From an uncultured Acidobacteriota bacterium (GTDB taxonomy: Bacteria > Acidobacteriota > Terriglobia > Terriglobales > Acidobacteriaceae): 64,000 bases of DNA. This document shows positions 1 to 64,000 of this stretch, in pieces (the first letter of the stretch is position 1; each line of letters begins with the position of its first letter). The position numbers were made by a program, and so were the translations under genes. The stretch covers positions 16,274 through 80,273 of the forward strand of contig CAILAC010000003.1 of the NCBI GenBank assembly GCA_903832055.1, in the 5' to 3' direction. Below the pieces are notes generated by a model, which worked only from the letters and a program-made list of their open reading frames with translations, was not told the origin of the DNA and did no database searches.

Positions 1-912
1 AGTGAGAGCTACATTCAGAGTCTGGATGCCGCCCATCGACAAGCCGGCGAGGGCGCGGTGCTGCGGGTCAGCGATGGTTCGATAATGATGCTCGACGAAT
101 GGAATGACATCATTGATGAAGTCGTTTGAAAATGGATCGGAAGCTACATCGGCTCCCATTGAACGCATATCCATGTGGGTACTGACGTGGCCCGCCGGCA
201 TCACGACGATCATGCTTTTGGCCTTTCCGGCGGCAATCAGGTTATCGAGGATGAAGTTCGCGCGGCCTACCGAGGTCCACGAATCGTCGCTGTCTCCACC
301 ACCGTGCAGCAGATAGAGTACCGGATACTGTGCGCTGCCCGACTCATAGCCGGGAGGGAAATAGATGTGCATACGCCGCAGTCTGCCAAGCGTTTTGGAT
401 TGGTAATAGATGGTAGACACAGCTCCGTGCGGCACATCTGTCGCATCAGAGAAATTGCCCGGAATGACGAATACGCTGCGAACAGCTGACAGGGATTCGC
501 TGGATGCTGCGTTTTTCGGATCGGTTGCGCTTACGCCATCAATAGTGAATGTGTAGCGATACGCCCCGGCGGGATAGGGACCTACTGTCAATGACCAGAT
601 GCCGTCTTCGGCCCTGGACATTGAAGCACCTTTCATGGCGGCCGTGACGTGGTCTGGAGTTGCCCCTGGGACGGATTCTTCACCTTCGGAGCTTAACTTG
701 ACGTCTTTGGCGTCAGGCGCCCATAGACGCAGAGTAACGGTTCCATCCGGATGTATTTCAGGCGAAACGAGGTTGGTATTTGGAGTAACTTGCATGACAG
801 GTATCGGCGGCGGGGCGGAGGCTGGCTGTTGAGCGCTGGCCATGGTTCCGACGATTGAAATCAGAACGCCTGAGACCAAGATTGTTAGTGTTGTGGAAAC
901 GCTATTTCTCAT
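1..912 (-). CDS. secreted esterase, alpha/beta-hydrolase with N-terminal E-set domain (3' end outside window)
   Basis: The reading frame is open from an ATG at 912 down to the window edge (304 codons visible), so the C-terminus is missing. Residues 1-30 form a signal peptide ending near ASAQQ. Residues about 45-150 resemble the CBM48/E-set domain that precedes the hydrolase in enterochelin-esterase-like proteins. The hydrolase part shows the oxyanion segment YLLHGGGDSDDSW and the nucleophile elbow GLSMGG with Ser292. A GAAAGG ribosome binding site lies 9 nt before the ATG. The family cleaves carbohydrate or siderophore esters; the substrate here is unknown. The catalytic Asp and His would lie beyond the edge. 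Confidence 0.85.
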   Translation of the reverse strand, partial: MRNSVSTTLTILVSGVLISIVGTMASAQQPASAPPPIPVMQVTPNTNLVSPEIHPDGTVTLRLWAPDAKDVKLSSEGEESVPGATPDHVTAAMKGASMSRAEDGIWSLTVGPYPAGAYRYTFTIDGVSATDPKNAASSESLSAVRSVFVIPGNFSDATDVPHGAVSTIYYQSKTLGRLRRMHIYFPPGYESGSAQYPVLYLLHGGGDSDDSWTSVGRANFILDNLIAAGKAKSMIVVMPAGHVSTHMDMRSMGADVASDPFSNDFINDVIPFVEHHYRTIADPQHRALAGLSMGGIQTLNVALT

Positions 913-1051
913 AAATACACCTTTCAAACCAGAAGTATTGTGATTTATTGCCAGGAAGGATGCCTCAATCGACAATCAACCGCGGAGCCCTGCGATGGAG
1001 ACCGGTGTCATACCTCGCGAACAGAGAAGCGTATGCATGTGACAATTGCTC

Positions 1052-1489
1052 CTACTGAAGCCTCTTGGCGAGATGTAAATGATTGAGGCTGCCTTCTCTT
1101 GCATAGGCAATTCGGTCCATTGTTCGATGGATGATATCCAGTCCCCTTCCCGTCTCCATAACCGCTGTCAGATCAAACTGCTTTGAATCTGGAGTATCTG
1201 CCCCTTGCACCAATCGCTTTGCGTGGCTGTCGGTCATAGGTGTGCCTGAATCGTAGAGATCGAATTCAACCACTCCGTCTAAGTGAGTGACTACGAGGCT
1301 TATCTGATGCTGTGATTGGCGATGATAGCCATGTCTGATCACGTTTGTCAAAGCCTCGACAAGAGATAGTTCGACCTGATCCGCTCTTTGCTTATCCATA
1401 CCGGCATGGCAACAGATCGCGTTGACCGAAACGCCAACCAGCGATACATCGCGCAACTCACTCTTGATCGCGAGTGTGACGCGTTCCAT
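1052..1489 (-). CDS. RsbW/SpoIIAB-like serine kinase, anti-sigma factor (HATPase_c)
   Basis: A 145-residue GHKL-fold ATPase the size of an anti-sigma kinase. The N-box is seen as E45xxxN49 in VEALTNVIRHGY, the G1 box as DLYDSGTP (D80, G82), and the G2 box as TGRGLDII. Such proteins bind a sigma factor or other client and phosphorylate a STAS antagonist. It is the last gene of a three-gene minus-strand operon after the PP2C phosphatase and the STAS protein, which is the usual partner-switching order. A GGAGA site precedes the ATG. No sigma factor is encoded nearby, so the client is unknown. Confidence 0.85.
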   Translation of the reverse strand: MERVTLAIKSELRDVSLVGVSVNAICCHAGMDKQRADQVELSLVEALTNVIRHGYHRQSQHQISLVVTHLDGVVEFDLYDSGTPMTDSHAKRLVQGADTPDSKQFDLTAVMETGRGLDIIHRTMDRIAYAREGSLNHLHLAKRLQ

Positions 1490-1505
1490 GATTTTCTCCA
1501 GTGCG

Positions 1506-1841
1506 CTAGGAAATGGCCAGCGCTGCTTCTTCGGGAGTTCCGAAAATAAGGAAGACTTTATCCATGCGGGTTAGCTTGAGCATATTGATGACAGCATCGC
1601 AGGCACTGCAAAGAACGAGCTGTCCTTCTCCGCCCATCGCCTTTAAGCTTCCGATCAGCGCTCCGAGACCACTCGAGTCGATAAAGGTAACATCTCCAAG
1701 ATCAAGAACAATCTTCTTGTGTCCCTGATTAATGCATGCTACAAGAGCTTCTTTGAACTCTGAGGCTACACCCGCTACGACGCGACTAACCTGGATTTTA
1801 ACAATCAACGCACTGGCGATCATGCTCTGTTCAAATTGCAT
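1506..1841 (-). CDS. STAS-domain anti-sigma factor antagonist (RsbV/SpoIIAA-like)
   Basis: This 111-residue protein is a single STAS domain. The phospho-acceptor segment reads DVTFIDSSGLGAL with Ser56/Ser57, the site phosphorylated in SpoIIAA and RsbV. The unphosphorylated form is expected to capture the neighbouring RsbW-like kinase and release its client; the upstream PP2C protein would dephosphorylate it. The gene begins 12 nt after the phosphatase stop, with a strong GGAGGG site just ahead of the ATG, and ends 16 nt before the kinase start. Confidence 0.87.
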   Translation of the reverse strand: MQFEQSMIASALIVKIQVSRVVAGVASEFKEALVACINQGHKKIVLDLGDVTFIDSSGLGALIGSLKAMGGEGQLVLCSACDAVINMLKLTRMDKVFLIFGTPEEAALAIS

Positions 1842-1853
1842 CTTCCCTCCGAT

Positions 1854-3062
1854 TTACGATTGGGTGATTTCGATGGCCAATAAAGAGATGTCATCTGAAA
1901 AGTCTGAACGGCCACTCCAGACTGAGACTTCTTCAACGAGATCATTTACTAAATCTCCGAGTGATTTTGATTCGTTGCCGGCAAGGGCAGCAAGGAGCCG
2001 TCTCTCGCCAAATGCTTCCCCATCGCTCTTTGTACATTCGGTAACTCCATCAGAGTAAAGCAAGAGCCGGTCTCCTGGCGAAGCGGAGGAATCGAAGCAA
2101 TCGAATTCGATTTCTGGCCAGAGGCCGATGGGCATGCCGCCATTGCCAAGGAGAATTGGCTCCTGTCCTTTCTTGATGAGGATCGGACTTGGATGCCCTG
2201 CCTGCGCTAAATGAAAACTGGAAGATTCGGAATCAAAAATGCCGTAGACCATGGTGAAATATCGGTCGTCCTTCGATTGGAAACGCCGGTTGAGTTCGCG
2301 AACTGCTTCACTCGGAGGCAGGACGTGCGATTGACCCGTGGCGGAATCGAAGCGCTTCAAGGGGCTCCCCTGGGTTGCATCGGGGGTCAGAAGCATGCTG
2401 AGCGTCATCGACAACATGGCAGCCGGGACTCCATGACCGGCCACATCGAGCAAATAGAAGCCGATTTTGGCGGAATCCAGCGGAAACACATTGAAAATAT
2501 CCCCGGCAATATAGCCGGAGGGTTTCAAGTACCAGGCAGACCGGATGCCAAGGACCTGCTGGGCAGGCTGCGGAAGAAGCCTCTTCTGCATCCATGCGGC
2601 AGCCTTTAGATCATCTTCGACGAGCCTGTGCGCTGATCGCAATTGAGAATTGATGCTGGCCAGCTCCTGATTTTTACTGGCGAGTACTTGCTGAAGCTTG
2701 AGAATTCTCTCGCCCGCACGTACTTTAACGCGTAGTTCCTCGGGGCTGATCGGCTTGACGAGGAAATCGTCGGCTCCAGCATCCATGCCTTCGATGAGAT
2801 CAGCTTTGACACCTTTGGAAGTGCAAAGAATCACGTATACATAGTGCGCCAAGTTAGCTGATCTAATTCTGCGGCAAAGATCAACTCCTGGGAGATTGGG
2901 CATCATCCAATCACTGATGACGAAACTGATGTCGCTTGTCTGGATAACGTTCCACGCGAGCTCACCATCGGCGGCTTCCACAACCTCATGCCCTTGCATC
3001 TGCAGGAGCATCGCGTGGACGGCTCGCGCAACCGGGTCGTCATCGACTAATAGAACTTTCAT
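1854..3062 (-). CDS. response regulator with PP2C/SpoIIE-type phosphatase output (RsbU-like)
   Basis: This 402-residue protein has a receiver domain at 1-120 (acidic triplet D7-D9, phospho-acceptor D51 in SDWMMP, Lys in DFLVKPIS), a short coiled linker, and a PP2C-like SpoIIE phosphatase at about 190-398. The metal-binding motifs are seen as AGDIFNVF, DVAGHGVPAAML, LLYSDGVTE and DDISLLAIE. Phosphorylation of the receiver probably controls dephosphorylation of the STAS protein encoded 12 nt downstream. The cognate histidine kinase is not in the window. The Shine-Dalgarno sequence is weak but the ATG gives a complete receiver. Confidence 0.88.
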   Translation of the reverse strand: MKVLLVDDDPVARAVHAMLLQMQGHEVVEAADGELAWNVIQTSDISFVISDWMMPNLPGVDLCRRIRSANLAHYVYVILCTSKGVKADLIEGMDAGADDFLVKPISPEELRVKVRAGERILKLQQVLASKNQELASINSQLRSAHRLVEDDLKAAAWMQKRLLPQPAQQVLGIRSAWYLKPSGYIAGDIFNVFPLDSAKIGFYLLDVAGHGVPAAMLSMTLSMLLTPDATQGSPLKRFDSATGQSHVLPPSEAVRELNRRFQSKDDRYFTMVYGIFDSESSSFHLAQAGHPSPILIKKGQEPILLGNGGMPIGLWPEIEFDCFDSSASPGDRLLLYSDGVTECTKSDGEAFGERRLLAALAGNESKSLGDLVNDLVEEVSVWSGRSDFSDDISLLAIEITQS

Positions 3063-3410
3063 TCAGCTGCTCTGACTTATCTCGCTGTGGAGCGTTTTAG
3101 TCAGCAACACAGAGTCAGCCTCTGTGCCACCGTGTCGATGAACTTATTCCTGCGTCTGAGCTGCACCTACCGGCTCAGTAAAACAAAAACGATTCTAGCA
3201 TGATTCCCAACAATCGCATTGCGCAGCAGCGCCGGTCGAGCAGTCGGCAGATATCCCGCAGATGCATACTCAGATACCCTACGGCGAGGCAACGATCTGT
3301 TGGCAATACCCCGAATGGGTAAGACAATCGATCAAATTTCAGGGGTATACTAAGCCGTCTATGGCTGTTAATCTGCAAGCATCAATTTCGAAGTACTATC
3401 GAGGCAAATT
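3063..3410. other. intergenic region, divergent promoters
   Basis: This 348-base gap separates the divergent partner-switching operon and the pyrophosphatase gene. Short open frames here show no codon bias or recognisable motif. A candidate -10 hexamer TATACT at 3346-3351 with a weak AAGACA 19 bases upstream could serve the pyrophosphatase gene. I see no repeats or RNA gene. Confidence 0.4.
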
Positions 3411-4097
3411 ATGATGGCAAATTCTGCGCAGCCCCTTTGGCAGTTGCTTGGCGTACTGTTTAAGCCACATCCCTGGCACGGCGTATCGCCGGGCACCCAG
3501 GTTCCGGAGGTGCTTCAATGCTTTATCGAGGTTGTCCCTTCGGACACCCTGAAGTATGAAATCGATAAGGTTTCGGGATATTTGAAGGTAGATCGTCCCC
3601 AAAAGTATTCCAACACCTGCCCTGCTCTCTACGGTTTTGTTCCTCAATCGTATTGCGGTGAGAGTGTCGCGGCGTATTCGACGGAGAAGACCCAGAGGAC
3701 CTTGATGGGAGATGGCGATCCCCTCGACATTTGCGTGCTGACTGAGCGGCCGATTCAACACGGAAATATTCTGGTGGAATGCATTCCAATCGGTGGCCTG
3801 CGGATGGTTGACGACAATGAAGCTGATGACAAGATCATTGCCGTGCTCAAGAATGACGCTACTTACGGCGCCTGGACGGACATCAGCAGTGTGCCAAAGG
3901 CCATGCTTGATCGGCTGCAACACTACTTTCTGACATACAAGCAAGCGCCAGGTGCAACCTCTGCCGCATGTGAGATTACCCACGTTTACGGCGTCGAAGA
4001 GGCCCATGAAGTAATTCGGCGCAGCATGGACGACTACGCTACTCGATTTGGCGACCTTGAACAAATCCTGGATGCGGCGTTAAGCCTTACGAAGTAG
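3411..4097 (+). CDS. ppa: inorganic pyrophosphatase (family I)
   Basis: A soluble family I pyrophosphatase of 228 residues that hydrolyses PPi to two phosphates. The signature DGDPLDICVL carries the metal-binding aspartates, and the substrate-pocket region includes KYEIDK and the tyrosine in ALYGFVPQSYCG. The protein is longer than the roughly 175-residue E. coli enzyme, with an extended N-terminus and C-terminus as in eukaryote-like and some bacterial forms. Two ATG codons stand in tandem (3411, 3414). An intrinsic terminator follows at 4146, so the gene appears monocistronic. Confidence 0.9.
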   Translation: MMANSAQPLWQLLGVLFKPHPWHGVSPGTQVPEVLQCFIEVVPSDTLKYEIDKVSGYLKVDRPQKYSNTCPALYGFVPQSYCGESVAAYSTEKTQRTLMGDGDPLDICVLTERPIQHGNILVECIPIGGLRMVDDNEADDKIIAVLKNDATYGAWTDISSVPKAMLDRLQHYFLTYKQAPGATSAACEITHVYGVEEAHEVIRRSMDDYATRFGDLEQILDAALSLTK

Positions 4098-4145
4098 ATC
4101 TGAAGATATTTTCCCTGCTACTTGTGCCTATTTCTGACCGTCGAG

Positions 4146-4175
4146 GCCGCGAAAACATCGCGGCTTTGACTTTTT
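4146..4175 (+). terminator. rho-independent terminator after ppa
   Basis: A 7-bp stem GCCGCGA/TCGCGGC with loop AAACA is followed by TTTGACTTTTT. It lies 49 bases after the pyrophosphatase stop. Confidence 0.75.
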
Positions 4176-4375
4176 GTGCCTTGAAATTCTTTGAGATCGA
4201 TCTATGCTCAAGCAGCGGGACTCAAAGGCATGCAGGTCACCAATCGTTAAGTGCCACTATCCGTTATCAATGCAATCGATGAACGGAGCTGATTCATTTG
4301 ACTCGCGCGTTGCCTCTGCTTCCGTCACTGAAGCACACCGAGCGAAAATGATGGTGAACGATCGCCGATCCCAGC

Positions 4376-5284
4376 CTACGATATCGCAGAAAACTCGCCC
4401 AGGACATCCTCTTCGCGGCGTTTGAGCAGAGATCGCAGAACGGGCGATTGAAAGTGTCTTTTGACGGTGATGGCGTAGAAATCTTCAAATAACTGCGGTA
4501 CAACGCAATACTCCACCAGAATTCCCGACCGCAACTCATCCTGTACGACGACCGTCGGGACGAGTGCGATGGCGTCGGAATCCCGTGCCAGGAGTCGAAG
4601 CATCGCCATGTCATCAACCTCAGCGAGAATTCGATACGTGACCCGGTGCTGCTCACACAAGAGATCGAACGCTGCCCGAATTTCGCTTTCAACACTTGGC
4701 AGCAGGATTGCGTAGGCGCCCAGATCATCCGGGAACATGAATCTTTTTTGGGTGCGGCGCGGCTTTCCAACCAGGCTCACGGGTTGTCTGGCAATCCGAT
4801 GAGACTGCCAGGGATTCTGAGCATCACGGTGGACTCTACGGTTCGATAGAACAAGGTCGATGCTGTGCACACTCAGGCGGGTGAGAAGGTCCGTCAGGGT
4901 TCCAGATTGAAGGACCATCTCGATGTCGTCGAGGCGTAGCAGGGGCCGTACAAAATTTTCCTGGAAATTTCGGGAGAGTGTTGCAACGGCACCGATCCTG
5001 ACTGTCTGCCGCTTGCGAAACTGTCCGTCTCTCATCAAGGCGTAGAGTTCATTCCCCGCTGAAAAAATGGTCTCGGCATACGTCAAAGCGAGTCGCCCAG
5101 CCTCGGTGAGCTGAAGGCTTCTTCCCTCACGGAGGAATAGCTCCTGACCAAGATCCTCTTCGAGCGCTTTGATCTGTGACGATAGCGCCGACTGCGAAAC
5201 GTGCAATTGCGCCGCAGTCCGGGTCAGGTTCCCATCCTTCGCGACGGCCCAGAAATAGTGCAGGTGGTGATAATTCAATCTCAC
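4376..5284 (-). CDS. LysR-family transcriptional regulator, divergent from dabBA (NhaR-like)
   Basis: This 302-residue LysR protein has an N-terminal winged HTH (residues about 8-65, with SQSALSSQIKALEEDLGQ as recognition segment) and a periplasmic-binding-like effector domain. Its opening LNYHHLHYFW resembles NhaR-type regulators. I chose the GTG at 5284 because an AGGAGA site lies 10 nt upstream and the family starts here; an ATG at 5311 would add nine residues but has poor spacing. It is transcribed away from dabB across a 99-base intergenic region, which suggests it controls the carbon uptake operon. The effector cannot be read from the sequence. Confidence 0.85.
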   Translation of the reverse strand: MRLNYHHLHYFWAVAKDGNLTRTAAQLHVSQSALSSQIKALEEDLGQELFLREGRSLQLTEAGRLALTYAETIFSAGNELYALMRDGQFRKRQTVRIGAVATLSRNFQENFVRPLLRLDDIEMVLQSGTLTDLLTRLSVHSIDLVLSNRRVHRDAQNPWQSHRIARQPVSLVGKPRRTQKRFMFPDDLGAYAILLPSVESEIRAAFDLLCEQHRVTYRILAEVDDMAMLRLLARDSDAIALVPTVVVQDELRSGILVEYCVVPQLFEDFYAITVKRHFQSPVLRSLLKRREEDVLGEFSAIS

Positions 5285-5383
5285 GCCTGATTCATCTCCT
5301 AAACAGAACATTTCCTTCTAAACAATGCATTTTACAGAATTTAGAGAATGTATGAAAGTTGATAGAGCGAAAGGATTTCCGCA
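5285..5383. promoter_or_regulatory. divergent LysR/dabB control region
   Basis: The region is AT-rich and contains an imperfect inverted repeat, TTCTAAA at 5316-5322 against TTTAGAGAA at 5340-5348, flanking the palindrome AATGCATT. LysR proteins commonly bind such sites between divergent genes. The exact operator and promoter are inferred, not established. Confidence 0.35.
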
Positions 5384-7045
5384 ATGGCTTACTTTCAGCA
5401 CTTTTGGCCGTCTCAGAACGCCATTCTGCTTTGCGTTCCAGCGATTCTGTACTTTCTGGGAGGGGTAGCAGGGCCGCTTGCATCCGCGCAAAGACTCTTG
5501 GTTCCCAGGGCATGGAGTCTGGCTAGAACAGCGAGCACCGCTTCATTTCTCTTTTCGATCGCATGCTGCGCTGATGCGCTTGTGCAGGCACAGTCTCTGG
5601 TTCGTCAACCGCAGATCGATTCGCTGGCCGCATTCGGCATGGTCCGTCTTAGCTTTCGCTTCGACATTGTGGATTCGCTCATGCTGTTGCTTGTGACTTT
5701 TCTCGGCTGGGTCATCGTCAGCTATTCGCGCGCATACATGGCAGGAGACACTCAACAACCTCAATATATTGGCTACCTTATGCGCACCCTCGCCGCAGTG
5801 AGCCTGCTGGTGGTGACGAACAGCCTAATTCTGTTTCTCCTTGCGTGGGTTCTCACCAGCCTTTCGCTCCACGGCTTGCTGACGCTGTATCCCAACCGGC
5901 AGGCGGGAGTGATTGCGGCTCACAAGAAGTTTCTTGCAAGCCGGCTGGGGGATATCACTCTTCTATGCGGAGTCGGGCTGATCGGCTCACAGACAGGCAG
6001 CTTCGAGATGGACGAAGTAGTGCATCGAATCGCGGGGTATCATCCGGTCCCGGCATCCATTCATGTTGCAGCTTTACTGCTTGCCATAAGCGCCATGATT
6101 AAGTGCGCTCAACTTCCACTGCATGGTTGGCTAATTCAGGTGATGGAAGCTCCTACGCCAGTCTCCGCGCTGCTTCACGCGGGAGTCGTCAACCTCGGTG
6201 GGTTCATGCTCATTCGTCTTGCGCCAGTGATCAACACAACGCCAGTGGCACAGGACTTGCTGGTGATTGTTGGTTGCTTGACTGCGACTATCAGCTCGCT
6301 GGTGATGACCACGCGCATCAGCATCAAGGTCAATTTAGCCTGGTCTACCTGTGCCCAGATGGGATTCATGCTCATGGAATGTGGCCTTGGGTTCTACAGT
6401 CTTGCCTTTTTGCATCTGCTTGCGCACTCGCTATACAAGGCGCATGCATTTCTCTGGTCAGGGGGAACAGTCAACCAGGCGAAGTTGAAGCGCATGATAC
6501 CGCCGCGTCCGCAGTTCAGCTTTACCTCTCTGATCGGAAGCGGGTTTTGCGGACTCATCGTGGCAACTCTTGGAGCAATTCTTTGGCAGCCTGCTGCCGG
6601 CTTGGATGGTGCCTTGATTTTTTGCATCACAATCGCCGGATTTGCGACGTCTGGAATTCTGGCGAACGCGCTCTCTGCACGCAACGTTGCAGCATCGATC
6701 ATCCTTTCGATATCAGCTCTCGGAGTCACCACACTCTATTTCGGCTACGACACTCTGTTCCACAAAATCCTGCCCGAAGCAACGGCCGACCTCGGGCAGC
6801 ATCCGATGATTCTGATCTTTGCAACGGCGTGCTTCGTTCTGCTCTTCGGCATCCAGACAATCGTTCGTGTAAAACCTCTAGGACAGTTTGCCACCACGCT
6901 ATATCCGTGGTTCTATGCCGGGCTCTATCTGGATGAGGTCTTCACGCGGGCAACGTTTCGAATATGGCCAGCAAATCAGTCAACGAAAATGCCTCTCGGT
7001 CGGGATGCTTCGCAACCATTCAAAGTTGAAGGAGTGAGTCTATGA
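5384..7045 (+). CDS. dabB: DabB-type membrane subunit of inorganic-carbon transporter (NuoL/MrpA-like)
   Basis: A 553-residue polytopic membrane protein of the proton-conducting NADH dehydrogenase subunit 5 family, with roughly 13-14 hydrophobic helices and the conserved regions LPLHGWLIQVMEAPTPVSALLHAG (seen in pieces) and HLLAHSLYKAHAFLWSG. It lacks neighbours of complex I or an Mrp antiporter. Instead it overlaps a DUF2309 gene by four bases, the two-gene arrangement of DAB transporters, where DabB is thought to couple cation flux to CO2 hydration by DabA. An AAAGGA site lies 8 nt before the ATG. Confidence 0.9.
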   Translation: MAYFQHFWPSQNAILLCVPAILYFLGGVAGPLASAQRLLVPRAWSLARTASTASFLFSIACCADALVQAQSLVRQPQIDSLAAFGMVRLSFRFDIVDSLMLLLVTFLGWVIVSYSRAYMAGDTQQPQYIGYLMRTLAAVSLLVVTNSLILFLLAWVLTSLSLHGLLTLYPNRQAGVIAAHKKFLASRLGDITLLCGVGLIGSQTGSFEMDEVVHRIAGYHPVPASIHVAALLLAISAMIKCAQLPLHGWLIQVMEAPTPVSALLHAGVVNLGGFMLIRLAPVINTTPVAQDLLVIVGCLTATISSLVMTTRISIKVNLAWSTCAQMGFMLMECGLGFYSLAFLHLLAHSLYKAHAFLWSGGTVNQAKLKRMIPPRPQFSFTSLIGSGFCGLIVATLGAILWQPAAGLDGALIFCITIAGFATSGILANALSARNVAASIILSISALGVTTLYFGYDTLFHKILPEATADLGQHPMILIFATACFVLLFGIQTIVRVKPLGQFATTLYPWFYAGLYLDEVFTRATFRIWPANQSTKMPLGRDASQPFKVEGVSL

Positions 7046-9582
7046 GAATGCGAGATATATCCGGGGCGTCAGCACCCATGACCAGGTCGATCAAGGAAGC
7101 TGTGGAGACAGCTTGCAAGCGTATTGCTCCGACATGGCCGCTTGACCAGTTCATCGCCGTGAATCCTTACTGGGGGTTTGTTGACAACCCGGTCAACACC
7201 GTCGCCCATCAAATCGAAAGCTACTCCGGCTCACGCATGCTCATGCCGCGCAGTTTTTATCGAGATCAATGGAAAGCGGGATCATTTTGCACGGAGCACC
7301 TGCAGGAGGCATTGCATCGGTCGGGGACAGGTATCTCGATGACGAACCTTCTAGGCCAACTTGAAAGCGAGCCACCGTCCGCTCCACGGGTTCCTCTCGT
7401 CACATCGATAGCTGACTCTCAACGTGATCTGGTGCACGGCATGTCGATCAGTGACTTCGTCACGCACAATGTGAGCCAGCACTGCGCTTCTTACTTTGAC
7501 CACTGCCAGTCCTCCTGGGAGACTCAACACAAGCGGGACCTTTATCAGAGTTGGCTGGTCCACGCCCGTGCAGACATGAGTCCGTGGCTTCTGATGGGCA
7601 TCCACAAAGTGCGTCACCATGCGCGTTTGCTGCCGGATGACCCTCTCGCGCTGATCAATGAAGCGCTGCAAGCACTACCCGTCCCGCGGCAGGAATGGGT
7701 GAACTACCTGACGGCGCTCTTGATGAGCATCAACGGCTGGGCATCGTGGTGCGCCTATGAGCGTTGGCAGGCGCAACTTGCTCAGATGGACGATGACCAT
7801 ATCGTCCATCTATTAGCCATCCGGCTGGCCTGGGAGCAATTTGCGTTTGTTCAACTGCTCGAATCTCAAGAGAGTGCCGCGTGGAAGAGAGCGTGGGAAG
7901 AACTGCTTGAGTGGCGGAAGGGGGTTGAACAGCAATTATCCGTTGACTGGATCTTTCAGGAGGCTCTGGAGATCGCTTACCAGAATGAATTGTGCCAGGC
8001 ACTGAAGCGCGATCCGCTCCTTTCAGCCTCAAGAGTTCAAGGCACGCCTGCAATTCAGGCCGTCTTTTGCATCGACGTCCGCTCTGAGGTATTCCGACGC
8101 TCCTTTGAGGGCTGTTCGGATGTGATTCAGACGCTCGGCTTTGCCGGATTCTTTGGCCTGCCTATCTCTTACGCGCCACTCGGAATCGACGCTGAGCGGC
8201 CTCAATTGCCGGGTCTCCTTGCCCCCAAACTCTGCGTATCAGAAAGCACTGGATCAGAAATCACCGATCAGCAGGCGATACACAAAAAGCAGCGGAGCCT
8301 GTTCTTCAAGTCGATTTGGAAAGACTTTCGGTCGTCGGCAACCTCCACATTTACGTTTGTCGAATCGTGTGGGCTCTTCTATGCAAATTCACTGCTGAAA
8401 AGCACACTTCATAGCCCGAACCGAAAGGACGAAAGACGCGATTCAAACCCCGGCCAAGCTCCATCCCTGCGCCCTTGCCTCACTCAAGGCAAGGGCCATG
8501 ACCTGCCGTCGAACGAAAGCCTGTGTGATTTAGTTGCCGGAATCCTTACCAACATGAGCCTCACTTCATACTTTGCGCGTCTGGTTCTGATTGCGGGTCA
8601 CGGTAGCCAAACTGTCAATAATCCTCATGCTGCGGGACTCGATTGTGGAGCCTGCGGTGGTCAGACTGGTGAAGTCAACGCGCGGATTCTTGCTGGACTT
8701 CTTAACGACACGACGATTCGAACTGGACTCTCAGTGCGAGGAATCAGGCTTCCAGACACAACGTATGTACTCGCCGCACTGCACAACACGACAACAGATG
8801 AAGTCACGATCTTTGACACAGATTTAGTGCCACAGAGCCACGCTTCCGACCTCTTGCGTTTGCAAGACTGGCTGCGACAGGCAGGCCACCGGGCGCGCGC
8901 GGAAAGGGCGGAATTTCTTGGAATCAGTGGATACGAAGCCGCTTCGGCTGAAACTCTGCTGAATCAATTCCTGATTCGCAGCCGCGATTGGTCTCAGGTG
9001 AGGCCCGAGTGGGGGCTTGCCAACAATGCTGCTTTCGTGATCGCCCCACGCACACGCAGCCACGACATCAACCTGCGAGGTCGCGTGTTCCTGCATGAGT
9101 ACCAGAGCGCTCTCGACCCGGAAGGCGGCGTACTTGAGGCCATCATGACCGCTCCTATGCTTGTCACAAACTGGATCAATATGCAGTATTACGCTTCCAC
9201 GGTCGACAATCGCCTCTATGGAAGCGGTAATAAAGTGCTGCATAACGTAGTGGGTGGACGACTCGGCGTCTTTGAAGGCAATGGCGGCGATCTTCGCATT
9301 GGACTGCCACTCCAGTCTCTGCATGACGGACACACATTGCGCCATACGCCTCTGCGGTTGAGTGTCTTCATCGAGGCGCCGCAGAGTGCCATTGCCGCAA
9401 TCATTCGGAAGCATGAGGTTGTGAGAAACCTCATCCATAATTCCTGGATACATCTATTCCAGATAGTGCCTGGATCGGGGACCCTGTCTCGGTATCGGAA
9501 TGGAATGTGGGAACCGGTTCAAGTCGATGACCGCAATGCGAGTGAGGAAATCCCTGTTCTCACCGGAGGAACACCTGCGTAA
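7042..9582 (+). CDS. dabA: DabA, DUF2309 carbonic-anhydrase-like subunit of inorganic-carbon transporter
   Basis: An 846-residue DUF2309 protein, the usual family length. The predicted zinc site characterised in Halothiobacillus DabA is present: C343 and D345 in VFCIDVRSE, H520 in IAGHGSQTVNNP, and C535 in GLDCGACGG, with nearly the same spacing. DabA is a peripheral protein that, with DabB, is proposed to convert CO2 to bicarbonate vectorially using the membrane potential. The ATG overlaps the dabB stop (ATGA), so translation is coupled. The stop is followed only 21 bases later by a truncated selB, which suggests a recombination junction. Confidence 0.93.
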   Translation: MRMRDISGASAPMTRSIKEAVETACKRIAPTWPLDQFIAVNPYWGFVDNPVNTVAHQIESYSGSRMLMPRSFYRDQWKAGSFCTEHLQEALHRSGTGISMTNLLGQLESEPPSAPRVPLVTSIADSQRDLVHGMSISDFVTHNVSQHCASYFDHCQSSWETQHKRDLYQSWLVHARADMSPWLLMGIHKVRHHARLLPDDPLALINEALQALPVPRQEWVNYLTALLMSINGWASWCAYERWQAQLAQMDDDHIVHLLAIRLAWEQFAFVQLLESQESAAWKRAWEELLEWRKGVEQQLSVDWIFQEALEIAYQNELCQALKRDPLLSASRVQGTPAIQAVFCIDVRSEVFRRSFEGCSDVIQTLGFAGFFGLPISYAPLGIDAERPQLPGLLAPKLCVSESTGSEITDQQAIHKKQRSLFFKSIWKDFRSSATSTFTFVESCGLFYANSLLKSTLHSPNRKDERRDSNPGQAPSLRPCLTQGKGHDLPSNESLCDLVAGILTNMSLTSYFARLVLIAGHGSQTVNNPHAAGLDCGACGGQTGEVNARILAGLLNDTTIRTGLSVRGIRLPDTTYVLAALHNTTTDEVTIFDTDLVPQSHASDLLRLQDWLRQAGHRARAERAEFLGISGYEAASAETLLNQFLIRSRDWSQVRPEWGLANNAAFVIAPRTRSHDINLRGRVFLHEYQSALDPEGGVLEAIMTAPMLVTNWINMQYYASTVDNRLYGSGNKVLHNVVGGRLGVFEGNGGDLRIGLPLQSLHDGHTLRHTPLRLSVFIEAPQSAIAAIIRKHEVVRNLIHNSWIHLFQIVPGSGTLSRYRNGMWEPVQVDDRNASEEIPVLTGGTPA

Positions 9583-9603
9583 ACCCTGAAGGTCGAGGAG
9601 TGA

Positions 9604-11256
9604 GCCGGTTGCGTCGACGCTGTGCTGCTCGTTATATCAGCCCAGGAAGGCGTGAAGCCACAGACGGAAGAGCATCTTGCCATTTGCAACCTACTCGGCG
9701 TGCGACGCGGAGTCGTCGCCGTCACAAAGGTCGATACAGTTTCTCAAGAGCAACTGGAAGCAACTCTTGCCCAAATCCAATCCTTGCTAGGCGAATCGTT
9801 TCTGGGTCGAAGCAACGCCGCGACTGTGACTGTGAGTGCAAGAACAGGAGCTGGGCTTGATGATCTGCGCAGCGAACTTAAATCCCTTGCCATGGGTACC
9901 AGATGCAATCAGGACCATGGGTTGCGCCTACCCATCGATCGCGCATTTATCATGAAGGGTTTCGGAACAGTCGTCACAGGCACGCTGCTCTCCGGATCAA
10001 TTGAAACTGGACAGTCTCTTGCGCTCGAACCGGGTGGCCTGATCGCGCGTGTGCGCGGCGTCCAGGTCCACAATCGCCCCGAAACTCAGGCAAACGGGCG
10101 CTGTCGAGTGGCGCTGAACCTCGCAGGAATCGATGTTTCCGAGATTTCACGGGGCCAGACGCTTGTTGACGGTCAGTCATTTGGCGCGGTGACTAACATC
10201 GATGTGGAAGTAACTTTACTCCCCAGTTGTTCTGGATTGAAACATCGTGCCCGAGTGCACTTTCATGCCTTCACCTCAGACGCGATGGCAGCCGTCTCGC
10301 TTTACGGATACAAGGGCATGGAAGCGGGAGAGTCTCGACTGTTGCGACTCAAGCTTGCCAAGCCCATGGTGCTGGTACCCGGTGATCGCTTCGTCCTGAG
10401 ACAAGCTTCGCCGGCTGTCACCATCGGTGGCGGCAGGATACTCGGTGCCCATCCAATAGCGAATCTGCGCAAATCGAATTGCCTGCAATGGCTGGATCAG
10501 TTACGAAACTCGTCCCTGGAAAATGAGTTGCTTCTTCGTGTTTCGCGGCGTGGTATTTCAGGCATGGAAATGCGCCAATTGATGACCGAAACCGGGCTCA
10601 GCCGGGATGTACTGCTGAGAGCCACCAAAGAAGCACTTAAAAATGGAAGCTTGATCCAAATTCCCTGCGGAACTTTCATCGCACGGGAACATGTGGACTC
10701 AAGCACGGCGCGCATTACAGCACTTCTGAATACTGACGTTCATGGCACCGGCCTGAAGAGGTCTGCGCTGAAGAGCCGACTGAATCTGCACGCGGAGGTG
10801 CTTGATTTCGTCATTGAAATGCTCGCTGGCCAACAGAAGTTGGTAATCAAAGGCGAAGTTATCCATGACCTTCGAATTGAAAGCCCAATATCGAGCGCCG
10901 AACAAAACGCGCTCGCTGCGATTGAGAATGCATTTCGATCCGCGGGCCTGGCAACGCCATCCGTCGCGGAGGTTGCGGCAAAGCTCCAACTTGCTGGCCC
11001 TGAAATGCGCCGGCTTATGACGCTTCTGCTGCGTGAAAAAACTCTTCTCAAAATGGGGCATGAAGAGGTGTATTTGCATCGGGATGCGGTCGAGGCACTC
11101 CGCCGGCAGCTATCCCAGCTTAGTGGCCAAAGCATCGACGTTGCCGGATTCAAGCAAATGACAGGTGTTTCAAGAAAGTATGCAATCCCCCTTCTGGAGT
11201 TTCTGGATCGTGAAAGGGTTACCCGAAAGGTGGAGGACAGGCGAATTGTTCTTTGA
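9604..11256 (+). pseudogene. selB: selB, selenocysteine-specific elongation factor lacking its N-terminal GTPase motifs
   Basis: Homology begins abruptly right after an in-frame TGA (9601-9603) with AGCVDAVLLVISAQEG, which in intact SelB lies after the DxPGH motif. About 85-90 N-terminal residues are therefore missing, including the P-loop, switch regions and G3. G4 is kept (TKVD). Translation domains 2 and 3 and the C-terminal winged helices that bind SECIS RNA follow without a stop (544 codons from GTG 9622). A GAGGAG sits at 9595 but no properly spaced start exists. It should not bind GTP. Either it is a remnant from integration of dabBA, or a complete selB exists elsewhere. Confidence 0.8.
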
Positions 11257-11360
11257 TCTGCGCTTGCGGCGCTTCCAAAAAATCCTGGTGACTCGCACTT
11301 GAGAACAGTGCTAATCTGTTTTTCTGAAATCAGCTTTCAGATTCGAACACTGGCCTAAGC
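11257..11360. other. intergenic, selB to AhpD-like gene
   Basis: I examined these 104 bases for a selC tRNA and found no acceptor or T-arm. A short inverted repeat CTGAAATCAGCTTTCAG is present just upstream of the AhpD-like gene; its role is unknown. Confidence 0.4.
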
Positions 11361-11945
11361 ATGATGAGTGAACACAAGAACAAAATCGAAGTAATTGAAG
11401 ACGCGCATGCCACCGGTGATGTGGCACAAGTGTATGAGGCGTGGCGCGCGCAATCGGGTCGCCAGATGATGCCCGGAATTCTGAAGTGCTTCAGTCACCG
11501 ACCCGATTTCCTGCAGGAAGTGATCAGCTTCAGTAATACGGTGCATTTTTCTGAAGGGCACCTGACCCGCCGAACCAAGGAAGCCATTGCAAGCTGGGTC
11601 TCCTGGCTTAACCGCTGCCCCTATTGACTGGACTCACATGCCTACTTCCTGCGTGTTCAGGGAGCCGAAGAAGATACAGTCAACGCAATCGCAGAGGGTA
11701 ACCTCGACGATGCGAAGCTCAGTCGGTCAGAACGGGCACTCCTTGAGTATGTAACCAAGGTTACCGAGGCTGCTTATCGCACGTCAGCGGAAGATGTGCA
11801 GGTGCTCAGGGAGCATGGCTGGACAGAGCCGCAGATTGCGGAAGCGGTGTACATCACAGCGATGTTCGCCTTCTTTAATCGAGTCGCTGACGCATTCGGA
11901 ATTGCTTCCCAGGGCTATCTTGAAATGGGCGGACCAGCCAAGTAG
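11361..11945 (+). CDS. selenoprotein, AhpD-like/carboxymuconolactone decarboxylase family (UGA at residue 89 read as Sec)
   Basis: Reading through the TGA at 11625-11627 gives one continuous 194-residue protein of the peroxidase-related AhpD-like family. The TGA replaces the second cysteine of the CxxC redox motif: LNRCPY-U-LDSHAYFLR, where homologues have CPYC. Downstream the frame stays open with family-like helices to YLEMGGPAK. A CxxU AhpD-like selenoprotein family is known from metagenome surveys. Right after the TGA, CTGGAC (11628) can pair with GTTCAG (11655) as the base of a SECIS-like hairpin, but its apical loop is unconvincing. The gene lies between selB and a second UGA-containing gene. 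Confidence 0.82.
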
Positions 11946-11956
11946 AGTTGCAAACG

Positions 11957-12679
11957 ATGAAGTTGAAGAAGACGACAAAGCGATGGTTCGTTGTCACGAG
12001 TGTGCCACTGTTCTGTCTGTGGCTCGGTTTCGTAGGTTATATCGACTGGGCCATGCATCAGCCACCGGAAGTGTTCGGGCGGGTGATGTCGAACATGCCT
12101 ATGCCTGCCTACTTCCTCTTCCCTTTCGAGACCATGTGGTCGGAGGCACGCAAGGGCACTCTAAATGTCGGAGACACTGCGCCAAGCTTTACCGTAACGA
12201 ATCTTGAAGGCCAGTTACCGGTGCAATTGGCGGGTCTTTGGGCAGAGAAGCCAGTCGTCCTGGTATTTGGAAGCTATACTTGACCACCATTTCGGCGGGA
12301 GGTTCCCGCCTTGAACAAACTGGCTGACGAGTACAAGGGTAAGGTTGATTTCTATGCCATCTATATCCTGGAAGCTCATCCAACCGATGTGTGGCAGATG
12401 CAAAGCAATGTTCGAGATAATGTCCTGTTCCGCAGTCCCCGCGACGAGGCGGAACGAGCCATGGTTGCTGGATCTTGCGTTCGAAAGCTACACATCAAGT
12501 TTCCTGCTCTGATTGATGGCTTCGACAACCAGGTTGAATCAAAATACACAGGCTGGCCTGACCGAATGTATCTGATTCAACCCGGCGGACGTATCGCCTT
12601 CAAGAGCAAGCCTGGACCTTTCGGTTTTCACCCCGATGAACTGGCTTCGGCATTGCGGAATACTGTTGGACACAATTGA
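11957..12679 (+). CDS. selenoprotein, iodothyronine-deiodinase-like thioredoxin-fold protein (UGA at residue 109 read as Sec)
   Basis: Readthrough of the TGA at 12281-12283 gives a 240-residue protein. Residues about 12-35 form a membrane anchor. The thioredoxin-fold core reads LVFGSYT-U-PPFRR followed by YILEAHPTDVW, matching the deiodinase active site (GSxTUPPF and the later EAHxxDGW). A bacterial SECIS hairpin lies 10 nt after the TGA. Bacterial DI-like selenoproteins are known from metagenomes as putative redox enzymes; true deiodination is not implied. The start is ATG 11957, 11 nt after the AhpD-like stop; a TTG at 11948 is less likely. Confidence 0.85.
12294..12310 (+). promoter_or_regulatory. 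bacterial SECIS element in the deiodinase-like selenoprotein mRNA
   Basis: A perfect 7-bp stem GGCGGGA/TCCCGCC encloses the loop GGT. The loop starts 18 nt after the TGA and has G in its first two positions, which fits the bacterial SECIS consensus (apical loop 16-37 nt from the UGA with an early guanosine). It lies inside the coding frame, as bacterial SECIS elements do. Confidence 0.8.
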
Positions 12680-12724
12680 TCGACCGCTCTCAAACCCCTT
12701 GTTTCTATCGGTCTGCAATCCTAA

Positions 12725-13288
12725 GGACCGCGACGCAGTGAATGATGGATCGCCCTTCGCTGGGGTGATATCGATTGTAAGTTCCATTAGACCAACGTCA
12801 CGCATTCCGTCTGGCGCAACCTGGAATGCGACACAACAACAGAATCGTCACGAAGACCTTTACCACTGCACCCGATTGTCGTTGCGGAATTAAAGCAATG
12901 GAAACTGGTCACCCTTTGCGAATCTGCCCAAGACTATTTCTTTCCTTCTATCGTGAAAAATAGAGGACAGACTCTTCAGAGAGACGTGATTCTGAAGCGC
13001 CGTATCCGACCAGCTTTGAGGCGAATTGGAGTTGATAAACCAATCGGGTGGAATTCATTCAGGCGAGGTCTTGGGAGCATGCTGGGAGCCATCGGTATTG
13101 AACTCAGAGTAGCTCAAGAATTACTTCGCCGAGCTCATCCCCGCATCACGATGGAGACTTATCAATCGGCTGTGATTGGAAGAAAATGGATGCCCAGAAT
13201 CTGGTCTTCAGGGGTCTACTGGGAGCAGGCACCACTGAGCACCCGCGAAGACCCTATGAAGGAAGATGTCACTGTCATAAACCATTGA
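12725..13288 (+). pseudogene. decayed tyrosine recombinase (phage-type integrase), C-terminal catalytic part
   Basis: One frame reads GPRRSE-stop-WIALRWGDIDCKFH-stop-TNVTHSVWRN and continues to 13288. It matches the catalytic domain of tyrosine recombinases, with a TAA just before 12725, TGA at 12743 and TAG at 12788. The TGLRxSE arginine region, the second arginine in SFRR and the tyrosine in TMETYQ are recognisable. The HxxR histidine is replaced by Asn (WNSFRRG). No N-terminal domain is visible. It ends 14 bases from the 3' end of tRNA-Asp, a common integration site, so it marks an old integrative element. Confidence 0.8.
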
Positions 13289-13302
13289 CTCTATCAGGTT
13301 TA

Positions 13303-13379
<77 letters not shown>

Positions 13380-13501
13380 GGCTTGGGCTTGGTAACCCAA
13401 TCGGTTGCAACTTCGTAAGTTTAGCAGAAGAGACCGTTCCGATGCACCCCCTGCGCGGGAAAAATGGCGCGTCGGCACGGTCTCCGTTGAAATAAAACAG
13501 C

Positions 13502-14317
13502 TTACGCGTGGCTCAGACTCGATCTTGGTTGACGTGATGCGGGTACAAATCCCATGTCAGCCGAGATGCCACGTACGCATTGAAGCAGGTGATTGGCGAT
13601 TGCCGGAAGCTTCTGGGCGGTCACGCGGAACGACGGACCGGAAATGCTGACTGCCGCAACTGGGAGCCGTTGGGCGTCCAGTACGGGAACCGCTATGCAG
13701 CGGAGGCCCTCTTCCAGTTCCTCGTCATCGACAGCGTAACCACGACGGCGCGTCTTTTCGATCTCAGTACGCAACGCTTCAGCAGAACCGATGGTGCGGT
13801 GAGTGAAACGCTCAAAGCGGGTGCGGCGGATGACTTCTGCAATGCGCTCTTCTGGAAGAAAGGCAAGGATAGCCTTGCCCACAGAGGTGCAATGGACCGG
13901 ATTGCTAGCGCCGACACGGGTGATCATGCGCACTGAGCGAGCTGGCTCGATCTTGTCCAGATAAATAATGTGGGCCTGCTCAAGAATGCAGAGGTGAGCT
14001 GTTTCTTCAGTCTCCATGACGAGCTTGCGGAGGTGTGGTTGGGCGCGGTCACGGAGGTCGTACTGCTCAATTGCTCGATTACCAAAATCAAAAAGACGCA
14101 ATCCGAGACGGAATTTTCCATTCACGGTACGTTCGACCATGTGATGTCGTTCAAGAACCATGAGAAAGCGATGGGCTGTGCTTTTATGAAGAGCCAGGGA
14201 GGAAGCAACCTGGGCAAGTCCCAGGGGAACATCGCTTTCGCCCAGGAGATCGAGGACAGCAAAAGCGCGGTCCAGGGCTTGAACCTTGTACGTTCCTTGA
14301 GGTGGCGTATCTCGCAA
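13502..14317 (-). CDS. IclR-family transcriptional regulator
   Basis: This 271-residue protein has an N-terminal winged HTH (residues about 12-75, ALHKSTAHRFLMVLE) and a C-terminal GAF-like effector domain with HCTSVGKAILAFLP and DDEELEEGLRCIAVPV, both typical of IclR proteins. The start is TTG, supported by an AGGAG site 6 nt upstream; no ATG fits. It lies downstream of and co-directional with the fucosidase and hydrolase genes, separated by about 125 bases, and may control sugar catabolism. The ligand is unknown. Confidence 0.85.
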   Translation of the reverse strand: MRDTPPQGTYKVQALDRAFAVLDLLGESDVPLGLAQVASSLALHKSTAHRFLMVLERHHMVERTVNGKFRLGLRLFDFGNRAIEQYDLRDRAQPHLRKLVMETEETAHLCILEQAHIIYLDKIEPARSVRMITRVGASNPVHCTSVGKAILAFLPEERIAEVIRRTRFERFTHRTIGSAEALRTEIEKTRRRGYAVDDEELEEGLRCIAVPVLDAQRLPVAAVSISGPSFRVTAQKLPAIANHLLQCVRGISADMGFVPASRQPRSSLSHA

Positions 14318-14442
14318 TATGAACTCCTATCTCACTGAATGAACCTGATACAAGTTTGCAATCAAAACAGCGGCGTGTCAACATCTAAGACGCCGTACCA
14401 TTTTTATGAGATGAAGTTCTTCCCTTTGCTGAATTTTCGGGC

Positions 14443-15804
14443 TTATTGAGAGCTCTTGGAGGTAAATCGATAGAGCTGAAACTCGCGAATATGGGCAGGG
14501 CCGGTGCTGGAAAGAATATTCAGACGGACCTGACTCGTGGTGACCAGGGGAAAGCTGTCAATTTTCTTGTGGCCAACGGCCTGTCCCTCGGCGACCGACT
14601 TCCATCCCCCATTGATCAAGACTTCGATCGAGTACTTTTGGACGTTCTGGCCATCATTGAGCCACTCCATCGTTAGAGCATGGTCGAAGGAAATGGGCTT
14701 CGGGAAGTTGACCAGCAGAGTAGCGTGATGGGATCCTGGGGCGGCAGACCAGAAGGTATCGGGATTTCCGTCAAGTGCGAGGGAGCTTTCGCCGTTGGGG
14801 ACATGGCTGAGAGCCAAATTGGGCGAAAATCGCTTGTGAAGTGCCTCGCCGAACTCTCGCAAGCGGGACGCATCGGAGGTAGGCAGAAGACCGCGATTAT
14901 CCGGCGCTACGCCGAGCATCAACTGCGCACCACGCCCGACAGTCTCATCGTAGGTGGTCAGAAGTTCGGAGACACTCTTGAGCGACGACTCGTCGTTGGG
15001 GTGCCAGAACCAGTGGTCTTTGCGGAGAGGTGTATCGGCCTCGACCGGGCGCCAGCGCAGGTAGCCGTGGCGGTCGATGACGTTCCAGTTTTCATAGCCG
15101 ACAGTACCTGATTCGGTGCCGACCCAGCGGGCATCGCCGTATTCAAAGAGACCGGTGTCAGCGAAAACGATGGCGTTTGGCTGATATGTTCGCAAGGTTT
15201 CAATGATTTTAGGAAAGTTGTAAACATGGCCTGCGCTGCCGGCACCATCGAGCCAGAATTCGACGAGGTCGCCGTAGCGGGTAGCCAATTCTTCTAACTC
15301 GGCGAGGTAGTACTGGTCATAGGAGGCAGGAACTGCGTATTTGGGCTCATGCCGGTCCCAGGGGGAGAGATAGACTCCGAATTTGAGCCCGAATTTGCGC
15401 GCGGAACGGGCTACATCGCCTACCAGGTCACCTTTGCCCCCCTTCCATGGGCTGCTCTTGATACTGTAGGCGGTCTGCTCGGTAGGCCACAGGCAGAATC
15501 CATCGTGATGCTTGGCCACAAGCACGACATACTTTGCTCCTGAATCGCGAATGGCGCTCATCCACTGGTCGGGGTCGAACTGGGTCGGATTGAACGTACT
15601 CGGCGCGGCTGTGCCGTCTCCCCATTCTCGATCGAGGAACGTATTGGTGGAGAAGTGGAGGATGACGCCGAATTCGAGATCCTGCCAGGCGGTCTGCTGG
15701 GCCGTGGGCTTGATGTCGGCAAAGTTCTGGGCGGCGAGCGAAGCACACAGAGCGCTTGCGAGAATCAGCGCGGCGGTCGGGAGCTTGATGAGCGAGATGT
15801 TCAT
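14443..15804 (-). CDS. secreted alpha-L-fucosidase, GH29
   Basis: A 453-residue exported GH29 enzyme that hydrolyses alpha-L-fucosyl glycans. The signal peptide runs from MNISLIKL to about SLAAQ. The barrel shows KHHDGFCLWPT and the nucleophile Asp186 in FWLDGAG; the acid/base residue is not assigned. The last ~130 residues resemble an F5/8-type carbohydrate-binding domain. I chose the ATG at 15804 (GGAG 8 nt upstream) because it begins the signal peptide; a frame extension to 15855 would overlap the upstream gene. It follows the MetX-like hydrolase by 37 bases, so the two are probably co-transcribed. Confidence 0.87.
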   Translation of the reverse strand: MNISLIKLPTAALILASALCASLAAQNFADIKPTAQQTAWQDLEFGVILHFSTNTFLDREWGDGTAAPSTFNPTQFDPDQWMSAIRDSGAKYVVLVAKHHDGFCLWPTEQTAYSIKSSPWKGGKGDLVGDVARSARKFGLKFGVYLSPWDRHEPKYAVPASYDQYYLAELEELATRYGDLVEFWLDGAGSAGHVYNFPKIIETLRTYQPNAIVFADTGLFEYGDARWVGTESGTVGYENWNVIDRHGYLRWRPVEADTPLRKDHWFWHPNDESSLKSVSELLTTYDETVGRGAQLMLGVAPDNRGLLPTSDASRLREFGEALHKRFSPNLALSHVPNGESSLALDGNPDTFWSAAPGSHHATLLVNFPKPISFDHALTMEWLNDGQNVQKYSIEVLINGGWKSVAEGQAVGHKKIDSFPLVTTSQVRLNILSSTGPAHIREFQLYRFTSKSSQ

Positions 15805-15841
15805 TGCGGATCTCCGAAGAAAACTGAGGTGGCTCGCGGCG

Positions 15842-16903
15842 TTATTGGCCGGCAATCAGGAAGGCGCGAACGCGGGATGACACGGCTGCTGCATCGCAAC
15901 TCATGATGAGATGCGCGCAGTCGCCGTGAGAAATATAGGTTGGCGCCCCCAATGCAGCGGCCCAATCAAGAGCCGGTTGGGGATTAACGAGGTGATCTTC
16001 GGCGCTGACGATGACAAGGAAGTGGGCAGCAGTGGCGCGGGCAGCTTCGGCAATGGTGCGGTTGCCGACTACGTCTTGATGCATGATCGCGCGAAGTTGC
16101 CAGAGTCGATCATTGGCATCGATTGACTGGGGCGCCTCAGCCTGCGCAATAAAGTCGGTGAACTTGTCGCGGGGCGTCGCGCGGTTCCTAAACTCTGGGC
16201 TGGTTACGACCAAGGTGCCGACCAGATTGGCGAGTTTGAGCGCAGGCTCAGTTGCGTAGTGGCCCTGTGCGTATTCGGGGTCAGTGGTGATGGTTTCGAC
16301 CTGGATCTGTTTTACGTGCAGATCATAGCTGGTAAGGCGTGGCGTTCCCAGGATGGGGACTGCAAGGTCGAAAAATTTGGGATAGAGAACGGACCAGACG
16401 AAAGTCTGTTCTCCCCCCATCGAGAGGCCGACTACCGCGCGCAGATGCTGCACATGCAGGACTTCAGTGAGTACTCGGTATTGAGCGCGGACGCTGTCCT
16501 GAGGGGTGAGGCTGGGAAAGTCCGTAGCGTGCTGACGGGGACTGTTCGAAGGCGACGATGAGATTCCGTTGCCGAAGGCGTCGATGGCGATGCCGAAGAA
16601 TCTGCTGGTGTCGACCAAGTGCTGGGGGGAGGAGCCATCGCCAAAAAGAGAGACAAGATCGGCGCTTGTCCCATAGAGCCAGGTGGGCATAAGCACAGCG
16701 TTGTCTCCGGCGGCATTGAGTTTGCCAAATGTTCGGTAGCCGACGCGGCAATCCTGAATCGTAAGACCGCTTTCGAGCTTGCATTGGCCCAGGTTGGCGA
16801 ATTGGAGCTGACCGGATTGAGCACCGGCACAGCACGTCGCCAGCAGGAAAAGGCAGGGTTGAGACAGGGCGCGAAGTCGACGCAGTGCGTCAGCCAAAAT
16901 CAT
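15842..16903 (-). CDS. secreted alpha/beta-hydrolase of the homoserine O-acetyltransferase (MetX-like) superfamily
   Basis: This 353-residue protein has a signal peptide (residues 1-28) and an alpha/beta-hydrolase fold with the elbow VVGLSMGGEQ (Ser161), an aspartate in SAEDHLV and the histidine in HGDCAHLIMS, a complete triad. The arrangement GNGISSSPSNS resembles MetX-like acyltransferases and hydrolases, but export to the periplasm argues against methionine synthesis. AGAGG lies 7 nt before the ATG. It heads the fucosidase operon, so it may deacylate glycans or other secreted substrates; this is inference. Confidence 0.75.
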   Translation of the reverse strand: MILADALRRLRALSQPCLFLLATCCAGAQSGQLQFANLGQCKLESGLTIQDCRVGYRTFGKLNAAGDNAVLMPTWLYGTSADLVSLFGDGSSPQHLVDTSRFFGIAIDAFGNGISSSPSNSPRQHATDFPSLTPQDSVRAQYRVLTEVLHVQHLRAVVGLSMGGEQTFVWSVLYPKFFDLAVPILGTPRLTSYDLHVKQIQVETITTDPEYAQGHYATEPALKLANLVGTLVVTSPEFRNRATPRDKFTDFIAQAEAPQSIDANDRLWQLRAIMHQDVVGNRTIAEAARATAAHFLVIVSAEDHLVNPQPALDWAAALGAPTYISHGDCAHLIMSCDAAAVSSRVRAFLIAGQ

Positions 16904-17027
16904 GGAGTTTCCTCTGTGGGCCTTTATACATGGAATGCCGGAGTTCTTCCCAATAAGCCGTCACTGAAAGGGAATTTTTCTGGCTGTTGGTCAGTGAGAA
17001 CAACAAAAAGTTTTCCACAGGACCGCT

Positions 17028-17043
17028 AACTAATCCTTTAGTT
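17028..17043. promoter_or_regulatory. candidate BlaI-type operator upstream of the blaI-M56 operon
   Basis: A 16-base inverted repeat AACTAA-TCCT-TTAGTT lies 48 bases before the BlaI start and touches a possible -35 TTGATA (17042). Known BlaI/MecI operators are similar-length dyads. Autoregulation is inferred. Confidence 0.5.
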
Positions 17044-17090
17044 GATAGTCTATGGTGCGTAGGGAATAGACCACAAGGAGCAAACGCCGA

Positions 17091-17507
17091 ATGCCGCCAA
17101 AGAAATCAATCACGTTGACAGAAGCCGAGCTCAGGCTGATGAAGCTGCTCTGGCTGCGTGGTGAATCGGCGGTTGGCGACCTGGTGTCTGCCATGCCGGA
17201 GGGCGAAACACTGGCGTACAACTCGGTGTTGACGACGATCCGGATTCTGGAGCAAAAGGGCTACGTGGAGCACCGTCAGGAGGGCCGGGCATTTGTCTAC
17301 TGGCCCTGCGTGGCGGAGCATGAGGCAAGCCGGTCAGAAGTGCGACATGTGCTGAGCCGGTTCTTTGGTAATTCGCGGGAACGGTTGCTGCTCTCACTGC
17401 TGGGGGATGAAGAGATTTCTGCTGAGGAATTGCAGCGGCTCAAGGACGCCATCCAAAGTGCAGGCGAGGATGATGTCGTGGAGAGCGGAAAGGAAATCCA
17501 GGCGTGA
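17091..17507 (+). CDS. BlaI/MecI/CopY-family transcriptional repressor
   Basis: A 138-residue winged-helix repressor. LTEAELRLMKLLWLRGES and TIRILEQKGYVEHRQEGRAF match the BlaI HTH and wing, and the C-terminal helices (LSRFFGNSRERLLLSLL) form the dimerisation and cleavage region. The AAGGAG site lies 10 nt before the ATG. It overlaps the M56 peptidase gene by four bases, the classical repressor/sensor-protease pair. In acidobacteria such pairs are common and need not concern beta-lactams. Confidence 0.9.
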   Translation: MPPKKSITLTEAELRLMKLLWLRGESAVGDLVSAMPEGETLAYNSVLTTIRILEQKGYVEHRQEGRAFVYWPCVAEHEASRSEVRHVLSRFFGNSRERLLLSLLGDEEISAEELQRLKDAIQSAGEDDVVESGKEIQA

Positions 17508-19000
17508 TTGTGAACTGGAATTTCGACGACATTGCGCAGATGGTCCTGAGCGTTGGAGATCCTCTTCAGGCCTTTTCAAAAGCCGCCGCGCCAGTTCTTG
17601 TGACCTCGTTATGGCAGGGCGGTCTTGTTGCACTCTGCCTCGCCGTGTGCCTGCGGCTCACGCCTCGTACGGCGGCCTCCCTGCGTTTCGCCTTGTGGGC
17701 AATGGCCTTTGTGCTTCTAGTTGCGCTGGGGTTCCTGCCAGGATTGATGCACTTGACCGGTCTGCGGAATGTTCACGAGTCTTCGGGTTTGGAGTCTGCC
17801 GCAGCTGCTGTCGGTAACAAGCCCTGGCTTGAATTTGATATTCGATGGAGCGTTGTGCTGGTAGGGCTGTGGGCTTCGGCTTCAGTTTACCGGGCTGCCG
17901 ATCTCCTCTTTCATGGCTGGATTCTGAGGAAGCTCTGGAAGACTGCACGACCGGTCGCAGATGAGAGTTGCAATGCAGTCGCTTCACTGTGCGCGGAGAC
18001 CAGAAGAGCGCAACTGTGCATGACAGACGAGATTGAGCGACCAAGCGTGATTGGGTTCCTGGCTCCCCGAGTATTGATTCCGTCCTGGCTCATGGAGCGG
18101 CTGACGCCCGTGGAACTCGAGCAAGTCGTGCTCCATGAAACGGAGCATCTGCGCCGGGGAGACGACTGGACAAATCTGTTCCAAAAGCTGGCCCTGGTGG
18201 TTTTCCCGCTCAATCCGGCATTGATTTGGATGGACCGAAAGCTCTGCCTGGAGCGTGAGATGGCCTGTGACGAAGGCGTAGTCGCACGAACCCGTGCTCC
18301 GAGGGCCTATGCTGCATGCCTGACACGGCTGGCAGAGAGAGGCGTTGAGCGAAGAGCGGGGAGATTCGCGCGCGTTGCCCTGTCTCTGGGTGCCTGGCAA
18401 CGCCGCCCTGAGTTGGTGGAGCGAATTCATAGCATTCTGCGCGGAAAAACTGTACTTGGCCCATGGATTCGAAACGGCATCATGGCGGTGGCTGGATGCG
18501 GTCTGATCGTGGGATCGGTGGAGCTGGCGCGATGCCCCCAGCTTGTTTCATTTGAGCGAAATACTCACACCATAGCGACGTCGGCTGCGGTGACTGGGAC
18601 TCAACAACAGGTTGAAGTTGCATCGTTGCATCGTTCGGAGCTGAAACCCGTTTCCGCGCGGAATTCGGCTAATCCGCAACATCGACCCAACGTGCAGGTC
18701 CGGACAAACGGACGCGAAGTCGAACCAGTTGTAGAGGCTTCACAGGGTGGGTACTTCACTCAACTGTCAGCGGCTCAAACACTCAACAGCGAGGATGATG
18801 GAGCAGGCGCGACAAGCTGGATTGTGCTGACTTCTGCGGAGCAGCCGTCGATGGCTGATGTTTACAGCGACTACAGTAACGAAACCGAATTTCAGGAGAG
18901 AAGGACGCGCCTGTTGCTGCGCGTTTCGCCTCAGGGCCAGGTTTATCCCGCGCTCGCCGCCGTGCCAACGCGCACAGGCTGGCTCATCATCAAACTTTAA
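17504..19000 (+). CDS. M56-family membrane metalloprotease (BlaR1-like, no penicillin-binding sensor)
   Basis: A 498-residue membrane protein with several N-terminal helices and the zinc motif HETEH (H211, E212, H215) in VVLHETEHLRRGDDW, followed by LEREMACDEGVV with further conserved residues. BlaR1 homologues cleave their BlaI partner upon signal. A hydrophobic helix near 310-330 leads into a roughly 170-residue extracytoplasmic tail with no SxxK/KTG penicillin-sensor motifs, so the stimulus differs from classical BlaR1. The start is GTG overlapping the blaI stop (GTGA). An HtrA protease follows after 30 bases, hinting at envelope-stress response. Confidence 0.85.
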   Translation: MIVNWNFDDIAQMVLSVGDPLQAFSKAAAPVLVTSLWQGGLVALCLAVCLRLTPRTAASLRFALWAMAFVLLVALGFLPGLMHLTGLRNVHESSGLESAAAAVGNKPWLEFDIRWSVVLVGLWASASVYRAADLLFHGWILRKLWKTARPVADESCNAVASLCAETRRAQLCMTDEIERPSVIGFLAPRVLIPSWLMERLTPVELEQVVLHETEHLRRGDDWTNLFQKLALVVFPLNPALIWMDRKLCLEREMACDEGVVARTRAPRAYAACLTRLAERGVERRAGRFARVALSLGAWQRRPELVERIHSILRGKTVLGPWIRNGIMAVAGCGLIVGSVELARCPQLVSFERNTHTIATSAAVTGTQQQVEVASLHRSELKPVSARNSANPQHRPNVQVRTNGREVEPVVEASQGGYFTQLSAAQTLNSEDDGAGATSWIVLTSAEQPSMADVYSDYSNETEFQERRTRLLLRVSPQGQVYPALAAVPTRTGWLIIKL

Positions 19001-19030
19001 CCATCAATCCAATTCAAAGGCGAGGTAATT

Positions 19031-20593
19031 ATGACCGTTGCAACTAATTCATTAGTCGTTAAGTTCAAGAAATTCTCTGTTCCTGCTGCAGGTGCTGCAG
19101 CCATGCTTTTGGCAGTTTGCTTTGCGCTTGGGCGCACGACAGTGCATGCTGCAAGTGCTGCTTCACCACTCGATGACAGCAGTGTTTCGTCCTTGGTGGC
19201 GCTTGATAGCGCTGTCGAATCGGTGGCGGCGAAGGTCACTCCAGCAGTCGTCAATGTTTCGGTCACATCACGGGGTTCCTCTGAACAGGCCATGACGGAA
19301 GACGGTCAGGAGTTCGGCATTGCCCCGGGCGCCATACCGCCGGGCTTTGAGAGATTCTTTGGCCCTCAAGGGCCGAAGGGTCAGCGCATGCAGCCCCAAC
19401 AGCGAGTGGAACACGGCATTGGCAGCGGAATCATCATCTCTCCAGACGGCTACATCGTCACTAACAATCACGTGGTCGACGGAGCGGTGCAGATGCGGGT
19501 GACACTGAATGACCGCCGCGTACTTCCTGCCAAGCTGATTGGCGTAGACAAGTTGACCGACCTCGCGGTCATCAAGATTGACGCGAAGGATCTGCCCAGC
19601 ATCGCCTGGGGCGACTCGACGAAGTTGCATCCGGGGCAGACGGTTCTGGCCTTTGGCAGCCCGTTTGGATACTTCCAGTTCTCGGTAACCAGAGGCATTG
19701 TGAGCGCACTGAACCGGCCCAACCCCTATACGGATGACCCGCGCAAGCCCGGAGCCTATATCCAAACCGATGCGGCGATCAATCAGGGCAACTCCGGCGG
19801 GCCGCTGGTGAATGCGCACGGTGAATTGGTGGGTATCAATACATTCATCATTTCAAACAGCGGTTCGTTCGCTGGCGCGGGCTTTGCTATCCCATCGCAG
19901 ATTGTGAAGGCAACGGTCGACGCACTCATCAAGGATGGCGCAGTGCATCATGGCTACCTCGGCATTGCCATGAACGATGTCACTCCAGACAATGCAGGGT
20001 TCTTCAATCTTCCAGATGCCTCTGGAGCGATTATCAGTCAGGTCACGCCTGAATCGCCTGCTGGCCGTGCGGGATTGAAGAGCGGCGATGTGTTGCGCGC
20101 TTTGAACGGAAACAAGATCGTCAATGGCAGCGCGTTGCAGGTAGCCGTCAGTCAGATTTCACCCGGCAACACGATTGCACTCGGAGTACTGCGCGACGGC
20201 AAGGATGAGACAATCAAAGTGAAAGTGGGCGAGTTCCACGCCGACGCTGAGGTTGCTGAGAACGCTGACTCCCCATCAAAGAAAGGAGGACGCATCGGCG
20301 TGGCTGTCAATGACCTGACGCCGGAGTTACGCGATCAACTGAACGTGCCAACGCAGGTGAACGGTGCCGCAATTGAAAGCGTCAAGCCAGCAAGTCCGGC
20401 TGAGGATGCTGGGCTTGCTCCGGGCGATGTCATTCTTGAGGTCAATCGTCATCCTGTAGCCAGCGCCGAGAAGTTTGTGAGCGAAGTCCACTCGACGCCA
20501 GCCGGAAAGGACATTTTGTTGCTGGTCTGGTCGCATGGCAACTCCACCTATCGAGTAGTACATACCGACCAGAGCAGCCAAAGCGGGCTGTAA
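19031..20593 (+). CDS. periplasmic serine protease HtrA/Deg family
   Basis: This 520-residue protein has an N-terminal signal or anchor (about 12-40), a trypsin-like domain with triad H147 (NNHVVDG), D177 (LTDLAVIK) and S255 (GNSGGP), and two PDZ domains (about 310-400 and 420-505, with HHGYLGIAM and RIGVAVNDL). It degrades or refolds damaged envelope proteins. A GAGG site precedes the ATG. The gene lies 30 bases after the M56 peptidase and ends in a strong terminator, which suggests one BlaI-controlled unit. Confidence 0.92.
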   Translation: MTVATNSLVVKFKKFSVPAAGAAAMLLAVCFALGRTTVHAASAASPLDDSSVSSLVALDSAVESVAAKVTPAVVNVSVTSRGSSEQAMTEDGQEFGIAPGAIPPGFERFFGPQGPKGQRMQPQQRVEHGIGSGIIISPDGYIVTNNHVVDGAVQMRVTLNDRRVLPAKLIGVDKLTDLAVIKIDAKDLPSIAWGDSTKLHPGQTVLAFGSPFGYFQFSVTRGIVSALNRPNPYTDDPRKPGAYIQTDAAINQGNSGGPLVNAHGELVGINTFIISNSGSFAGAGFAIPSQIVKATVDALIKDGAVHHGYLGIAMNDVTPDNAGFFNLPDASGAIISQVTPESPAGRAGLKSGDVLRALNGNKIVNGSALQVAVSQISPGNTIALGVLRDGKDETIKVKVGEFHADAEVAENADSPSKKGGRIGVAVNDLTPELRDQLNVPTQVNGAAIESVKPASPAEDAGLAPGDVILEVNRHPVASAEKFVSEVHSTPAGKDILLLVWSHGNSTYRVVHTDQSSQSGL

Positions 20594-20613
20594 GACCACA
20601 AATGTTGATGGGC

Positions 20614-20654
20614 GGCCGCTGGTTCATGCAAGGTTCCAGCGGCCTTTTCTTTTT
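20614..20654 (+). terminator. rho-independent terminator after htrA-like gene
   Basis: A perfect 9-bp stem GGCCGCTGG/CCAGCGGCC with a 13-nt loop is followed by TTTTCTTTTT. It separates the protease unit from the ubiquitin-like operon. Confidence 0.9.
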
Positions 20655-20953
20655 ACTCGCGCTGAGAATGGAATAAGTCCGGTCAGAGCCAGTCTCGAGA
20701 AATGGGCACTTGAATTTCCAGCGAATGACTCGAGCGGGCTGGGACATTTCATGGCTACAGTGTTGCGTGTGGGCGTGCGCTGTTAATGGACAGTGGTATT
20801 CTTTTCGCTTAGAGCGGCCAGACATGCATTCTGGGTATTACACATCTGCGGAAACCGGAAGACAGGCTTATTGCCTTGCCTCGTCTACCGTTATCCACTA
20901 TCATCGCGAAAATCTGCTTTCACCCAAATTCATTTCCGGCGAGTCTTATCCTG
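20655..20953. other. leader region before the ubiquitin-like conjugation operon
   Basis: These 299 bases hold no convincing gene. The promoter of the operon must lie here, but I see no clear -35/-10 pair. Open frames in the region have no recognisable domain and no codon bias. Confidence 0.3.
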
Positions 20954-22033
20954 ATGACAATTGAGAAGGTTGTAGTCAGCGCCGAAGAAGTCGGTGAAAT
21001 CAAAGCCATCCCAGACGCGCCCCCGACATCATCATCGTTCGGAAAACTTCCCCCGCCCGTTCCGTGGTGGGCAAAGGTTGGCTTGTCGGGGTTGGTTCTC
21101 GTTCTGCCTGTGCTCTGCATCGTCACGATCATCCTGAGAATTGCTTTTCGGTCAGAGACACCACGCGTTAAGTACGCATGGGTATCTTTTTTATCGACAT
21201 TGCTGGTAATCAGCGGCTTTCTGACGGTGGGTGCTGCCGTGGTTATGTTCTCTTTTGTGCCCATCCCAGCGATGGTGAATACCGGGCTACCTGAACTTGA
21301 CGAGCGTCTTCAGTTCCCTTCTCTTCCCTCCACTACTGACCTGACGAGCGCAGATATTTCAGCCAAATTCAAACCGCTGGTGATCGTTGTCTCACCGGTT
21401 GCGCGGTTATGGAACCACCAGGAAGTTGCGTCGAACGCTTTCGGTGCGGGAGTCCTGCTCGAAGCAGACAAAGATGGATATTTGTTCGCGACGGCGAATC
21501 ATGTGACCAACGGCGAAAGACTGGGTTCAGATGCGACACCTGAGCATGCCATGGTGGCCACGGCTACCGGCATGTGGGCGTCTGCCGATGTCGTGGCGCA
21601 AGCGCCAAATCTTGACCTGGCATTGCTGTGGATTCCCCGAAACTCCAAAGGAGCCAATTTCGTGCAGCCAGTCGGGACTGCTCACGATGGCGCGGATATC
21701 TTTGTCATCGGGCATCCTGAGGGGTTGCGGTATACCCTGAGCACGGGCATTGTTTCAGGATTGCGCGATCAGTCGATTCAGATTTCCGCAGCGGTCAGCC
21801 CTGGCAACAGCGGCGGTCCGGTGTACGATAACCGGGGAAATCTGGTGGGCATTGTCAGTTCAAAATTTGACCACAACCGCGACTCTAACGCTGAAAACCT
21901 GAGCTTTGCAGCCAAGGCTGACTCATTTTTACAGCCAGCAAACTGGGTCTTTCACGCCAACGGCAAGGAGCGGTTTGACCGCTATATTCAAGCCGCTGCA
22001 TCCAGCAATAGCGGTAAACTATCCACCAAATAA
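20954..22033 (+). CDS. membrane-anchored trypsin-like serine protease, first gene of Ub-like operon
   Basis: From the ATG at 20954 the protein has 359 residues: a cytoplasmic tail of about 35 residues, two transmembrane helices (about 38-62 and 74-98), and a trypsin-like S1C domain with H183 (TANHVTNG), D221 (NLDLALLW) and S286 (GNSGGPVYD). There is no PDZ domain. An upstream extension to 20876 is possible but adds non-family residues. The ubiquitin-like gene begins 21 bases later. Its role may be processing or effector proteolysis linked to the conjugation system; known homologous neighbourhoods contain peptidases, but the substrate is unknown. Confidence 0.85.
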   Translation: MTIEKVVVSAEEVGEIKAIPDAPPTSSSFGKLPPPVPWWAKVGLSGLVLVLPVLCIVTIILRIAFRSETPRVKYAWVSFLSTLLVISGFLTVGAAVVMFSFVPIPAMVNTGLPELDERLQFPSLPSTTDLTSADISAKFKPLVIVVSPVARLWNHQEVASNAFGAGVLLEADKDGYLFATANHVTNGERLGSDATPEHAMVATATGMWASADVVAQAPNLDLALLWIPRNSKGANFVQPVGTAHDGADIFVIGHPEGLRYTLSTGIVSGLRDQSIQISAAVSPGNSGGPVYDNRGNLVGIVSSKFDHNRDSNAENLSFAAKADSFLQPANWVFHANGKERFDRYIQAAASSNSGKLSTK

Positions 22034-22054
22034 GCTGATTCACAGGATTGATTC

Positions 22055-22324
22055 ATGGCCTACATCAACGTAACCGTGTATGACTCGACGGAGAACAAGC
22101 GCGTTCCGGCGGAGTTGCCGGATGACGCACCGTGCAACAAGATTGTCGCCGTTCTCGTACAGAAGCTTCAGTTGCCAGTGAATGGGCCGGATGGCGCGCC
22201 CTTGAGCTACAAGTTCCACCATAAGAACTCGGGCCGGCAGATTCAAGACGCGCAAACACTGTCCGACGCCAACGTGAAGGATGGCGACATCTTGCGGCTG
22301 CAACCGGAAATTACAGCAGGATAA
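22055..22324 (+). CDS. YukD/EsaB-type ubiquitin-like protein
   Basis: An 89-residue beta-grasp protein. The pattern INVTVYDST, VPAELPDDAP, LSYKFHHKNSGRQI and LRLQPEITAG matches YukD/EsaB, the ubiquitin-like family known from type VII secretion. The C-terminus is exposed and ends in a single glycine (ITAG) with no processing tail, so it could be adenylated directly by the E1 encoded 2 bases downstream. YukD of Bacillus lacks such a tail. Eight lysines and the absence of a WXG100 or EssC gene nearby favour a conjugation role; this is inference from gene context. Confidence 0.85.
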   Translation: MAYINVTVYDSTENKRVPAELPDDAPCNKIVAVLVQKLQLPVNGPDGAPLSYKFHHKNSGRQIQDAQTLSDANVKDGDILRLQPEITAG

Positions 22325-22326
22325 CC

Positions 22327-23544
22327 ATGTTGCCCGAGACCATCCACGTCGATGCGACCGCAGAAGACGACCGCTATAGTCGCTTCCGCCTGATCCCCTG
22401 GTGGGACCAGGAGAAGATTCGCGCCGCGCGAGTGCTGGTGATTGGTGCAGGAGCGCTGGGCAACGAAATTCTCAAAAACCTCGCGTTGCTGGGATTCCTC
22501 AATATCGTCGTGGTCGATCTGGACCACATTGAGCTTTCGAATCTCTCCCGCGCCATCCTCTTTCGCCCCAGCGATGTGGGACGATCCAAAGCGGAAGCCG
22601 TAGTCAGCGCTTATCGTGAACTACTACCTGAAGCCACAGTTCAGGCGCTGACCGCCAATGTCATGCAGGATTGTGGTCTCGGGCTTTTTGCTTGGGCAGA
22701 CATCATCATCGCCGGCCTCGATAATCGCGAGGCCCGCCTGTGGATCAACCGGGCCGCATGGAAGACAAACCGTCCCTGGATCGACGGCGCTATCGAGGGT
22801 ATCAACGGAGTCGCGCGGGTGTTCATGCCCGGACAGGCACCATGCTATGAGTGCACGCTGGGCGCAACCGACTGGGCCATTCTGGAGAGGCGCATGTCGT
22901 GTAACCTGCTCCTGCATGAGGCCAATCCGCAGGGGCGCGTCCCGACAACTCCCACGATCTCATCGATTATCGGCGGCATTCAGGCGCAGGAGGCCGTCAA
23001 GGCACTGCATGGATTGCCGACGCTGGCCAGCAAGGGGTTTGTCTTTGAAGGGCTGCTGCATTCCTCCTATGTCGTTGAATACACTGAGAATCCAGATTGC
23101 ATGAGCCACTATGTGCTTGAGAATGTCGTGCAGCTTCCGCAGGCTTCGAGCGAAGTGACGCTTGCGCAACTGCTCGAACGCGCAAGCGTTGACCTGGGAA
23201 CTGCGGATGTAGTGCTTGAGTTTAGTCGCGACATCATTCACAAGCTTGTATGCCCGGCTTGCGGTGCAGAAGAAGAATGCTTTGTCCCCGTCGGTGCCCT
23301 GCGCTACCAGCAAGGAATTTGCCCGCGCGATGGACGCATGCGCGTAGTTCAGACGCTCTCAGGGTTCCGTCCTGGCAACGATGCCGCTCCTGAACTCGGC
23401 TCGCGGCACCTGAGTGATCTGGGACTGCCGTCGTATGACATATTCACCGCGCGCGCTGGAGAAGTTGAAATCTCGTACTGCATGGCTGGAGATGCGTCGG
23501 CTGTTATAGGACCGCTGGCTGCGGCCTCTGAGGTCTCGCAATGA
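22327..23544 (+). CDS. E1-like ubiquitin-activating enzyme (ThiF/MoeB/HesA fold)
   Basis: A 405-residue protein with a Rossmann adenylation domain: nucleotide loop GAGALGNE (G40-G45), acidic residues in VVVDLDHIELSNLSR, and the arginine in ILFRPSDVGRSKAE. Zinc ligands are C173/C176 (CYEC) and C309/C312 (CPAC). C192 in RRMSCNLL, placed before VPTTPTISSIIGG, occupies the position of the catalytic cysteine that forms a thioester in ThiF/MoeB/E1. The extra ~100 C-terminal residues after the zinc pair could present the E2, as a ubiquitin-fold domain does. It overlaps the JAB gene by four bases. Confidence 0.92.
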   Translation: MLPETIHVDATAEDDRYSRFRLIPWWDQEKIRAARVLVIGAGALGNEILKNLALLGFLNIVVVDLDHIELSNLSRAILFRPSDVGRSKAEAVVSAYRELLPEATVQALTANVMQDCGLGLFAWADIIIAGLDNREARLWINRAAWKTNRPWIDGAIEGINGVARVFMPGQAPCYECTLGATDWAILERRMSCNLLLHEANPQGRVPTTPTISSIIGGIQAQEAVKALHGLPTLASKGFVFEGLLHSSYVVEYTENPDCMSHYVLENVVQLPQASSEVTLAQLLERASVDLGTADVVLEFSRDIIHKLVCPACGAEEECFVPVGALRYQQGICPRDGRMRVVQTLSGFRPGNDAAPELGSRHLSDLGLPSYDIFTARAGEVEISYCMAGDASAVIGPLAAASEVSQ

Positions 23545-24347
23545 GCAAGAAGCCCAATTCCAAGCCGGGAGCTGGACCGCGGCTCCACTTTGATAACGAA
23601 GTGGCGCGGTGCATTCGTCAGCATGCCCGCGCTCACATGAAGACCGAAGTCTGCGGCGTCCTCATCGGCGAAAACGTCAACGGCGTCGTCGAAGTACGGG
23701 CATCCATCGAAGCCTCCAATGCGGCTCAGGCCGGCACACACGTGACATTCACTCAGGATGCCTGGGAGACAATTTATCGCGTCAAAGATGAAAACTATCC
23801 TGATGACCGAATTGTCGGCTGGTATCACTCCCACCCAGGCTTTGGTGTCTTCCTCTCTGAGCACGACACATTCATCCAGCGAAACTTCTTCTCTTCTCCT
23901 GACCAGGTGGCCTGGGTCTACGATCCCCACACAGATGAGGAAGGCTGCTTTGGCTGGATCGACGGCGAGATTCATCGCATACCGTCCTACATAATTTTGG
24001 ACAATAACGGCGACGGAGTCGAGCGGACTCCGAAGAGTTCTGAGAATTCCCGGCCGGATATAGACGACGAATCGCAGATGAAATACGGAGATCAGAGCCG
24101 CGAAAGACCTCCTGCGCGGTGGCTGCAATGGACTTTCTACGCACTCTCGTATCTTTCGATGCTCTTGCTGGGCTTCATGGTGGCATATTTGCTTTTTCCC
24201 AGGCTGGTTGCGATCCCGGTTGACCCAGTCACAGGGGAACCTTTGCTTCGTCTACCCAGTGCGCGGCCTGCAATCACGGCTCCGCCGCCAACTTCATCGC
24301 AGACGGTAAATCCACCACCCGCAGACAAGCAAGGGAGTACCAAATGA
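23541..24347 (+). CDS. JAB/JAMM-domain isopeptidase with C-terminal membrane anchor (deubiquitinase-like)
   Basis: This 268-residue protein has a JAMM metalloprotease domain (about 15-165) with the complete motif: E36 in TEVCGVLIGE, H96 and H98 in YHSHPGFG, and D109 in SEHD. A single transmembrane helix lies at about 195-220 (YLSMLLLGFMVAYLLF), followed by a proline-rich tail. In eukaryotes and bacteria this family removes ubiquitin-like proteins from targets or trims precursors. Since the Ubl has no tail, deconjugation is the likely activity. Four-base overlaps on both sides tie it to the E1 and FHA genes. Confidence 0.92.
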   Translation: MSKKPNSKPGAGPRLHFDNEVARCIRQHARAHMKTEVCGVLIGENVNGVVEVRASIEASNAAQAGTHVTFTQDAWETIYRVKDENYPDDRIVGWYHSHPGFGVFLSEHDTFIQRNFFSSPDQVAWVYDPHTDEEGCFGWIDGEIHRIPSYIILDNNGDGVERTPKSSENSRPDIDDESQMKYGDQSRERPPARWLQWTFYALSYLSMLLLGFMVAYLLFPRLVAIPVDPVTGEPLLRLPSARPAITAPPPTSSQTVNPPPADKQGSTK

Positions 24348-25408
24348 GCAGCAATCCTGAGCAGGAGACGGTGAGGATCACCCTGGAGGATCTGACCGCG
24401 GCCGATCGATCCCAGCCGACTGAGTTTGCCCCAGCCGGAACTGCCTCAACTACAACGGGCGGCAAGAGCTATGGCAACGTGAATGCCATGCCGGACGCTC
24501 CCGAGATCGTTCAAGAGAAAGGCAGCATCCTGCTGCAGGCCTGGCTGTATCTCGGAGTTGCGGGGCTGGTTGGCGCCATGGCTGGCTGGGCAATAGCGGA
24601 GCCTGGTTTTGTCGATGGCGGTGAGCATCGCTGGGGCAACATCTGGCTGCTCCCGATGATCGTGACGCTCATGTGCGTCGGCTTTGCGGTTGCCGAAAGC
24701 ATTGTGGAGCGATCAGTAAAGAAAGCACTTGTGCGCGCGGGGCTGGCATTGCCTTTGGGTATTGTCCTGGGCTTTATCTTCAACTCACTGGCCAACATTT
24801 TCTATAACATCGGTCTCGGTATTTGCTATCAGGCAGGGGTCCAGTCCTACCACAACCCGGCCGTGTGGATTGTGCGCGGGCTGGCGTGGGCTGTCTTTGG
24901 CGCGGCTGGCGGAGTCGTCTACGGCATCATTGGCCGGTCGATGAGGAAAACAGGCTACGGTGTGCTGGGCGGCGCAATCGGCGCGGCCATAGGCGGTATG
25001 GTCTTTGACCCGATTTCTTTTGCGACGCATGGCGGCGCAACCAGCCGGGCGATCGGCTTTTGCCTGCTGGGAACAGCTACCGGCATCGCCATGGGCCTGG
25101 TTGAAAGCGCGCTCAAAGATCGCTGGCTGTATGTCACTGCCGGTCCTTTGGCGGGCAAGCAATTCATTCTCTACAAGCCGCAGACCGCGATGGGAAGCTC
25201 TCAGAGCTGCGATATCTACCTCTTCAAAGATGCGGAGATTTTGCCCCAGCATGCAGTTCTCCAGCTCAAAGGATCGAAAGTCCATCTAATAGCGAGCGGC
25301 CTGGCGTACGTTGCCGGACAGCCTGTACGCGGCATGCGAGTGCTTGAAAGCGGCTCGATGGTGCAACTGGGCCGGTACACATTCCGCTATCAGGAGAGGC
25401 AGCGCTGA
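24344..25408 (+). CDS. polytopic membrane protein with C-terminal FHA domain
   Basis: A 354-residue protein: disordered N-terminus (1-60), about six hydrophobic helices between 65 and 265 rich in glycine and alanine, and a C-terminal FHA domain (about 270-354) with GSSQSCDIYLF, LPQHAVL and the closing LGRYTFRY. FHA domains bind phosphothreonine peptides, so the locus may respond to Ser/Thr kinase signalling. No kinase gene is in the window. It probably places the conjugation machinery at the inner membrane. It overlaps the JAB and RING-like genes. Confidence 0.82.
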   Translation: MSSNPEQETVRITLEDLTAADRSQPTEFAPAGTASTTTGGKSYGNVNAMPDAPEIVQEKGSILLQAWLYLGVAGLVGAMAGWAIAEPGFVDGGEHRWGNIWLLPMIVTLMCVGFAVAESIVERSVKKALVRAGLALPLGIVLGFIFNSLANIFYNIGLGICYQAGVQSYHNPAVWIVRGLAWAVFGAAGGVVYGIIGRSMRKTGYGVLGGAIGAAIGGMVFDPISFATHGGATSRAIGFCLLGTATGIAMGLVESALKDRWLYVTAGPLAGKQFILYKPQTAMGSSQSCDIYLFKDAEILPQHAVLQLKGSKVHLIASGLAYVAGQPVRGMRVLESGSMVQLGRYTFRYQERQR

Positions 25409-26076
25409 TGGCCGTCACATGTCCCTACTGCCGAACCGCGTTTGAAGCGGACGAAGAAATCGTTCAGTGCGCCAGCTGCGGCACAAGCCACCACGCCGAT
25501 TGCCTGGCCGAAAACGGCGGCTGTACCGTCTTTGGCTGTGCGGAAGCACCCAAGGACGAGGCAAAGGTCAGCGTAAGCAACCAGGATCTTCGTTTTCCAG
25601 GCACTCAGATTCCTTCGGCACAACCCGCCGCACCTACGTCTTTCCTGAATCTTCAAACCGCCCCGGTTGCATTGCCTCCCTCGATTCCATCGGTAACTCC
25701 TCCCCCACCCATGCCCGAGGGCGCAGTGCCAGCGCCGGTACCGCCTCCGCCCATGCCATGGCCTTCGTCCGGGCCAGCTTACGCAGCCAATTTCAACCCA
25801 CCATACTCGCCGACTTTTTCAGGACATGCGCCCGCTCCGTTTCAGATCAATCCTGGCTACATTCCTCGCAAGAGTCGCGTCGTCTTTGTGCTGCTTGCAG
25901 TGTTCATGGGCGTTTTTGGTGCGCACAATTTCTACGCTGGCTATAACAAGAGGGGCGTGATTCAGCTTTGCATTACGGTGCTTACGTGTTTTTTCGGTTC
26001 CATCATCACCGGGATATGGGCCATAGTGGAAGCCTGTATCATTGACCACGATAATGACGGCATCACATTCATTTAG
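25408..26076 (+). CDS. RING-like zinc-finger protein with TM2 membrane domain (candidate E3 ligase)
   Basis: This 222-residue protein begins with a binuclear treble-clef finger: C5/C8, C21/C24, H28 or H29 with C32, and C39/C44, the prokaryotic RING arrangement. A proline-rich linker of about 85 residues leads to a TM2 domain (about 145-218) with two helices and the GxxGAHNFYAGYNKRG turn. Prokaryotic RINGs were predicted to act as E3s where they neighbour E1, E2, JAB and YukD genes, exactly as here. E3 activity is inferred; the finger could instead only bind a partner. Confidence 0.83.
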   Translation: MAVTCPYCRTAFEADEEIVQCASCGTSHHADCLAENGGCTVFGCAEAPKDEAKVSVSNQDLRFPGTQIPSAQPAAPTSFLNLQTAPVALPPSIPSVTPPPPMPEGAVPAPVPPPPMPWPSSGPAYAANFNPPYSPTFSGHAPAPFQINPGYIPRKSRVVFVLLAVFMGVFGAHNFYAGYNKRGVIQLCITVLTCFFGSIITGIWAIVEACIIDHDNDGITFI

Positions 26077-26091
26077 CTTTGGAGAGCCTGC

Positions 26092-26739
26092 ATGAACTAC
26101 TTCATTACGCGCGACGGACAGGACTACGGCCCCTATTCCCTGGGTGACCTGCAACGCTATGTTGCCTCAGGCCAGATTTTGCTTACGGACATGGCACGCA
26201 GCGAAGGCATGACAGAGCCCATGCTGGTTTCCCAGATCATCGGGACCATTCCCGTTCCCATGCAGGCTCCGCAGGGTTTTGCCGCACCCGCGATGCCTGA
26301 CTATCCTGACCCACCAAACCTGCATTGGGGATTGGTGCTGCTCTTCGCGATCCTCAGTTGCGGAATTTTCAGTGCCGTCTGGAATCTCGTCTTGGCTGCG
26401 TGGATGAAGAAGGTGAAACCTCAGAGCACGGCGATTTACTACTACATCGCCGCGGCCGGAATGCTCGTTGTCGTATTCTTTACCAGCTTTGCGTTGTCTC
26501 TGAATCACACCAAAGAACCCTATTCTGGTTTGCTCAACCTGGTCTATGGAATCCTCTCGCTCATCGGCCGATTCAGCCTGCGCAGTTCGATTGAAGACCA
26601 CTACAACTCAGAGGAGCCAATGGGGGTTTCGCTGAGCGGCGTCATGACCTTCTTCTTCGGCACAACGTACATTCAATACCACTTGAATGACATTGTTAGG
26701 CGCAAGAACCAGGCCCGGATGGGTCTCTACCAGCCATGA
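26092..26739 (+). CDS. GYF_2-domain multi-pass membrane protein
   Basis: The first 55 residues form a GYF_2 (DUF4339) domain: YFITRDGQDYGPYSLGDL and the segment VASGQILLTDMARSEG. Four hydrophobic helices follow (about 83-105, 118-140, 145-165, 180-200). GYF domains bind proline-rich peptides; both the JAB and the RING/TM2 neighbours have proline-rich stretches, so they may be its partners. The gene starts 15 bases after the RING/TM2 stop and overlaps the DUF2752 gene by four bases. Confidence 0.8.
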   Translation: MNYFITRDGQDYGPYSLGDLQRYVASGQILLTDMARSEGMTEPMLVSQIIGTIPVPMQAPQGFAAPAMPDYPDPPNLHWGLVLLFAILSCGIFSAVWNLVLAAWMKKVKPQSTAIYYYIAAAGMLVVVFFTSFALSLNHTKEPYSGLLNLVYGILSLIGRFSLRSSIEDHYNSEEPMGVSLSGVMTFFFGTTYIQYHLNDIVRRKNQARMGLYQP

Positions 26740-27122
26740 GTTACGCGGGCCGCCGATGGGTCGCGAATGGCGCCGCGTTCGGTGGCCTCGCAGCCGCGTT
26801 TCTTCTGCTGCGGTTTCCTCCAGAGAAGAGCGCATTTTACCCGCGCTGCCCGGTGTTCAGTCTCTTCCACGTTCTTTGCCCTGGCTGCGGCGGCACCAGG
26901 GCCCTTGCAGCATTGCTTCATGGCGACCTGGCTGGAGCGCTGCACTGGAATGCGCTCATCGTGCTTCTGCTTCCGTTTGCCTGCTGGTTCTTTTCGGTAT
27001 GCTACTGGAGAGCAAACTTCAGGAAAGAGTTTTCCTGGCCAGCTATCCCCGGGTCTTGGATCGTAGTGTGTCAGGCTCTGGCGCTGATATTTGCCGTTGC
27101 GAGAAACCTCTATCCAATTTAG
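26736..27122 (+). CDS. DUF2752 membrane protein
   Basis: A 128-residue protein with three hydrophobic helices and the DUF2752 signature CPGCGGTRALAALLHGD followed by ALHWNAL. The function of the family is unknown. Its genes are often found near TM2 and GYF membrane proteins. Here it is translationally coupled to the GYF gene (ATGA overlap) and precedes the E2 gene by 15 bases. Confidence 0.83.
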   Translation: MSYAGRRWVANGAAFGGLAAAFLLLRFPPEKSAFYPRCPVFSLFHVLCPGCGGTRALAALLHGDLAGALHWNALIVLLLPFACWFFSVCYWRANFRKEFSWPAIPGSWIVVCQALALIFAVARNLYPI

Positions 27123-27137
27123 AAAGCAGGGCAATGT

Positions 27138-27671
27138 ATGGCCTCTCCTCGCACACGAAGACTCAAGATTGACCATGAATTGCTGCTTAGCCGCTTTGCT
27201 GATTGGCCGACAATCAAGATCAGCGCCACAGCGGGAATGCCCCCGGAGCTCTATCGCTTCACTTATGCATTGAAAGGCTTGTACGTGAATGCGGCGGGAG
27301 AGATACTCGAGCGCGACAGCCATGTTCTCGAAGTCAATCTGTCCCTCGACTATCCCCGACGCTCTCCGCAGTGCCGCATGCTGACGCCGGTTTTTCACCC
27401 CAATTTCGATGAAGCTACAGTCTGCATCGGCGATTTCTGGGCCGCATCAGAAGGGCTCGATGACCTGATTATCCGCATCGGGAGAATGATCGCTTACCAG
27501 GAATACAACACACGCAGCCCTCTCAACGGACTTGCAGCCAGATGGGCTGCCGAACACACGAACATGCTGCCAATTGACAGCCGCATCGTCGCCCCGCCTC
27601 ACGACAAGGGTGAACTGGAAATAGCAACGGATACCACTCCAATTGAAGTCTCTGATGTCGATTTAGATTGA
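27138..27671 (+). CDS. E2-like ubiquitin-conjugating enzyme (UBC fold)
   Basis: This 177-residue protein has a UBC fold: the strand LEVNLSLDYPRRSPQ, the HPN motif in VFHPNF (H87-P88-N89), and the catalytic cysteine C96 in ATVCIGDFW, seven residues after the asparagine, close to the canonical spacing. LDDLIIRIGRMI and NTRSPLNGLAARW correspond to the post-active-site helices. Residues after 150 are acidic and probably disordered. It would receive the YukD-type Ubl from the E1 and pass it to targets, perhaps with the RING/TM2 protein. It closes the operon. Confidence 0.88.
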   Translation: MASPRTRRLKIDHELLLSRFADWPTIKISATAGMPPELYRFTYALKGLYVNAAGEILERDSHVLEVNLSLDYPRRSPQCRMLTPVFHPNFDEATVCIGDFWAASEGLDDLIIRIGRMIAYQEYNTRSPLNGLAARWAAEHTNMLPIDSRIVAPPHDKGELEIATDTTPIEVSDVDLD

Positions 27672-28279
27672 TTGGGATGAGGGGTAGTATCGAACGTGAA
27701 GATCGATAAGTAATATGAATTGAGCGCTTTAGAGGCTCGATCACAGGGCTTTGCGAACCATCATTTTTGCGTGCGACTTACGAATACAAGGCCGATGCAG
27801 GATCATCCATGTTTAATGAAGGTTTGCGCCCACTGCTTGACTTCCAGAGGGCAGGTTGGTGTTCAATCGAAAGCAACAAATTGCTGAATTTTACTTAACT
27901 ATAAGCAACATCCTGAGACATCCGCTTTGAGGCTTCGGAAGTGCGAGAATAACCATGCTTCTAACGAACGCTCTGCCGAGTACGATCAAGCCATATTCGA
28001 CTCAGGCAATCTTTGAGGATTTTCTTGATCTTGATCTGAATTGAGAGGAAACTCAACCCAAGAACATGATTTGAATCGGCTTCCCAGTCCACGCCCGTTT
28101 CCATCACTTTTGCCGCGCCTGAGGGTGTTGTTCATCCGTTTGCGCAGACTCAGGTGAACCTCTTTTTTGCACCACAAATCAAACTGCGCCTGGGCAAGTG
28201 AAGTTCCAGCACCCGCTCTGTGAGCGTGCTCTTGTCCGGACATGAAGACCCGATACAAGGAAAGGAATTCAGGAATATC
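27672..28279. other. intergenic region after the Ub-like operon
   Basis: In these 608 bases I find no recognisable gene, RNA or clear terminator. It is AT-richer than its surroundings. Open frames on either strand are short and read like random sequence. A possible promoter for the sedolisin gene may lie near the 3' end. Confidence 0.4.
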
Positions 28280-31200
28280 ATGACGGGCTATCAACACCGC
28301 ATTACTGTCACTCTCGCCATCCTCTCAGCGGTATGTTCGCCCGTCACTTTGCCCAGGCTCTTCGCCCAGGAAGCTGCCGTTGCCGTGCGCATCGTCGAAT
28401 CCATCGATGAAGGCCGCCTTGTCTCGTTGCCGGGCAACACACATCCACTCGCCCGCGCCACCTTTGATCGCGGCCGCGTCTCCCGCGGCCTGAACATGGG
28501 CGATCTCATCCTCGTCCTCCGCCGTTCCCCGGAGCAGCAGGCGGCCTTCGACGCCTTTGTTGCCAGCCAATATGAGCCAAAATCGCCCAACTACCATCAG
28601 TGGCTCACACCCGCGCAGGTTGGCGAACGCTTTGGTCCCGCCTCATCCGATATTGAACTCATCGCTAACTGGCTGCGTAACCACGGCTTCACCATTGACG
28701 AAATCAGCCCGGACCACCTCTCAGTCCGCTTTGACGGCACCGCCTCCCAGGTTGAATCTGCGTTCCATACCGAGATCCACCACTACGAAGTCCCCAGCCT
28801 CAAAACCTCGCGCTCCGAGGCCGCCGTACCGGAATCCCACATCGCCAACGTGAGCGACCCCCAGATCCCGGCTGCACTTTCCCCGGTGGTTGTCGGCATC
28901 AAAGCACTCCATAACTACTTCCCACGTCCCCTCCACCAACTCGGTGCGCAGGTCTCCCTGGATCATGCCTCCGGTACCCGCCGACGGCTCGGACCACGTC
29001 CTACAGTAGCCACTCAAGTCCCCGGCCTCGTCGTTCCAACCGGCGTCCATCCGCAATTTGGTACATTGAACGGCTATGGCAACACGATCGAAGACGTTAC
29101 TCCCTACGACTTTGCCACCATCTACAATGTGCTCCCGCTCTGGAAGGCCGCTGCCCCGATCGATGGCACCGGTCAAACCATCGCGATCGCCGGCACCAGT
29201 AATATCAACCTCGCTGACGTGGCCGCGTTCCGCGCAGCCTTCGGTCTGCCGGTCAAAGCCCCCAACGTCCTGATTACCAACAGTGACCCCGGCAAATGCC
29301 CTGGCTTCAACAGCACCTGCGCCGGAGATCTCGTTGAAAACACCCTCGATGTCGAATGGTCCGGAGCCGTAGCCAAGGGTGCCAACATCACTCTCGTAAC
29401 GTCGAGCGCACCCACGCCTACCACGGACGCCCTTTACCTCTCAGAAAGTTACATCGTCCAGCACAAGACTGCCGCCATCATGAACGTGAGTTATGGTGAG
29501 TGCGAATTAGCCCTCGGTAACGCCGGCAACAGCCTGTACAACAACCTCTGGCAAACCGCCGCCACCGAAGGCATAGCCGTCTTCGTCGCGAGTGGAGACT
29601 CCGGCTCGCCGGCCTGTGACCAAGGCTTCGACGCTACCAATGGCGTGCCATACGGTGCCCAGTTCGGCCTTTCCGTGAGCGGGATTGCCTCAACGGCTTA
29701 CGACACTGCCGTCGGCGGCACCGATTTCAACTGGGGCACCAGCCCCGCCCCCTACTGGAGTTCAGCCAACACCACGGGAGCCTCTGCTCTTGGCTACATT
29801 CCTGAAGTTCCCTGGAACTCCACCTGCGCCAACCCGCTCATACTGCCAAGCCTGGCATCAGACGCTGCCTACGTCGGCGTCTCTGGTGTCATCGATGCGG
29901 AGTCTGCCTGCAACTTCGTCATCGAAAGCGGCAATTACATCGCCACTAATTACGGCGTGGTCTTGTCGACACAATCGGCGGCGGAGGCGGTGCGAGCAAC
30001 TGCACCATCAGCAGCGGCGGCAACCCGCTCACCTGTTCAGGTGGCTACTCCAAGCCTGGCTTTCAATCCGGTGTCCCCGGCATCCCTGCCGATGCCCGCC
30101 GTGACATTCCGGACGTCTCATTCTTTGCCTCCAACGGATTCCTCGGCTCCTCCTATCTGATATGTGTCACCGGTATTGGCCCCTGCACTTACTCGGCATC
30201 CACCGAACCAGTCGCCCAGGAAGTCGGTGGCACCTCGGTCGCCTCGCCTGCCATGGCCGGCGTAATGGCCCTCATCAATCAAAAATCTGCCGCCGCCCAG
30301 GGTAATCCGAACAAACTCCTTTACACTCTCGCCGCAGAGCAATCCTGGGCCAGTTGCAGCGCTAAGACCGTGAAAGCAACCAGCAATTGCGTATTCAATG
30401 ACATCAATTCTGGCGGCAATGCCATGCCATGCGTTAGCGGCTCGCCCTATTGCACCACGCTCTATTCCGGAGACCCCGCGGGCATTCTCCCCGGCTATAG
30501 CGCAAATGTCGGCTATGATGCCGCCACCGGACTGGGCTCTCTCAATGTAGCCAACGTCGTCAATCTCTGGCCCACTTCCACAAACTCGCCGGTTGTCAGC
30601 CTAGCTCCGACCAACCTCAGCTATGCCGCCACAACGGTCGCCATCGCGGCACCAACTCAGTCAGTCACGCTCAAGAACACCGGTAAATCTGCCCTCACAT
30701 TGAACGGAACCGGGCAAGGAATCAGCATCACGGGAGCCAACTCGACATCCTTCAGCCAGAACAATACTTGCGGAGCCAGTGTCGCCGCCGGGTCCTCCTG
30801 CGTCATTACTGTCACCTTCAAACCCGCAGCCGCTGGGGCCCTCGTTGCATCTCTTCGCGTCGCGGACAACGCCTTCGGCTCGCCGCAATCTGTCGGCCTG
30901 GCCGGTACCGGCACGGCCGCTGCACCCGTAGTAACCCTGAGTGCAACCGCGCTCACCTTTGGCAGCACAATCGTCGGCTCATCCAACACCGCCCCTGCCG
31001 TTACCCTTACGAATTCCGGCTCCGGAACCCTCACCATTTCGAGCATCGCTATCACTGGCACCAACGCCGGCTCATTTTCTCAGACCAACAACTGCGGATC
31101 CTCCATCGCCAAGGGCGCTTCCTGCTCCATCACCCTCACGTTCAAACCCCTTGCGGTTGGCGCGCTGACTGCCTCGCTCGGCGTCACAGACAACGCCGCT

Positions 31201-31572
31201 GGATCCCCACAGAAGATATCCCTCTCCGGTACCGGAGCCACCGCCGCCAGCACTACTGCGACGTACTCACCCACATCACTTACTTTTGCGGCCACCAATG
31301 TCGGAACCACCTCTACCGCACAGACTGTCACCCTCAAAAATACCGGCACCGCTGCACTCAGCGTCACCTCCATTGGCCTTGCTGGTGCCAACATCACTTC
31401 GTTCAACGCATCGTTTGGCACTTGCACAGCCCCGGTCCCTGCTGGCTCCACCTGCCAGCTCAGTATCTCCTTCGCCCCGAGTGCCAAAGGCGCAGCCTCC
31501 GCAACCTTGTCCATCACTGACAACGCCACCGGGTCCCCACAGAAGATCACTCTCAGCGGCACGGGACAGTAA
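28280..31572 (+). pseudogene. secreted sedolisin (S53, pro-kumamolisin) with three C-terminal Ig-like anchor domains, interrupted by a frameshift
   Basis: A signal peptide begins at ATG 28280 (AGGA 6 nt upstream). The S53 pro-domain (about 30-200) and catalytic domain follow, with Glu353 and Asp357 in VENTLDVEW. Near 29966-29976 the frame changes: the first frame stops at 30160, and family sequence (TIGGGGGASNCTISSGG, then GGTSVASP with the nucleophile Ser at 30236) continues in the frame that ends at 31572. One missing base explains this. Three 'choice-of-anchor D'/ASPM-SPD2-like domains end the protein. Either the gene is dead or the base was lost in sequencing. Confidence 0.85.
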
Positions 31573-31622
31573 GCATGAAAGCCCCCATGAACTTCAACAT
31601 TCGCGCCAATAAAGGGAACCGC

Positions 31623-34600
31623 ATGAACGACATCACCGGCCAATCCAACAGCCCGCAGCAACTCCTGATCTCTTCATCCCTCTCCATGCGATCCCTGCTA
31701 TTCGGCTTGCTCATCGTCGCCGCAATTCACTCTGCAGCCTCCGCTGAGGCGCCGCAGCTACCGAAGCAGGCTACGGTTGCCCGTGACTACGGCCACCTAC
31801 CACTTCGGTTTGAAGCAAGCCCCGCGCCTTCCAGCGATGCCCAGGCTGTCCAGTTCTCTGCGCGTGGCGCAGGTTATGCACTCTCTCTCTCCCATCAAGA
31901 AGCCGCACTCGCACTGCGCTCCTCCGTCTCCGGTCAACCCGCTGACGTCATTCGCATGCAACTGAGAGACTCGAACCCCCACGCCAGGATCGAGGGTTTA
32001 GAAAAGCTGAGCGGCTCCTCAAACTACCTGCTCGGCAACGACCCTGGCCAATGGCGCACCAACGTCCCAGCCTACGCCCGGGTGCAATATACCGGCGTCT
32101 ATGAAGGCATTGACCTGGTGTACTACGGCAACCAGGGCCAGCTCGAATATGACTTCATCGTCGCCCCACATGCCGACCCAAAGCCCATCCGCTTCAACTT
32201 TGCCGGTGCCCAGTCTCTCTCACTCGATGCTTCCGGCGACCTCGTCATCCAGGGTGTTTCGGGTCAGGCCGCCTTCCACAAGCCCGTCGTATACCAGTTG
32301 AAGGGCGGGCAACGTTATCCCGTCAAAGGCAGATTCCAGCTTCTCGCCGACAACTCTGTCGGATTCACGCTCGGCCGCTACGACCATGCCCAGCCCTTGG
32401 TGATCGACCCCACTCTGGTGTATTCCACTTATCTCGGCGGCACTAACTCCGACACCATGAACGCCATTGCAGTCGACTCCTCCGGCAACGCCTACATCAC
32501 TGGCACCACGGCCTCGACCGACTATCCAGTTACGACCGGTGCCTTCCAAACCAAGTTCAGCACCGCCTTCGTTACCAAGCTCAACGCCACCGGCACCGCA
32601 GTTCTCTACTCAACTTTTCTAGGTGGCAGCGGCAGTTCTTCTGGAGGGGATACGGCGTGGGCCATCGCAGTCGACTCCGCAGGCGATGCCTACGTAGGCG
32701 GCAGTACTTTCTCTAAGGACTTCCCCGTCTCCACCGGTGCCCTACAGACCACCAACAAAACCGGTGCTGGAAGCTCTACAGCCTTCGTCTCCAAACTCAA
32801 CCCCGCAGGTACCGCCCTGCTCTACTCCACCTATCTTGGAGGAACTCGCACCGACACGGCTTATTCGCTGGTGATCGACGCAGCCGGGAACGCTTACATC
32901 GGAGGCGCAGCGTATTCAGGAGATTTTCCCGTCACGACAGGGGTCTTCCAATCCACCAACAAGTCCTTCTCGTCGTATGGCTGGAACGAATTTGTTACCA
33001 AACTGAACCCCGCCGGTTCTGCGCTGCTCTACTCCACCTACATTGGCGGCAGCGGCAACTATGGCTCGCCCACGACTGTCCGCCTGGCCATCGACGCGGC
33101 AGGTGATGCCTTCGTCGCATCGACCGTCCTCTCCACTGATTTCCCGGTCACGACCGGTGCCTATCAGATTACAAACAAGGCCACCGGACGCGGCAACATG
33201 ACACTCGCCAAGCTGAACCCCACCGCAACCAAACTCACGTACGCCACCTACCTCGGCGGAGCCAGCAGCCCGTACGGTGACGACATCCCCTTTGGCCTGG
33301 CTGTCGACACCGCTGGCAACGCATATCTCTCGGGCACCACATGGGAAACCAACTATCCCACGACTACCGGCGCGCTCCAGACCACCAACAAGACGGGTGG
33401 CAATGGCCTCTCCGCCGGCTTCGTTACCAAAATGAATCCGGCCGGATCGGCGCTGGTCTTCTCCTCCTATCTCAGCGGCACCGGCAGCGATCGCACGACC
33501 GCCCTTGCTATCGATTCCTCTGGAGACGTCTTCCTCACTGGGTCGGTCCATTCAACTGATTTCCCGGTCACCACCGGTGCATTTCAGGCGACCAACCCGG
33601 CTGGCAACCACGGTGCAGTCGTATTTCTCTCTGAACTCAACCCGGCGGGCTCGGCGCTTCTTTATTCGACCTACTTTGGGGGCGCAAACTCCTTCTCCGA
33701 CACCGGTCTTGGCATCGCCCTCGGCGCCAACGGAACCGTCTATCTGACCGGAACAACCGGTGCTTCCAATTTCCCAACCACTCCGGCTGCCTACAAGACC
33801 GTCTTTAATTCGACCAACTTGACCACCGGTTTCGTCTCTGAATTCACCTTTGGAACGGTCGTCAAAACGACACCCACCGGTACCACCCTCACCTCAAACG
33901 CAAACCCCGCCGCAACCGGAAGCAACGTTACGTTTACCGCCGCAGTCGTGCCCACCACCGGTACAGGCATCCCCACTGGCAGCGTCGTCTTCAGCGTTGA
34001 TCTGGTCACCGTCGCCACCATTCCGCTCAACGGCAGCGGCTTCGCCGCGTTTACAACCAGTACTCCCCTTGCCCTTGGGACCCACAACATCCTCGCCAGC
34101 TACCAGGGATCGAGCACGTATGGAGCCAGCGGCGGCAACCTCAGCGAATCCATTACCCCAGCCAGCCCCGTCATCTCACCAGCTTCCGGGGTCCACTCCG
34201 CTGCCTTCCTTGTAACTCTCGCCGACTCCACTGCCGGATCCGTCTTGTACTACACACTCAACGGCAGCCTGCCCACCGCATCCTCGACAAAGTATGTGGC
34301 TCCCTTTCTGGTCAGCTCCAACGTCAGTGTGAACGCAATCGCCATTGTCACTGGCAAGCCCGGGAGCAAGATTGTCCGCGCCAACTACACCGTCATCAGT
34401 TCGCCTTATGCCCTGGCCGTTCCACCAACGCTGATCACCACCAGCGGAGCAACATTGAATGGTCTCGTGAACCCATACGGCATGGCGGGTTCCTATCTCT
34501 TCCATTACGGAACCAGCGCAACCGCCCTCACTCGCTCCACCGTCAAGACGGCACTTCCCTCCGGTGGAATCGGTGGACTCATCAACATCGCCCCCATTCC

Positions 34601-34715
34601 TGTCAGTGCCACCATCATCGGCCTCACGACCAAGACCACCTACTATTTCCAGGTCGTCGTTACCACTCCCGCCGGAACCAGTTCAGGCGAAGTGCTCAGT
34701 TTCACAACGAATTGA
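31623..34715 (+). CDS. secreted SBBP beta-propeller-repeat protein (first of tandem pair)
   Basis: About 1030 residues. I chose ATG 31623 (AAAGGG 6 nt upstream); ATG 31575 is possible. After a signal peptide (SLLFGLLIVAAIHSAASA) comes a DUF7948-like N-terminal domain, then about seven SBBP repeats with the pattern STYLGG...D..NAYI.G...S.DFPVT.GAFQ, an Ig-like domain (about 770-860), a chitobiase-type domain (SVLYYTLNGSLPT) and a fibronectin-like end. Such proteins are exported and probably surface or extracellular; function unknown. The stop of the sedolisin lies 50 bases upstream. Confidence 0.82.
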   Translation: MNDITGQSNSPQQLLISSSLSMRSLLFGLLIVAAIHSAASAEAPQLPKQATVARDYGHLPLRFEASPAPSSDAQAVQFSARGAGYALSLSHQEAALALRSSVSGQPADVIRMQLRDSNPHARIEGLEKLSGSSNYLLGNDPGQWRTNVPAYARVQYTGVYEGIDLVYYGNQGQLEYDFIVAPHADPKPIRFNFAGAQSLSLDASGDLVIQGVSGQAAFHKPVVYQLKGGQRYPVKGRFQLLADNSVGFTLGRYDHAQPLVIDPTLVYSTYLGGTNSDTMNAIAVDSSGNAYITGTTASTDYPVTTGAFQTKFSTAFVTKLNATGTAVLYSTFLGGSGSSSGGDTAWAIAVDSAGDAYVGGSTFSKDFPVSTGALQTTNKTGAGSSTAFVSKLNPAGTALLYSTYLGGTRTDTAYSLVIDAAGNAYIGGAAYSGDFPVTTGVFQSTNKSFSSYGWNEFVTKLNPAGSALLYSTYIGGSGNYGSPTTVRLAIDAAGDAFVASTVLSTDFPVTTGAYQITNKATGRGNMTLAKLNPTATKLTYATYLGGASSPYGDDIPFGLAVDTAGNAYLSGTTWETNYPTTTGALQTTNKTGGNGLSAGFVTKMNPAGSALVFSSYLSGTGSDRTTALAIDSSGDVFLTGSVHSTDFPVTTGAFQATNPAGNHGAVVFLSELNPAGSALLYSTYFGGANSFSDTGLGIALGANGTVYLTGTTGASNFPTTPAAYKTVFNSTNLTTGFVSEFTFGTVVKTTPTGTTLTSNANPAATGSNVTFTAAVVPTTGTGIPTGSVVFSVDLVTVATIPLNGSGFAAFTTSTPLALGTHNILASYQGSSTYGASGGNLSESITPASPVISPASGVHSAAFLVTLADSTAGSVLYYTLNGSLPTASSTKYVAPFLVSSNVSVNAIAIVTGKPGSKIVRANYTVISSPYALAVPPTLITTSGATLNGLVNPYGMAGSYLFHYGTSATALTRSTVKTALPSGGIGGLINIAPIPVSATIIGLTTKTTYYFQVVVTTPAGTSSGEVLSFTTN

Positions 34716-34859
34716 ACGCAATGCTCGGGGAAGTTGGCCGTCCTGAGCTCCCAGCGCACCCGTTAACAGAACCACGGCCTGCACGGTGAAGATGCGAAGT
34801 GAATGCTTCACCAGCCGACAGCAAAGTAGCAACGAATCAGTTAGCTTCAGGAGAATCAG

Positions 34860-37800
34860 ATGTCGAATTGGGCAATCCGCACTCGGCGAACCACCTCAAG
34901 GCTTTTGCTCCTTACCAGCGTGCTCGCGGCCCTTCCGGCATTCGCCGCCGCGCCCCCGACTCTTGCCTCCAAAGCACGCCTTATGCAGAACTTCGGCAAC
35001 CTGCCTCTGAGCTTCGAAGCCAATCGCGGCCAGGCCGACCCTTCCGTCCAGTTCCTCAGCCGCGGTGCTGGTTACGGCCTGTACTTCTCCGGCCAGGGGG
35101 CCGTCCTTGCTCTTCGCAAGCACACTGAGAAGTCTTCCCGCCTCCTGCCAGCCCCGAGGCGACCCAGCTTCTTTGGCATCGGACTTCCTGCCCCTGGCAC
35201 CCCAACCGCTCTTGATCAGGAAGGCACGGAATCCGCCGATGCGAATCCGGCTGTAAATACCGACATCCTCCGCATGCAGCTCGTCGGAGCCGATCCGCAT
35301 GCAACGATTCAGGGTCTTGAAGACCTGCCCGGAACTGCAAACTACATACTTGGCAACGACCCCGCCCAATGGCACACAGCCATCCCCACGTTCGCCAGGG
35401 TGCAATATTCGGCCGTTTACAAAGGCATCGACCTCGTTTACTACGGTGACCAGCAACGCCTGGAATATGACTTCGTCATCGCTCCCCATGCAGATCCCAA
35501 GCCCATCCGTCTCCACTTCGACGGCGCATCCTCGCTCAGCCTTGACGCCGACGGCAATCTGGCCATTCACGCCCCGGACGGCACCGTAGCCTTCCGCAAA
35601 CCAACGGTCTACCAGCCCATCCGAGGAGTCCGTCGTCCGATCCGCGGCGCATTCCAACTGCTCGCTGACAACACCGTCAGCTTCGCTTTGGGCAGCTATG
35701 ACCGTAATCAGCCGCTGGTCATCGACCCAATCTTGTCCTACTCTACGTTCCTCGGCGGCTCTGTCGATGAATACGCAGTCTCGGTAAACTCTGATTCAGC
35801 AGGGAACATTTATATCTGCGGTCTCACCTTTTCCGGTGATTTTCCGCTGACCGCCGGAGCTTTCCAGGCGATCAACTACGCGCAGGCCCAGAACTCTGTT
35901 TCTACCGCCTTTATTTCCAAACTCAACCCGTCTGGCACCGCACTTCTCTATTCGACATACCTCGGTGGCATCGGCATCCCAAACACCCCCCATTTACAAG
36001 GCGACTACGCAAAGAGTATTGCCATCGACTCTGCCGGGAACGCCTACGTCACCGGATACACCTTTTCCTCCAACTTTCCCATCACCAGCGGAGCTTTCCA
36101 AACCTCAGACCGGTCAGTCAGCGCCTCCCTCGCCACCGGCTTTGTTTCCAAGTTGAATCCCGCCGGAACTGGACTCGTATACTCCACGTACCTTGGCGGC
36201 GAATCGCTGGATGAGCCTACTGCCATCAAGGTTGATTCAACTGGTAACGCCTATATTTCCGGTTTGACTTTTTCCTCCAGTTTCCCCACCACTCCTGGTG
36301 CCTTTCAAAGTGTCAACAATTCTGCAGGATCGAACGGTTTCAACGCCTTCGTCACCAAGCTCAATCCCACCGGCAGTGCCCTGGTCTACTCCACTTACCT
36401 TGGCGGAGCCAGCAGCGACGGCTCCACACTGAGCAGCATCTATGAGACCAATCCGATCGTTGTCGACAAGTCCGGCAACGCCTATGTTGCCGGATTCACT
36501 GCCTCCGGCAACTTCCCTGTCACTGCCAATGCCTTCCAGAAGGTATCCCATGCCAGCGGCTACGCCGTCACTGTCACCAAGCTCAATCCGACCGGCAGCG
36601 GATTGATCTTCTCCACCTACCTTGGCGGAAGCACCACCTCAATTTGCGAAGGCTTGGCTGTCGATTCTGGCGGCAACGTTTATGTCGCCGGCTACACTTC
36701 CGACCACGATTTCCCCGTCACCGTTGGAGCCTTCCAGACCAGCAACAAGGGCAATACGAGCATCGTGACATCAGCTGACGCACCCAACAATGGCTTCATC
36801 ACCAAACTCAATCCCACTGGCTCAGCCCTCGTCTTCTCGACCTATCTCGGCGGCACAACCGGCCCCTGGGGCGGAGACCATATCTATGGCTTGGCGATCG
36901 ATGCAGCGAATAATGTCTATGTCGCCGGCGGCGCCATGTCCGCAGATTTCCCGGTTACTGCCAATGCGTTCCAGTTAAAGAATCGTGGCGCCACCCACTG
37001 CTGTGACTACCTCACCTACACCAGCAACGGCTTCCTCACGGAACTCAACCCCTCCGGAAGTGCCCTCCTCTACTCCACCTTCATCGGTGGCAGCGGCACC
37101 CAGAATCCCAATGGCCCTGGCGGCTGGGGCGACGAGGCAATCAACCTCGCCCTCGGCCGCAACTCCAGCGTCTACCTGGTCGGGTACACCAGTTCACCTA
37201 ACTTCCCGGTCAGCGCCGGAGCCTTCCAAACCAAGTATCATGCGATTCAAAGCACCGGCTTCGCCGCCGCTTTTGATCTCGGCGCAGCTCCGGTAGCCAA
37301 AGAGACTTCTACTACGCTGAGTGCGAGTGGCAACCCGGTCGTTCCCGGCACTGCCGTAACGTTCACCGCTGTGGTCGCTCTGACGACCGGCACAGGAACA
37401 CCCAGCGGCAGCGTGACCTTCTCGATCGACGAAGCTACGGTAGCCACTGTCAGCCTCAACACGGCGGGCAAGGCCACTTACACCACAGCCAGCCTCCCCG
37501 CCGGAGCCCATTACGTACTTGCCACTTACACCGGCAACGCGACGTATGCCTCCAGCGGCGACGGTTTCAATGAATTCATCAATCCGGCCAAGCCTCTCAT
37601 CACCCCTGTCGCTGGAATCTACAACGACCAGCAGACTGTCACCATCACCGCTCCGACCGCAGGCTCTGTGCTCTACTACACCCTCGACGGCACAGTGCCC
37701 TCGGTCTTCTCACCGACCTACACAGCACCACTGATCGTGAACAAGACGACGACCGTAAGCGCCGTCGCGGTCTCACAGCACGACGCTACCAGCGCCGAGG

Positions 37801-38120
37801 CCACCAACGCCTACACCATCATCGGCTCCCCTTCCGTGCTCATCGGCCCAGCTACCGCTGTAGCCACTCCCAAAGCTACCCTCAATGCCTTTGTGAACGA
37901 CCTCGGCGAAGCTGGCACCTATTACTTTCAGTACGGAACCAGCCCCACCGGACTGACCACTATCACCACCAAGACTGCCCTCGCCGCATCCACAACCCGC
38001 TCCCAGATTGCTGTCACGCTCACTACGCTGGCCGCGAAGACCACCTACTATTACCAACTCGTTATCAGCACGCCAGGCGGTACGAGCACAAGCGCCATTA
38101 CCGCCTTCACCACCAACTAA
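34860..38120 (+). CDS. secreted SBBP beta-propeller-repeat protein (second of tandem pair)
   Basis: A 1086-residue paralogue of the preceding gene with the same domain order: signal peptide (to about AFAAAPP), DUF7948-like domain (LPLSFEANRGQADPSVQFL), about eight SBBP repeats, Ig-like domain, chitobiase-type domain (SVLYYTLDGTVPS) and fibronectin-like C-terminus. It carries an insertion of about 30 residues after residue 80 that the first copy lacks. A small hairpin CACTTTG-CTG-CAAAGTG follows the stop at 38125. The substrate or ligand is unknown. Confidence 0.83.
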   Translation: MSNWAIRTRRTTSRLLLLTSVLAALPAFAAAPPTLASKARLMQNFGNLPLSFEANRGQADPSVQFLSRGAGYGLYFSGQGAVLALRKHTEKSSRLLPAPRRPSFFGIGLPAPGTPTALDQEGTESADANPAVNTDILRMQLVGADPHATIQGLEDLPGTANYILGNDPAQWHTAIPTFARVQYSAVYKGIDLVYYGDQQRLEYDFVIAPHADPKPIRLHFDGASSLSLDADGNLAIHAPDGTVAFRKPTVYQPIRGVRRPIRGAFQLLADNTVSFALGSYDRNQPLVIDPILSYSTFLGGSVDEYAVSVNSDSAGNIYICGLTFSGDFPLTAGAFQAINYAQAQNSVSTAFISKLNPSGTALLYSTYLGGIGIPNTPHLQGDYAKSIAIDSAGNAYVTGYTFSSNFPITSGAFQTSDRSVSASLATGFVSKLNPAGTGLVYSTYLGGESLDEPTAIKVDSTGNAYISGLTFSSSFPTTPGAFQSVNNSAGSNGFNAFVTKLNPTGSALVYSTYLGGASSDGSTLSSIYETNPIVVDKSGNAYVAGFTASGNFPVTANAFQKVSHASGYAVTVTKLNPTGSGLIFSTYLGGSTTSICEGLAVDSGGNVYVAGYTSDHDFPVTVGAFQTSNKGNTSIVTSADAPNNGFITKLNPTGSALVFSTYLGGTTGPWGGDHIYGLAIDAANNVYVAGGAMSADFPVTANAFQLKNRGATHCCDYLTYTSNGFLTELNPSGSALLYSTFIGGSGTQNPNGPGGWGDEAINLALGRNSSVYLVGYTSSPNFPVSAGAFQTKYHAIQSTGFAAAFDLGAAPVAKETSTTLSASGNPVVPGTAVTFTAVVALTTGTGTPSGSVTFSIDEATVATVSLNTAGKATYTTASLPAGAHYVLATYTGNATYASSGDGFNEFINPAKPLITPVAGIYNDQQTVTITAPTAGSVLYYTLDGTVPSVFSPTYTAPLIVNKTTTVSAVAVSQHDATSAEATNAYTIIGSPSVLIGPATAVATPKATLNAFVNDLGEAGTYYFQYGTSPTGLTTITTKTALAASTTRSQIAVTLTTLAAKTTYYYQLVISTPGGTSTSAITAFTTN

Positions 38121-38414
38121 AGCGCACTTTGCTGCAAAGTGAGGGGGTTTCCGCGCCTGGGAGTGTTGGCAAGAAAACACCGTGCATTGAGCGACGATGT
38201 CTGCTTGATCAGGTGGATAGCCTCAGGCGCGACTCTAGGCCAATGCGACTTTCGCCGCTGAGTCAGTCGCATTTTCCACCGGAACACTGGATTGGGCAGG
38301 CCATTTAGGCCATCTTTAGATACGTGTCTCTGAGCAGGAAGAGTTCCAGGGATAGCAATTTACAGGGCTTTTTGCATAATTTGAGTTGTGATTGCATGTC
38401 CAGGGACGCGGTCA

Positions 38415-38491
<77 letters not shown>

Positions 38492-39001
38492 GCATCCGTG
38501 CAATTCCGGGCCTTAAATGGCCTGTCTTCATCATAACAGCGTTTGCGAATCCAGAGTCATCCGTTGGCGGGTTGCCCGATGCAATCTGATGAAGCAAACG
38601 TCTGTTCCTGCGGTGCAAATAGCGCTCAAACGACTCCATCTCCTCTGAAAAGGGGGGGGGTGGGGTGTTTTTCGCGTAAATCTATAACTAAAGCACTTAC
38701 CATCAATTACTTACAAGGTGGTTACCTGGTGCATTTTGTGCGTTTTTGTACCACTTTTTGCTTGAAACTGATGCCAAGGCGTGGTGAAGTCGGGGCGTGA
38801 AAGCACTTCCATACGCGATGCCTGTACGCTTCTTTGAGTCTACGCGAACCGATGGAAATCATACGCAAGTGGTAAAAGGAGCATCGGAGGCGAACGGGTC
38901 TGGATGAGTGGTGCTCCCTATTCCTCGCCTGGCGGTGATTGCAATGCCGGCTTGTCCACCGATAGAGTGCCGCCTCAATTGAAGTTGATACACTCGACCG
39001 A
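38492..39001. other. intergenic region between tRNA-Val and hpnK-like gene
   Basis: These 510 bases hold no recognisable gene. A poly-G run interrupted by one T stands near 38651-38665. Upstream sequences of both flanking genes must include their promoters, but none is obvious by eye. Confidence 0.35.
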
Positions 39002-39874
39002 GTGAAGCGATTGATTCTCAACGCGGATGACTTTGGGATGACGGCAGGGGTGAACCGCGCAGTCGTTGAGTTGAGCCTGTTGAAGCCGCAGTCCCGGCTG
39101 ACCTCAACGACGCTGATGGCGAATGCGCCTGAAACTGGCGGGGCCGCTTTGCTGGCACAGCAGACGCTCGGGCTGGGTGTCGGTTGCCATGTAGTTCTCG
39201 TCGATGGATCACCCGTACTGCCCGCCGAGCAGTTGCCTACGCTGGTCAATGCAGCCACAGGCCGGTTCCGCGCGACGCTGGGCGTTTTCGTCCGCGACTT
39301 ACTGCTGGGTCGCATCCGGGCGCGCGAAATTGAAGCAGAGGCCGAGGCGCAGATCGCTCGTCTACAGAATCTCGGGGTAAACCTGACCCACATCGACACG
39401 CACAAGCACACGCATATGTTTCCTGGAGTACTGCAACCTTTGCTGGTGGCTGCAAAGAGGCTGAATATCCCGGCGATCCGCAATCCTTTTGAACCGGGAT
39501 GGAGCCTCGCTGCGACTCCCGGGGCACCTGCACTGCGACGGGCGCAGGTGCGCGTACTCAACCGCTATCGGCCACGGTTTCTCAGGCAGGTGGCTCAATC
39601 TGGCCTGGCAACGACGGAGGGCGCTATCGGGGTACTTGCCACAGGAACCCTGGATACTGCCACACTTGCTTCCCTGCTCAGTGCAATCCCTGAGGGCACC
39701 TGGGAACTCGTGACACATCCTGGGTACAACGACGCTGCATTATCGCTCGCCGGAACACGCCTGTTGGCTTCGCGGGAGACCGAAATGCAGGCTTTAGGTT
39801 CGGCAAGTTTTCCCGCCGATATCGAACTCATTCATTTTGGCCATCTGAGAGCATTTACCGGCCGCCAACCTTAA
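39002..39874 (+). CDS. hpnK: HpnK/ChbG-family (YdjC-like) carbohydrate deacetylase
   Basis: A 290-residue member of the YdjC/ChbG family, metal-dependent deacetylases. The metal site is seen in NADDFGMT (aspartates 8-9) and in HIDTHKHTHMFP (histidines). HpnK proteins are associated with hopanoid loci and are annotated as hopanoid biosynthesis proteins; hopanoid genes are not adjacent here, so chitooligosaccharide or another N-acetyl sugar substrate is possible. The start is GTG at 39002, which begins the conserved MKRLILNADDFG block. The bshA gene follows 73 bases later on the same strand. Confidence 0.8.
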   Translation: MKRLILNADDFGMTAGVNRAVVELSLLKPQSRLTSTTLMANAPETGGAALLAQQTLGLGVGCHVVLVDGSPVLPAEQLPTLVNAATGRFRATLGVFVRDLLLGRIRAREIEAEAEAQIARLQNLGVNLTHIDTHKHTHMFPGVLQPLLVAAKRLNIPAIRNPFEPGWSLAATPGAPALRRAQVRVLNRYRPRFLRQVAQSGLATTEGAIGVLATGTLDTATLASLLSAIPEGTWELVTHPGYNDAALSLAGTRLLASRETEMQALGSASFPADIELIHFGHLRAFTGRQP

Positions 39875-39947
39875 CCCAGTATTCTCGTTATGAAGTGCAG
39901 GCTCACGCATCTTTGCGCCAAAGCCCGCATCCAAACAAGCAGGGCCT

Positions 39948-41129
39948 ATGCGCATTGGAATCACTTGTTATCCCACCTACGGCGGCAGTGGCGTAGTCGC
40001 CACCGAGTTGGGCATTGAACTCGCGGCCCTTGGCCACGAAGTGCACTTTATCAGCTACTCGCAGCCATTTCGCCTCACCGGGCGAGAAACTGGTATTTTC
40101 TATCACGAAGTCCCGGTTTCGAACTATCCGCTCTTCGAGTTCCCGCCCTACGATCTGGCTCTTGCCTCGCGCATGGCCGAGGTGGCTGAGTACTATCATC
40201 TCGACATCCTGCATGTGCACTACGCCATTCCGCACTCTGTAAGCGCCCTGCTGGCGCGCCAGATGCTGGCGGAGCAGGGCAAGCACTTGCCCTTTGTGAC
40301 CACCCTGCATGGAACCGACATTACGCTGGTCGGCATGGACCACAGCTATCTGCCGATTACTCGCTATTCGATCCAGCAGAGTGATGGTGTCACGAGCATC
40401 TCGGCGTATCTCAAAGACGTGACCCTGGCGAACTTTGGCATAACGCGGCCAATCGAGGTGGTGCATAACTTTGTCAATTGCGATGTCTACAAGCCATTTG
40501 CCGAAAAAGATGACGATGCCCGTGCCAAGGCCCGTGCCCGATTCGCGGCGCCTGAGGAATTTCTCTTCATGCACTTGTCCAATTTTCGCCCGGTCAAGCG
40601 CATCGCTGACGTGGTGCAGATCTTTGCCCGGGTTGCAAAGCAGATCCCGGCCCGACTTGCGCTCATCGGCGACGGCCCGGACCGCTCTACTGCGGAGTGG
40701 CTGGCTCATTCGCTCGGAATCCATGACCGCATTCACTTTCTTGGCAAGCAGGACCGGGTCAACGAGTTACTGCCTCTTGCGGACCTGATGCTGATGCCCA
40801 GCGAGATGGAGTCCTTTGGCCTCGCGGCACTTGAGGCCATGGCCTGCCAGACCCCGGCCATTGCGACGCGCGTAGGCGGCGTGCCCGAGTTGATTGATGA
40901 TCAGGGCACAGGCGAATCGGCCACACAGGGGACCAACGGGCTGCTCTTCCCGGTTGGCGATGTTGAAGGGATGGCCGAGGCTTCCGTTGCGCTGCTGCGC
41001 GATCCGGAGAGGCACCGCGCGATGCGCTTAGCCGCGCGCAAGACGGCCCAGGACCGATTTTGCTCGACACGCATCCTGCCACGCTACGTCAGCTACTATG
41101 AGTCGCTGTTGAACAAGCCAAAGCTTTAG
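39948..41129 (+). CDS. bshA: N-acetyl-alpha-D-glucosaminyl L-malate synthase (bacillithiol biosynthesis)
   Basis: This 393-residue GT4 glycosyltransferase has the BshA-specific N-terminus [22 protein letters not shown], seen here over the first residues, plus [21 protein letters not shown] and the GT4 donor motif [16 protein letters not shown]. It transfers GlcNAc from UDP-GlcNAc to L-malate, the first step to bacillithiol. bshB and bshC are not in the window; the neighbouring YdjC-like deacetylase is not BshB by sequence but acts on a similar kind of sugar. Its stop abuts the stop of the convergent histidine kinase. Confidence 0.9.
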
Positions 41130-42422
41130 CTAATGGACTTCCGCTGGAAGCTCAATCGATACCAGGGTTCCCCGCCCTGGCCGAGAAACGACTGTGAAGC
41201 GGGCGTCACTGCCATAGAGCACCTCGAGCCGCTCTTTTACATTTTTCATGCCGATACCTGCCCCTTCGCGACTGAGCGCGGAGGCTGGCTTGAGCATGAT
41301 ACCGACGCCATCGTCCTCCACCTCGACTACCAGGCTTGAACCCTGCATTCGGCTTCGAATCGTGATTGTGCCGCCGTCAATGCGCGGCTCAAGGCCGTGC
41401 TTGATGCTGTTTTCAATCAGCGGCTGCAACAGGATACTGGGCACCAGGACCTCGAGTGTTTCAGGGTCCAGTTCCTTGACGACCCGTAACTTCTCGGCCC
41501 CGAAGCGTACCACTTCTATATCCAGATAATCGTCGGTAAAACTCACTTCTTCTTTGAGGGGCACGTAGGTTCCGTAGTCCTTCAACAGGGCGCGCAAGAG
41601 ATTTGCGAGCTTCACAATCATTTCGCGCGCCTGGTCAGGCCGACGCCGCACGAGCGAGGCAATGGAGTTGAGGGTATTGAATAGGAAATGGGGATTGATC
41701 TGCCGCTGAAGCGCATCCAGACGCGCTTCCAGCAGGAGGCGCTTCTGTTCTTCCAGCTTGATTTCAACGCGCAGAGCGTTCCAGATTTTCAAGCAGATGC
41801 CAACGACCACAGGCGCGCAAATCCAAACCAGCGCACGCAACCACCATGCGTCGGTTTCGAGGGCAAAAAGCCGCCGGGGATACTGGTGAGCAACCCAGTC
41901 GCGCGCCATTTCCATGCAGGCGATGAGCATCAAGAGCAGGATCTGACGATCAAATTTGGGTTGACGCAGGTTGCGACGAACCCACCGGTAAATACTGAGA
42001 TCAACGAAGGGAGTGAACGACCAGATTTCTTCTGGTTCTACCCAACTGCCAAAGACGCCCGAAACAAGGCCGACGGCTGCAAGAAAGAGCGGGGCGAGGT
42101 ACTCTCCCCGCAACACGGCGGGCAACGCCATCACGAGCGCACTTAGAATTGCCCACCCAGGGCCGAGGAGCAAGCCCAGCAGCGTTACGGTTTCCAGTGA
42201 AATGTCTGCTGCGAGAAAGCTTGGCACCGTGATGCGCACCCACACGCCGAGCGTCAGCGGCACCAGGAAAAAAGCCATCAGCGCCAGGGTTTGCCGGCTT
42301 TGCCGATGCTCGGCAAAGAGCAGTCGCTGGAAAACACGCGACCGCGCGAGGGCGCTCGAAACCGAGGCCGCTACACCCAGCTTGACCAGCAGCGTAATGA
42401 GAATGAGCTTTTGATCGGCCAC
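41130..42422 (-). CDS. LytS/YehU-type sensor histidine kinase
   Basis: A 430-residue protein with about six N-terminal membrane helices (20-220), a short coiled segment (LEEQKRLLLEARLDALQ) and a His_kinase domain whose phospho-acceptor lies in QINPHFLFNTLNSIASL. The HATPase_c domain shows LIENSIKHGLEP, VEDDGVGI and GAGIGMKNVKERLE. Such kinases pair with LytTR response regulators, but none is encoded beside it. The reported signal of the family includes cell-wall and pyruvate cues; here it is unknown. Confidence 0.88.
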   Translation of the reverse strand: MADQKLILITLLVKLGVAASVSSALARSRVFQRLLFAEHRQSRQTLALMAFFLVPLTLGVWVRITVPSFLAADISLETVTLLGLLLGPGWAILSALVMALPAVLRGEYLAPLFLAAVGLVSGVFGSWVEPEEIWSFTPFVDLSIYRWVRRNLRQPKFDRQILLLMLIACMEMARDWVAHQYPRRLFALETDAWWLRALVWICAPVVVGICLKIWNALRVEIKLEEQKRLLLEARLDALQRQINPHFLFNTLNSIASLVRRRPDQAREMIVKLANLLRALLKDYGTYVPLKEEVSFTDDYLDIEVVRFGAEKLRVVKELDPETLEVLVPSILLQPLIENSIKHGLEPRIDGGTITIRSRMQGSSLVVEVEDDGVGIMLKPASALSREGAGIGMKNVKERLEVLYGSDARFTVVSRPGRGTLVSIELPAEVH

Positions 42423-42484
42423 GCAACCACTCTAGCAGTTGTGCCGCTGCAGCGTGAGCGCACACGGGCAGCGTAAAATAGGGT

Positions 42485-43138
42485 ATGCCGTTTGAAAAAG
42501 TCACAAAAGCAGCCGAGGCTGATTTCCCTACGCGCTGGGGACATTTCCGTATCTTTGGCTTTGAAGGAACACTGGCAGAGGTGCCGCAGAACTGCGAACA
42601 CGGCGCCAATGAGGGCAAACAGGTTGAAGGCCTGGTGGCGCTGGTGATGGGCGATATTCACGCCGTACCGCCTGTTGTGCGCATCCACTCGCAGTGCCTG
42701 ACCGGCGACGTTTTCCACTCGCTGCGCTGCGACTGCCGCCTGCAACTTGAGCTGGCGCTGGACAGAATCCGCACCGAAGGAACGGGTATTCTGCTCTACG
42801 AACAGCAGGAGGGGCGCGGGATAGGACTGATGGCCAAGCTCAAGGCCTACGAACTGCAGGACCAGGGCATGGATACGGTTGAAGCCAATGTGGAGCTGGG
42901 ATTTGCTGCGGATTGCCGCGGATATGAGCTGCCCGCTGAAGTGCTCAAGCTGCTGGGCGTCTCCGCGGTTCGCTTGATTACCAACAATCCCGAAAAGGTC
43001 GCGGCTCTCGAAGCCTCCGGAATTGCTGTTGTTGAACGGCTGTCAGCCGAAGTCGTTCCTGAAGAGTCTTTTGAAAAATATCTCAAGACCAAGCACGAAA
43101 AAATGGGCCATATCGTCGAGTCGCTGGTCACGGAGTAG
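42485..43138 (+). CDS. ribA: GTP cyclohydrolase II (riboflavin biosynthesis)
   Basis: A 217-residue stand-alone GTP cyclohydrolase II. The zinc cysteines are in HSQCLTGDVFHSLRCDC, the active-site loop in YEQQEGRGIGLMAKL, and the conserved LITNNPEKVAAL near the end. It opens GTP to the pyrimidine precursor of riboflavin. It is not fused to a RibB domain and no other rib gene is adjacent. It ends before a long palindrome that serves as a bidirectional terminator with gltB. Confidence 0.92.
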   Translation: MPFEKVTKAAEADFPTRWGHFRIFGFEGTLAEVPQNCEHGANEGKQVEGLVALVMGDIHAVPPVVRIHSQCLTGDVFHSLRCDCRLQLELALDRIRTEGTGILLYEQQEGRGIGLMAKLKAYELQDQGMDTVEANVELGFAADCRGYELPAEVLKLLGVSAVRLITNNPEKVAALEASGIAVVERLSAEVVPEESFEKYLKTKHEKMGHIVESLVTE

Positions 43139-43176
43139 TCTTCACTGCTCTGTCAGGGACTCTTCGCGGTAACCGC

Positions 43177-43223
43177 AAACGCCACCGGGGGGAACTCATG
43201 ATGAGTTCCCCCCGGTGGCGTTT
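43177..43223. terminator. bidirectional terminator between ribA and gltB
   Basis: A perfect inverted repeat with 23-base arms (43177-43199 and 43201-43223) around a single base. The ends are AAAC and GTTT and the stem is GC-rich. It lies between convergent genes. Confidence 0.85.
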
Positions 43224-43260
43224 GTTGAGGTGGTGCCTGGTCCGAGAGCCCTTTTAAGCA

Positions 43261-46200
43261 CTAGGCTTTGGGGGTCAGGCGAATCAGGTTCCTGGCCAGC
43301 TTGTCCCATTGCGTGAGCAGAACGAGGCCGCAGGAGCTGCCTGTCTTGGCTACGTGCAGTTCAACGAGTTCGTAGATGGAGCGCTGTGCGGTGAAATCCA
43401 GATCGTTGAAACGCTCAGCGAGCAGGAATTCCTCGTGATACATGCCCTTTTCGATGAACGCTGCCTTGTCGTCGTAGACCCAGGCCAGCCCGCCCGTCAT
43501 TCCGGCTCCGAAGTTGATGCCCGTATCGCCCAGAACGACTACCAGGCCACCGGTCATATATTCGCAGCCGTGGTCGCCCACGCCCTCAACGATGGCCAAC
43601 GCGCCGGAGTTGCGGACTGCGAAACGCTCGCCAGCCCGGCCTGAAGCAAACAGTGACCCGCTGGTGGCACCATACAGGGCTACGTTGCCGAGAATGGTGT
43701 GCTTGGTGCTTTCGCGCGCCGCACGACCCTCTGCGCGCAGAATCAGTTCTCCGCCGCACAGGCCCTTGCCGACGAAATCATTGGCCTGCCCCGTCAGGGT
43801 AAGAGACATTCCAGGAACCGTAAAGGCGCCGAAAGACTGGCCGGCAATACCACGCATGTCGAACTTCAAGTCAGAGCCGGAGGCGGTCGGGTTGTTGGTC
43901 TTGAACTGGGCGATCTTGCCAGCAAGGCGAGCGCCCAGGGTGCGGTCTTCGTTGGTCACATGGGTGGTCAGCGAGTACGGCAGATTGGACTTGTAGGCCG
44001 CAAATGCTGGTTCAACCCAATCATCATCAAGGGCCGGCTTCTCTTCGGGCCGGTCATTGCGTTCACCCAACCATCGAATTGGCGAATCATTCTTCTTCGC
44101 CAGCTCAGTTGCTCCCAGCACAGGGGCGAGGTTGAGGTTCCCATCGAAGCGTACCTGTTCCAGGAGGTCGGTGCGACCGGTGGCAGCAGCAAGCGAAGGC
44201 AATCCGAGCGAAGCAAGCAACTGCTGCAGCTCATGTGCCAGCTCGTCAAAGAAGCGAACCACATGCTCTGGCTTGCCGCGGAACTTTGCGCGCAGCTCAG
44301 GCCGCTGTGTCGCGATGCCTGTGGGACAGGTATTCAAGTGGCACTGACGCGCCATGTCGCAACCAAGCGCGACCAGCACCGAGGTTCCAAAAGCAAACTC
44401 ATCGGCACCGAGCAGCGCGGCGATCAGGATGTCGCGGGCGGTGCGCAAGCCGCCGTCTGTCCGGAGACGAATGCGTCCTCGGAGGCCATTGTGGATGAGC
44501 ACCTGCTGGGCCTCTGCAAGTCCAAGCTCCCACGGATTGCCCGCGTACTTGATGCTTGAGAGCGCGGAAGCACCGGTGCCGCCCATGTGTCCGGCAATGA
44601 CGATGTAGTCCGCGTAGGCCTTGGCAACGCCGGCAGCAACGGTGCCGACGCCGGTTTCAGAAACCAGCTTGACGCCAACTGTCGCACGGGGATTCACGCG
44701 CTTGAGGTCATAAATCAACTGCGCGAGATCTTCAATGGAATAGATGTCGTGATGCGGCGGCGGCGAAATCAGCTGCATGCCGGGCTGCGCGTGGCGCAGG
44801 CGAGCGATCAGTTCTGTGACCTTGTGGCCGGGCAGTTGACCACCCTCACCGGGCTTGGCGCCCTGTGCGATTTTGATTTCGATTTCTTCGGCGTGGATGA
44901 GGTACTCTGCTGTGACGCCAAAGCGACCGCTGGCCACCTGCTTGATCTTGTTGTTCAGCAGCGAGGGAGCGCCGTTGACGTTGGCGTAGACTGCCGGGTC
45001 TTCTCCGCCTTCGCCGGTATTGGAGCGGCCGCCGAGCAGATTCATGGCCTGGGTAATTGTCTGATGAGCCTCTGGTGAGAGCGAACCAAAACTCATGGCC
45101 GAGGCAATGAATGTCTTGGCGAGGCTGCCGGGAGCCTCCACTGTTTCCACTGCGAGTTCCGGCCCAGCCGGGCGAATCTCCAGAAGATCCCGCAGAAAAG
45201 CAGGCTGCGGATCACTGGCCTGCGTGGCAAAAGAGGACCACGGAGCAAGAGCCAGCGCAGCGCCCTGCTTCGTTGAACCGATGGCGGCCTGCAGCGCGCG
45301 GATCGTCTGCGGTTGCCAGGCGTGCGACTCAGCTTCGTCAGCCTTGCGGAAGCGGACAAAGCCGTAGTCAGGAAGGTCCTTGACGGGCGCTGGTGCGATG
45401 GCTGCCGCAGCAACCAGAACTCCAGTGTCACCCGCATCTGAGATCTCGGGGATAGCCAACTCTTCACGCCAGAAATGCCTGACGGATTTTTCCACCTCAG
45501 CGAAGCCGATGCCTGACAATGGCGACGGTGTTCCCACGAAGCACTTGTCGATTACCTCGTCTGCGAGGCCGATTGCGTCAAAGAGATGCGCGCCACGGTA
45601 GCTGTCAACCACACTGATGCCCATTTTGGACATCACCTTGGCCAATCCGAGCTCCAGAGCATGCAAGGTGTTCTTTTCGCCGCTTTCAGGATTCAGAGCT
45701 TGCGCGGTTTCAAGAGCCAGCCACGGACAAACCGCTCCGGCACCCATCCCGAGCAGCACACAGAGGTGATGGATGTCGCGACAGTCCCCTGCCTCAACAG
45801 CCAGTCCAACCTCGGTGCGAACACCCTCGGAAATCAGTGTGCGATGAACCGCGCCCAGCGCCATGGCCATGGGGATGGGCAGTGCGCTGGATGACGCGGC
45901 ACGATCGGTAAGCAGCAAGACCTTGGCGTGGTCAGAGATGAGTTCGACGGCACGGCGAGTGAGACGGTCCAGAGCGCCCTCAAGTGTCTCGTCGGGAGCA
46001 AATACACAATCCAGCACTTCCAGCGGCAACTCTGCTGCCAGAGGATGCTCTTGATATTTGAGCGCCTGCATCTCTGCCAGTGAGAGCAGCGGCGAGTGCA
46101 GTGAGAGGCCGGGAAGAGGCTCGCGCGGCTCAAAAATATGAGGCCAGGGACCAAGCCGGGTATGCATCTGCAGAACTACGGCCTCGCGCAGCGGATCAAT

Positions 46201-47778
46201 GGGAGGATTGGTAACCTGGGCAAAGCGCTGACGGAAGAATGAGTAGACAGGGCGAGGCGCGCGGGCCAGGGGAGCCAGCGGTGTATCGTCGCCCATGGAC
46301 CAGACAGCTTCTTTGCCCTCGTTGGCCATCGGCGCGACGATCATCCGCACTTCTTCGCGGGTATAGCCAAAGCGATGCTGCAAACGATTGAGCTCAGCTG
46401 CAGACAGGGGGGCGGGCGTATTGGCTGAAGCAACGAGAGGGGTATCGCGGTGAATCAAATCCTCGTACTTGCCCTGACTATCGAAGCGGCAGAGAAGTTC
46501 ATCATTTTCAAGAAACTCGTGGGTTTCGAGGTCGGCGAGAATCATCTGACCGGGCCCAAGGCGACCGGAGTGAATCGTGCGTTCAGGGTCCATGTCGACC
46601 AGACCGGCCTCTGAGCCGGCAACAACGAGACCATCTTCACTGACGGCAAAACGACAGGGACGAAGACCGTTTCGGTCGAGAATCGCTCCGACCTGGCGGC
46701 CATCGGCAAATGCCAGAGCTGCGGGACCATCCCAGGGTTCAACGCAATCGCCAGTGTATTGCAGGAAAGAGGAAGTGTTCCCGTGATTTGCAGGCGGCAC
46801 GAGCATCCGCAGTGCTTCGGCGACGGTGCGGCCATTCATCGCGAGCAGTTCGACCACTTCATCGAGCGAAGACGAGTCTGATCCGCCCTCGGTGAGTACC
46901 GGGTGCAGGTCGAGTGAAAGCGTGGCTGCGCGAGCGTCCATGCGCGAGCGATTGCCCCAGATGGTGTTGATTTCGCCATTGTGGGCCAGAGTCCGGCACG
47001 GCTGAGCGCGATCCCAACTGGGCAGAACGTTGGTGGCATAGCGCTGGTGAAAGACAGCGAAAGGAGTGAGGAAGCCAGGATCGGCCAGGTCCGGGTAAAA
47101 CTCCGGCAGCAAACGGCCGGCGCAAAGGGCTTTGTAAACAACCGTCGTCGACGAAATAGATGCAACGTAGCCGGGAAGTGCGGACCGTTCAAACTGCTTG
47201 CGAACGAGGTAGAGGCGGCGATCAAAGTCTGCCGTGTCCTCAGAATCGACCGGCGTGACCAGCACGTGCCAAATATCCGGAAGTGTAGAGGCGGCAATCG
47301 AACCCAGAATCTGCGGACAGATCGGGACCGGACGCCAGGCCAGCACCTCGATCTGCTGAGCGGCAAATGCACCATTCAGTTCGTTCCGGGACGCCAGTTC
47401 CTCGCCGTCCAGAAAGACTACTGCGATGCCGAGAGGCTTGTCATGATCCAGTTCAATGCCGAGCGGCGACAACAACAGTTCGCGAGGAATTGCCGTCATC
47501 ACTCCAACGCCGTCGCTCGATTTACCGTCTGCCGCGACCGCGCCGCGATGCTCCAGGCGGGCAAGAGCCGTAAGCGCATGCTGCAGGATTTCGTGTGATG
47601 GCTCACCGGAGAGCTGCGCGACAAAGCCTACACCGCAGGACTCCGAATCAAACCGCGGGTCGAGTAGATTCGAACGGCCGCTTTGCTTTGATTGCAACGC
47701 AGATTGAGCGAGGCGCTCGCCGCCCTGCTCCACCTCGTATGAGCTAGAAAGATCAGAATGATGACAATTGCGGTCCAT
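43261..47778 (-). CDS. gltB: glutamate synthase, large subunit
   Basis: A 1505-residue protein of the usual length. An N-terminal propeptide of 47 residues precedes C48 (ESCGVGF), the amidotransferase nucleophile. The class II glutaminase domain extends to about 430, then the central domain, the FMN/synthase domain with GGKSNTGEGGED-like (seen as GGRSNTGEGGEDP) and the 3Fe-4S cysteines in CDMARQCHLNTCPTG, and the C-terminal beta-helix with GDHGCEYMTGG. It makes glutamate from glutamine and 2-oxoglutarate. No gltD is adjacent within the window, so the small subunit must be elsewhere or another donor is used. Confidence 0.93.
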   Translation of the reverse strand: MDRNCHHSDLSSSYEVEQGGERLAQSALQSKQSGRSNLLDPRFDSESCGVGFVAQLSGEPSHEILQHALTALARLEHRGAVAADGKSSDGVGVMTAIPRELLLSPLGIELDHDKPLGIAVVFLDGEELASRNELNGAFAAQQIEVLAWRPVPICPQILGSIAASTLPDIWHVLVTPVDSEDTADFDRRLYLVRKQFERSALPGYVASISSTTVVYKALCAGRLLPEFYPDLADPGFLTPFAVFHQRYATNVLPSWDRAQPCRTLAHNGEINTIWGNRSRMDARAATLSLDLHPVLTEGGSDSSSLDEVVELLAMNGRTVAEALRMLVPPANHGNTSSFLQYTGDCVEPWDGPAALAFADGRQVGAILDRNGLRPCRFAVSEDGLVVAGSEAGLVDMDPERTIHSGRLGPGQMILADLETHEFLENDELLCRFDSQGKYEDLIHRDTPLVASANTPAPLSAAELNRLQHRFGYTREEVRMIVAPMANEGKEAVWSMGDDTPLAPLARAPRPVYSFFRQRFAQVTNPPIDPLREAVVLQMHTRLGPWPHIFEPREPLPGLSLHSPLLSLAEMQALKYQEHPLAAELPLEVLDCVFAPDETLEGALDRLTRRAVELISDHAKVLLLTDRAASSSALPIPMAMALGAVHRTLISEGVRTEVGLAVEAGDCRDIHHLCVLLGMGAGAVCPWLALETAQALNPESGEKNTLHALELGLAKVMSKMGISVVDSYRGAHLFDAIGLADEVIDKCFVGTPSPLSGIGFAEVEKSVRHFWREELAIPEISDAGDTGVLVAAAAIAPAPVKDLPDYGFVRFRKADEAESHAWQPQTIRALQAAIGSTKQGAALALAPWSSFATQASDPQPAFLRDLLEIRPAGPELAVETVEAPGSLAKTFIASAMSFGSLSPEAHQTITQAMNLLGGRSNTGEGGEDPAVYANVNGAPSLLNNKIKQVASGRFGVTAEYLIHAEEIEIKIAQGAKPGEGGQLPGHKVTELIARLRHAQPGMQLISPPPHHDIYSIEDLAQLIYDLKRVNPRATVGVKLVSETGVGTVAAGVAKAYADYIVIAGHMGGTGASALSSIKYAGNPWELGLAEAQQVLIHNGLRGRIRLRTDGGLRTARDILIAALLGADEFAFGTSVLVALGCDMARQCHLNTCPTGIATQRPELRAKFRGKPEHVVRFFDELAHELQQLLASLGLPSLAAATGRTDLLEQVRFDGNLNLAPVLGATELAKKNDSPIRWLGERNDRPEEKPALDDDWVEPAFAAYKSNLPYSLTTHVTNEDRTLGARLAGKIAQFKTNNPTASGSDLKFDMRGIAGQSFGAFTVPGMSLTLTGQANDFVGKGLCGGELILRAEGRAARESTKHTILGNVALYGATSGSLFASGRAGERFAVRNSGALAIVEGVGDHGCEYMTGGLVVVLGDTGINFGAGMTGGLAWVYDDKAAFIEKGMYHEEFLLAERFNDLDFTAQRSIYELVELHVAKTGSSCGLVLLTQWDKLARNLIRLTPKA

Positions 47779-47918
47779 ACGTAACTATACGACCTCTTGA
47801 AATGAGAAATCCACACGAGTAAGCAAGACGGCCAGGACACGAGCGGCTAGGTGCCCGGGTACAAGAAGGAGGGCAGACCGGAAACTTCATTAAGAATACA
47901 AAAAAATCCGGCAGTGCA

Positions 47919-47953
47919 TTGCATATTTATACAGGGTGTCGTATATTTATGCA
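47919..47953 (+). promoter_or_regulatory. arg operon promoter overlapped by two ARG boxes
   Basis: A TTGCAT (47919) and TATATT (47942) separated by 17 bases form a promoter. Two sites matching the ArgR consensus TGNATWWWWATNCA cover it: TGCATATTTATACA at 47920-47933 on the -35 and CGTATATTTATGCA at 47940-47953 on the -10 (first base differs). Their spacing corresponds to paired 18-bp ARG boxes two bases apart. Arginine-dependent repression by the ArgR encoded downstream is likely. Confidence 0.8.
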
Positions 47954-47982
47954 AGCGCGGTCCTCTCCATGGGACCGCGCTT
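47953..47982 (+). promoter_or_regulatory. leader hairpin before argR
   Basis: An 11-bp stem AAGCGCGGTCC/GGACCGCGCTT with an 8-nt loop lies right after the promoter, followed by TCGATTTG. It could be an attenuator, an mRNA stabiliser or a terminator of an upstream transcript. The T-tract is weak. Confidence 0.5.
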
Positions 47983-48003
47983 TCGATTTGAAGAGCATGG
48001 CCC

Positions 48004-48531
48004 ATGAGAGCACGAATTCAGAATACGTCGGATCAGAAAGCCAGTGAACGAGGGATGAAGACGGAACGTCACAATGCGATACAGGAGCTGGTGGGCACAT
48101 CGCTGATCCAGAGCCAGGATGAGTTGCGCCGGAAACTGCGTCGGCGCGGCTTTGCCGTGACTCAGGCCACTCTTTCCCGCGATTTGCACGAGTTACATCT
48201 GTTCAAGGGTCCGGGCGGATATGCCATGGTGAGTGGAAATGGTGGCGGAAATGCAGCCCTGGCAGCGATCACGGAAGAAGAGGACGACAGCCCTCCTAGT
48301 GTTGCAGAAGTGCTGGAAACTTTTGGGATGCGCAGCCGCCAGGCGATGAACCAGGTGGTGATTGCTACAGTGATGGGTGGAGCGCAGCCGGTAGCGACGG
48401 CTCTGGACTATGAGCAATGGCCCGAGGTGGTTGGAACCATAGCCGGCGACGACACGGTGTTGGTCATTTGCCCGGATTTGCGCCGGGCTGCAGAAGTGCA
48501 GTTCAAGCTGCAGACGGTTCTAGGCAAATAG
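48004..48531 (+). CDS. argR: arginine repressor ArgR
   Basis: This 175-residue protein has the ArgR N-terminal winged HTH (ERHNAIQELVG, FAVTQATLSRDLHELHL) and the C-terminal hexamerisation and arginine-binding domain (GTIAGDDTVLVICPD). It has about 17 extra N-terminal residues before MKTERHN; ATG 48004 has a GAAGAG site 9 nt upstream, while ATG 48055 lacks proper spacing. It heads the arg operon and probably represses its own promoter. Confidence 0.9.
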   Translation: MRARIQNTSDQKASERGMKTERHNAIQELVGTSLIQSQDELRRKLRRRGFAVTQATLSRDLHELHLFKGPGGYAMVSGNGGGNAALAAITEEEDDSPPSVAEVLETFGMRSRQAMNQVVIATVMGGAQPVATALDYEQWPEVVGTIAGDDTVLVICPDLRRAAEVQFKLQTVLGK

Positions 48532-48569
48532 CGTCAGACAAACAGTTTTAGAAGGATTGAAGCAGGGCA

Positions 48570-49622
48570 ATGAGTAAAGCAGTGCAGACAGCAGTTTTAG
48601 GGGTGACGGGATACTCGGGAGCGGAGTTGGCACGTCTACTTGTGCGCCACCCCCATTTGGCTGGGAAATCCCCGGTTTTTGTTGGCCGGGTTGAGCCATC
48701 GGGTATTGCTCTGGGTGAGATTCATCCGCAGCTGATCGACAGCCGTGGCACTGGGTCGCTCAGAGTGCAGCCGTTTTCCTGGGAGATATTGGCAGATCGC
48801 GAGGTCGAGTTTCTGTTTCTCGCAACTCCGCATGAACTTTCGCGTGAGATAGCCCCTGAGGCTCGCAAGCGTGGCATCCGCGTGATTGATCTCAGCGGCG
48901 CCTGGCGATTGGAGGCGACCGAAAACCGCGCCGTCTATGGGTTTGAAGATGAGGGCTCTGTTGCGGCCCTGCAGGCACAGGCCGAGGCAGTCTATGGGAT
49001 GCCGGAGCTTCACCGGTCGGAGATTCACGGTGCCGGTCTGGTAGCGAATCCAGGATGTTATGCGACCTCGGTGATTCTGGCGTTGAAACCACTTATCGCG
49101 GCGGGGCTGGTCGATCTGAACCACGGAATCGTTTGCGATTCCAAGAGCGGTGTTAGCGGGGCCGGTAAGGCACCGACGGCAAAGACTCACTTTATGAATG
49201 CAGCCGACAATCTTTCCGCCTACGGTGTCTTTACTCACCGGCATACGGGCGAATTGCTTGAGCAACTGGGCGTCGAATCTGAGAGCATCACGTTCACACC
49301 ACATCTGCTTCCGATTCCGCGCGGCATCCTTTCGACGATCTACGTCCGTTTCGGCAAGAGACAGACCAATGCCTCGATCGAGGCGTGCTATCGGGAGTTT
49401 TTCAAGACAAGCCCGATGGTGAGGTTCACTGGCACAAGGCTTCCGCAAATCCAGGACTCGGTGCGCACCTGCTATGCGGATATCGGTTTCAATCTGGCTA
49501 AGGATGGACACAGGGCAGTGATCGTGAGTTGCCTTGATAACTTGCTCAAGGGAGCTGCCGGACAGGCCGTGCAGAACTTGAATGTCATGAACGGTTGGGG
49601 TGAGTCGGAGGGTCTGGAATGA
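48570..49622 (+). CDS. argC: N-acetyl-gamma-glutamyl-phosphate reductase
   Basis: A 350-residue NADPH-dependent reductase, third step of arginine biosynthesis. The N-terminal nucleotide motif is VTGYSGAELARLL and the catalytic cysteine is C163 in ANPGCYATS. KSGVSGAGK and HRHTGE are further family motifs. It lies 38 bases after argR and overlaps argB by four bases (ATGA), so both are coupled. Confidence 0.93.
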   Translation: MSKAVQTAVLGVTGYSGAELARLLVRHPHLAGKSPVFVGRVEPSGIALGEIHPQLIDSRGTGSLRVQPFSWEILADREVEFLFLATPHELSREIAPEARKRGIRVIDLSGAWRLEATENRAVYGFEDEGSVAALQAQAEAVYGMPELHRSEIHGAGLVANPGCYATSVILALKPLIAAGLVDLNHGIVCDSKSGVSGAGKAPTAKTHFMNAADNLSAYGVFTHRHTGELLEQLGVESESITFTPHLLPIPRGILSTIYVRFGKRQTNASIEACYREFFKTSPMVRFTGTRLPQIQDSVRTCYADIGFNLAKDGHRAVIVSCLDNLLKGAAGQAVQNLNVMNGWGESEGLE

Positions 49623-50401
49623 AATACGTCATCAAGCTCGGTGGTGCAGGTCTGGAAACTCCGGCTCTACTTCAGGGATGTGTGCGCGCGATTGCTCACC
49701 TGGTGCAGGATGGCAATCAGGTTGCGGTGGTGCATGGCGGCGGCATTCAACTGACCAAGACGCTGGCGCAGTTGGGAAAGAAGAGTGAGTTCATCAACGG
49801 CCTGCGGGTTACGGACGCTGAGACCCGCGATGTAGCCCTGATGGTGCTGGCTGGGCGCGTGAACAAGATGCTTGTTGCGGCTCTCGGTTCAGTAGGGCAG
49901 CCGGCGGTCGGTCTCTCGGGCGGCGATGGCCTGATGTTTCGCGCCCGCAAGAAGCGCACGGAGCCGGACCTTGGATTTGTGGGCGAGATTGCCGCCAGTG
50001 ATCCCCGCTGGATTGAAGCAATCTGGCAGTTGAACGGTGTGCCGGTTATCTCTTCAATGGCGCTGGGATTTGACGGCGAATACTACAACATCAATGCGGA
50101 TGAAATGGCAGCAGCATGCGCCGCGACATGCCGCGCGGATGCTCTGGTCTTCCTGACGGATGTGCCGGGCGTGCGTGGAGCCTCCGGCGAGGTGATGCGC
50201 TGGTTGAGCATTGACCAGATTGCAGAAATGGCCAAGTCGGCAGTGATCTCTGGCGGCATGTTGCCGAAACTGAGCGCCTGCCGCGAAGCTCTGCTGCATG
50301 GGGTAAAGCGGGTGCGGATACTGCCCGCCGATGCAGCCAATGTTTTGCCCGATCTTTGCACTTCGCGGGTAGCTCAGGGTACTGAAGTGATGGTAGCGTA
50401 A
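49619..50401 (+). CDS. argB: acetylglutamate kinase
   Basis: A 260-residue amino-acid kinase that phosphorylates N-acetylglutamate. KLGGAG, VVHGGGIQLT and VGLSGGDG bind ATP and substrate, and LTDVPGV closes the nucleotide site. It lacks the N-terminal helix usually found in arginine-feedback-inhibited hexameric kinases, so control is probably transcriptional via ArgR (inference). The argD gene follows after 36 bases. Confidence 0.92.
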   Translation: MKYVIKLGGAGLETPALLQGCVRAIAHLVQDGNQVAVVHGGGIQLTKTLAQLGKKSEFINGLRVTDAETRDVALMVLAGRVNKMLVAALGSVGQPAVGLSGGDGLMFRARKKRTEPDLGFVGEIAASDPRWIEAIWQLNGVPVISSMALGFDGEYYNINADEMAAACAATCRADALVFLTDVPGVRGASGEVMRWLSIDQIAEMAKSAVISGGMLPKLSACREALLHGVKRVRILPADAANVLPDLCTSRVAQGTEVMVA

Positions 50402-50437
50402 TGCGGGTGTTATTGGGTTAGCGGAAAGGAGTTTGCA

Positions 50438-51697
50438 ATGAAGCTGGAAGCAATACAGGCGATTGAATCACAAGTATTACTGGAGACCTACGAACGCAAT
50501 CCCCTGCTCTTTGAGCGTGGCGAGGGCGTCTACATCATCGATGAAAACGGCGAGCGCTATCTCGACCTGCTGAGCGGCATTGGCGTCAACGCTCTTGGCT
50601 ATGCGCACCCCGCGATCGAAGAAGCGATCCTGCGCCAGAGCCGCAAGCTTATCCATACGTCGAACCTCTATTTTCACGAGGGCCAGGCCGAGCTCGCGTT
50701 GCGCCTGACTGAGCGCACAGGCCTCGATCGCGTCTTCTTTTCCAATACCGGCACCGAAGCGTGGGAGGCCGCGATGAAGCTGGCCCGTGCGCATGCCGGT
50801 GTATTGCGCGCCGAAGGCAAGACCATTGGCACAAAGTTTATCGCGCTCGATCAGAGCTTTCATGGCCGAACTTATGGTTCCATCTCGACAACTTACAAGG
50901 CCAAGTATCGCGAGCCCTTTGGGCCAGTCGTACCGGGAGTGGATTTTGTTCGCTTCAATGATGTCGCCGATCTGCGCGCAAAGTTTTCAAGCGACGTGTG
51001 CGCCATTCTTGTCGAATCGATTCAGGGCGAGGGCGGCATTCGTCCATTGACTCAGGAGTTCTTTGCAGCAGCGCGCGAACTATCGCAATCAACAGGTGCG
51101 CTGCTCATCGTCGATGAGATTCAAGCCGGAATGGGACGCACAGGCAAGTGGTGCGCGTATCAGCACTATGGCATTCTGCCGGATATCACGACTCTGGCAA
51201 AGCCTCTCGCTGGCGGCATTCCGCTAGGTGCTGTGCTGTGCACTGAAGAAGTCGCCCGCGCCATTCATCCTGGCATGCACGGCACCACATTCGGCGGAGG
51301 CCCGCTGGCTTGCGCCGTAGCAATCGCCGTCATCGATACGATTGAACGCGATGGGCTGCTGCAACACGCCACTGAAGTGGGTGACTATTTTCAGGAACAA
51401 CTACAAGTGCTCGCACACAAGCATGAATCGATCATCGACGTGCGTGGCAAGGGCCTGATGTTAGCCGCTGAACTGAACTCGGCAGACCTCGCAAAGTCGG
51501 TGGTTCGCGAGATGCTCAAGCGGCGCATCCTGATCAACTGCACCAGTGACACAGTGCTGCGGTTTCTGCCGCCATACATTCTGCAAAAGACGCATGTCGA
51601 TGCCGCAATCAGCGCTCTCGACGAAATACTCAACGAATTGGGCAATCACAACACGGTCGCAAGCGCAGCAGAGACAGGGGGACAGTCGCGTGGCTAG
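50438..51697 (+). CDS. argD: acetylornithine aminotransferase
   Basis: A 419-residue class III PLP aminotransferase. The PLP lysine is K255 in TLAKPLAGGIP; FSNTGTEAWEAAMK binds phosphate and LIVDEIQAGMGRTG carries the aspartate over the pyridine ring. It converts N-acetylglutamate semialdehyde to N-acetylornithine. AAAGGAG precedes the ATG at ideal spacing. Its 3' end overlaps the argF GTG start by eight bases. Confidence 0.92.
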   Translation: MKLEAIQAIESQVLLETYERNPLLFERGEGVYIIDENGERYLDLLSGIGVNALGYAHPAIEEAILRQSRKLIHTSNLYFHEGQAELALRLTERTGLDRVFFSNTGTEAWEAAMKLARAHAGVLRAEGKTIGTKFIALDQSFHGRTYGSISTTYKAKYREPFGPVVPGVDFVRFNDVADLRAKFSSDVCAILVESIQGEGGIRPLTQEFFAAARELSQSTGALLIVDEIQAGMGRTGKWCAYQHYGILPDITTLAKPLAGGIPLGAVLCTEEVARAIHPGMHGTTFGGGPLACAVAIAVIDTIERDGLLQHATEVGDYFQEQLQVLAHKHESIIDVRGKGLMLAAELNSADLAKSVVREMLKRRILINCTSDTVLRFLPPYILQKTHVDAAISALDEILNELGNHNTVASAAETGGQSRG

Positions 51698-52727
51698 CAA
51701 GGTATTTGAGGAGCGGCAATTGAAAGCAATTCCCGTACATCAGGATCAGGATATTCTGTCGGCCGCGGCACGGCTCGCAGGCGAAGATATGTGTTCGATC
51801 AATGATCTGTCGAGCGCAGAAGTGCGCGCCATCATGAAGCTCGGCCACGACGTGAAGCGCAATCCGCGCGAGTATCGTCATGCTCTCGATGCGAAGCAGA
51901 TGGTGCTCATGTTTGAGAAGGCGAGCCTGCGAACACGGCTCAGCTTTGAGACGGGCATCAACACGATGGGTGGAAACGCCATCTTCCTCGACCAGACGAA
52001 CTCACCACTCGGAGAGCGCGAATCGATTGCCGATATTGCGCGCAATGTCGAGCGCTGGGTCGATGTCATTGTGCTGCGAACTTACGCGCATGACACCATC
52101 ACCGAGATGGCTGCAAACTCGCGTGTTCCTGTGATCAATGCGCTGTCAGACTTTGAACATCCCTGCCAGGCGCTGGCGGATTTTATGACGCTCGAGGAGC
52201 ACTTTGGCTCTGCGCGCGGATTGAACTTCACCTACGTCGGTGATGGCAACAACGTTTGTCACTCACTGATGCTGACCGGCGCGCAGCTCGGCGCCAACGT
52301 TACGATTGCGACCCCGCGGGGCTACTCGCCGGATATCGAAATCGTCATGCTGGCCCGGGAAAAGGCCGCTGCAAACGGCTGCGAAGTGCGCCTCACCCAG
52401 GACCCCCTTGCCGGAGCCGAAGGTGCCGATGCAATCTACACCGATGTCTGCGTAAGCATGGGCTTTGAACATGAATCAACCAAGCGCGCGCCGATCTTCC
52501 GGCCCTTCCAGGTCAACGAAGCGTTGATGGCGCGGGCCGCTCGCCACGCAGTTTTCATGCACTGCCTTCCGGCCCGACGCAATGCAGAGGTCACAGATGC
52601 GGTGCTTGACGGGCCGCAGTCGATTGTCTTTGACCAGGCTGAGAATCGCATGCACGCGCAGAAGGCGCTGTTGCTCCTGTTGCTCGGTGGGCTCTCGAAT
52701 ACCGCCAGCTTCACTGGACTCGTCTAA
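51690..52727 (+). CDS. argF: ornithine carbamoyltransferase
   Basis: From GTG 51690 (AGGGGGAC upstream) the protein has 345 residues. The carbamoyl-phosphate loop is ASLRTRLSFE, the second motif HPCQALADF, and the catalytic HCLPARR is present. The first ~33 residues are an extension beyond the usual start; ATG 51789 (MCSINDLS) is an alternative. Because ArgD makes acetylornithine and no argE or argJ is visible, an acetylornithine-type enzyme should be considered, though the motifs read as the ornithine form. A hairpin without T-tract follows. Confidence 0.87.
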   Translation: MASKVFEERQLKAIPVHQDQDILSAAARLAGEDMCSINDLSSAEVRAIMKLGHDVKRNPREYRHALDAKQMVLMFEKASLRTRLSFETGINTMGGNAIFLDQTNSPLGERESIADIARNVERWVDVIVLRTYAHDTITEMAANSRVPVINALSDFEHPCQALADFMTLEEHFGSARGLNFTYVGDGNNVCHSLMLTGAQLGANVTIATPRGYSPDIEIVMLAREKAAANGCEVRLTQDPLAGAEGADAIYTDVCVSMGFEHESTKRAPIFRPFQVNEALMARAARHAVFMHCLPARRNAEVTDAVLDGPQSIVFDQAENRMHAQKALLLLLLGGLSNTASFTGLV

Positions 52728-52749
52728 ATATTGCTATGACGAACTGACT

Positions 52750-52775
52750 CTTCCGAGTGAGTTTTCACTCGGAAG
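52750..52775 (+). other. hairpin in the argF-argH intergenic region
   Basis: An 11-bp perfect inverted repeat CTTCCGAGTGA/TCACTCGGAAG with a GTTT loop. No T-run follows, so it is more likely an mRNA processing or stability structure than a terminator. Confidence 0.6.
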
Positions 52776-52806
52776 AAATGGAAGATCAGGAATCTGAAAG
52801 TTGCAG

Positions 52807-54264
52807 ATGTCGAACGAAAAACAAACCGCAAAGATGTGGTCGGGGCGCTTTCGCGAACCCCTCGACACAGAATTTGAATCCTGGCAGCGCTCCATCGTCT
52901 TTGACTGGCAGCTCCTTGAAGAGGAAGTCGCAGCCAGCAAGGCCCACGCAGCGGCCATTGCAGCCTCGGGCATTCTTACTACCTCTGAGCTCTCGCAATT
53001 GCGCGACGCGCTTGACTCGATCGCCGCAGCTCATCGCTCGGAAGCGGGCAAAGCGCAGGTGCGCGATCACGCTACCGCAGAGGACATTCATCATTACGTT
53101 GAACTCGCACTGACGCAGGAGCTCGGCCCGCTTGCGCTCAAGCTGCATACCGGCCGCAGCCGCAATGAGCAGATTGCGACCGACCTGCGCCTCTATACCC
53201 GCAGCCAGATCGAGCTGACCGTCAGAGCCCTTGTCGCCTGGGCCGAGGCCCTTGTCGCAAAGGCCAAAGTTGCGGGCGATGCCGTCATGCCCAGCTACAC
53301 CCATCTGCAGCGGGCCGAGCCTGTCTTGATCGCGCACTGGCTGCTCGCCTACACACAGATGCTGCTGCGCGACATTGGCCGCCTGCAGGATTGCGCTGCT
53401 CGTCTGAACTACTGCCCGCTCGGCTCTGGTGCCATTGCCGGGGCAACCCTGAAACTTGACCGCTGGATCGCGGCGCGCGAACTGGGATTCACCGCGCCCA
53501 CGGCCAATAGCATGGATGCAACCAGCGACCGCGACTTCATTCTGGAGTATCTTCAGGCGCTGACGTTTGTCGGACTGCACGCCAGCCGGTTCGCCGAGGA
53601 GATTACGCTCTTCGCGACCGCGGAATTTGGCTTTGTGCAGCTTCCGGAGGCCTTTTCCACCGGCTCAAGCGCCATGCCGCAGAAGAAAAATCCCGACCTG
53701 ACCGAACTGGTCCGCGCCAAAGTGGGCCGGATTCATGGAGCGGCCGCGGCTGTCACCCTGCTGCTCAAGGGCCTGCCCTTGGCTTACAATAAAGACATGC
53801 AGGAAACCCAGGAGCCTCTGTTTGCTGTCCGTGGGACAGCCCAGATGCTGGGACTTCTGGCTCGCTTCACCGCTGCGTTGGAATTCAGCGCAGACCGGAT
53901 GCACGAGGCGGCCGAGTCTGGTTTTCTCAATGCGATGGCGGCGGCCACCTATCTGGTGCACAAGGGAGTTCCCTTCCGCAAAGCGCATGAAAAAATTGGA
54001 AACGCGGTACGTTTTGCCATGGATAAAAAAGTCGAGTTGGGCGCTCTGTCGCTCGACGAGTTGCGCCAGTTCGGCGAAGAGTTTGGCGCTGACTTCTACG
54101 CGGCTGTATCGCTCGAGGCCACTCTGGATTGCCACGACGTCATCGGCGGCACCGCGCGACATCAGGTGAGCGGAGCGTTGGTCGCTGCTGAAGATCAGAT
54201 CCGCGCAATCAAACGAAATTTGGCTCTGAAGAGCACGCAGGAGGCAGTCCATGCTGGTGCGTAA
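52807..54264 (+). CDS. argH: argininosuccinate lyase
   Basis: A 485-residue fumarase/aspartase-superfamily enzyme that splits argininosuccinate to arginine and fumarate. The family loop GSSAMPQKKNPDLTE contains the catalytic serine, with HTGRSRNEQIATD and TSDRDFILE as further motifs. I chose ATG 52807; a TTG at 52801 adds two residues. It overlaps the downstream GNAT gene by 14 bases. No argG lies in the window. Confidence 0.93.
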   Translation: MSNEKQTAKMWSGRFREPLDTEFESWQRSIVFDWQLLEEEVAASKAHAAAIAASGILTTSELSQLRDALDSIAAAHRSEAGKAQVRDHATAEDIHHYVELALTQELGPLALKLHTGRSRNEQIATDLRLYTRSQIELTVRALVAWAEALVAKAKVAGDAVMPSYTHLQRAEPVLIAHWLLAYTQMLLRDIGRLQDCAARLNYCPLGSGAIAGATLKLDRWIAARELGFTAPTANSMDATSDRDFILEYLQALTFVGLHASRFAEEITLFATAEFGFVQLPEAFSTGSSAMPQKKNPDLTELVRAKVGRIHGAAAAVTLLLKGLPLAYNKDMQETQEPLFAVRGTAQMLGLLARFTAALEFSADRMHEAAESGFLNAMAAATYLVHKGVPFRKAHEKIGNAVRFAMDKKVELGALSLDELRQFGEEFGADFYAAVSLEATLDCHDVIGGTARHQVSGALVAAEDQIRAIKRNLALKSTQEAVHAGA

Positions 54265-54769
54265 GGCGCGCCTTCAAGACGCCTCAGACGTCTTCGAATT
54301 GGTGAATAGTCTCAGTGGCGACGGCACATTGCTCAAGCGGCAATTTGCGGAAATCTGCGAAAACATCCGCGACTTCACCGTTGCCGTATCCGACACAGGG
54401 GTATTTCTCGGTTGCGGGGCGCTGCATCTTTACGGGCCGCATCTCGCCGAGGTGCGCTCGATCGTGATGAGCCCTGGAGCCAAGGGCAAGGGCGCCGGCG
54501 GACGCGTCCTGAAAGCTCTCATCGAAGAGGCTGAAGATCACGGCATCCAGTCGGTATGCCTCTTCACCCGCATCCCCGACTTCTTCTTCAAGTATGGCTT
54601 TCGAACTGTCGAAGACAAGGCCGACCTGCCCGACAAGGTTTTCAAAGATTGCCAGAGCTGCCCTCGCCTGCATCGCTGCGACGAAATCGCCATGGTGCGC
54701 GGAAAGCTGCCCAAAATGTCGATTCTCGGCCAGAAACAGGACGCGCGGGAACTGGTGCGGCTCGGATAG
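54251..54769 (+). CDS. argA: GNAT-family N-acetylglutamate synthase, short ArgA type
   Basis: This 172-residue protein is a single GNAT domain. The acetyl-CoA loop is GAKGKGAGGRVL and the C-terminal block is FFFKYGFRTV, LPDKVFKDCQSCPRLHRCDE, typical of stand-alone short N-acetylglutamate synthases. These make N-acetylglutamate from acetyl-CoA and glutamate, the first step of the pathway. The overlap with argH and the place at the end of the arg operon support this. The symbol is by analogy; it lacks the kinase-like domain of E. coli ArgA. Confidence 0.82.
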   Translation: MLVRKARLQDASDVFELVNSLSGDGTLLKRQFAEICENIRDFTVAVSDTGVFLGCGALHLYGPHLAEVRSIVMSPGAKGKGAGGRVLKALIEEAEDHGIQSVCLFTRIPDFFFKYGFRTVEDKADLPDKVFKDCQSCPRLHRCDEIAMVRGKLPKMSILGQKQDARELVRLG

Positions 54770-54774
54770 GGCGC

Positions 54775-55062
54775 TTAACTTCGGAGTCCTGCCACCAAAG
54801 CCTGCCACTCGTCCGCCAGTTGGGCGCGGCAAAATTGGCGACCTGCGCGACGGTACCAATAGTCTGCGTTCCAGTGCTCCCCCTCCTTGCGATGCAAATA
54901 TGCGTGGACAGCCATCCCTTCCGGCGTCTCCAACTCATCTACAAGGGCATGCGCGCGGGACCACTCGCCCTTTGCATCCCACCAGAGCGCTTCAACGGGG
55001 GCGGAGAGTGCTGCCGGTGGGGCGTCCCTGTCAAGACTCGCGTGAAAGGCTGTGATATCCAT
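54775..55062 (-). CDS. conserved hypothetical protein
   Basis: From ATG 55062 (AAGGATGG upstream) it encodes 95 residues. The pattern WWDAKGEWSRAHALVDEL, AYLHRKEGEHWNADYWYRRAG recurs in small proteins of unknown function. It has no signal peptide or membrane helix and is probably cytoplasmic. It is convergent with the arg operon, with stops five bases apart. Confidence 0.7.
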   Translation of the reverse strand: MDITAFHASLDRDAPPAALSAPVEALWWDAKGEWSRAHALVDELETPEGMAVHAYLHRKEGEHWNADYWYRRAGRQFCRAQLADEWQALVAGLRS

Positions 55063-55261
55063 AAACGTCCATCCTTGCCGCATTTTAGTGCAATTAACAT
55101 CACGCCGCGCCAAAACAAATGTGACGGATGACCTTCAGTTGGGCCGTGCAATTGTGACATACAAGTTGTAAGCACGAGTACACATGAGAGAGTGAGCCCA
55201 GCCGGAGGAGGGGGATATTCTATTGTCGGTTTTTAACGATAGAGTTGAAGAGCAGCGTGCG

Positions 55262-55311
55262 TTGCAATGCAGACCTAAATGGTCGTATACTGAAGTCCGA
55301 CCGAACTGGTC
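55262..55311 (+). promoter_or_regulatory. feoAB promoter with two tandem operators
   Basis: TTGCAA (55262) and TATACT (55286) with an 18-base spacer form the promoter. A dyad GACC-TAAAT-GGTC (55272-55284) fills the spacer and a second dyad GACC-GAACT-GGTC (55299-55311) covers the start point, 27 bases apart. The sites resemble Rrf2/IscR-type elements more than a Fur box. The regulator is not encoded here. Confidence 0.65.
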
Positions 55312-55374
55312 GCAATTCTCCGTTTCTTCCTCGAATTGGGAGACCCGGCTGTTGAAATTTCTGGAGTTTGGCGG

Positions 55375-55620
55375 TTGCGTGTGCTGAGCGATCTTGAAGT
55401 AGGGGAAACCGGAGTGCTGGTGGCGTTGGACTTGCCGCCGGGCGTGCAGAATCACCTCATGTATATGGGCTTTGTGCCCGATGCGCGGGTGAAAGCTGTT
55501 CATCGCGCTCCTGCAGGCGACCCTACCGTGTACTCAGTCGATGGAATGGAGATTGCGCTGCGTCGCGAAACCGCTCAGTCCATTCGCATGCAGGAGAACC
55601 AATCAGGGGCGGCAGAATGA
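55375..55620 (+). CDS. feoA: ferrous iron transport protein A
   Basis: A small SH3-like protein of about 81 residues, regulator of FeoB: VLSDLEVGETGVLVALDL, NHLMYMGFVPDARVKAVHRAP, and DGMEIALRRETAQSIRM. The start is uncertain: TTG 55375 has GGAG 8 nt upstream and gives normal family length; TTG 55336 and GTG 55381 are alternatives. It overlaps feoB by four bases. Confidence 0.85.
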   Translation: MRVLSDLEVGETGVLVALDLPPGVQNHLMYMGFVPDARVKAVHRAPAGDPTVYSVDGMEIALRRETAQSIRMQENQSGAAE

Positions 55621-57536
55621 GCGAGTGCTGCGCTCAACCGGTTTTGGAGCTTCCAGCACGACCCTCCGGTTCAAAAGCCGGCGAGAGCCTGCACACCGTT
55701 GCGCTGATCGGCCCTCCCAACTCAGGAAAATCGACCCTGTTTAATCGGCTCACCGGCCTGCGCCAAAAAGTGGCCAACTATCCAGGCGTCACGGTCGAAC
55801 AGCGTATGGGTCTCATGGCGGGCATTGGCCGAAACGACCTGGTCTTGATCGATCTGCCTGGCATCTATTCGCTTGACCCATATTCTGAAGATGCTCGGGT
55901 TTCGATCGACGTGCTCGAGGGCCATATGCCCGGCACTCCCAAGCCGGACGCTGTTCTGCTGGTGCTCGACTCGCTCCATCTGACTCGCCAGCTCATGCTG
56001 GCCGCGCCGGTGTTGCAGATTGGTCTGCCCACCATGGTGCTGCTCAATATGAGCGATCTGATGGAAGCGCGGGGCGGCGAAGTCAATCCGCTACGGCTCG
56101 CGCAGGAACTCGGCGCGCCCGTGGCTCTGGTGAGCGCGGCCAAGGGAACTGGTCTCGAAGCAGTCAAGCTCTTTCTCAATCGCCAGGGCAAGAGTCAGGA
56201 GGCCGAGCAGTTCACGCTGCCCGTCCTTGGCAACGCCATGAGCACTCACCGATGGGCGGCACAAGTCAGCTCGCGCACAGGCTACAAGGCTCCGCTCTCT
56301 GCCCAGGCCACGCGCCGCGTCGACAGTGTCCTGCTGCATCCGGTATGGGGCCCCCTGCTCTTTCTGGCGGTCGTATTCGGTGTTTTTGAAGTGGTCTTCT
56401 CTATCGGACAACCGCTCAGTGACGGGCTCGGCGACCTGCTCGCGCATTTTGGAAGCTACGCAACCAATTTCCTCCCTGACGGCTGGCTGCGCTCGCTGGT
56501 TCTCGACGGTGCCTGGAAGGGCGTGACATCTGTTCTGGTCTTCCTGCCCCAGATTCTGCTGCTCTTCCTTTTCATTGGCATTCTTGAAGACACGGGCTAC
56601 CTGGCGCGCGCCGCGCTGATTGCCGACCGCGTCATGCGCGTGATCGGCCTCAACGGCAAGGCCTTCATTCCGCTGCTTTCGGCCTATGCCTGCGCTGTTC
56701 CGGCCATCATGGCCACCCGCACCATTGAAAATCGCCGCGACCGCTTCGCCACCATTCTGGTCACGCCGTTCATGACGTGCTCGGCGCGTCTGCCGGTCTA
56801 CATGCTGCTGATTGCTGCTTTCATTCCCAATATCAGCTTTGCCGGCGGGCTCATTGGCCTCAAGACGATCGTTATGCTGAGCCTTTATCTGTTGGGCTTT
56901 CTGGCGGCGCTTGCGACTGCGCGGCTGCTCAAGAGCTCCATTCTCAAGTCCAGTGAAACGCCCTTCATTCTGGAGCTGCCCCAGTACCGCATGCCCACCC
57001 TGCGCGGCATTGGCCTGCGCCTGATGGATCGCGCCCGCGTCTTCCTCACCCAGGCCGGAACAGTCATTCTCTCGGTCACACTTGGCCTCTGGGTGCTGGC
57101 GCATCTGCCCATCACTTTTGGTGCCGGCGGCATGCGCACGCCAGAGTTGGCTGAAAGCGTGATCGGCCGCCTTGGTCACTTCATCGAGCCGGCCATCGCA
57201 CCTCTCGGTTTCAACTGGAAGATCGGCATCGGCCTGCTCTCAAGCGTGCTGGCCCGCGAAGTAATGGTCGGCACCATGGGCACCCTCTACGGCGCAGACC
57301 CTGAAACCCAGTCCCTGAGCCTGCACACCGCGCTCCACCATGATCTGCCGCTTGGCGGAGCAGTTGCGCTGATGGTCTTCTTTGCATTCGCCATGCAATG
57401 CACATCGACAATCGCGGTCGTTCGCCGCGAAACCAATAGCTGGAAGTGGCCGCTCCTGCAGTTCGTCTACATGCTGGTGCTGGCTTACGGCGCGGCATTC
57501 TTTACGAACTGGGCGGTCACAGCGATCTGGGGCTAG
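55617..57536 (+). CDS. feoB: ferrous iron transporter B
   Basis: A 639-residue inner-membrane Fe(II) transporter. The N-terminal G domain shows G1 GPPNSGKST, G2 VTVEQRMG, G3 DLPGIYSLDP and G4 NMSDLME; the membrane part has about eight helices with the Gate motifs FLPQILLLFLFIGILEDTGY and CAVPAIMATRTIENRRDR (partial). It is somewhat shorter than E. coli FeoB (773). ATGA overlap couples it to feoA. No feoC is seen. A palindromic terminator follows. Confidence 0.93.
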   Translation: MSECCAQPVLELPARPSGSKAGESLHTVALIGPPNSGKSTLFNRLTGLRQKVANYPGVTVEQRMGLMAGIGRNDLVLIDLPGIYSLDPYSEDARVSIDVLEGHMPGTPKPDAVLLVLDSLHLTRQLMLAAPVLQIGLPTMVLLNMSDLMEARGGEVNPLRLAQELGAPVALVSAAKGTGLEAVKLFLNRQGKSQEAEQFTLPVLGNAMSTHRWAAQVSSRTGYKAPLSAQATRRVDSVLLHPVWGPLLFLAVVFGVFEVVFSIGQPLSDGLGDLLAHFGSYATNFLPDGWLRSLVLDGAWKGVTSVLVFLPQILLLFLFIGILEDTGYLARAALIADRVMRVIGLNGKAFIPLLSAYACAVPAIMATRTIENRRDRFATILVTPFMTCSARLPVYMLLIAAFIPNISFAGGLIGLKTIVMLSLYLLGFLAALATARLLKSSILKSSETPFILELPQYRMPTLRGIGLRLMDRARVFLTQAGTVILSVTLGLWVLAHLPITFGAGGMRTPELAESVIGRLGHFIEPAIAPLGFNWKIGIGLLSSVLAREVMVGTMGTLYGADPETQSLSLHTALHHDLPLGGAVALMVFFAFAMQCTSTIAVVRRETNSWKWPLLQFVYMLVLAYGAAFFTNWAVTAIWG

Positions 57537-57556
57537 GCAGCCTGCAACAGGCAATT

Positions 57557-57590
57557 TGAGGCGGATTCTCCGCATAGAGAATCCGCCTCA
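57557..57590. terminator. bidirectional terminator between feoB and GH35 gene
   Basis: A 14-bp perfect stem TGAGGCGGATTCTC/GAGAATCCGCCTCA around CGCATA lies between convergent genes. There is only a weak T-tract. Confidence 0.75.
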
Positions 57591-57615
57591 CGCATTTCCG
57601 GAGATGCGTTCCCTT

Positions 57616-59292
57616 CTATTCGAATTTGTAAACCGTCGCCTTTTCAATCTGAGTGGCAAACTGGTCTACGCGCCAGGAGTTGCCCTGGTCGTTCTCATCT
57701 CCGTTGAGGCGGCGGCCTGCAACCCACTGCCCATCGACAAATTTCCCTTCATCGACGGTTCCGATTCCCACCTGTGTAGAGCCTCCGTTGGGCAACGAAA
57801 AGGACACCTTGAAGCCCGACCCTGCGCCCATGAACTCCGCTGGACCGGTGGCATAGATGAGTCCAAAGCCCTTGTCAGCCGTGTAGCCAAAGACTCCGTC
57901 GAGGCTCACATGCGCGATGTATCCGTTGATGGGGAAGTCTACGCTGGGGTGGGCCTTGTCGAGGAGGAAGCCGTGGGCATTGCCTTTAGCCTGAGCCTCG
58001 GCAAGTTGCGGCCAGACCTGGGCAATGGTGCGATAGCTGGCGGACAGGTCTGGTGACGGGATGTGAATCCCAAAGACGGTGTTTCCCGCGGCTGAATCCG
58101 GCTTGAGGAAGTCGACAGTGAGCGTGCGCTCAATCGCAAACGGCGAAAAGCAGATTGCGGCGTGTTCTCCGACTGCGTAAAAGACATTGGCAGCGCCTGT
58201 TGCTCCGCCATTGGTTTCAGGCATGAAAAGCGGGTTGCCGTCGCGATGATAGCGATTGGACCAGCCCACAAAGTCGGGGTGATAGAGATCGGGGGCGTAA
58301 ATGTCGATTCCGGGGCCATTCGCGGGGGCGGCGGCTCGCCACACGTCGACGACGCGGGGCTGGGGGCCTCCACTCGGGTAGTCGCCCGGCTTGACTCCGT
58401 CACCGCCCAGCCAGCAGTTCACAAACATCGGAATGTCATACACCGCTTTGCCTTGCGCGGCAACAGAATGCACGTAGCGCGCGTAATGCCATGCCATGAA
58501 AATCTCATCTGCCCGGACGCCCTGGCCAAAAACCTCACTCCAGGTGCCAGACATCTTCTCGCCATTCTGTTCCCAGAGCGTCAGCAGTTCAGGATCGAGG
58601 TTGGCCCTGTGAGCCTTGAGGAACTGGGGCAACTCAGCCGGGACGGCCGAAGCGAATGCCTTATCCGCCTCAGGGGAGTGATCGCGCGAGCCGCCCAGGA
58701 GGCCAACTTCGTTCTCAACCTGCATCATCAGCACGGTATGTTCAGTGCTATCGACGGCCTTGATGTGCGCCATGAGCGCAGCAAAGGCGCGCGCATCGGC
58801 ATCGCGGGTGGCGGCTGCCTGGGGGGACAGTACACCGACTTTGACCCCGTTGAGCATCATGCGCGGAAAGCGTTTCGTATCCTGCTTGACCCAAACTGGT
58901 GGATAGCTGGACATGCCGTTCTTCCACGAGGCCAGCCATAGAAACACAACGCGCAGATGTTCAGCGCGGGCCTGGGCGAGCAGGCCATCGACCAGCGTGA
59001 AATCGTACTTCCCTTCCGTCGGTTCAACGAGTTCCCAACTGAGCGGAGTCACAACCGTATTCAGGCCAGCCGCGGCGAGCTTTGACCAGATCGGCTTGAT
59101 GTATTCAAGATTGGACGAGGTCGAGTTGCTGAGTTCGCCGGAAAGCATCACAAACGGCTTGCCATCAACGATGAGCTGGGTTATGGCACCGCGCTTTTCG
59201 AGATGTGGTGCAACTGATCCTTGAGCCGTAACCTGCTGAACCAGGGATGTGGCCAGAATTGCAATCGGAAGTAGAAAAGTCAGCTTGCGCAT
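57616..59292 (-). CDS. secreted GH35-type glycoside hydrolase (beta-galactosidase-like, DUF5597)
   Basis: From ATG 59292 (AGGCAGGT upstream) it has 558 residues with a signal peptide (FLLPIAILATSLVQQVTAQ). The TIM barrel carries the acid/base E195 in MMQVENEVG and the nucleophile E359 in FMPETNGG; a DUF5597-like beta domain forms the C-terminus. A frame extension to 59556 lacks family character. GH35 enzymes release terminal beta-galactose; here the natural substrate is unknown. Confidence 0.85.
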   Translation of the reverse strand: MRKLTFLLPIAILATSLVQQVTAQGSVAPHLEKRGAITQLIVDGKPFVMLSGELSNSTSSNLEYIKPIWSKLAAAGLNTVVTPLSWELVEPTEGKYDFTLVDGLLAQARAEHLRVVFLWLASWKNGMSSYPPVWVKQDTKRFPRMMLNGVKVGVLSPQAAATRDADARAFAALMAHIKAVDSTEHTVLMMQVENEVGLLGGSRDHSPEADKAFASAVPAELPQFLKAHRANLDPELLTLWEQNGEKMSGTWSEVFGQGVRADEIFMAWHYARYVHSVAAQGKAVYDIPMFVNCWLGGDGVKPGDYPSGGPQPRVVDVWRAAAPANGPGIDIYAPDLYHPDFVGWSNRYHRDGNPLFMPETNGGATGAANVFYAVGEHAAICFSPFAIERTLTVDFLKPDSAAGNTVFGIHIPSPDLSASYRTIAQVWPQLAEAQAKGNAHGFLLDKAHPSVDFPINGYIAHVSLDGVFGYTADKGFGLIYATGPAEFMGAGSGFKVSFSLPNGGSTQVGIGTVDEGKFVDGQWVAGRRLNGDENDQGNSWRVDQFATQIEKATVYKFE

Positions 59293-59564
59293 GATTGATA
59301 CCTGCCTGAATTCAAGATGTTTTGGTTTGAGACAGCGCTGGCGTCCGCTCTGAATCACGGAAAACGTTACCATACAGAGCGCACAGAGAGTCCACATCAA
59401 AACGTTCTGGCTCATCCTGTGAGAAACTGGAGAGGAACGATTTCTCCAGGGCGGCCACATTTTTGTGCGCTCCCCCCGCGATGCAATCCAAATCCAACAG
59501 GCTGTCTCTTCCGTCCGCCAAACTGGCGTCAAGGTGCAGTCTGCGTTAAGGAACAAAGAAGCAA

Positions 59565-61160
59565 ATGATCAGTGTCAGCAATGTAACGATGCGCTACGGC
59601 TCCAAAGTTCTCTTTGAAGATGTCAGCGTGACCTTCACGCCCGGACGCCGTTACGGCCTCACCGGCCCGAATGGCGCAGGCAAGTCCACCTTCATGAAGA
59701 TCCTGACCGGTGAGCTCGAGCCGCAAAAGGGTTCGGTCGTTCGCCCGCGCAAGCTCGGCATCCTCCGCCAGGACCAGTTCGCCTTCGATGCCTACCGCGT
59801 GATTGACACTGTCATCATGGGCAATGGCCCCCTGTGGAAAGCCCTTGAAGAGCGCGACCGCATCTATGAAAAGGCCGAGCTGACCGACGAAGACGGCATG
59901 CGCCTGGGCGAACTCGAAGGCATTGTCGGCGATGAAGACGGATATACAGCTGAGAGCGATGCCGCAGTGCTGCTCCAGGGACTGGACATTCCTGACGAAT
60001 TGCATGAGCGCAAGATGAGCGAACTGCAGGGAGGCCAGAAGGTGCGGGTTCTGCTGGCCCAGGCCCTCTTTGGCAAGCCCCAGGCCCTGATGCTCGACGA
60101 GCCTACGAACCATCTCGATCTCGAATCCATTCACTGGCTTCGCGAATTTCTCAATGGTTTCCAGGGCACGGTGATCACCATCTCCCACGACCGCCATTTC
60201 CTCAACGGCGTCACCACCCACACCGCCGACATCGATTATCAGACCATCATCACCTACACTGGCGGCTACGACGACATGGTCGTCGCCAAAACGCAGATTC
60301 GCTCGCAGCTTGAATCGCAGAATGAGCAGCGCGAAAAGAAGGTTGCCCAGCTCAACGAATTCATTGCCCGCTTTGCCGCCGGTACCCGTTCGACCCAGGT
60401 CACCAGCCGCAAGAAGGAAGTGGAACGGCTGCAGTCCGCCGAGCTTTCGCGGTCAAACATTCAGCGGCCGTTTATCAAATTTGACCAGATCCGCCCCAGC
60501 GGCAAGCACACGCTGGAATTCGAAGGCATCGCCAAGTCCTACGGCGATCAGGTGGTCATCAAGGGATTCAGCGGCTCTGTCATGCGCGGCGAAAAAGTCT
60601 GCCTCATGGGCCGCAACGGCGTGGGCAAGACGACCATGCTCAAGTCGATTCTCGCCGGTGTTCCCGGTGAGGCCGACAAGGAATTTACCCTCGACGCAGG
60701 AACCGTCAAATGGGGTCACGAAGCGCAGATCGGCTACTTTCCCCAGGACGTTTCCGGCATCATCCAACCGGGCATGACCGTCTCTGACTGGCTGCACCAG
60801 TGGGATCCGCGCGTCACCCGAGAAGAAATTCGCGGCCTGCTCGGCCAGATGCTCTTCAGCGGCGAAGAAGGCCTCAAGCCAACAAAGGCCCTCTCTGGCG
60901 GCGAAACTGCCCGTTTGCTTTTCTGCCGCCTCATGCTGCTGAAGCCCAACATCCTGATTCTTGACGAACCGACCAACCATCTCGATCTGGAATCGATCAA
61001 TGCCCTCAACATCGCTCTCCAGCGCTACGAGGGCACTGTCTTTCTGGTCACCCACGATCAGGACCTGCTCGAAGAAGTCGGTACCCGTCTCTGGAACTTT
61101 GAGCATGGCAATCTCGAAGATCACAAGGGCCCGTACGAAGAATGGCTGGACAAGAAGTAA
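59565..61160 (+). CDS. ABC-F family ATPase (YbiT-like)
   Basis: A 531-residue protein with two ABC domains and no membrane helices. First site: GPNGAGKST with DEPTNHLDLES; second site: GRNGVGKTT, LSGGETARLLFCRL and DEPTNHLDLES. The first signature is LQGGQKVRVLLAQALF, and the order and length resemble YbiT. ABC-F proteins act on the ribosome in translation control or antibiotic protection. The ATG is preceded by AAGAAGC-type weak spacing but the frame start fits the family. Confidence 0.9.
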   Translation: MISVSNVTMRYGSKVLFEDVSVTFTPGRRYGLTGPNGAGKSTFMKILTGELEPQKGSVVRPRKLGILRQDQFAFDAYRVIDTVIMGNGPLWKALEERDRIYEKAELTDEDGMRLGELEGIVGDEDGYTAESDAAVLLQGLDIPDELHERKMSELQGGQKVRVLLAQALFGKPQALMLDEPTNHLDLESIHWLREFLNGFQGTVITISHDRHFLNGVTTHTADIDYQTIITYTGGYDDMVVAKTQIRSQLESQNEQREKKVAQLNEFIARFAAGTRSTQVTSRKKEVERLQSAELSRSNIQRPFIKFDQIRPSGKHTLEFEGIAKSYGDQVVIKGFSGSVMRGEKVCLMGRNGVGKTTMLKSILAGVPGEADKEFTLDAGTVKWGHEAQIGYFPQDVSGIIQPGMTVSDWLHQWDPRVTREEIRGLLGQMLFSGEEGLKPTKALSGGETARLLFCRLMLLKPNILILDEPTNHLDLESINALNIALQRYEGTVFLVTHDQDLLEEVGTRLWNFEHGNLEDHKGPYEEWLDKK

Positions 61161-61182
61161 CGCAGCAGTATTCACCCAACAC

Positions 61183-61222
61183 AAATGGCCGCCGCGATTA
61201 CCTGCGACGGCCATTTCTTTGT
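61183..61222 (+). terminator. rho-independent terminator after the ABC-F gene
   Basis: AAATGGCCG pairs with CGGCCATTT and the stem continues past one mismatch with CGC/GCG; TTTCTTTGTT follows. Confidence 0.75.
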
Positions 61223-61478
61223 TCGATGCAGCGGCAATTCAATGCAAACAGTTAAAGGACAGCGACTGGCAGGCATCGACTCGGCTATCAAGGCAAGCGA
61301 GTCAACTGCATCGGCGATGTCACAAGTGCCATACCGTAGCTGATTTGCCCGCTTCGAGATGAATTGACATTTGCCCAACCTCATCTCCGGCTCGCGAGCC
61401 TGTGTTGGGAACCATTAGCGAGACGCAGGGCATTGCTTTGGTGCCAGACTTTTCAGGATTGACAGTTTTCTCTCGCGC

Positions 61479-61925
61479 TTAGATGCGGAAGTGATCAGGA
61501 CGCCAATTTTGAATTCGCTCCTTGATCTGCTTCCGGTCAAGATGCTTTTCCAGCGTCATCTCTACCAAAGACGGTATCTCTTCATCAGAAGCAAACCGCA
61601 AGCCGATCAGTTGGTCCTCATTCAGCTCCGAGATGCGTTTGCGCAGTTCGTCCGGCAGCAGAGCTTCCAGGCGCAAACGCTCTTCCAGACGAATGATGCG
61701 ATCTTGAATCTTGAGCGGATAGGCCCGCAGTTTAAAGAACAGGATGAACAGCGATGCCGAAAGCACCACCACCCACAACCCAAGCAGCAACTGGGTGTGC
61801 AGGCTCATCACGACAAAGACGATGCCCGCAACGAGGTTGAAAAGAAGGGCTGCAAATCCTACAAAGTGAAATGCTGGGTCAATGCTGGCGTGGCTTCTGA
61901 AGCTCTGTGGCTTGATTGAACTCAT
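61479..61925 (-). CDS. DUF6526 family membrane protein
   Basis: From ATG 61925 it has 148 residues. Two hydrophobic helices (about 18-38 and 45-68) are followed by a basic/acidic helical tail with IQDRIIRLEERLRLE, IGLRFASDEEIPSLV and KERIQNWRPDHFRI, the DUF6526 pattern. The function is unknown. An upstream extension to 62087 lacks family similarity. Confidence 0.78.
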   Translation of the reverse strand: MSSIKPQSFRSHASIDPAFHFVGFAALLFNLVAGIVFVVMSLHTQLLLGLWVVVLSASLFILFFKLRAYPLKIQDRIIRLEERLRLEALLPDELRKRISELNEDQLIGLRFASDEEIPSLVEMTLEKHLDRKQIKERIQNWRPDHFRI

Positions 61926-62285
61926 GGCGTGCTTATCCCTGTTCCTGCGACGTGTTTGAGGGTGAGTTGGCCGCGGAGAATTCCGCAAACATGCTTCCAC
62001 ATGCGATTTGTTTACCGGATTGTCGATCAGTTCCGGGCTGCGCACATGGTCAACTGGATTCTCATTCTGCGGGGTGCTGTGTGTCAATCATCCAGTGGCT
62101 CGCGGCGCAGCGGTCGCGCTCCCCCCCATCATCCTCAGCCAGATATCCATTTGCATGCGAAAAGCCGCCGGCGCGTGTTAACGTTCTCTTTTCCGGTATC
62201 CATGTTCTTCCGCAGGTCGAAGTCCAGCAGTTGTGCCCGATCAGAATCGTTGCAAACCACCCAAGTCCGCTTTGAGGTTATTCAA

Positions 62286-63782
62286 ATGCCGCGTGTTTCC
62301 CTTTTGCTTTGTTGTCTGGTTGGCCTCGTCGCATTTGCGGGGGCTGACTCCGCTGAGGCCGATGTGTCGCTGCCCAAGGTGCTGGCCAGCCACATGGTCG
62401 TCCAGCGCGATCTGCCGGTCCATGTGTGGGGCTCGGCAACCCCGGCTGAGGCAGTCTCGGTCAGCTTTCGCGGCGAAACAAGGGAAACCAAAACCAATGA
62501 TTTGGGCCAGTGGAGTGTGTATCTGACCCCAGGCAGCGCCGGTGGCCCCTTCACCCTGACCGTCAAGGGCGCCAATACGCTCACTCTTGAGGACGTTCTC
62601 GTCGGCGATGTCTGGATCGCCGGAGGCCAATCCAATATGGAATTCGAGATGCGCAAGGCTTCAACCGCCGCTGCCGACCTGCCCAAGGCTGCCAACCCGC
62701 GCATCCGGCTCATGATCGTCGACAAGGCTTTCTCAGACTACCCCCGCACGGACTTGACCGGCTCGTCATGGACCGCCTCGACGCCGGAATCCGCCAAGGA
62801 ATTCTCTGCCGTTGCATGGTACTTTGCCCGCGAAATAGAACAGCGCGAACACGTACCCGTCGGCGTCATTGACTCCACCTGGGGCGGCACCGTAGCTGAA
62901 GCCTGGACCCGCCTCTCTGCCCTCGGCGAAGACGCCGCTCTTGCGCCCGTCTTCTCTGCCCGTGGACACATGACTGACCGCGAAGCAACCGCTCAGCTGG
63001 AAGATAAAGTCCGTGCAAATCTCATCAACGAGGCGCGCGCCCAGGGCAAGCCCGAACCGCAGTTTCCCTGGCATCCATCGCTTGTGATGTGGGGCCCCTC
63101 CATGCTCTACAACGCCATGATCGCGCCTCTCACGCCCTTCCCCATCCGAGGAGTCATCTGGTATCAGGGCGAAAGCAACAGCGCGCTCGAGCGTAATCCC
63201 CTCTATGAGCGCATCTTCCGCACCCTCATTGAAGACTGGCGTCGTCAATGGCAGATCGGTGACTTCCCTTTCCTGTACGTTCAGCTGGCAAACTTCAAAT
63301 CCGGCCCAGCCGAGGAGTATCACCAGATCCGCGAAGCCCAGCGCCGCACCCTCGCTCTCCGCAATACTGCCATGGCCGTCACCATCGACATTGGCAACCC
63401 CAACGACGTCCACCCGACCGACAAGCTCACCGTTGGCCAGCGCCTCTCCCTCGCTGCACGGGCCATCACCTATGGAGAAGTGATCGAATACTCGGGCCCG
63501 CTTTTCCGCCAGGTAACGCCTGAAGGCAACCAACTCCGCGTCTGGTTTGACCACGCCTCCGGGTTGCAGGCCAAGGGCGGCGACCTTACGGGCTTTGAAG
63601 TCGCCGGCATGGATGGCCAATTTGCCCCGGCACAGGCCACCATCGACGGAAACACGATCGTGCTCACCAGCGCCACCGTTCCCGCGCCCGTCTCCGCACG
63701 CTACGGCTGGGCCAACAGCCCAGAGTGCCATCTCTACAACACAGCGGGATTACCCGCCTCGCCCTTCACCTCGATGAAGTAG
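62286..63782 (+). CDS. secreted sialate O-acetylesterase (SGNH hydrolase)
   Basis: From ATG 62286 it encodes 498 residues with a signal peptide (1-25). The SGNH nucleophile S116 lies in IAGGQSNMEFEM; the third block is NPNDVHPTDK with the catalytic Asp and His; IWYQGESN carries the oxyanion residues. An N-terminal beta-sandwich (30-105) is typical of the family. It removes O-acetyl groups from sialic acids or plant glycans, which fits the nearby glycosidases. Confidence 0.88.
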   Translation: MPRVSLLLCCLVGLVAFAGADSAEADVSLPKVLASHMVVQRDLPVHVWGSATPAEAVSVSFRGETRETKTNDLGQWSVYLTPGSAGGPFTLTVKGANTLTLEDVLVGDVWIAGGQSNMEFEMRKASTAAADLPKAANPRIRLMIVDKAFSDYPRTDLTGSSWTASTPESAKEFSAVAWYFAREIEQREHVPVGVIDSTWGGTVAEAWTRLSALGEDAALAPVFSARGHMTDREATAQLEDKVRANLINEARAQGKPEPQFPWHPSLVMWGPSMLYNAMIAPLTPFPIRGVIWYQGESNSALERNPLYERIFRTLIEDWRRQWQIGDFPFLYVQLANFKSGPAEEYHQIREAQRRTLALRNTAMAVTIDIGNPNDVHPTDKLTVGQRLSLAARAITYGEVIEYSGPLFRQVTPEGNQLRVWFDHASGLQAKGGDLTGFEVAGMDGQFAPAQATIDGNTIVLTSATVPAPVSARYGWANSPECHLYNTAGLPASPFTSMK

Positions 63783-63851
63783 CAGGAGACTGCCGTTAAT
63801 ACGAAACGCAGGCCAGCGGCGCTCTGGACAAATTGGCAGGCCAGCGTGAGA

Positions 63852-63881
63852 TTGGCTTTGCTTCAAAAGCGATGTTAAAAT
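63852..63881 (+). promoter_or_regulatory. putative promoter of tRNA-Ser
   Basis: TTGGCT and TAAAAT are separated by 18 bases and end 27 bases before the tRNA 5' end. This is a plausible sigma-70 type promoter. Confidence 0.5.
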
Positions 63882-63908
63882 CGTAAAGTAATCGACCAGC
63901 AGCACAAC

Positions 63909-64000
63909 GGAGAGTTGGCAGAGCCCGGTTGAATGCACCTGACTCGAAATCAGACGTAGTCGAAAGGCTACCGGGGGTTCGAATCCCTCACTCTCCGCCA
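63909..64000 (+). tRNA. tRNA-Ser(CGA)
   Basis: A 92-nt class II tRNA with acceptor stem GGAGAGT/ACTCTCC, anticodon loop CTCGAAA (anticodon CGA), a long variable arm, T-arm GGTTCGAATCC and encoded CCA ending at the last base of the window. Confidence 0.95.

What the first reader, a model, noticed from the sequence alone, without database searches (positions are those of the whole stretch)
20954..27671. Complete ubiquitin-like conjugation operon (Ubl, E1, E2, JAB, RING-like, plus membrane partners)
Nine genes on one strand, joined by overlaps or gaps of at most 21 bases, encode every step of a ubiquitin cycle: YukD-type Ubl, E1, E2, RING-like candidate E3 and JAMM isopeptidase, with FHA, TM2, GYF, DUF2752 and trypsin-like membrane proteins. 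Catalytic residues are intact in each (E1 C192, E2 C96 with HPN, JAB E36/H96/H98/D109). Five or more components are membrane-bound, so modification probably occurs at the inner membrane. The class was predicted computationally (Burroughs, Iyer and Aravind); I know of no experimental characterisation of this configuration. It differs in content from the Bil/Bub antiphage operons.
Basis: partly seen in the sequence, partly recalled or inferred. Interest (0 to 1): 0.95.

Follow-up and report, generated by a model that had tools for sequence, protein, structure and literature searches.

The report
Membrane-tethered bacterial ubiquitin-like tagging operon
An acidobacterium carries nine side-by-side genes that encode a ubiquitin-like protein and the predicted enzymes that would attach it to, and remove it from, other molecules, probably at the cell membrane; the gene set is rare but conserved across several bacterial phyla, and my literature searches showed no experiment on it.

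Summary
All nine genes (20954-27671, + strand, junctions -4 to +21 bases) match the named families: Trypsin_2, YukD Ubl, ThiF E1, JAB, FHA/YscD, Prok-RING_1+TM2, GYF_2, DUF2752, UQ_con E2. In 24 loci with enough upstream sequence, Ubl, E1, JAB, FHA, RING and E2 are present in 24, protease in 23, GYF in 20, DUF2752 in 9. E1 C192, E2 C96 and JAB H96/H98/D109 are kept in every orthologue whose frame covers them. New: the Ubl tail LRLQPEITAG is nearly fixed and ends at one Gly; 20 of 50 orthologues carry 1-10 unconserved residues after it, like ubiquitin precursors. E2-FHA fusions occur in two Spartobacteria. Corrections: the membrane FHA lacks the phosphothreonine-binding Ser (0 of 49) and mostly the Arg (7 of 49); the 'RING' has C4HC3 ligands and only weak fold matches, RING slightly ahead of PHD. 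It is not Bil or CBASS-type. No phage or viral copy was found; a few flanking proteins match defence models. The E2 is found in 14 of 395 Acidobacteriota genomes. The operon class was predicted in 2011 (seen only through citing papers). Best reading: reversible Ubl conjugation at the inner membrane; targets unknown.

The parts
20954..22033 (+). Trypsin-like (HtrA-like) serine protease with predicted N-terminal membrane segments, 359 aa; triad H183/D221/S286
   Evidence: Trypsin_2 2.5e-22; present in 23 of 24 full loci; triad changed in some orthologues
22055..22324 (+). YukD-type ubiquitin-like protein, 89 aa, ends ...LRLQPEITAG with a free terminal Gly
   Evidence: YukD 3.5e-14; A88 and G89 in 50 of 50 orthologues; tails
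22327..23544 (+). E1-like activating enzyme, 405 aa; C173/C176/C258/H261 likely zinc site, C192 predicted catalytic, C-terminal UFD-like domain
   Evidence: ThiF 7.4e-54; model pLDDT 90.4; fold matches MoeB/ThiF and eukaryotic E1s
22900..22902 (+). codon of E1 C192, at the start of a loop (192-203) that the model leaves disordered
23110..23541 (+). E1 C-terminal domain (residues 262-405), UFD-like, with a second Cys-rich stretch
   Evidence: aligned to residue 388-389 in part of the UBA3, SAE2 and UBA1 rows
23541..24347 (+). JAB/JAMM isopeptidase, 268 aa, E36/H96/H98/S106/D109
   Evidence: JAB 8.7e-14; conservation
24135..24200 (+). predicted transmembrane segment of JAB (residues 199-220)
   Evidence: hydropathy scan; 33 of 36 group-A frames have at least one segment
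24344..25408 (+). Polytopic membrane protein with C-terminal FHA/YscD-like domain lacking canonical phosphothreonine residues
   Evidence: 24 of 24 full loci; pocket Ser absent in 49 of 49, Arg present in 7 of 49
25408..26076 (+). RING-like (C4HC3) zinc finger, proline-rich linker and TM2 membrane hairpin: candidate E3
   Evidence: Prok-RING_1 4.7e-11, TM2 2e-14; C5 P6 C8 C21 C24 H29 C32 E35 N36 C39 G43 C44 invariant in 29 chosen rows; model
26092..26739 (+). GYF_2-domain membrane protein
   Evidence: GYF_2 6.4e-7; 20 of 24 full loci
26736..27122 (+). DUF2752 membrane protein, optional component
   Evidence: DUF2752 7.2e-16; 9 of 24 full loci
27138..27671 (+). E2-like conjugating enzyme, 177 aa, HPN motif and C96
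   Evidence: UQ_con 5.4e-8; profile match to UBE2B over residues 1-141; H87 P88 N89 C96 D99 in 48 of 48 group-A orthologues
27423..27425 (+). codon of E2 C96 (predicted catalytic)

Best explanation
This nine-gene operon is predicted to encode a complete, reversible ubiquitin-like conjugation cycle that would work at the inner membrane. The Ubl is made with its terminal Gly already free (shown by the sequence). E1 likely adenylates that Gly and takes it onto C192; its UFD-like domain likely presents it to the E2, which takes it onto C96 (residues and E1 model shown, chemistry inferred). The RING-TM2 protein likely holds charged E2 at the membrane, and E2 would pass the Ubl to amino groups of membrane or membrane-near targets (inferred). 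The JAB, with its predicted membrane segment, likely removes it and, in relatives whose Ubl has a tail, trims the precursor (inferred). The FHA-like and GYF membrane proteins are best read as scaffolds, and the HtrA-like protease as a processing or quality-control partner (inferred). I commit to regulation or quality control of membrane proteins rather than phage defence as the role, at lower confidence than the chemistry: about 0.8 for conjugation, 0.65 for the membrane site, 0.4 for the role.
For: Families above cut-off for all nine genes. Presence in 24 full loci: Ubl, E1, JAB, FHA, RING, E2 24 of 24, protease 23 of 24 (gene orders, where some frames are hidden by the tiling). Residues: E1 C192 in 35 of 35 group-A and 19 of 21 group-B orthologues (two partial frames); E2 C96 in 77 of 77; JAB H96/H98/D109 in 63 of 63; Ubl G89 in 50 of 50. 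Conservation stops at that Gly: 30 of 50 Ubls end there, 20 have unconserved extensions of 1-10 residues. Of seven proteins compared the Ubl is the best conserved (median identity to the window 0.85, against 0.66 E2, 0.61 E1, 0.55 FHA, 0.45 JAB over 33 common loci). E1 model pLDDT 90.4, pTM 0.90, with part of the eukaryotic E1 rows aligned through the UFD, for example SAE2 9dqb_B 310 residues, rmsd 3.8. Six proteins have hydrophobic segments. Fusions: E2-FHA in L033 and L044 by Pfam, RING-GYF in the same loci and FHA-RING in L059 by my own profiles. No WXG100 in the genome, so YukD is not there for a type VII system.
Confidence: 0.72

Rival explanations
1. An anti-phage or stress-defence conjugation system of the Bil/Bub sort: the Ubl would be attached to phage or host proteins during infection.
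For: The bacterial E1-E2-Ubl operons with experiments that I met in passages (Bil, CBASS, Bub) are defence-linked or suspected to be, though Bub is not shown to protect against phage (PMC11354881, PMC13373217 passages). The E2 is rare and patchy: 6 of 100 relatives and 14 of 395 Acidobacteriota, own genome included. The window site is variable between congeners. Some flanking proteins match defence models strongly (pAgo 3e-205, PDC-S24 2.5e-185, IetA, type II and III methyltransferases, PD-T4-6, mad6), each family in one protein of 94; the call does not show how many proteins or which loci.
Against: None of the 91 PADLOC families matched more than 1 of the 94 flanking proteins scanned, of 171 listed. 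Flanks scanned in Bacillota and Armatimonadota-like loci are mostly metabolic. The E2 had no match in phages, none confirmed in viral contigs, and one distant plasmid match. The E1 tree fits phylum labels with the fewest possible changes in all, the E2 tree with one more than the fewest, although single groups are split. No comparison with known defence systems or with random flanks was run, so neither contrast is calibrated.
Confidence: 0.17
2. The Ubl is attached to a membrane lipid rather than to proteins, in the manner of eukaryotic ATG8, with JAB as the delipidating enzyme.
For: The E3-like and JAB proteins are predicted membrane proteins; the Ubl ends in a single Gly.
Against: E2 is of the canonical HPN type and matches UBE2A/B and UBE2C, not ATG3/ATG10, in the 60 of 113 rows shown. 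No direct evidence.
Confidence: 0.05
3. A sulfur-carrier or cofactor pathway that has borrowed ubiquitin-like parts.
Against: A separate HPN-type E2 with an invariant Cys and a UFD-like E1 domain are not needed for sulfur transfer; no sulfur or cofactor gene is among the nine.
Confidence: 0.04

Closest known systems
Bacterial YukD/E1/E2/JAB/RING operons predicted by Burroughs, Iyer and Aravind 2011 (doi 10.1039/c1mb05061c; not held, content recalled and seen through a passage of PMC4197634)
   Same: [quoted passage not shown] this fits.
   Different: I could not read whether the membrane genes, the Ubl tail pattern, the degenerate FHA or the E2-FHA fusions were described.
Ca. Caldiarchaeum subterraneum ubiquitin operon (PMC5654768, PMC6043591; passages read)
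   Same: Ubl, E1, E2, RING-type E3 and JAMM protease genes together; precursor tail cut after the conjugation Gly by the JAMM protease (tested there, only predicted here).
   Different: GG tail there, AG here. The review PMC11354881 (passage) gives an archaeal E3 of RING-H2 class, C3H2C3; here C4HC3. No membrane partners appear in the passages I read on that operon.
BilABCD anti-phage operons (PMC11354881 passages)
   Same: Ubl, E1, E2 and JAB.
   Different: BilA has two Ubl domains, BilB a CEHH motif, BilD an inactive plus active adenylation domain with a helical Cys domain. Here there is a single Ubl domain, an HPN-type E2 without CEHH, a single ThiF domain with a UFD-like domain, a RING-like protein and membrane partners.
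Type II CBASS-like and Iyer 2006 operon types 6a-6c (PMC1779556 section 14)
   Same: E1, E2 and JAB chemistry.
   Different: E2-like domains are fused to E1 there; separate here, with a dedicated Ubl and no nucleotidyltransferase among the nine genes.
Type VII secretion YukD
   Same: YukD-family fold of the modifier.
   Different: No WXG100 gene found in this genome; YukD of B. subtilis is reported as not conjugated (PMC1779556 passage).

Membership tests
Predicted bacterial YukD/E1/E2/JAB/RING operons (Burroughs 2011, features recalled) | YukD-family Ubl, ThiF E1, separate UBC-type E2, JAB protease in one operon | tested here: met
   order
Predicted bacterial YukD/E1/E2/JAB/RING operons (Burroughs 2011, features recalled) | RING finger protein in the operon | tested here: inconclusive
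   [not shown]
Predicted bacterial YukD/E1/E2/JAB/RING operons (Burroughs 2011, features recalled) | covalent conjugation of the Ubl | not testable with these tools
   needs biochemistry; G89 in 50 of 50 orthologues
BilABCD | E2 with CEHH motif (Cys, Glu +6, His +8, His +13 as numbered for BilB) | tested here: not met
   window residues at those places after C96 are A102, S104 and D109 (sequence); motif from PMC11354881 passage
BilABCD | E1 with inactive and active adenylation domains and a helical Cys domain | tested here: not met
   single ThiF match in 405 aa; in the model the Cys loop 192-203 is disordered and no inserted helical domain is seen
BilABCD | two-domain Ubl (BilA) | tested here: not met
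   89 aa, one YukD match
Type II CBASS / E2-E1 fusion operons | E2 and E1 on one chain, with a nucleotidyltransferase | tested here: not met
   separate genes, no nucleotidyltransferase among the nine
Eukaryote-type E1 | C-terminal ubiquitin-fold domain | tested here: inconclusive
   part of the UBA3/SAE2/UBA1 rows align through residue 388-389 (9dqb_B 310 residues, rmsd 3.8; 2nvu_B 312, rmsd 7.6), other rows stop at 261; the domain was not folded alone
Eukaryote-type E2 | UBC fold with HPN and catalytic Cys | tested here: met
   profile matches over residues 1-141 and invariant residues; E2 structure itself not predicted
Phosphothreonine-reading FHA (residues recalled) | Arg and Ser of the pThr pocket | tested here: not met
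   window has Ser and Leu there; in membrane FHA orthologues Ser 0 of 49 (Thr in 2), Arg 7 of 49. Fused FHA domains: Ser in 3 of 3, Arg in 1 of 3
Type VII secretion YukD module | WXG100 substrates in the genome | tested here: not met
   0 matches in a genome 98.8% complete

The most novel reading that the evidence does not exclude
This is the first example of a bacterial membrane-resident ubiquitin-like pathway with its own E3: a RING-type ligase and a deconjugase fixed in the inner membrane tag membrane proteins, with an HtrA-like partner, much as ER-membrane ligases do in eukaryotes, showing that membrane quality control by ubiquitin-like tags arose in bacteria.
Probability: 0.3. Interest if true: 0.88.

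Novelty: new variant of a known kind. Interest (0 to 1): 0.66.

Why it matters
The bacterial ubiquitin-like cascades with experiments that I met in the passages read (Bil, CBASS, Bub) are defence-linked or suspected to be. A bacterial cascade with a candidate E3, a canonical E2 active site and a UFD-like E1 domain would bear on how the eukaryotic system was assembled. The invariant Gly, the precursor-like tails and the short operon make the central claim testable with purified proteins. Edaphobacter aggregans DSM 19364 (L018) and Acidobacteriaceae bacterium ZG23-2 (L014, complete chromosome) carry the gene set. If the 2011 paper, which I could not read, already drew the membrane genes, this is a new member rather than a new variant.

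Tried and rejected
Type VII secretion partner: rejected, no WXG100 gene. Bil and E1-E2 fusion membership: rejected on E2 motif, E1 architecture and Ubl length. In PADLOC the E1 has weak cross-matches to E1-E2 and BilD models, JAB to JAB models, and the protease to RT-Protease_XI (1.4e-10); the other six proteins match nothing. Phospho-gated recruitment through the FHA protein: attractive but not supported in this genome, because the pocket residues are missing; it stays possible for the fused FHA domains. Clue from flanking genes: Bacillota flanks are butyrate/acetate kinase-like, phosphotransacetylase, ketoacid oxidoreductase and CstA genes with a sigma-54 regulator, Armatimonadota-like flanks include YbjN, argininosuccinate lyase and dihydroorotate dehydrogenase; no functional lead. 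Recent import into the window: GC of the operon 0.564 against 0.569 for the window; the operon lies directly after an M56/Do-protease pair, and in the five congeners read that lack the E2 (L095-L099) what follows that pair has no such match in the window, so gain or loss stays open. Promoter-like sites 4 against 4.1 in shuffles, terminator-like 10 against 7.1 (sd 2.5): no clear excess. Plasmid search with E1 gave three partial matches. Absence of a fold family from the VIA lists was not used as evidence.
Full report
What is there. The window holds nine adjacent frames on the + strand, with junctions of 21, 2, -4, -4, -1, 15, -4 and 15 bases. Pfam places each above its cut-off: Trypsin_2, YukD, ThiF, JAB, FHA (and YscD cytoplasmic domain), Prok-RING_1 with TM2 on one chain, GYF_2, DUF2752 and UQ_con. 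PADLOC gives weak cross-matches of E1 to E1-E2 and BilD models, of JAB to JAB models and of the protease to RT-Protease_XI (1.4e-10); the E2, Ubl, RING, FHA, GYF and DUF2752 proteins match nothing there at E 0.1. The genome has one UQ_con match.

Distribution. The E2 was found in 6 of 100 relatives (own genome included, and one of the six, G045, is a different type) and in 14 of 395 Acidobacteriota genomes (own included, several of them distant types). A scan of one genome per species gave 80 loci. In Acidobacteria, Verrucomicrobia and one 'Deltaproteobacteria' bin the order is protease-Ubl-E1-JAB-FHA-RING-(GYF)-(DUF2752)-E2, as far as the frame tiling shows each gene; a Sumerlaeota locus (L053) shows Ubl-E1-FHA-RING-E2. 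Among L013-L054, 24 loci have the E2 at least 8.4 kb into the locus: Ubl, E1, JAB, FHA, RING and E2 are present in the locus in 24 of 24, protease in 23, GYF in 20, DUF2752 in 9. Planctomycetes and Armatimonadota-like genomes have rearranged forms, the latter with extra JAB genes. Three Bacillota loci (L076, L077, L086) have only Ubl-E1-E2-JAB-RING between metabolic genes, while two others (L069, L072) also have protease and FHA matches. The E1 tree of 57 rows needs 8 label changes for 9 phylum groups, the least possible; Acidobacteriota are one side of a branch (91/98), Verrucomicrobiota are split, and ten rows have no group. The E2 tree of 77 rows needs 8 where 7 is least, but four of its five listed groups need two or three changes. 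Both trees carry long-branch warnings. So the system is rare and patchy within phyla, and I see no sign of free exchange between them; transfer is not excluded.

Residues. Over group A (L013-L060) and group B (L061-L088 and L012), E1 C192 is kept in 35 of 35 and 19 of 21 (two partial frames); E2 H87, P88 and C96 in 77 of 77, N89 in 76; JAB H96, H98, S106 and D109 in 63 of 63; Ubl A88 and G89 in 50 of 50. Four of 11 group-B proteases lack the catalytic His, and L037 lacks the triad, so protease activity is not universal. In E1, C173, C176, C192, C258 and H261 are invariant in a 29-row alignment; I read C173, C176, C258 and H261 as a zinc site and C192 as the catalytic residue.

The Ubl tail. 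Of seven proteins compared the Ubl is the best conserved. Its last positions, LRLQPEITAG, are 90-100% identical over 50 orthologues (rows there were cut with a motif that includes E85, A88 and G89, but A88 and G89 are 50 of 50 also without it). Thirty of 50 stop at this Gly; 20 carry 1 to 10 further residues with no common pattern. Conservation that stops at the conjugation Gly is what ubiquitin-type precursors show, and JAMM processing of such a precursor is documented for the archaeal system (PMC6043591, PMC5654768, passages). This is my main new argument that the Ubl is conjugated. The published statement that B. subtilis YukD is not conjugated (PMC1779556 passage) concerns a type VII secretion setting.

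The FHA protein. The domain has its own fixed motif (GKQF or GKEF in 48 of 49 orthologues) but lacks the pocket Ser in 49 of 49 and the Arg in 42 of 49 (canonical residues recalled). It is unlikely to read phosphothreonine. The FHA domains fused to E2 in L033 and L044 (Pfam), and the second one in L059 on a protein that my RING-TM2 profile matches but Pfam does not call Prok-RING_1, keep the Ser; only the L059 one keeps the Arg. These fusions tie FHA and E2 together, and RING-GYF fusions in L033 and L044, seen with my own profiles, tie in GYF. The proline-rich linker of the RING protein could be a GYF ligand; this is a guess.

Membrane. A hydropathy scan finds segments in the protease, JAB (199-220), FHA, RING-TM2, GYF and DUF2752 proteins of the window, and none in Ubl and E2; a weak E1 hit lies in its nucleotide fold. 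At least one segment is found in 33 of 36 group-A JAB frames, but in only 36 of 43 RING frames.

Defence or not. Of 171 flanking frames listed (200-1000 aa, at most four per locus), the first 94 were scanned. No PADLOC family matched more than one, but the single matches include strong ones to pAgo, PDC-S24, IetA and methyltransferase models; the call does not say how many proteins these are. The commonest Pfam families are Phi_1 (7), amidohydrolases and NAD-dependent epimerase types (3 each). The E2 has no match among phage records and none confirmed in viral contigs; one cyanobacterial plasmid carries a distant set. Defence is not excluded and no control flank set was run.

Literature. Listings of searches over the held library showed no experimental paper on this set. 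PMC4197634 (passages) calls such operons in Actinobacteria, Planctomycetes and Acidobacteria uncharacterised, citing Burroughs 2011, which is not held. Chambers 2024 is not held either; Gong 2025 and Ye 2026 were seen only as references. Iyer 2006 section 14 (read in full) describes five operon types, none with this full content.

Verdict. A real, conserved operon of a predicted class, with new and specific evidence for conjugation; mechanism inferred from parts.

Noticed in passing
   Followed up: partly
L094 (Crinalium epipsammum plasmid pCRI9333.03), 4239-9457: A mobilizable plasmid carries an E1, two small frames, an E2 and a Mov34/JAB gene, followed by a conjugative-transfer gene.
   Followed up: partly
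L071:8223-11967: Three JAB genes in one operon, one with a C-terminal LysM domain.
   Followed up: partly
L075, L078, L079, L085: The operon protease has Tyr or Arg in place of the catalytic His, so it may be a pseudo-enzyme there.
   Followed up: no
window 28220-31572: Two consecutive frames (28220-30160 and 30253-31572) look by eye like one sedolisin-like protease gene broken between them; matches in relatives lie in longer open frames.
   Followed up: no
window 17504-20593: An M56 gene and a Do-protease gene form a pair that recurs in all six congener stretches read; only one of the six (L008) has the operon after it.
   Followed up: partly
L089-L092: Archaeal contigs (three named Helarchaeota or Heimdallarchaeota) recovered by the E2 pattern; L089 has an E1-like frame next to the E2.
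   Followed up: no
flanks of loci L013-L051: Phi_1 (phosphate-induced protein) domains occur in 7 of 94 scanned flanking proteins.
   Followed up: no
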